Program-made: the position numbers and the translations under genes
Notes under the pieces: model-generated
Databases searched by the model: none
The model's input: only the letters and a program-made list of their open reading frames with translations
Told to the model about the DNA's origin: nothing
DNA from: a virus
Length of the DNA: 20,020 nt
Direction: 5' to 3' (one strand)
Virus record (IMG/VR): IMGVR_UViG_3300030090_001871
Coordinates: 1 to 20,020 of that record
Shown here: one piece after another, positions 1 to 20,020 of the stretch
How positions within the stretch are numbered: the first letter of the stretch is position 1
How the letters are laid out: every line of letters starts with the position of its first letter

Positions 1-87
1 CCTAACGCTAAAGTAGAAAAACCTAAATTAAACATAAATATTTCAAAGTATAAAAACACTGGAAATATATCACAAATAATTAAATAA
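1..87 (+). CDS. C-terminal end of an upstream gene (unidentified)
   Basis: Frame 1 is open from the first base and ends at a TAA at 85-87, giving a 28-residue tail that begins PNAKVEKPKLN and ends SQIIK. The other two plus frames hit stops within a few codons, and the next gene starts five bases after this stop, so this is very probably the end of a co-transcribed gene. The tail is lysine- and asparagine-rich with no recognisable motif. In phages with a portal-scaffold-capsid order the gene before the portal is often the large terminase subunit. That is inference from position only; the fragment itself cannot show it. Confidence 0.6.
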   Translation, partial: PNAKVEKPKLNINISKYKNTGNISQIIK

Positions 88-92
88 TAAAT

Positions 93-2513
93 ATGGCAGA
101 GTCTGGCATTAAAAGTTATTTCCCAAGTCAAGCTGTAAGCGATGCTGAAAAATCAAGTAACGATTACGGTTTAAAAGTAGCAAGAGCTATAGAAACCGAG
201 TGGTTTAATAACGATAGAAATAACAATAGGTATAAAAATAATTATAACAATTTTCACAATCTAAGATTGTACGCTAGAGGTGAACAATCTGTAAAAAAAT
301 ATAAGGATGAGTTGTCTATTAATGGCGATTTGTCCTATTTAAATTTAGACTGGACGCCAGTTCCAATTATACCTAAATTTGTAGATATTGTTGTAAACGG
401 TATGGCTCAAAGAACATATGATATAAAAGCCTTTTCTCAATCACCAAATGGTGTTGACAAAAGAACAAAGTACATGCAAGCTATATTAAACGACATGGAA
501 ACTAGAGAGTTTGATATGATGATGAGTGAAGAGTTTGAGACAAATACTAGAGAAAGCGATATAGAGGAACTACCTGCAAATACAGATGAATTAGGTGTTC
601 ACATGCAACTAAACTATAAGCAAGCTGTAGAGTTGGCTGAAGAACAAGCTTTAAATGTGTTAATGAAAGGAAATAAATATGATTTAATTCAAAAAAGATT
701 TTACTATGATTTAGCTGTTTTAGGTATAGGTTGTGTAAAAACGGGTTTTACAACTTCAGAGGGTGTAACTATAAAATATGTTGACCCAGCTAACTTAGTT
801 TATTCTTATACTGATTCCCCTTATTTTGACGATATATATTATGTTGGTGAAGTTAAATCTATACCAATAAATGAATTGGCTAAAGAGTTTCCTAGTTTAT
901 CTAAAAGTGACTTAGAAGACATAGTAAAAAATAAATCTCATCATAAAAATAATAATCACAGTAGATATTCTACGGACAAACAAGATAATAACAAAGTTCA
1001 AGTTTTATATTTTAATTATAAAACTTATATGAATGAGGTTTATAAAGTAAAACAAACAGCAACCGGCGCGGATAAAGTTATACCTAAAGATGACACTTTC
1101 AACCCACCTAAAAATATGGAAGGTGGTTATTCAAGATTACAACGAAACATAGAAGTATTGTATGATGGGGCTTTAATACTTGGCACTGATAAGTTACTTA
1201 AATGGGAAATGTCTAAAAACATGATGCGTCCTAAAAGTGATTTTACTAAAGTTAAAATGAATTACGCTATTGTAGCACCTAGAATGTATAATGGTAAAAT
1301 AGAATCTTTAGTTAGAAGAATAACTGGATTTGCCGATATGATACAATTAACCCATTTAAAGTTACAACAAGTAATGGCGCGTATGGTACCAGATGGTGTA
1401 TACTTAGACGCTGACGGACTTGCTGAGATAGATTTAGGTAATGGAACAAATTATAACCCGCAAGAAGCATTAAACATGTTCTTCCAAACAGGTTCTGTTA
1501 TTGGTAGGTCTTTTACTTCTGAGGGTGATATGAATCCTGGTAAAGTACCTATTCAAGAAATACAAAGTAGTAGTGGTGGTAATAAATTACAGTCTTTAAT
1601 CGGTACATATAATTATTATATGCAAATGATACGAGATGTAACCGGGTTAAACGAAGCTAGAGATGGTAGTACACCAGATAAAGATGCTTTAGTAGGTGTT
1701 CAGAAACTAGCAGCAGCAAACTCAAATACAGCTACTAGACATGTGTTACAGGCTGGATTGTATTTAACAGCTGAAACAGCTGAATGTTTATCACTTAGGA
1801 TATCGGATGTTTTAGAATATTCCCCTACTAAAAATGCTTTTATTCAAGCTATAGGTAGCCATAATGTAGCAACATTAGAAGAGATGAAAGAATTACATCT
1901 TTACGATTTTGGTATATTTATAGAATTACAACCAGATGAAGAAGAAAGAGCCATGCTTGAAAATAATATTCAAATGGCATTACAACAAAAGAACATAGAG
2001 TTAGAAGACGCTATAGATATTAGAGAAATTAAAAATATAAAACTAGCAAATCAACTTTTAAAAATAAGAAGAAAGAAAAAACAAGACGCAGATAGAAGAT
2101 TACAAATGGAGAATATACAAGCTCAATCTCAAGCTAACGCACAAGCTGCTCAACAAGCTTCTCAAGTTGAAATACAAAAAAATCAAGCACTAACACAATC
2201 AAAAGCTCAACTAGCGCAAGTACAAGCGGATCTTGATTCTCAAAAAATGATACAAGAAGTTGAAGCTAAAAAACAATTAATGGAACTAGAGTTTCAATAC
2301 AATATGCAGTTAAAGGGATTAGAAGTGGATGGTATTAAACAAAGAGAAAAAGATAAGGAAGATAGAAAAGATGAGAGAACAAAAATTCAAGCCTCACAAC
2401 AATCAGAACTTATTGATCAAAGAAAAACAGGTAAACCACCTAAAAATTTTGAATCAGCAGGTAATGATATTATAGGTGGAGGTTTTGATTTAGAGGCTTT
2501 TGAGCCTAAATAA
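93..2513 (+). CDS. Portal protein (P22/crAss-like type)
   Basis: An 806-residue protein that I read as the portal: the dodecameric ring at one capsid vertex through which DNA is packaged and ejected. The N-terminal third carries a portal-like block around residues 77-104 (NGDLSYLNLDW, then IIPKFVDIVVNGM) that I recall from crAss-like and marine podophage portals. The middle contains an alpha/beta core (for example IKYVDPANLVYSY near 229). From about residue 620 the chain is highly helical, and residues about 655-770 are a Q/A/K/E-rich coiled-coil-like stretch resembling the long barrel of the P22 portal. The last 20 residues are a Gly/acidic tail (IIGGGFDLEAFEPK). Length is close to known crAss-like portals (about 800). 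The ATG lies five bases after the upstream stop in an A/T leader without Shine-Dalgarno. Position immediately before scaffold and capsid genes supports the call. Confidence 0.85.
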   Translation: MAESGIKSYFPSQAVSDAEKSSNDYGLKVARAIETEWFNNDRNNNRYKNNYNNFHNLRLYARGEQSVKKYKDELSINGDLSYLNLDWTPVPIIPKFVDIVVNGMAQRTYDIKAFSQSPNGVDKRTKYMQAILNDMETREFDMMMSEEFETNTRESDIEELPANTDELGVHMQLNYKQAVELAEEQALNVLMKGNKYDLIQKRFYYDLAVLGIGCVKTGFTTSEGVTIKYVDPANLVYSYTDSPYFDDIYYVGEVKSIPINELAKEFPSLSKSDLEDIVKNKSHHKNNNHSRYSTDKQDNNKVQVLYFNYKTYMNEVYKVKQTATGADKVIPKDDTFNPPKNMEGGYSRLQRNIEVLYDGALILGTDKLLKWEMSKNMMRPKSDFTKVKMNYAIVAPRMYNGKIESLVRRITGFADMIQLTHLKLQQVMARMVPDGVYLDADGLAEIDLGNGTNYNPQEALNMFFQTGSVIGRSFTSEGDMNPGKVPIQEIQSSSGGNKLQSLIGTYNYYMQMIRDVTGLNEARDGSTPDKDALVGVQKLAAANSNTATRHVLQAGLYLTAETAECLSLRISDVLEYSPTKNAFIQAIGSHNVATLEEMKELHLYDFGIFIELQPDEEERAMLENNIQMALQQKNIELEDAIDIREIKNIKLANQLLKIRRKKKQDADRRLQMENIQAQSQANAQAAQQASQVEIQKNQALTQSKAQLAQVQADLDSQKMIQEVEAKKQLMELEFQYNMQLKGLEVDGIKQREKDKEDRKDERTKIQASQQSELIDQRKTGKPPKNFESAGNDIIGGGFDLEAFEPK

Positions 2514-2518
2514 AAAAT

Positions 2519-2543
2519 TTATTAATTATTATTATATTATATT
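2519..2543 (+). promoter_or_regulatory. A/T-only translation leader, type A copy 1
   Basis: The 25 bases before the scaffold ATG contain only A and T and no Shine-Dalgarno. They match the leader at 5321-5346 almost base for base (one extra base and one change there), and the match continues through ATGGAAAA. Such A/T leaders are typical of translation starts in Bacteroidota and their phages. A role as ribosome-binding leader, promoter or both is inference. Confidence 0.45.
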
Positions 2544-3740
2544 ATGGAAAAAGACGAAAAAGTAGTTGAAGAAACTACAAACCAAGAACAACCAAAAGAG
2601 GAAACTCCAAAGGTTGATCTAAGTAAATTTGAAAGTAAAGATGACGATAGTGTCACTAAAGTAGACTTAAGTAAAAAACCAGAAGAAAATGAAACCAAAG
2701 AAGAGACTGTTGAAGACAGTGCTGACGACGCAAGAGTGGTTGAACTCGTTGAAGACGCCGACACCTTACAAAAACAAGAAGAAGTACAATCGGAAACAGA
2801 AACACAGGAAACTCCAATTGTAGAAGAAATAACAGAAGAAGAATCAAAAGAGGTTGAGGAGCTAGCAGAGCAAGCTGAAGAAGCTATAGCTGAAACTAAA
2901 GCAACTGGAAAACCACTTCCAGAAAATATCCAAAAACTCATGGATTTTATGGAGGAAACTGGTGGTGATTTACAAGACTACGTAAGATTAAATCAAGATA
3001 TTAGTAAGTTAGACGATAATAGTGTTTTATATGAATATTATAAACAAACTAAACCTCATTTAACTACAGATGAAATAAACTTCCTTATGGAAGATTCTTT
3101 TTCTTATGACGAAGAAGTCGATGAAGAAAGAGATATTAAAAGAAAAAAACTAGCGTTAAAAGAGCAAGTTGCCAGCGCTAGGGCCTATTTAGACGGGCAA
3201 AAGTCTAAATACTATGAAGAGATTAAAGCTGGAAGCAAGTTGACTTCCGAACAACAAAAAGCTATTGATTTCTTTAATAGATACAACAAGGAATCAGAGG
3301 AGAATAATAAAAAGATTCAAAGCGAAGTTTCTGTTTTTAATAAAAAGACAGAGAGTTTATTTAACGATAAGTTTAAAGGATTCGAATACAATGTAGGAGA
3401 AAAGAAATTTAGATTTAATGTTAAAGATACTAAGGGTGTAAAAGAAGCGCAAAGTGATATTAATAATTTTGTTAGAAAGTTTCTAAACAAAGACGGTATG
3501 ATGGAAGACGCTAAAGGTTATCATAAATCACTCTACACAGCTATGAATGCTGATACTATAGCTCAACATTTTTATGAGCAAGGTAAAGCAGATGCTTTAA
3601 AAGAAAGCATAGCTAAATCTAAAAACATAAACATGGACCCACGACAATCTCAAAAAACAATTGAGGCTGGTGGTATGAAGTTTAAGGTGTTAGGTGATGA
3701 TTCTTCTGATTTTAAGTTTAAAATTAAAAATAGAAAATAA
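2544..3740 (+). CDS. Putative capsid scaffolding / head assembly protein
   Basis: A 398-residue protein lying between portal and major capsid genes, the usual place of the scaffold. Residues 1-115 are extremely rich in Glu, Thr and Lys and look disordered. From about 119 (KPLPENIQKLMDFMEETGG) the chain is predicted largely helical and charged, including LMEDSFSYDEEVDEERDIKR and a long Lys/Glu/Gln segment to about 260. A conserved-looking segment around 310-350 (DAKGYHKSLYTAMNADTIAQ) precedes a short basic C-terminus (SSDFKFKIKNRK). An acidic, helical body with a basic tail that could bind capsid subunits is the pattern of P22-type scaffolds; internal virion cargo is the alternative. I recall similar proteins in uncultured marine phages at the same position. 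No protease signature is seen here, so whether it is cleaved or exits intact is unknown. Confidence 0.7.
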   Translation: MEKDEKVVEETTNQEQPKEETPKVDLSKFESKDDDSVTKVDLSKKPEENETKEETVEDSADDARVVELVEDADTLQKQEEVQSETETQETPIVEEITEEESKEVEELAEQAEEAIAETKATGKPLPENIQKLMDFMEETGGDLQDYVRLNQDISKLDDNSVLYEYYKQTKPHLTTDEINFLMEDSFSYDEEVDEERDIKRKKLALKEQVASARAYLDGQKSKYYEEIKAGSKLTSEQQKAIDFFNRYNKESEENNKKIQSEVSVFNKKTESLFNDKFKGFEYNVGEKKFRFNVKDTKGVKEAQSDINNFVRKFLNKDGMMEDAKGYHKSLYTAMNADTIAQHFYEQGKADALKESIAKSKNINMDPRQSQKTIEAGGMKFKVLGDDSSDFKFKIKNRK

Positions 3741-3760
3741 CAATTTAAAATTAAAAAATT
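3741..3760 (+). promoter_or_regulatory. A-rich translation leader of the capsid gene, type B copy 1
   Basis: The 20 bases before the capsid ATG are A/T except for the first base. The last 13 (AAATTAAAAAATT) followed by ATGGCA recur before the gene at 6256 with two extra A residues. There is no Shine-Dalgarno. It probably favours initiation on this abundant product; that is inference. Confidence 0.4.
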
Positions 3761-5269
3761 ATGGCAATTACAGGTGCAACGAACTTACAGCCAGCAGCAG
3801 TTAAGGCAACGTTAAGTTCAAATTATATTGATTTCGCTACAGCAGGTTCTTCGGACGGTTGGGCGCAACAATACCTGCCAGACTTAATGGAAAAAGAAGC
3901 TGAGGTTTTTGGAAACAGAACTGTCTCAGGTTTTTTATCTCAAGTTGGTGCAGAAGAGGCTATGACATCCGATCAGGTTGTTTGGTCTGAACAAGGTAGA
4001 TTACACTTAGCATACAAAGGACATATCGTAAACGGTGCGGCAACAGCTAACGTTTCAGGTACTCCTGCCGGTGGTGCAATCGAGATTGATAATACAATTG
4101 ATGATGTAGCGGTAGATACTTCTTCAGTTGATCACGGTATTAGAGTAAATGACATCTTATTATTAGCTCACGCTACTAGTGGATGTGCAAGAGTGATCGT
4201 TGGTGATGTTACTAATGATCAAATCGATGTATTTCCTTATGATGCTACTGATAATGATGATGAGTTAGCTCACGCTTTTGAAGGTGCTGATGTTTCTAAC
4301 TCTGATACTATTACTATTTTAGTTATAGGTTCTGAGTTTTCAAAAGGTACTAACGGGCAAACTACAGCTAACGAACCAGGTTTTAAATCTTATACTAACA
4401 AACCAATCATTTTAAAAGATATGTATCACGTTTCAGGATCTGACGCGTCTGCTATCGGTTGGGTTGAAGTTTCTGGTGAAGACGGACAAAATGGTTATAT
4501 GTGGTATTTAAAAGCGGAAGGTGATACTAGAATGAGATTTGCTGATTACTGCGAGATGGCAATGATAGAATCTATAAAAGGTGATAATGCTCAATCGCAA
4601 GCTCCTTTAGCAGCTGGTCCTCTTGGTGCTTCGCATACTACTTTTGGTACAGAAGGTTTATTTGCTGCTATCGAATCTAGAGGTAACATAGCTACTGGTA
4701 TTACTGGTGTCAATGCTGCTACTGATTTAGCAGAGTTTGACGCTATGTTAGCTGAATTAGATTCTCAAGGAGCAATTGAAGAAAACATGATGTTTGTTAA
4801 TAGAGCAACTGCTCTTGCGATGGATGACATGCTAGCTTCAATGAACTCTTATGGAGCTGGCGGTACTTCTTATGGGGTATTCGACAACTCTGAAGATATG
4901 GCATTAAACTTAGGTTTTTCTGGTTTTAGAAGAGGTTCTTATGACTTCTACAAATCTGATTGGAAATACTTAAATCAACTAGATGGTAGAGGCGGTATCA
5001 ACGCTAAAGACACTGTTTACGGTATTAGAGGTACTTTAATTCCAGCAGGTGTATCTTCAGTATATGACCAAACATTAGGAAAGAACATGAAACGTCCTTT
5101 CTTACATGTTCGTTATAGAGCTTCACAAACAGATAACAGACGATTCAAAACTTGGATTACTGGATCTGTCGGAGCAACTACGTCTGATTTAGATGCAATG
5201 GAAGTAAACTACTTATCTGAAAGATGTTTAGTAGTTCAAGGTGCTAACAACTTCTTTTTATTGAAGTAA
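3761..5269 (+). CDS. Major capsid protein (probably HK97 fold)
   Basis: A 502-residue protein, the expected main building block of the head shell. The N-terminal region has a typical capsid arm followed by QQYLPDLMEKEAEVFGNRT (about 35-53) and a segment DQVVWSEQGRLHLAYKGH (about 71-88). Residues about 88-190 are a Gly/Ala/Asp/Thr-rich beta segment that may be an enlarged extended loop or inserted surface domain. The chain then resumes with SYTNKPIILKDMYHVSG, SGEDGQNGYMWYLKAEGDTR and, near the C-terminus, RPFLHVRYRASQTDNRRFKT. I recall these motifs from capsid proteins of marine crAss-like and related phages; the HK97 fold is inferred from that family. Codons look more G/C-balanced than the neighbours, fitting high expression. 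A strong terminator follows directly, and the A-rich leader at 3741-3760 precedes. Confidence 0.85.
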   Translation: MAITGATNLQPAAVKATLSSNYIDFATAGSSDGWAQQYLPDLMEKEAEVFGNRTVSGFLSQVGAEEAMTSDQVVWSEQGRLHLAYKGHIVNGAATANVSGTPAGGAIEIDNTIDDVAVDTSSVDHGIRVNDILLLAHATSGCARVIVGDVTNDQIDVFPYDATDNDDELAHAFEGADVSNSDTITILVIGSEFSKGTNGQTTANEPGFKSYTNKPIILKDMYHVSGSDASAIGWVEVSGEDGQNGYMWYLKAEGDTRMRFADYCEMAMIESIKGDNAQSQAPLAAGPLGASHTTFGTEGLFAAIESRGNIATGITGVNAATDLAEFDAMLAELDSQGAIEENMMFVNRATALAMDDMLASMNSYGAGGTSYGVFDNSEDMALNLGFSGFRRGSYDFYKSDWKYLNQLDGRGGINAKDTVYGIRGTLIPAGVSSVYDQTLGKNMKRPFLHVRYRASQTDNRRFKTWITGSVGATTSDLDAMEVNYLSERCLVVQGANNFFLLK

Positions 5270-5282
5270 GCATTTACATTTT

Positions 5283-5320
5283 AAAAGAGGGTGGAGCTTA
5301 GTCTCCACTCCCTTTTATTT
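5283..5320 (+). terminator. Rho-independent-type terminator after the capsid gene
   Basis: Arms 5283-5296 and 5303-5316 pair over 14 positions with one G-T wobble and one A-C mismatch, around a six-base loop (CTTAGT). The outer pairs are A-T, so the 3' arm itself ends in TTTT and is followed by ATTTTTATT. It lies 13 bases after the capsid stop codon, as expected for an intrinsic terminator or an mRNA 3'-end stabiliser that sets capsid transcript abundance. Confidence 0.8.
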
Positions 5321-5346
5321 TTATTAATTTTATTATATATTATATT
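5321..5346 (+). promoter_or_regulatory. A/T-only translation leader, type A copy 2
   Basis: These 26 bases between the terminator and the next ATG are pure A/T and repeat the scaffold leader (2519-2543), including the following ATGGAAAA. Because they follow a terminator, they may also hold promoter function, but no clear Bacteroidota promoter (TTG with TAnnTTTG) is visible. Confidence 0.4.
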
Positions 5347-6195
5347 ATGGAAAACAAAAAACAAACAAAAGTTGAGGTAGAAACACCTCAAGTTAAAAAA
5401 AAGGTTGTAGAGACTGTAGTTGAGCAACCAAAACCAAAAAAAGTTGAAGTAAAATCAACAAATCCAGAGGATAATTGGGAGATTAAAGATAGAGTTTATT
5501 ACTTAAATAGTAGAAGAAAACCCTTATCTTATTCGCTAAAAGCGACAGGAATATTTTATTTTGATGAAGAAAAAGGTTATGAAAGAGAGCTGAAATATAC
5601 TTCTAATCAAAGAACTTGTTTTGTTGATGAAATGATTGGTGATCAACGTTTAGAGCATATTGTATTTAGATCAGGAGCATTGTATGTTCCAAAAAACAAA
5701 ACAGTTCTTCAGAAACTACTTAGCTTATATCATCCTCATAGAAGTAATTTATATTACGAGCATAAACCTGAAGCTATAGCTAAAAATGAGTTATTAGATA
5801 TCAATTTAGAAGTAGATGCTTTAATTGCGGCTAGAAATATGGATATTGACGTTGCAGAGGCCGTTATGAGAGCTGAGATCGGTTCTAAGGTATCAGAGAT
5901 GAGTTCTAAAGAACTTAAACGTGATTTATTAATATTTGCTAAGAAAAACCCTAAGTTACTTCTAGAATTAGCTAGCGACGATGATATTCAACTTAGAAAC
6001 TTTGGTATTAGAGCAACTGAAATGGGGATATTAAAACTATCTTCTGATCAAAGAACATTTAGTTGGGGTTCTAACGATAGAAAACTAATGAACGTTCCTT
6101 TCGATGAACACCCTTATTCAGCTTTAGCCGCTTGGTTTAAAACTGATGAAGGTATGGAAATATATGCAAATATAGAAAAACGATTAAATTCGTAA
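5347..6195 (+). CDS. Conserved phage protein of unknown function
   Basis: A 282-residue soluble protein that I cannot assign. Residues 1-45 are low-complexity, Lys/Val/Glu/Gln/Pro-rich and probably disordered. Residues about 46-135 form a compact mixed segment with WEIKDRVYYLNSRRKPLSY, FYFDEEKGYERELKYTSNQ, EHIVFRSGALYVPKNKTVLQ and KLLSLYHPH. Residues 140-282 are mostly helical (NLEVDALIAARNMDIDVAEA, ELKRDLLIFAKKNPKLLLEL), ending in AWFKTDEGMEIYANIEKRLN. There is no signal peptide or membrane segment. I have an impression of similar proteins next to capsid genes in marine phages, so a minor head or head-completion role is plausible but unproven. It is boxed by two terminators, which suggests its dosage is set apart from both the capsid and the tail genes. 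The start is supported by the type A leader. Confidence 0.7.
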   Translation: MENKKQTKVEVETPQVKKKVVETVVEQPKPKKVEVKSTNPEDNWEIKDRVYYLNSRRKPLSYSLKATGIFYFDEEKGYERELKYTSNQRTCFVDEMIGDQRLEHIVFRSGALYVPKNKTVLQKLLSLYHPHRSNLYYEHKPEAIAKNELLDINLEVDALIAARNMDIDVAEAVMRAEIGSKVSEMSSKELKRDLLIFAKKNPKLLLELASDDDIQLRNFGIRATEMGILKLSSDQRTFSWGSNDRKLMNVPFDEHPYSALAAWFKTDEGMEIYANIEKRLNS

Positions 6196-6201
6196 CAACC
6201 T

Positions 6202-6239
6202 TAGTAGAGTAACCACTCTTCGGGGTGGTTACTTTATTA
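6202..6239 (+). terminator. Long hairpin terminator with UUCG loop
   Basis: A ten-pair inner stem, 6209-6218 with 6223-6232 (one T-G wobble), closes a TTCG loop with a C-G pair: the exceptionally stable C(UUCG)G tetraloop. Pairing can extend outward by seven more A-T/G-T pairs to 6202 and 6239. It begins seven bases after the stop codon of the preceding gene. The 3' side is T-rich (TTTATTAT) but lacks a long T run, so partial termination or mRNA stabilisation are both possible. Confidence 0.75.
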
Positions 6240-6240
6240 T

Positions 6241-6255
6241 AAATTAAAAAAAATT
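6241..6255 (+). promoter_or_regulatory. A-rich translation leader, type B copy 2
   Basis: AAATTAAAAAAAATT directly before ATGGCA matches the capsid leader (3748-3760 plus ATGGCA) apart from two extra A residues. No Shine-Dalgarno. It supports the start chosen at 6256. Confidence 0.4.
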
Positions 6256-6963
6256 ATGGCAGTAAGTGTAGATACAGTATATCAAACAGTGTTAGCTTTA
6301 GCTAATAAAGAACAAAGGGGTTATATAACTCCACAAGAATTTAACTTACACGCTGAACACGCTCAAATGAGCATTTTTAGCCAGTACTTTTATGATTTAA
6401 ATCAATTTAAAAGAGTACCTGGTAATAATACAGTGTACGGTAATCCAATAGATATTTTAGAAGAAAAAATATCAATATTTAAACAAGGTCCTACAACATT
6501 ATCTAGTAGTGGTGTTCAATTAAACGCTATAGGTAATGATATATATAAATTATCTCAAGTTACACTTTTTATGTCTCCTACAGATACTAAAGTTGCTGAA
6601 GAGATAACTTATGAAGATTACCATAGAACACAAAACTCACCCTTAATAAAAGCTACTGAAAATAGACCAGTATACTGGATAAAAGACGCAAAAGTCTATA
6701 TGGCACCTTTATCTAATGGCACATATCAAGCTCGTTGGATACGTAGACCTAAAAAACCTAATTGGACCTATATTGTAATAGGTGAAAAACCTCTATATAA
6801 TAGCGCCGCAACAGATCATCAAGATTTCGAACTACATCCTTCAGAACAAACAGATCTTATAATTAAAATACTACAACTATCTGGTGTTACTATAAAAGAT
6901 TATAATTTAGTACAAGTTGCTGCACAGGAAGAAGCTAAAAACATTCAACAAGAAAAATCATAA
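6256..6963 (+). CDS. Putative head-tail connector / ring protein 1
   Basis: A 235-residue protein with SVDTVYQTVLALANKEQRGYI at the start, then TPQEFNLHAEHAQMSIFSQY and FYDLNQFKR (about 25-55), a beta-rich centre (EDYHRTQNSPLIKATENRPV, YWIKDAKVYMAPLSNG) and a helical C-terminus (HPSEQTDLIIKILQLSGVTI, AAQEEAKNIQQ). I recall this arrangement from small structural proteins placed between capsid and tail-stabilisation genes in uncultured marine and crAss-like phages, where such proteins form a ring below the portal. The connector role is inferred from order and from that recollection; no catalytic motif is present. It is four bases upstream of the next gene, consistent with translational coupling. 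It is the first gene after the UUCG hairpin and so probably starts the neck/tail block. Confidence 0.6.
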   Translation: MAVSVDTVYQTVLALANKEQRGYITPQEFNLHAEHAQMSIFSQYFYDLNQFKRVPGNNTVYGNPIDILEEKISIFKQGPTTLSSSGVQLNAIGNDIYKLSQVTLFMSPTDTKVAEEITYEDYHRTQNSPLIKATENRPVYWIKDAKVYMAPLSNGTYQARWIRRPKKPNWTYIVIGEKPLYNSAATDHQDFELHPSEQTDLIIKILQLSGVTIKDYNLVQVAAQEEAKNIQQEKS

Positions 6964-6967
6964 TTAA

Positions 6968-8554
6968 ATGGGATATTTAGATAACACGTCACAACAGTTA
7001 TATTACCAAGGTAATAATTTAGGTAACTATCAATTTTGTTCTTTAGAAGATATAATAAATCAGTTTATGTTTGTTTATGTTGGCGAAGACAAAATTATAC
7101 GTAAATGTAATAGGATCGATGTTGCTTTTCACGCTCAACGAGCTTTAGCGGAATTAAGTTTTGATACATTTAAATCAGTAAAAGCACAGGAAATAGAAGT
7201 ACCTGCTACTTTACAAATGTTGTTACCACATGATTATGTTAATTATACTAAATTAAGTTGGGTTGATGGTTCTGGTATTAAACATCCTATATATCCAACA
7301 AGACACACATCTAATCCTTTTGACGTAAATCAAAACGCAGATGGAACTTATACTTTTCCTACAAACGCAAGTGTAGGTGTTAATTTAGATTTTGAAGATC
7401 CTTTAATACATCCTTGGCAAAGTCACACGCCTGAAAGCCTTGCTAACATGGGGCCAAGTACTAAACACTATATTTACACTAACGGAACAGATCAAAGTGG
7501 TGGACTTACTTATTATGCAGATGAAATATCAATAACTGGAGCAGACAACGCTTTAACATTTAAACAGTACGTGTGGCAAAGTCATGGTCATAATAGAAGT
7601 TTTCATTATTGTGTTTGGCAAGCGATAGACGTGAGTCAAATGGCTTCAATAACACTGCAAGCTACGGGAACAGCAGAAGGAGCTTCTACTAATATACTAG
7701 GTGGTACCGTTACAGTTGGAATAAGTCATACCGCGCCATCACCTGAGACTATCCCTTATTCTAATAGTCAAGATTACACACCTAATGAAGGATGGTTTGA
7801 TCCAGACGGTAGCTCAAATACTTTTTTAACCACATATGCCGGTGATCCAGCTGGTTTAAAGTGGACCCCTGGTGAGACAAGCGTAATTAAACATCTCATA
7901 GATGATGACTCTATAGACGTTTCAGCTCATAACACTGTTTATTTAGTAATAAGTAGTGTGAGTGACTTTACTACAGCATCTCCAGCTCCAAACTTTCATA
8001 CTAATCCTATTTTTGCTACACTTTTTACAACTAATACTGTAGATAATATATTTATAACAAGTCCAACGGGATCATTACCATTATCTACAAACTCTACTAA
8101 CACATCAACAGCGTGGAGTAGTTACAAATCAAACACTCCATCGGAGAACAATAATAATGACTACGAAGATGATACTTATTGGCCTTATGAAGGAGAAAGA
8201 TATGGATTAGAACCTGAACATGCGCAAATAAATGGATCTTTTTATATTGATCAATTAAGAGGAAAAATACATTTCTCATCTAATATTTCTGGAAAAACTG
8301 TGATATTAGATTATATAAGTGACAGTCTTGGTACAGACGCAGAAATGCAAGTACATAAATTAGCTGAAGAAGCGATGTATAGATATATACTACATAGCGT
8401 TGCTTCTAGCTATGCTTATACTCAACAATTAGTACCTAGACTTAAAAAAGAAAAAATAGCAGCTATTAGACAAGCTAAACTAAGATTATCAAATTATAAA
8501 TTAGAAGAATTAACTCAAATACTTAGAGGTAAATCTAAGTTGATAAAACACTAA
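6968..8554 (+). CDS. Putative head-tail connector / ring protein 2 with a large insertion
   Basis: A 528-residue protein whose two ends look like one family and whose middle does not. The N-terminal part (1-125) has a helical segment CNRIDVAFHAQRALAELSFD and a conserved-looking block LLPHDYVNYTKLSWVDGSG. The C-terminal part (from about 372) has DDTYWPYEGERYGLEPEHAQ, INGSFYIDQLRGKIHFSS, SGKTVILDYISDSLGTDAEM, then a basic helical tail (VPRLKKEKIAAIRQAKLRLS, LRGKSKLIKH). As I remember, marine phage homologues join these halves with only a short linker; here about 240 residues of Thr/Ser/Asn-rich beta sequence intervene. Position between ring protein 1 and the stabilisation protein supports a neck or tail-adaptor role. 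The start follows the previous stop by four bases, and the stop is three bases before the giant gene. Confidence 0.6.
   Translation: MGYLDNTSQQLYYQGNNLGNYQFCSLEDIINQFMFVYVGEDKIIRKCNRIDVAFHAQRALAELSFDTFKSVKAQEIEVPATLQMLLPHDYVNYTKLSWVDGSGIKHPIYPTRHTSNPFDVNQNADGTYTFPTNASVGVNLDFEDPLIHPWQSHTPESLANMGPSTKHYIYTNGTDQSGGLTYYADEISITGADNALTFKQYVWQSHGHNRSFHYCVWQAIDVSQMASITLQATGTAEGASTNILGGTVTVGISHTAPSPETIPYSNSQDYTPNEGWFDPDGSSNTFLTTYAGDPAGLKWTPGETSVIKHLIDDDSIDVSAHNTVYLVISSVSDFTTASPAPNFHTNPIFATLFTTNTVDNIFITSPTGSLPLSTNSTNTSTAWSSYKSNTPSENNNNDYEDDTYWPYEGERYGLEPEHAQINGSFYIDQLRGKIHFSSNISGKTVILDYISDSLGTDAEMQVHKLAEEAMYRYILHSVASSYAYTQQLVPRLKKEKIAAIRQAKLRLSNYKLEELTQILRGKSKLIKH
7355..8083 (+). other. Beta-rich inserted domain inside ring protein 2
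   Basis: Codons for residues about 130-372. Composition shifts to Ser, Thr, Asn, Asp and Pro, with alternating hydrophobics typical of beta sandwiches (ITGADNALTFKQYVWQ, HNRSFHYCVWQAIDVSQ, AHNTVYLVISSVSDFTT). The frame is continuous and the flanks are family-like, so this is a domain insertion rather than a fusion error. An exposed carbohydrate-binding or decoration role is inference; limits are approximate. Confidence 0.45.
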
Positions 8555-8557
8555 TAT

Positions 8558-11500
8558 ATGCCAGAGATTAAGAACACTTTTGTTCAAGGTAAAATGAATA
8601 AAGACCTTGACGAAAGATTATTACCAAACGGACAATATAGAGATGCGATGAATGTGCAAGTATCAACATCAGAAGGATCAGATGTTGGTACCGTACAAAA
8701 CGTTTTAGGTAATGAGGTTTTAGGTGGTTTAGATGGCGATTGTGTTGGATCAATATCAAATGAAAAAACAAATAAATTATATTGGTTTATAACAACAGAC
8801 ACTAAAGATGCTATATATGAGTACTCACAAGGTACTTTACCTGTACCAATTTTTATCGACACAAAAGCTAAAACTAATGATGCTGTATTAGAGTTTGGTA
8901 GTAGAATTATTACTGGTATAAATATAGTTGATGATTTTTTATTTTGGACAGATGGAGTTACAGAACCAAAAAAAATAAATATAACAAGAAGTAGGTTAGG
9001 TACTATAAATGCCGTTACGCATACAAAATTAGTTATTAAAGATGTTATAGTTCAAGAAGATGACGGTTCAGGTAATCTTATTGATATTGATATAAAAAAA
9101 GAACATATAACGGTAATAAAAAAGAAACCTACTTCTAAACTTAATGTTAATTTAATAACAAGCCCTCAAACAACCTCAAGCGGTGGTAAACCTAGTTTGT
9201 TTGAAAAAACATTATCAAGATTTTCGTATAGATACAAGTACGAAGACGGAGAGTATTCTGCTTTCGGTCCATTTACAGATGTAATTTTTAATCCTTTATA
9301 TCCTGATGGTAAAGATAATACAAATTATTTTTTGCCAAAAGATCCTTATAATCTAGCTATGCTTAATAAAGTAGATGCTATAGAACTGTATGATTTTATT
9401 GGGCCAGACACCCCTAAAGACGTTGTACAAGTTGATATACTTTACAAACAAGAAAACTCAACAGTTGTCTACTCTGTTGCTAGTGTAAAAAGAGACTCTA
9501 CAGATTGGAATGCTGAAGGATATAGTCAAGGCAATAGTTTTCAACAAAACTCTAGTTACAGAGGTTATTATAGTATACAGTACGAAAATATATATGCAGC
9601 TGTTCCAGAAAACCAGTTATTAAGAGTTTATGACAACGTACCTAGAAGTGCTTTGTCACAAGAAATAACAGGTAGTAGACTTGTTTACGGTAATTATGTA
9701 CAAAACTATAGTATAAGTGAAGAGCCAGAAGTTTATTTAGATTATATACAAAGATTAAATTTTACACCTGGAACAAATCAAGGTATTTATAATTTTGCAG
9801 ATCAAGGTTTAAGATCGATAAAGTCACAAAGAAACTACCAACTTGGCGTTGTTTTTGGTGATGAATTTGGAAGAGAAACACCTGTGTTTTCATCTACTAA
9901 TTCTGCTATTAAAGTTCCTTGGGAATCTGGTGGTAATTTATCTGCTAGTCAATCATATCAATTAATGGCTTATATATCTTCTAACATACCTTCTTGGGTT
10001 GATTATTATAAGTTTTATGTAAAACAAACATCTGGAGAATATTATAATTTAGTAATGGACAAGGTTTATACGCCTATTGAATATGTTGAGGGTGAAGACA
10101 AGTTTGATCACGTATGGATTTCTTTTCCTTCTTCAGATAGAAATAAAATAAATGAAGACGATTATTTAATTTTAAAGAAAAAATTAGATGGTGCGAACAC
10201 GCAGTTTGCTGAAGAAAACAGATTTAAAATATTAGATATACAAAACGAAGCCCCGAATGCTATAAAGTTTCAATATAAAACTTTAGGTATACATACTAAC
10301 TCAGCAAGCGGTAGCTATACAGGTTTACTAGATGATAATCCTAATGAGTCTGACTTATTTGACGCAACCGAACCAGATGATGATCCTCCTGGTATTTATC
10401 AGTTTTATCCTCAAAGAATGGATGTTGAAGGTAATGACATCATACAAGTAGATAAAAGTAATTTTGAAAATATAAATAGTGGAACTGGTGCTTCTTTAAT
10501 GCCTGGAGTAGTTCATCAAGAAGGTGCTTCTACAGCTGCTGATTTAAAAACTAACGCAAACGATACAGCAAACAGATATATTTCTTGGAACAATGGTACA
10601 GAATACTCTAAAAGATATAGAATATCAAATATAAGATTAGATCCTAATGGAACTGATGCTCATTATATGTTAAAGCTAGAAGAAAGTATTAGTGCAATAG
10701 ACGCTGGTATAGCTAAACATCCAACAGACACTAATACAGTACACCCTAGGTTACATGAAAACCTTACTGTTCAAATAGAAAGAAAAGATTTAAAAGATTT
10801 AGATGAATTTTCTGGTAGATTTTTTGCTAAAATAATTAGAGATGATGATTCTAATTCGCTTCAAGACCAACCAGGTGCGTCTACCTTAGATATTTTTAAC
10901 GTTTTAGCGCAGGCTAACGCTCATTGGTTTGCTGATAGTAGAAGTGATATGGACGCAGATGATCAAGCTATTAATAATTTTGATTTAGCTACAGCGCCAT
11001 CAAGTACTCATACTGTGGCTACAGTTACTGGTGGTACAGCGACCGCTTTAACAACAACTAGAGCTGGTTGGTCTGCGTTACAGGCACATGCAGACACTAA
11101 TAACGCAAAGTTTTTCATTGACAACATGTATTTTGTTGGTGGGCAAAATGGTACTAATGTAGGGTTGGCTAGAAACTCTGGTAGTGTCGTAAGAGGCACA
11201 CCTATTTCTTATGGTCAACAAACTTGGACTAATCAACTACCTCAGCCTAGAAGAGTTTCACCTGGTGGTTTTATTCCAGATGCAAATCCTGTTCCTTGGA
11301 GAACAGATCACCCCTCTACCTCAGATGTTGTTCCGATAGGTCCCGCTGAAGGCACTATTAATTATTGGCCTAGAGTACTTTCTGGTGGAACGGAACAAGG
11401 TAATTCAGAAGAAATTAATGTTTGGACCGATATTAGAGCTGGTGTAAATGTTGAAGATACTTATAATCTTTATTTAGGACAAACATTACAAACCCAATCT

Positions 11501-14500
11501 GGTGGTACAGGTGTTTCTCCCTATTATATAAGCGCTAATTATGGAACAAGTAGATGGTCACCATTTGCTCCAGACTCATCAAACGCTTCAAATTTACTTT
11601 TAACAGAAGATGACATCTTATTTGATGGTACACCCGCTCAAGTAGGACCTGGTGTTAGATTAGGTTATTACGAAAGAGATAGCATATCTATTTCATATCC
11701 TCCAAACGAAAATGGTTGGTTAGCTTTACAAAGATATGATGATGACTTCCCTACAGGTTATTTAGAGGTTTCTGGTAGTTCGGCACAGGCTAACGCTAAC
11801 GTAATGGAAGGTTTGATAATAACAGATGATACTCACACTGGAAATCCTACCGCGGCTGGACAAACCGCTGGTTCAAGAAAATGGAGAATACAAGGAGCGC
11901 TTCACAACACTGGTTATACTGATAATGTATACGGTAGTACTAATGGTAAAGTTTATTTACACTTGTCTTTTTTAGGCCCAGGACAAGATCTCGTACCGGA
12001 TACTATAGATTTAAGCGGTGCTAAAGTTGCTGGTTATTATAGTTTAGCAAATCATTTGCAAGGAATATGGGGTGGTGGAGCTTTTGTTGCTAACGAAGAT
12101 TATAGTAAAACCTTACAAGATGGAGCAAATGGTCCGCCTTATAGAGATACTAATTCTGTTAGTAAAGAGGTTGTTATAGAGTGTGAAGGTCATTACGTAT
12201 TAAATATTGATAATTATGTTGGAGTGCCAAATGGTGTGCCTAGACCTGACAGTGAGTGGTACACGGTTCCAACTGCTCCAGGCCCTGGAGTTGGGCAAGG
12301 GTATGATCAAAATTACGCTGATCAACACAACAACCAGTGGAATATAAACTTTCCTAGTACAAATGAAAACCAGCAATACGCTGATTTTGCAGACTCGCTT
12401 ACATCTGGTACTAAAATTAAATTTATAGATGATCCAAACAACACAGTTTACACTATAAACTCTGTAAGAATTAGGAAAATATATAATCATACTCTTTGGA
12501 AAAGAACTCCAGTATATGACCATACGAGCTCTAGTAATGAAATGAAGCCAGGTACTAGTGTAGAAGAGGCCGCTATTGATTGGGCTAAATCTTTAGGAGG
12601 CAATGATGAGGCCACTAAAAGAAGCGCGTTAGAACAAAAAATAAAAGATTTTGGTGCTAAAGACAATAGAAGATTAGTTTATATTTTAGAGCTTGATCAA
12701 AATCCTGCAGATGCAGCTGTATCTCCTAGCTTTAATCCAGTAGATGGAAACAATGGTTTAACCGCTTCAACTTTTGGAGGTGTACAAGTGGTAACTCAAG
12801 ATACTCGTAATTTATTAGGTAAAGTTGTTTCTATTCCGGCTGTATTTGAAACAGAACCTAAAGAAGATACTGGTTTAGATATTTATTATGAAGCTTCACA
12901 AGCTATCCCCGCTGAAATAAATATGACAAATAGAGAGTTGTTTGCCCCTGTTGGTTGTAGAGTAGAAATAGTAGAAGCAGATGGAACTTTTTTTAGCCTT
13001 GCTAGAAACGGTTATCAAAGCATAACGGATGATATTATATTACAACAATGGGATACTACAAATGAATTAAGAGTTAAGATTATAGGTAGAGTAAGCGATG
13101 GTTTTAATAAGTTTTCAGCTTTTTCAACACCAATAGATAATTACGATGAAAAATTTATGCGTTTTTATAGGGCTGATGGTAGCTATACTACAGCTAAAAT
13201 TAATTCAATACAATCTTCTACAACTGATTTTATTACAGAGTTTAACTTAGAAAGCTCAACTATAGATAGACACTTTGGATTAAGCTGGTATAATTGTTTT
13301 TCATTTGGTGATGGTGTTGAATCAGATAGAATAAGAGACGATTTTAACGCTATGAAGATATCTAATGGAGCCAGAGCGTCAACTACTACAGAAGAACCTT
13401 ACGAAGAAGATCATAGAAAATACGGTTTAATATTTTCAGGTTTATATAACTCTAACTCTAGTTTAAATGAGTTAAATCAGTTTATAATGGCTGAAAAAAT
13501 AACAAAAGATATAAACCCAACATATGGCAGTATACAAAAGTTGTTTAGCAGAAACACAGATTTAGTAACATTTTGTGAGGATAGAGTTGTAAAAATATTA
13601 GCCAACAAAGACGCTGTATTTAATGCTGACGGTAATCCGCAATTAACAGCTAACGTAAACGTATTAGGACAAACAATACCTTTTATAGGTGATTATGGTA
13701 TATCAAAAAATCCAGAATCTTTTGCTTACTCTTCTTATAGAGCTTATTTTGCAGACAAACAGAGAGGCGCTGTGTTAAGATTATCACAAGATGGATTAAC
13801 AACTATATCTGATCAAGGTATGCACGACTGGTTTAGAGATAATTTAAGACATGCTGGGTTTATAGTTGGTAGTTACGATGCTTATAAAAGAACTTATAAT
13901 ATTACGTTAAAAGAGCCTTTATCTTCAAACTTATTAATAAACTCAAAAATTGAAACAGGTGAATATTTAAGTACTACATTAGAAGATTATCAAGAGTATT
14001 TACAGGATGTAACAGGTTCAGAAATAGGACACGCTGATTTCTTTAATTTTAACGATGCTAATAGTGATGGTACTCCAGATGGTTTAGCAGGTTGGAACGC
14101 TAGTGCGGATTGGTACGTTAGTTCAGGTATGAATCCAGGTTTACTAGCCTATACAGTAATAAGAGAATATCCAGCTATACCACAAGGTTATTATCAACAA
14201 GGTAGATCTCAAGGAGAAGTTCTTGTAGATTCTAGTAATGAAGTGTTTGGCACAACAACTGCAAGTACTGATATTACTTACATGGCTGCTTATGGTGGTG
14301 GTTCTAATGGATTTAACAATGTCACGGGAGGACCTCCTCACAGTCAAGATAGAATTATAAACGATTCTATTCCTTCTACTGATTACGGTACGATTTATAA
14401 TTTAGCTTCTGGTGTTAATAATAATATTTGGTATTTTGGTCAAGGTTCAGGTAGTGTTACAACCTCACCTAGTGGTGGTGGTATTAATAGTTCAGAATGG

Positions 14501-17500
14501 GCAATTATAGATAAAGGTATAGCGCTTCAAAGTTACCCAGACTTAAACGACACGTCTCCTGTTAGTTTAGATCCAGATACTTCTTTTATTAGAACACCAA
14601 TGGGTTATAGTGATCCAACAACCGCAAGAAATAATTTTTTTGCTGGAACAGAGATATTAAATAGCACTGCACAAAGTGGTGTAGGTTTATTTGAAAACGT
14701 ACCAAGTGGAGGATTAACTACACCTATGACAGTGTTTAATGGTGAAGAAGTAGAAATAAAATTAAGATTTCATATTCCACCTTATCAAAATACAGCTCAA
14801 GGGGCTTCAGATACCACAAACGGACCTAGCGTTTCAAATAGTTTAACTGACACACCTCCAGATACAAATAAACCTGGTTCAGGTATTTATAAAGCTTTTG
14901 AAATAAAACTACACGAAGGAACTCCAGCTGCTGATGGTTCAACGGTTATTGCTAGTAGTTTATTAATGGATCCTCAAGGTACAAATCAAAACCTTCCTTA
15001 TGATTATCAAGGTAATACTTTTAACTCAAATTATCAAACTAACCCTATATTTCAAACAAACTCGTACGCTCCAACTTTAGACACTTCTCCGGAAAACGAA
15101 CATGCATTTACGCTTAAATTTACAAACAATACAACAAATGCTGGTGTTGTTGTTGAAGACCTTAAAATATCCGTACATTTAATATTTACAGATTCAGCTG
15201 GCAACAAGTATACTGATCCAAGCTTTCAAATAGGTAGTGCTGTTTTAGACTATTTATTTATAGTAAAACGATATAGATTAGAAGATGTTGGCACCCCTGC
15301 GGTGATTGTTCAACAAGACGTACCAGCTATCCCAGCAACCGCTGTTTCAGCGTGGACAGAGGTTATTATACCTGACTACCCTGCTTATTGGAGTAGTCAA
15401 ACACCTGGGGTTAATGGCGTTCCTGCTAGAGACTTTTTTGAATTACAAAATAATGAAACTCAATTTGGTACATCTAATCCACCCACTTCACAAACAGCTA
15501 ATGGGGTTACTATTAATCAGTCAGATGGTTCTGTTTCTTCAAGCGGTGTTACTTACAATTGGAAAGAAGGAACTAATAATGGGACAACAAATTATCAAAA
15601 CACTTATACATATGCTGATTTTATTTATAACATAGATACAGACACCTATATCGCTACCGGAAGTAACCCTAACGACCAACAGCCTGGTATATCAGAGACA
15701 TTAAAAGTAAAAGCAGCAAGCACTAACTGGTGTAATTTAAGGTTTTTTCCAGTGGATAATACTGGAGCCCCTAAACCTTTAGAGCCTGGAGCTTGGTATG
15801 TTGTAGATATTATGGCTGAAGACGGTCAAGACCCAGAAACTGAAGGAACTTGGAGCCCTACTGGTAATGGTAAAATACGTATTTATGATGTTATAAATAC
15901 AGATATTAAACTAGATAATTTAAACGAAGATGGTTCCGCTTGGAATGGCGAGCTAAATTGGGGTGATGGTGGAAGCGTGTTATACAGGTATCCAGATCAT
16001 CATATGGGGCAAATAACTAACAATAGCACTCCACCTGGTCATGGTAATACTGGGTATTGGGGTGGTTCAAGCGATACAATATTTAGAAGAAGTATAGGTT
16101 TAGAATATTATAAACCTAACGTGTTAGATTCTACTAGGTCAGGTAATGTTTGGACTTTAGCAACAGGCACAGAAAGATTTTTTGGTGACAGAGCTTATGG
16201 TAATTGGGCTAATAATAATAAAAGGTATAGAGCGATATTTCAATTACACCCTAACAGCCATAAGGTAAAAGGCGGTCATACGGATGCTCTTAATATTGTT
16301 TTTAGTAACGTTGAGTTAGGTATAAATCTTATAAAATTTACAAAAATACAAAATCCAACTAATACAGATGCTACTAATATGGGTTCGGGTAATTGGAATG
16401 ATTTAGTTGGTAGTAATATAGTTCCAGCGCCACAGCAAAGTAACACAGGTGCTTGGTTACCACATCCTTGGTATTCAGACGAGTCAAGTCCTGCTGGTTA
16501 CGGTACTTTTCACGCTTTAGAGCTTTCAAAATGTTATTACTTAAAAGGTAATGGTTTTCAAGACTATTACGGTGGTTTAAATATAGACACTTCTGTATAC
16601 CATACTGGCTACGGAGATACTGGTGTACAATATCAAGCTGGAGCTGGTACGCATTGGAAAATGTATTTTTCAGATCACCCGAATACGAATCTTACAACTT
16701 ATAGTACTGGCCCTGGTAGTCCTATAGCTTCAGATGATGGTTGGGAGTTAAGTTTTAATGTAAATCCTGGAGTTGATCATCTTCGTAATCCTAGAACTTC
16801 TACTAGAGGTAATTTTTTTGGCTCTGTTACTAATAAAAAAGATGCAGTGGGTAACACTCATGGACTAGGTACTTTTGCTGGATTTTTCTTTAATCAAATA
16901 TGGGACGAAGGTGATTATAAGATAAGAGCAAACTTTAATGATACTGGGCCTTATGAAATTCTTTATAAAGCTATAGGTTCCACTGATTACGTAAACTACA
17001 CACAGGTAAGACCTAATGCTGTATGCGAAGATATATCTGGTTATATTGCTACTGTTTATGGAGTTGACCTTACACATGAGTTTAGTTCAGCAAGAATACA
17101 ATTTAATTCTCAAGGAAGTAACGCGTTTTCTTTTGTTGGCGCAATAGATAATATATCTTTAACAAATATGACTAACTGGTTTACTGGTGGTAGTATAGAC
17201 GCTTGGTCTACATCTGGTTTTGATCCTTTAGATGATAATTTTATATTTTTTGATAACATAACAAATCAAAGCAACCCTTCAATAGGTTTTGTAAACGCAC
17301 CTACCGTTAATAATAATGCTGATAGAGTGCAAATTTTTCAAACAATATCACAAGTAGTTACTACTGGAGAGCAGTTTTTAATACAGTTTGAGCATGATAT
17401 CTCTGGTGGTACTATAGAGTGCTATTATTTTAACTCAAACAATGTTGGTTTTAGAACAGGTGAAATATCAGGTAGTGGTATTTATAATCAAGTACATACT

Positions 17501-18247
17501 ATAGGTGAAATAGATGTTGTTACAAGTCTTCCAATAGATACAATTGAAACTGATGAATTAATTAACACTTTTGTTATTTTTGTAAAATCTGGTTTAGTTA
17601 GCGGTAATGTAGATAATTTAAAAATGCAACAACAAATATCTTTATCACCAAGACATTTGCAAGAAAACCCTATAGAAAGCCCTCAAAGTTTATCACCTAC
17701 AACTTTAACTTATGATGAAAGCGTTAAGGGTTGGGTAAGTTTTAAATCTTATATACCTGAACAAGGACTAAGCTTGTCTAAAAACTATTATACTATAAAA
17801 AGCGGTAATTTATATTTACACCATGTTGAAGGTGCTGTTTATGATGCTGAAAATGATACATATAGTTACTCTGTAAATAGAAATACTTTCTATGGTGCTT
17901 TTACAGAATCTTCTTTAACAACTGTATTAAACCAAGAACCATCTACTGTTAAAAGCTTTAATACTATAAACTACGAAGGTAGTCAATCAAGAATATTACA
18001 GTATGAAACATTTAACGATCTTAGTAATATAGATACTTATAATTTACAAAACAAACCTGGTTGGTATGTTAGTTCGCTACACACAGATAAACAAAATGGA
18101 AATATAAAGGAATTTATAGAAAAAGAAGGTAAATGGTTTAACTATATAAAAGGAGACGTTAGCTCTCCTATATCAACCGCTGAATTTAGCTTTCAAGGTT
18201 TAGGCTTCGTACAACAAATAATTAACGCACAAGATAACATAGAGTAA
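8558..18247 (+). CDS. Giant tail/DNA-stabilisation (muzzle-type) structural protein
   Basis: A 3229-residue protein filling almost half the window. Residues 1-60 (NTFVQGKMNKDLDERLLPNG, QYRDAMNVQVSTSEGSDVGT) match the N-terminal signature I recall for the tail stabilisation/muzzle proteins of crAss-like and marine phages, distant relatives of P22 gp10. Blade-like segments follow: FLFWTDGVTEPKKINI (about 127), RYKYEDGEYSAFGPFTD, SRLVYGNYVQNY (about 371), LGVVFGDEFGRETPVFSS. The core resumes at about 1431-1785 (FETEPKEDTGLDIYYEASQA, AEKITKDINPTYGSIQKLFS, LANKDAVFNADGNPQL, ADKQRGAVLRLSQDGL) and again at about 3048-3229 (YDESVKGWVSFKSYIPEQG, VKSFNTINYEGSQSR, KEGKWFNYIKGD). Between these lie two large beta-rich, Gly/Asn/Thr-rich insertions. 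It is far longer than P22 gp10 (about 470) and crAss muzzle proteins. Likely role: closing the portal channel after packaging, forming the tail, and host contact through the insertions (inference). No enzymatic motif was recognised. Confidence 0.75.
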   Translation: MPEIKNTFVQGKMNKDLDERLLPNGQYRDAMNVQVSTSEGSDVGTVQNVLGNEVLGGLDGDCVGSISNEKTNKLYWFITTDTKDAIYEYSQGTLPVPIFIDTKAKTNDAVLEFGSRIITGINIVDDFLFWTDGVTEPKKINITRSRLGTINAVTHTKLVIKDVIVQEDDGSGNLIDIDIKKEHITVIKKKPTSKLNVNLITSPQTTSSGGKPSLFEKTLSRFSYRYKYEDGEYSAFGPFTDVIFNPLYPDGKDNTNYFLPKDPYNLAMLNKVDAIELYDFIGPDTPKDVVQVDILYKQENSTVVYSVASVKRDSTDWNAEGYSQGNSFQQNSSYRGYYSIQYENIYAAVPENQLLRVYDNVPRSALSQEITGSRLVYGNYVQNYSISEEPEVYLDYIQRLNFTPGTNQGIYNFADQGLRSIKSQRNYQLGVVFGDEFGRETPVFSSTNSAIKVPWESGGNLSASQSYQLMAYISSNIPSWVDYYKFYVKQTSGEYYNLVMDKVYTPIEYVEGEDKFDHVWISFPSSDRNKINEDDYLILKKKLDGANTQFAEENRFKILDIQNEAPNAIKFQYKTLGIHTNSASGSYTGLLDDNPNESDLFDATEPDDDPPGIYQFYPQRMDVEGNDIIQVDKSNFENINSGTGASLMPGVVHQEGASTAADLKTNANDTANRYISWNNGTEYSKRYRISNIRLDPNGTDAHYMLKLEESISAIDAGIAKHPTDTNTVHPRLHENLTVQIERKDLKDLDEFSGRFFAKIIRDDDSNSLQDQPGASTLDIFNVLAQANAHWFADSRSDMDADDQAINNFDLATAPSSTHTVATVTGGTATALTTTRAGWSALQAHADTNNAKFFIDNMYFVGGQNGTNVGLARNSGSVVRGTPISYGQQTWTNQLPQPRRVSPGGFIPDANPVPWRTDHPSTSDVVPIGPAEGTINYWPRVLSGGTEQGNSEEINVWTDIRAGVNVEDTYNLYLGQTLQTQSGGTGVSPYYISANYGTSRWSPFAPDSSNASNLLLTEDDILFDGTPAQVGPGVRLGYYERDSISISYPPNENGWLALQRYDDDFPTGYLEVSGSSAQANANVMEGLIITDDTHTGNPTAAGQTAGSRKWRIQGALHNTGYTDNVYGSTNGKVYLHLSFLGPGQDLVPDTIDLSGAKVAGYYSLANHLQGIWGGGAFVANEDYSKTLQDGANGPPYRDTNSVSKEVVIECEGHYVLNIDNYVGVPNGVPRPDSEWYTVPTAPGPGVGQGYDQNYADQHNNQWNINFPSTNENQQYADFADSLTSGTKIKFIDDPNNTVYTINSVRIRKIYNHTLWKRTPVYDHTSSSNEMKPGTSVEEAAIDWAKSLGGNDEATKRSALEQKIKDFGAKDNRRLVYILELDQNPADAAVSPSFNPVDGNNGLTASTFGGVQVVTQDTRNLLGKVVSIPAVFETEPKEDTGLDIYYEASQAIPAEINMTNRELFAPVGCRVEIVEADGTFFSLARNGYQSITDDIILQQWDTTNELRVKIIGRVSDGFNKFSAFSTPIDNYDEKFMRFYRADGSYTTAKINSIQSSTTDFITEFNLESSTIDRHFGLSWYNCFSFGDGVESDRIRDDFNAMKISNGARASTTTEEPYEEDHRKYGLIFSGLYNSNSSLNELNQFIMAEKITKDINPTYGSIQKLFSRNTDLVTFCEDRVVKILANKDAVFNADGNPQLTANVNVLGQTIPFIGDYGISKNPESFAYSSYRAYFADKQRGAVLRLSQDGLTTISDQGMHDWFRDNLRHAGFIVGSYDAYKRTYNITLKEPLSSNLLINSKIETGEYLSTTLEDYQEYLQDVTGSEIGHADFFNFNDANSDGTPDGLAGWNASADWYVSSGMNPGLLAYTVIREYPAIPQGYYQQGRSQGEVLVDSSNEVFGTTTASTDITYMAAYGGGSNGFNNVTGGPPHSQDRIINDSIPSTDYGTIYNLASGVNNNIWYFGQGSGSVTTSPSGGGINSSEWAIIDKGIALQSYPDLNDTSPVSLDPDTSFIRTPMGYSDPTTARNNFFAGTEILNSTAQSGVGLFENVPSGGLTTPMTVFNGEEVEIKLRFHIPPYQNTAQGASDTTNGPSVSNSLTDTPPDTNKPGSGIYKAFEIKLHEGTPAADGSTVIASSLLMDPQGTNQNLPYDYQGNTFNSNYQTNPIFQTNSYAPTLDTSPENEHAFTLKFTNNTTNAGVVVEDLKISVHLIFTDSAGNKYTDPSFQIGSAVLDYLFIVKRYRLEDVGTPAVIVQQDVPAIPATAVSAWTEVIIPDYPAYWSSQTPGVNGVPARDFFELQNNETQFGTSNPPTSQTANGVTINQSDGSVSSSGVTYNWKEGTNNGTTNYQNTYTYADFIYNIDTDTYIATGSNPNDQQPGISETLKVKAASTNWCNLRFFPVDNTGAPKPLEPGAWYVVDIMAEDGQDPETEGTWSPTGNGKIRIYDVINTDIKLDNLNEDGSAWNGELNWGDGGSVLYRYPDHHMGQITNNSTPPGHGNTGYWGGSSDTIFRRSIGLEYYKPNVLDSTRSGNVWTLATGTERFFGDRAYGNWANNNKRYRAIFQLHPNSHKVKGGHTDALNIVFSNVELGINLIKFTKIQNPTNTDATNMGSGNWNDLVGSNIVPAPQQSNTGAWLPHPWYSDESSPAGYGTFHALELSKCYYLKGNGFQDYYGGLNIDTSVYHTGYGDTGVQYQAGAGTHWKMYFSDHPNTNLTTYSTGPGSPIASDDGWELSFNVNPGVDHLRNPRTSTRGNFFGSVTNKKDAVGNTHGLGTFAGFFFNQIWDEGDYKIRANFNDTGPYEILYKAIGSTDYVNYTQVRPNAVCEDISGYIATVYGVDLTHEFSSARIQFNSQGSNAFSFVGAIDNISLTNMTNWFTGGSIDAWSTSGFDPLDDNFIFFDNITNQSNPSIGFVNAPTVNNNADRVQIFQTISQVVTTGEQFLIQFEHDISGGTIECYYFNSNNVGFRTGEISGSGIYNQVHTIGEIDVVTSLPIDTIETDELINTFVIFVKSGLVSGNVDNLKMQQQISLSPRHLQENPIESPQSLSPTTLTYDESVKGWVSFKSYIPEQGLSLSKNYYTIKSGNLYLHHVEGAVYDAENDTYSYSVNRNTFYGAFTESSLTTVLNQEPSTVKSFNTINYEGSQSRILQYETFNDLSNIDTYNLQNKPGWYVSSLHTDKQNGNIKEFIEKEGKWFNYIKGDVSSPISTAEFSFQGLGFVQQIINAQDNIE
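10890..12840 (+). other. Insertion A in the giant tail protein
   Basis: Codons for residues about 780-1428. The segment after GRFFAKIIRDD (core-like) and before FETEPKEDTGLDIYY (core-like) is low in Lys and rich in Gly, Asn, Thr, Ser, Asp and Trp, with beta-like strands (YSLANHLQGIWGGGAFVANE, EVVIECEGHYVLNIDNY) and small disordered Gly/Pro loops (TAPGPGVGQGYDQNYAD). Some parts, such as the stretch near residues 1290-1400, may belong to the core, so limits are approximate. I recognise no named family. Confidence 0.4.
13905..17700 (+). other. Insertion B in the giant tail protein
   Basis: Codons for residues about 1783-3047, between YNITLKEP and TLTYDESVKGWVSFKS, two motifs that I expect to be near neighbours in shorter family members. 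The roughly 1260 residues are beta-rich. They begin with FNDANSDGTPDGLAGWNA (about 1829), the kind of opening seen in CBM4/9-like jelly rolls, and contain further sandwich-like units around 2060-2240 and 2378-2600 as well as the pair at the C-terminal end. The reading frame is intact throughout. A receptor- or glycan-binding role is inference. Confidence 0.45.
16900..17640 (+). other. Two tandem carbohydrate-binding-like jelly rolls
   Basis: Codons for residues about 2782-3028. The first unit ends with VGAIDNISLTNMT (Gly2861-Thr2872) and the second starts immediately with NWFTGGSIDAWSTSGFDP and ends with GNVDNLKM (Gly3016-Met3023). A closing (I/V)DN(I/L) strand and an opening Gly-rich segment with a Trp are classical edges of CBM-like jelly-roll domains in phage and secreted proteins. 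Ligand and exact family are unknown. Confidence 0.45.
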
Positions 18248-18249
18248 CC

Positions 18250-19503
18250 ATGCCACAAATAAGACAATTTAATATAGATCAAAGTATAATGTCTAAATCA
18301 AAGACAAAAAAACAATATAGTATAGTTGGAGATATAAAATCTGAGTACATACTACAAGTTGTTAGTAGTGAAAATAAGTTTTATAATTTTATAAGTAAAA
18401 CTTTTACAGATGATTTTACACCGCAAAATGTTTTAAAAAAATTTTTAGTGTCTGAAGCTGAAAATGGTTTTATTTTGTTTCCTGCTGTAACTGGCGCTAT
18501 AACTTATAAAGTTCTTTTAATAGCTACACCTGAATCAGGAACATCTTTTCTTAGCACTAATTATGGTAGTAGTAGCAATAATGTTATTTGTAAAACAATA
18601 GAGCAGCAAGGAGATGTAACTGTTACTTTAAACTTAGCTACAGCTAATACTAATAGTTATGGTGATCCAACTACACCTGCTAATTTAGAAAATCCACCAG
18701 CGCCTAACATTACCTTTACCGCACCCCCAAACTCAAGCATCAAAACAGCTTTAAATACAAATTATGTAGTTTATAATAGAAAAACAGCCGCTAACGGTTT
18801 TGGTTTAAGATTAACTAGACAACCATTAGATAGTGATTGGTATTACGAAGAAACAGAAGTAATAGTTACAAATCCAGCTGGTGATGGTGTTAGTAATAAC
18901 ACTGTAATCGTAAATAGTTTAACTGGTTTAATTGCTGGTATGGAACTTATATATCACAAAGGAACTACAGCTCCAGCAGCTACTACAACTATTACTAATA
19001 TAAATACCGGTACAAACACAATTACTTTTTCTACTTCGACAGCTTTTGAAAACGGTGAAACTATGACTTTTAGGGCTCATGGTAGTAGTGCTATTAGTTC
19101 TGCTATTGGAGGTGATATTGTATTTGGCCCTGGAAAAGCAACTATGGAAACTTTAACAAAAACAGTTAAATCTGGCGCTACTAGTGCTAATATAACTATT
19201 ACCGATACATATGGTATATCTGGTGGCGGTCACGTTACTGTAAACGGTGTAGGTATTAATAACGCGACAACTAACAATATAAACACGGTAACTGAAGATG
19301 TTGATGGTGGTGGAAGCCCTGATGGTGTTATAGCTATGGATAATTCTTCTACAGTTACAACTGGAACTTTATTAACTTTTACGGGATCAGCTACGCAAAT
19401 AAAATTTACTTTTGACAAACCTGCTATTTCAAATTTTCCATCTGCTGATAAAACAATATATTTAAACTTAGATAACTTTATAACGCCCGGAGCGGCATCG
19501 TAA
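18250..19503 (+). CDS. Beta-rich putative virion protein (tail/fibre-associated)
   Basis: A 417-residue protein. The N-terminal 100 residues (RQFNIDQSIMSKSKTKKQYS, SEYILQVVSSENKFYNFISK, NGFILFPAVTGAITYKVLLI) look like a beta domain that I recall from uncharacterised structural proteins of uncultured marine phages. Residues about 205-285 and 300-390 are two beta segments of similar build, Thr/Asn/Gly-rich, with alternating hydrophobics (NTVIVNSLTGLIAGMELIYH, TITNINTGTNTITFSTS; SANITITDTYGISGGGHVTV). This resembles fibre or spike shafts. There is no signal peptide, membrane span or enzymatic motif. Its ATG is two bases after the giant gene's stop, so translation is probably coupled, and it likely joins the same tail assembly. 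Function remains unassigned. Confidence 0.6.
   Translation: MPQIRQFNIDQSIMSKSKTKKQYSIVGDIKSEYILQVVSSENKFYNFISKTFTDDFTPQNVLKKFLVSEAENGFILFPAVTGAITYKVLLIATPESGTSFLSTNYGSSSNNVICKTIEQQGDVTVTLNLATANTNSYGDPTTPANLENPPAPNITFTAPPNSSIKTALNTNYVVYNRKTAANGFGLRLTRQPLDSDWYYEETEVIVTNPAGDGVSNNTVIVNSLTGLIAGMELIYHKGTTAPAATTTITNINTGTNTITFSTSTAFENGETMTFRAHGSSAISSAIGGDIVFGPGKATMETLTKTVKSGATSANITITDTYGISGGGHVTVNGVGINNATTNNINTVTEDVDGGGSPDGVIAMDNSSTVTTGTLLTFTGSATQIKFTFDKPAISNFPSADKTIYLNLDNFITPGAAS
18868..19420 (+). repeat. Two diverged beta repeats within the 417-residue protein
   Basis: The two segments described for this gene share the pattern: a hydrophobic strand, a Gly turn (GLIAGMEL / GISGGGHVTV), an N/T-rich strand (TTITNINTGTNT / TTNNINTVTED) and a closing strand with TMTFRAHGS or LLTFTGSAT. 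Similarity is at protein pattern level only; the DNA is not obviously repeated, so this is an old duplication or convergent shaft composition. Confidence 0.35.
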
Positions 19504-19505
19504 TT

Positions 19506-19868
19506 ATGCAAATAAATTTAACATCACAAATAGCAAATATATCTTTACAAATAGGTGATCAAGCTTATTTTATACCAAATGATAATATATCATATAATGT
19601 TAATGGGCAAACCTCTTCAACAGATAAACCGTTACTTTTAGGTACTATATCAGGAATTGGTAGTGATTATATAGTTTTAGATTCTACTACTTATGGACCA
19701 TATTACGCTGACTTACAACAAAACGATTTTATTATGTTTTCAAAAAATAAAATAGTAAATAATACTAGCATGTTAGGTTATTACGCTGAAGTAAAATTAA
19801 AAAATAGTTCAACTGCTAAAGCTGAGTTATTTGCTTTAAGTTCTGAGGTTGCTATTAGTAGTAAATAA
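19506..19868 (+). CDS. Small conserved phage protein of unknown function
   Basis: A 120-residue, beta-rich soluble protein. Motifs SLQIGDQAYFIPND (about 15-28), DKPLLLGTISGIGSDYIVLD (about 40-60), NDFIMFSKNKIVNNTSMLGY and YAEVKLKNSSTAKAELFALS, ending SSEVAISSK, match a small protein that I remember as widespread in marine phages next to tail genes. No function is established to my knowledge; a virion or tail-assembly role is inferred from position. Two bases separate it from the previous stop, so it is co-translated with the tail block, and it is the last gene of that block before a 53-base gap. Confidence 0.65.
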   Translation: MQINLTSQIANISLQIGDQAYFIPNDNISYNVNGQTSSTDKPLLLGTISGIGSDYIVLDSTTYGPYYADLQQNDFIMFSKNKIVNNTSMLGYYAEVKLKNSSTAKAELFALSSEVAISSK

Positions 19869-19921
19869 ACGCTAAAAACTGTAACTATATTAATACAGAA
19901 CAAGTTAAATTAAATTAAATT
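19869..19921 (+). promoter_or_regulatory. A/T-rich intergenic leader with TTAAA tandem repeat
   Basis: This 53-base gap ends in three tandem TTAAA units plus TT (19905-19921) directly before an ATG, recalling the AAATTAAA element in the leaders of the capsid and 235-residue genes. A weak five-pair hairpin (19879-19883 with 19894-19898) precedes it without a T run. It probably serves as translation leader; a promoter is possible but no clear consensus is seen. Confidence 0.35.
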
Positions 19922-20020
19922 ATGAGCAATATAACCTTTAGATCATTTAAAAAGGGTGATTATGAAATGTGTTGTGAGTGGTGGAAATGGTGGTGGAAAG
20001 ATATACCTGTTAAAAAAGAA
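19922..20020 (+). CDS. N-terminal part of a GNAT-like acetyltransferase (truncated by window end)
   Basis: An ATG at 19922 opens a frame that remains open for 33 codons to the end of the window. It encodes MSNITFRSFKKGDYEMCCEW, then a tryptophan cluster (WWKWWWK) and DIPVKKE. The opening 'strand - R - x - F - x3 - D - Y/F - helix' fits the first strand and helix of GNAT-fold acetyltransferases, and I recall phage proteins with the same Trp-rich segment annotated that way. The acetyl-CoA binding motif would lie downstream, outside the window, so the enzyme assignment cannot be confirmed here. It follows a 53-base gap rather than the usual 2-4 bases, suggesting a separate translation start from the tail block. 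Confidence 0.55.
   Translation, partial: MSNITFRSFKKGDYEMCCEWWKWWWKDIPVKKE

Follow-up and report, generated by a model that had tools for sequence, protein, structure and literature searches.

A muzzle protein more than doubled in size in a crAssphage-related phage: host-gripping parts may be built into the tail gate

Gene content of the locus and identity of the muzzle

The stretch of DNA analysed here (the window) is a 20,020-base virus fragment from IMG/VR (IMGVR_UViG_3300030090_001871), and all of its listed genes are on the + strand. The genes encode, in order, a portal (93-2513), a scaffold-like protein (2544-3740), the major capsid protein (MCP, 3761-5269), a 282-aa protein located between MCP and the first ring-type protein (6256-6963), a second ring protein of 528 aa (6968-8554) with an insert of its own at residues ~137-380, the muzzle (tail gate or tail-stabilisation protein) of 3,229 aa and 356 kDa (8558-18247), a 417-aa protein with no family match (18250-19503), and the small protein p120 of 120 aa (19506-19868), related to the second half of phrog_18548. 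The roles of the scaffold-like protein and of both ring proteins were assigned from position and PHROG class. The order of portal, MCP, ring protein(s) and muzzle by which a crassvirus muzzle is recognised is present in the window, and the contig stops 1.8 kb downstream of the muzzle gene. No RNA families and no tandem repeats were found in the window. Several phages whose muzzles are extended at the C-terminus have a different gene (~550-890 aa) in the slot of the 417-aa protein.

The frame at 8558-18247 is identified by its profile matches as an intact crAss-like phage muzzle (tail-gate) protein. It starts with ATG, encodes 3,229 aa with zero internal stops and is aligned over residues 1-3222, at 49% identity, by the nearest relative among the matches listed (L007, 3,250 aa, contig G001), so the single uninterrupted 9.7-kb frame of the preliminary description holds. 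Pfam crAss_MUZ matched residues 6-147 when block 1 was searched separately (E 3.8e-10), and crAss_MUZ_C (PF25729) matched the C-terminal end searched alone (E 3.8e-10); with 39 and 40.5 bits, both are above the curated cut-off of 27. The C-terminus also matched phrog_18548, and PHROG 14478 matched the muzzle in four separate stretches. In a profile-profile comparison, 13 short muzzle relatives were matched to 15 gut-type/Crassvirales muzzles with a probability of 98.5 and E 3e-15; phicrAss001 gp44 was the first match, and the alignment spanned gp44 residues 1-1342 and L048 residues 1-1575. The Pfam matches at both ends and the match to gp44 bear out the muzzle family membership proposed earlier. 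A PDB sequence-profile search with 12 short muzzles gave zero muzzle matches, and the link to gp44 is therefore drawn from the profile-profile and structural comparisons. The closest solved relative is phicrAss001 gp44; the structural relationship to P22 gp10 is more distant.

In the excerpts of PMC10172136 used here, the phicrAss001 muzzle is described as having a ring-joining domain, a seven-bladed propeller, two Ig-like domains and a crass fold, and insertions in the crass region and in IG2 are given as the cause of length variation within the family. The whole core of the window muzzle is homologous to that of gp44 (7QOK/7QOL; PMC10172136), MUZ_C is common to both, and the order of MCP, ring proteins and muzzle is similar, whereas gp44 has 1,371 aa against 3,229 aa and forms a tight hairpin at the position of insertion 2 (below). 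Unlike the crass and IG2 variation, variation at a propeller site, as seen here in insertion 2, is not mentioned for the gp44 family in these excerpts. According to the same excerpts, the T7 gp12 nozzle has the same place in the tail and the same propeller type. P22 gp10 and Sf6 gp8 likewise share tail position and propeller type with the muzzle (Z 6.7-6.9 with the L058 model), but the matched chains have 471 aa and are without both variable regions of the window muzzle.

Core blocks, insertion site and distribution

A search with block 1 gave at least 80 IMG/VR loci, the matches listed favouring near relatives, and named Cellulophaga, Flavobacterium and Maribacter phages were added to the comparison set. 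The 68 complete muzzles compared (the window and 67 others, from IMG/VR and named phages) had 946-3,518 aa, the window muzzle being the ninth longest; the named gut-type/Crassvirales muzzles sampled had 1,338-1,599 aa. Over the same contigs, the CV of length was 0.9% for the portal, 2.7% for the scaffold-like protein, 3.2% for MCP, 4.3% for the 282-aa protein, 4.5% for the first ring protein, 22% for the second ring protein and 26% for the muzzle. General length drift is ruled out by the low values (0.9-4.5%) of the first five proteins compared with the muzzle.

The nearest named relatives, with the same gene order, are Cellulophaga phi38:1 and phi18:3, Flavobacterium elemoviruses and Maribacter phage Panino (PHROG 14478). 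The muzzles of these named phages (946-1,613 aa) are 26-31% identical to the window in block 1, but have no MUZ_C-flanked insertion 2, and in phi18:3, phi19:3 and Panino MUZ_C is on a separate gene. The Panino muzzle lies on two adjacent ORFs of 946 and 320 aa (L005:9989-12829 and 12940-13902) with block 2 divided, which represents a split or a frameshift.

The conserved core had been described as three separated blocks, and comparison with the 67 other complete muzzles confirmed their placement at residues ~1-760/780, ~1426-1784 and 3049-3229. Core block 1 (residues 1-760, 8558-10837) was delimited by crAss_MUZ, the gp44 profile alignment and motif spacing, and terminates near the GRFFAKI motif (boundary about 760-780); by homology to gp44, it probably comprises the ring-joining/N-terminal region, the first part of the propeller, an Ig-like domain and the start of the crass-domain region. 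Core block 2 (residues ~1426-1784, 12833-13909) corresponds to the later propeller region and includes the most conserved part of the muzzle (residues 1575-1784), and core block 3 (residues 3049-3229, 17702-18247) is crAss_MUZ_C. The three blocks are contiguous in a natural homologue, L058 (residues 1-1142). The L058 model was of low confidence (pLDDT 47, 15 sequences), and its top structural matches were 7qol_P (Z 10.3, 402 aligned residues) and 7qok_A (Z 10.0), followed by propeller proteins and then by the Sf6 (Z 6.9) and P22 (Z 6.7) tail entries; Foldseek alone on this model gave nothing under E 0.001. The earlier view that blocks 1, 2 and 3 make up one core is upheld insofar as the best matches of the model are phicrAss001 muzzle entries, and these matches agree with one propeller core, short of proof.

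The region between blocks 1 and 2, insertion 1 (residues ~761-1425, 10838-12832), was delimited by motif spacing and is colinear in L011 and L012; these two are without insertion 2 and align with the window over residues 1-922 and 1023-1784. The spacing from GRFF.K to NP.[FW]ETEP is 667 aa in the window; among relatives with both motifs identified, it ranges from 154 to 778 aa. As judged from these alignments, insertion 1 is an enlarged version of a region also present in relatives and not an added one; its counterpart in gp44 is the crass-domain region, which is already known to vary in length. Compared with the smallest relatives, the crass-domain region would have gained a few hundred residues. 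Domain profiles of insertion 2 gave zero significant matches to insertion 1. Two giant insertions had been proposed; the second is a true one, whereas the first is the expansion of a pre-existing region.

Insertion 2 (residues 1785-3048, 1,264 aa, 138 kDa, 13910-17701) was delimited by the empty sites of relatives. Its boundaries lie at a beta-hairpin, with GSYDAYKRTYNITL on one side and TLTYDESVKGWVSFKSY on the other, and it is flanked by ...GSYDAYKRTYNITL upstream and TLTYDESVKGWVSFKSYIPEQG... downstream. At the empty site, the same two strands are joined by few residues, e.g., GSYDQKKNEYNLTLNLNTISYDEKVKGWSSFKSF in L048; the connection has 3-20 aa in L048, L012, L011, L084, L082 and others, and 3-50 residues in many relatives. 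The site corresponds to gp44 ~1198-1200 (between VYFTYK and DHCLCYSE), in the propeller region between IG2 and MUZ_C, and in the low-confidence L058 model the homologous site is between predicted strands 971-976 and 981-985. On the strength of these alignments, insertion 2 is a true insertion in a single propeller-region beta-hairpin. Shorter homologues are gapped at the points proposed in the preliminary description, exactly so for insertion 2.

At this hairpin, 584-1,443 aa are present in 30 of the 68 muzzles compared, comprising the window, L007 and 28 further contigs, two of which (L027 and L028) are identical in length and pattern. An assembly artefact is ruled out, since L007 aligns over residues 1-3222 and the 28 further contigs have an insertion at the same hairpin. 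An intein was rejected, as there is no Pfam match and the site content varies widely in length across relatives. In a core tree of 821 columns (inserts excluded, and L028 omitted as a copy of L027), one clade with an SH-aLRT of 100 contains 29 carriers of insertion 2 and three non-carriers (L011, L012 and L044). Three changes suffice for the distribution on this tree, a number as low being reached in none of 500 shuffles, and the simplest reading would be one gain and two losses. Because three clade members are without it, insertion 2 is dispensable. Outside this clade, relatives often have 190-1,239 aa past MUZ_C instead, and a large insertion together with a large C-terminal extension was found in none of the muzzles compared, the nearest case being L066 with 283 aa at the site. 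Among 50,697 named phage records, none matched insertion 2, a single-sequence scan of collections with it found nothing, and no tandem or long DNA repeats of note occur inside the muzzle gene.

Domains and evolution of insertion 2, and other tail proteins

The AlphaFold model of window residues 1850-3049 (28 sequences) was all-beta with a mean pLDDT of 60; the last 180 residues were mostly at 73-92 and parts before them were also high, 474 of the 1,200 residues were under 50, and much of the first 850 residues was poorly modelled. The last domain (residues 2866-3028, 17153-17641, ending GNVDNLKM) was delimited by VIA-align structural matches. In the model (residues 1017-1179, mostly pLDDT 73-92), it gave Z 10.7 against CBM16 2zey (122 residues, 2.6 A), Z 10.6 against CBM4-2 2y6k, and Z 10.4 against the terminal part of the phage K2-2 tailspike (8iqe), and it is thus modelled as a carbohydrate-binding-module-like jelly roll. 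Sequence identity to the CBM4/CBM16 modules is ~10%. Phage K2-2 and Kp7 tail fibres also end in modules of this type, whereas here the predicted module lies inside the tail-gate protein. In hhalign, the penultimate domain (residues ~2540-2864, 16175-17149, ending AIDNISLTN) proved related to the last domain with a probability of 97% and E 6e-11, and parts of 2720-2860 were modelled at a pLDDT above 75. A CBM-cenC protein and minor tail proteins are among the viral structure matches. No Pfam CBM family was over the cut-off in insertion 2, and a weak GalBD_like match (E 0.009) was found in one of 28 relatives. Jelly rolls of the CBM-like type are common, and such a fold by itself shows no binding. 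The top Foldseek rows for the insertion model were set aside as long, high-rmsd overlays of multidomain proteins.

Between the window and L007, identity was 88.6% in residues 1575-1784, 74% in core block 1, 48% in the crass region and 44% in insertion 2, and the corresponding dN/dS values were 0.10, 0.21, 0.42 and 0.47. In every compared pair carrying insertion 2, it was the least conserved region. Across pairs, dN/dS was 0.34-0.58 in insertion 2 against 0-0.16 in the 1575-1784 block, the ratios of distant pairs being rough owing to high dS. Since all dN/dS values are below 1, insertion 2 is a real, constrained and fast-changing coding region.

The insert of the second ring protein (~137-380) has 245 aa in the window, 184-458 aa in insertion-2 phages and 6-14 aa in many others; in L067, L052 and L051, the N part (1-136) runs directly into the C part (380-528). 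This insert is extra mass on the tail barrel besides the tip. As hhalign of the ring-protein insert of the window clade against insertion 2 found no similarity, homology between the two is not claimed; weak matches of insertion-2 profiles to the L068 ring protein (E 6e-4) and to that of L065 (E 0.013) are taken as leads only. The small protein p120 matches the second half of phrog_18548, the first half of which is the muzzle MUZ_C. In phi18:3 and phi19:3, MUZ_C and the p120-like part are one 241-aa protein (L002:14852-15577 and L003:14849-15574), which suggests that p120 sits at the end of the muzzle. L044 belongs to the clade but has no insertion 2; its p120 (L044:17534-18790) has grown to 419 aa and contains segments matching insertion-2 domain profiles (E 4e-5 and 2e-4), so that the module shows up in another tail protein.

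Fibre-like ORFs are found in relatives that bear the insertion: G009 (muzzle 3,354 aa) has one of 590 aa with a weak tail-fibre PHROG match (E 7e-6), G003 (muzzle 2,755 aa) has two of 932 and 446 aa with a domain in common with the G009 ORF, and G001 has at least 517 aa of a further one; a domain is shared among the ORFs of the three. The suggestion that the enlarged muzzle stands in place of separate fibres is thus not supported in these relatives; the window contig itself ends too soon after the muzzle to show such genes. Because related phages also have separate fibre-like genes, arms formed by insertion 2 need not be the main receptor binders. An ORF on the nearest relative's contig (L088:13851-15878) has a Por_Secre_tail (type IX secretion) signal at its end (E 1.4e-10), a mark of Bacteroidota. 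Relatives also encode a GroEL-like protein (phrog_5725, L099:1434-3023) and ribonucleotide reductase (phrog_367, L091:4220-6085).

Proposed role of insertion 2

The reading we favour, and consider probable, is that of a muzzle with a propeller core and a multidomain arm set into a tight hairpin, giving six gate-anchored arms that grip host glycans. The propeller core would close the tail channel as in phicrAss001, and the arm of ~138 kDa would be placed in one tight beta-hairpin of the propeller region. If the protein is a hexamer like gp44, the muzzle would have a mass of ~2.1 MDa against ~1 MDa, with insertion 2 contributing 0.83 MDa. Six arms would then project outward from the gate at the tail tip, each ending in two related domains, and would most likely bind a surface polysaccharide of the host, which is probably a member of Bacteroidota. 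In this way, the gate protein itself might act as a receptor-binding organ. A further step, possible but doubtful, is that the gate is the main receptor-binding organ, with grip and gate opening linked in one polypeptide and the domain class moving among muzzle, p120 and possibly the ring protein.

It is rather unlikely that the insertions are structural bulk that lengthens, stiffens or shields the tail tip while recognition is left to separate fibres. The fibre-like ORFs of G001, G003 and G009, the dN/dS well below 1 in all parts of the muzzle and the absence of insertion 2 from three clade members are in keeping with such bulk, but the terminal domain is predicted to have a CBM-like fold, and evolution is far faster in the insertion than in the core, as in host-facing parts. 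CBM-like domains commonly accompany glycan-cleaving enzymes, and on this general ground insertion 2 might carry an enzyme, e.g., a polysaccharide depolymerase; with zero enzyme families over the Pfam cut-off and a predicted content of beta strands in scattered sandwiches around a poorly modelled middle, this is very improbable.

Another origin for the insertion, also improbable though somewhat less so, is a once-separate tail fibre or adhesin gene that became joined to the muzzle gene. In L072, L052, phi18:3 and phi19:3, the muzzle is split close to the insertion 2 site, and such split forms could be intermediates; other relatives have 0.2-1.2 kaa past MUZ_C, never jointly with a large insertion in the set compared. 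However, the split forms are outside the insertion clade, the frame is kept on both sides of insertion 2 inside one hairpin, the insertion 2 profile is without detectable similarity to the C-terminal extensions, and no homologue of insertion 2 was found in the named phages.

The window muzzle is best regarded, from the sequence comparisons and the model, as a well-supported variant of a known protein kind, and the gripping role proposed for insertion 2 is plausible. A propeller-region insertion site would be added to the crass and IG2 variation already described in the excerpts of PMC10172136 used here. The finding also warns against taking a 3,000-codon muzzle gene for a fibre or a misassembly. 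For the question of how the short tail of crAss-like phages senses a host and opens the gate, the 29 sampled carriers, together with the three members without the arm at a defined hairpin, form a natural comparison set; the empty-site relatives L011 and L012 indicate that a gate without the arm is tolerated. In this crAssphage-related phage, the muzzle has more than doubled in size, and host-gripping parts may have been built into the tail gate.
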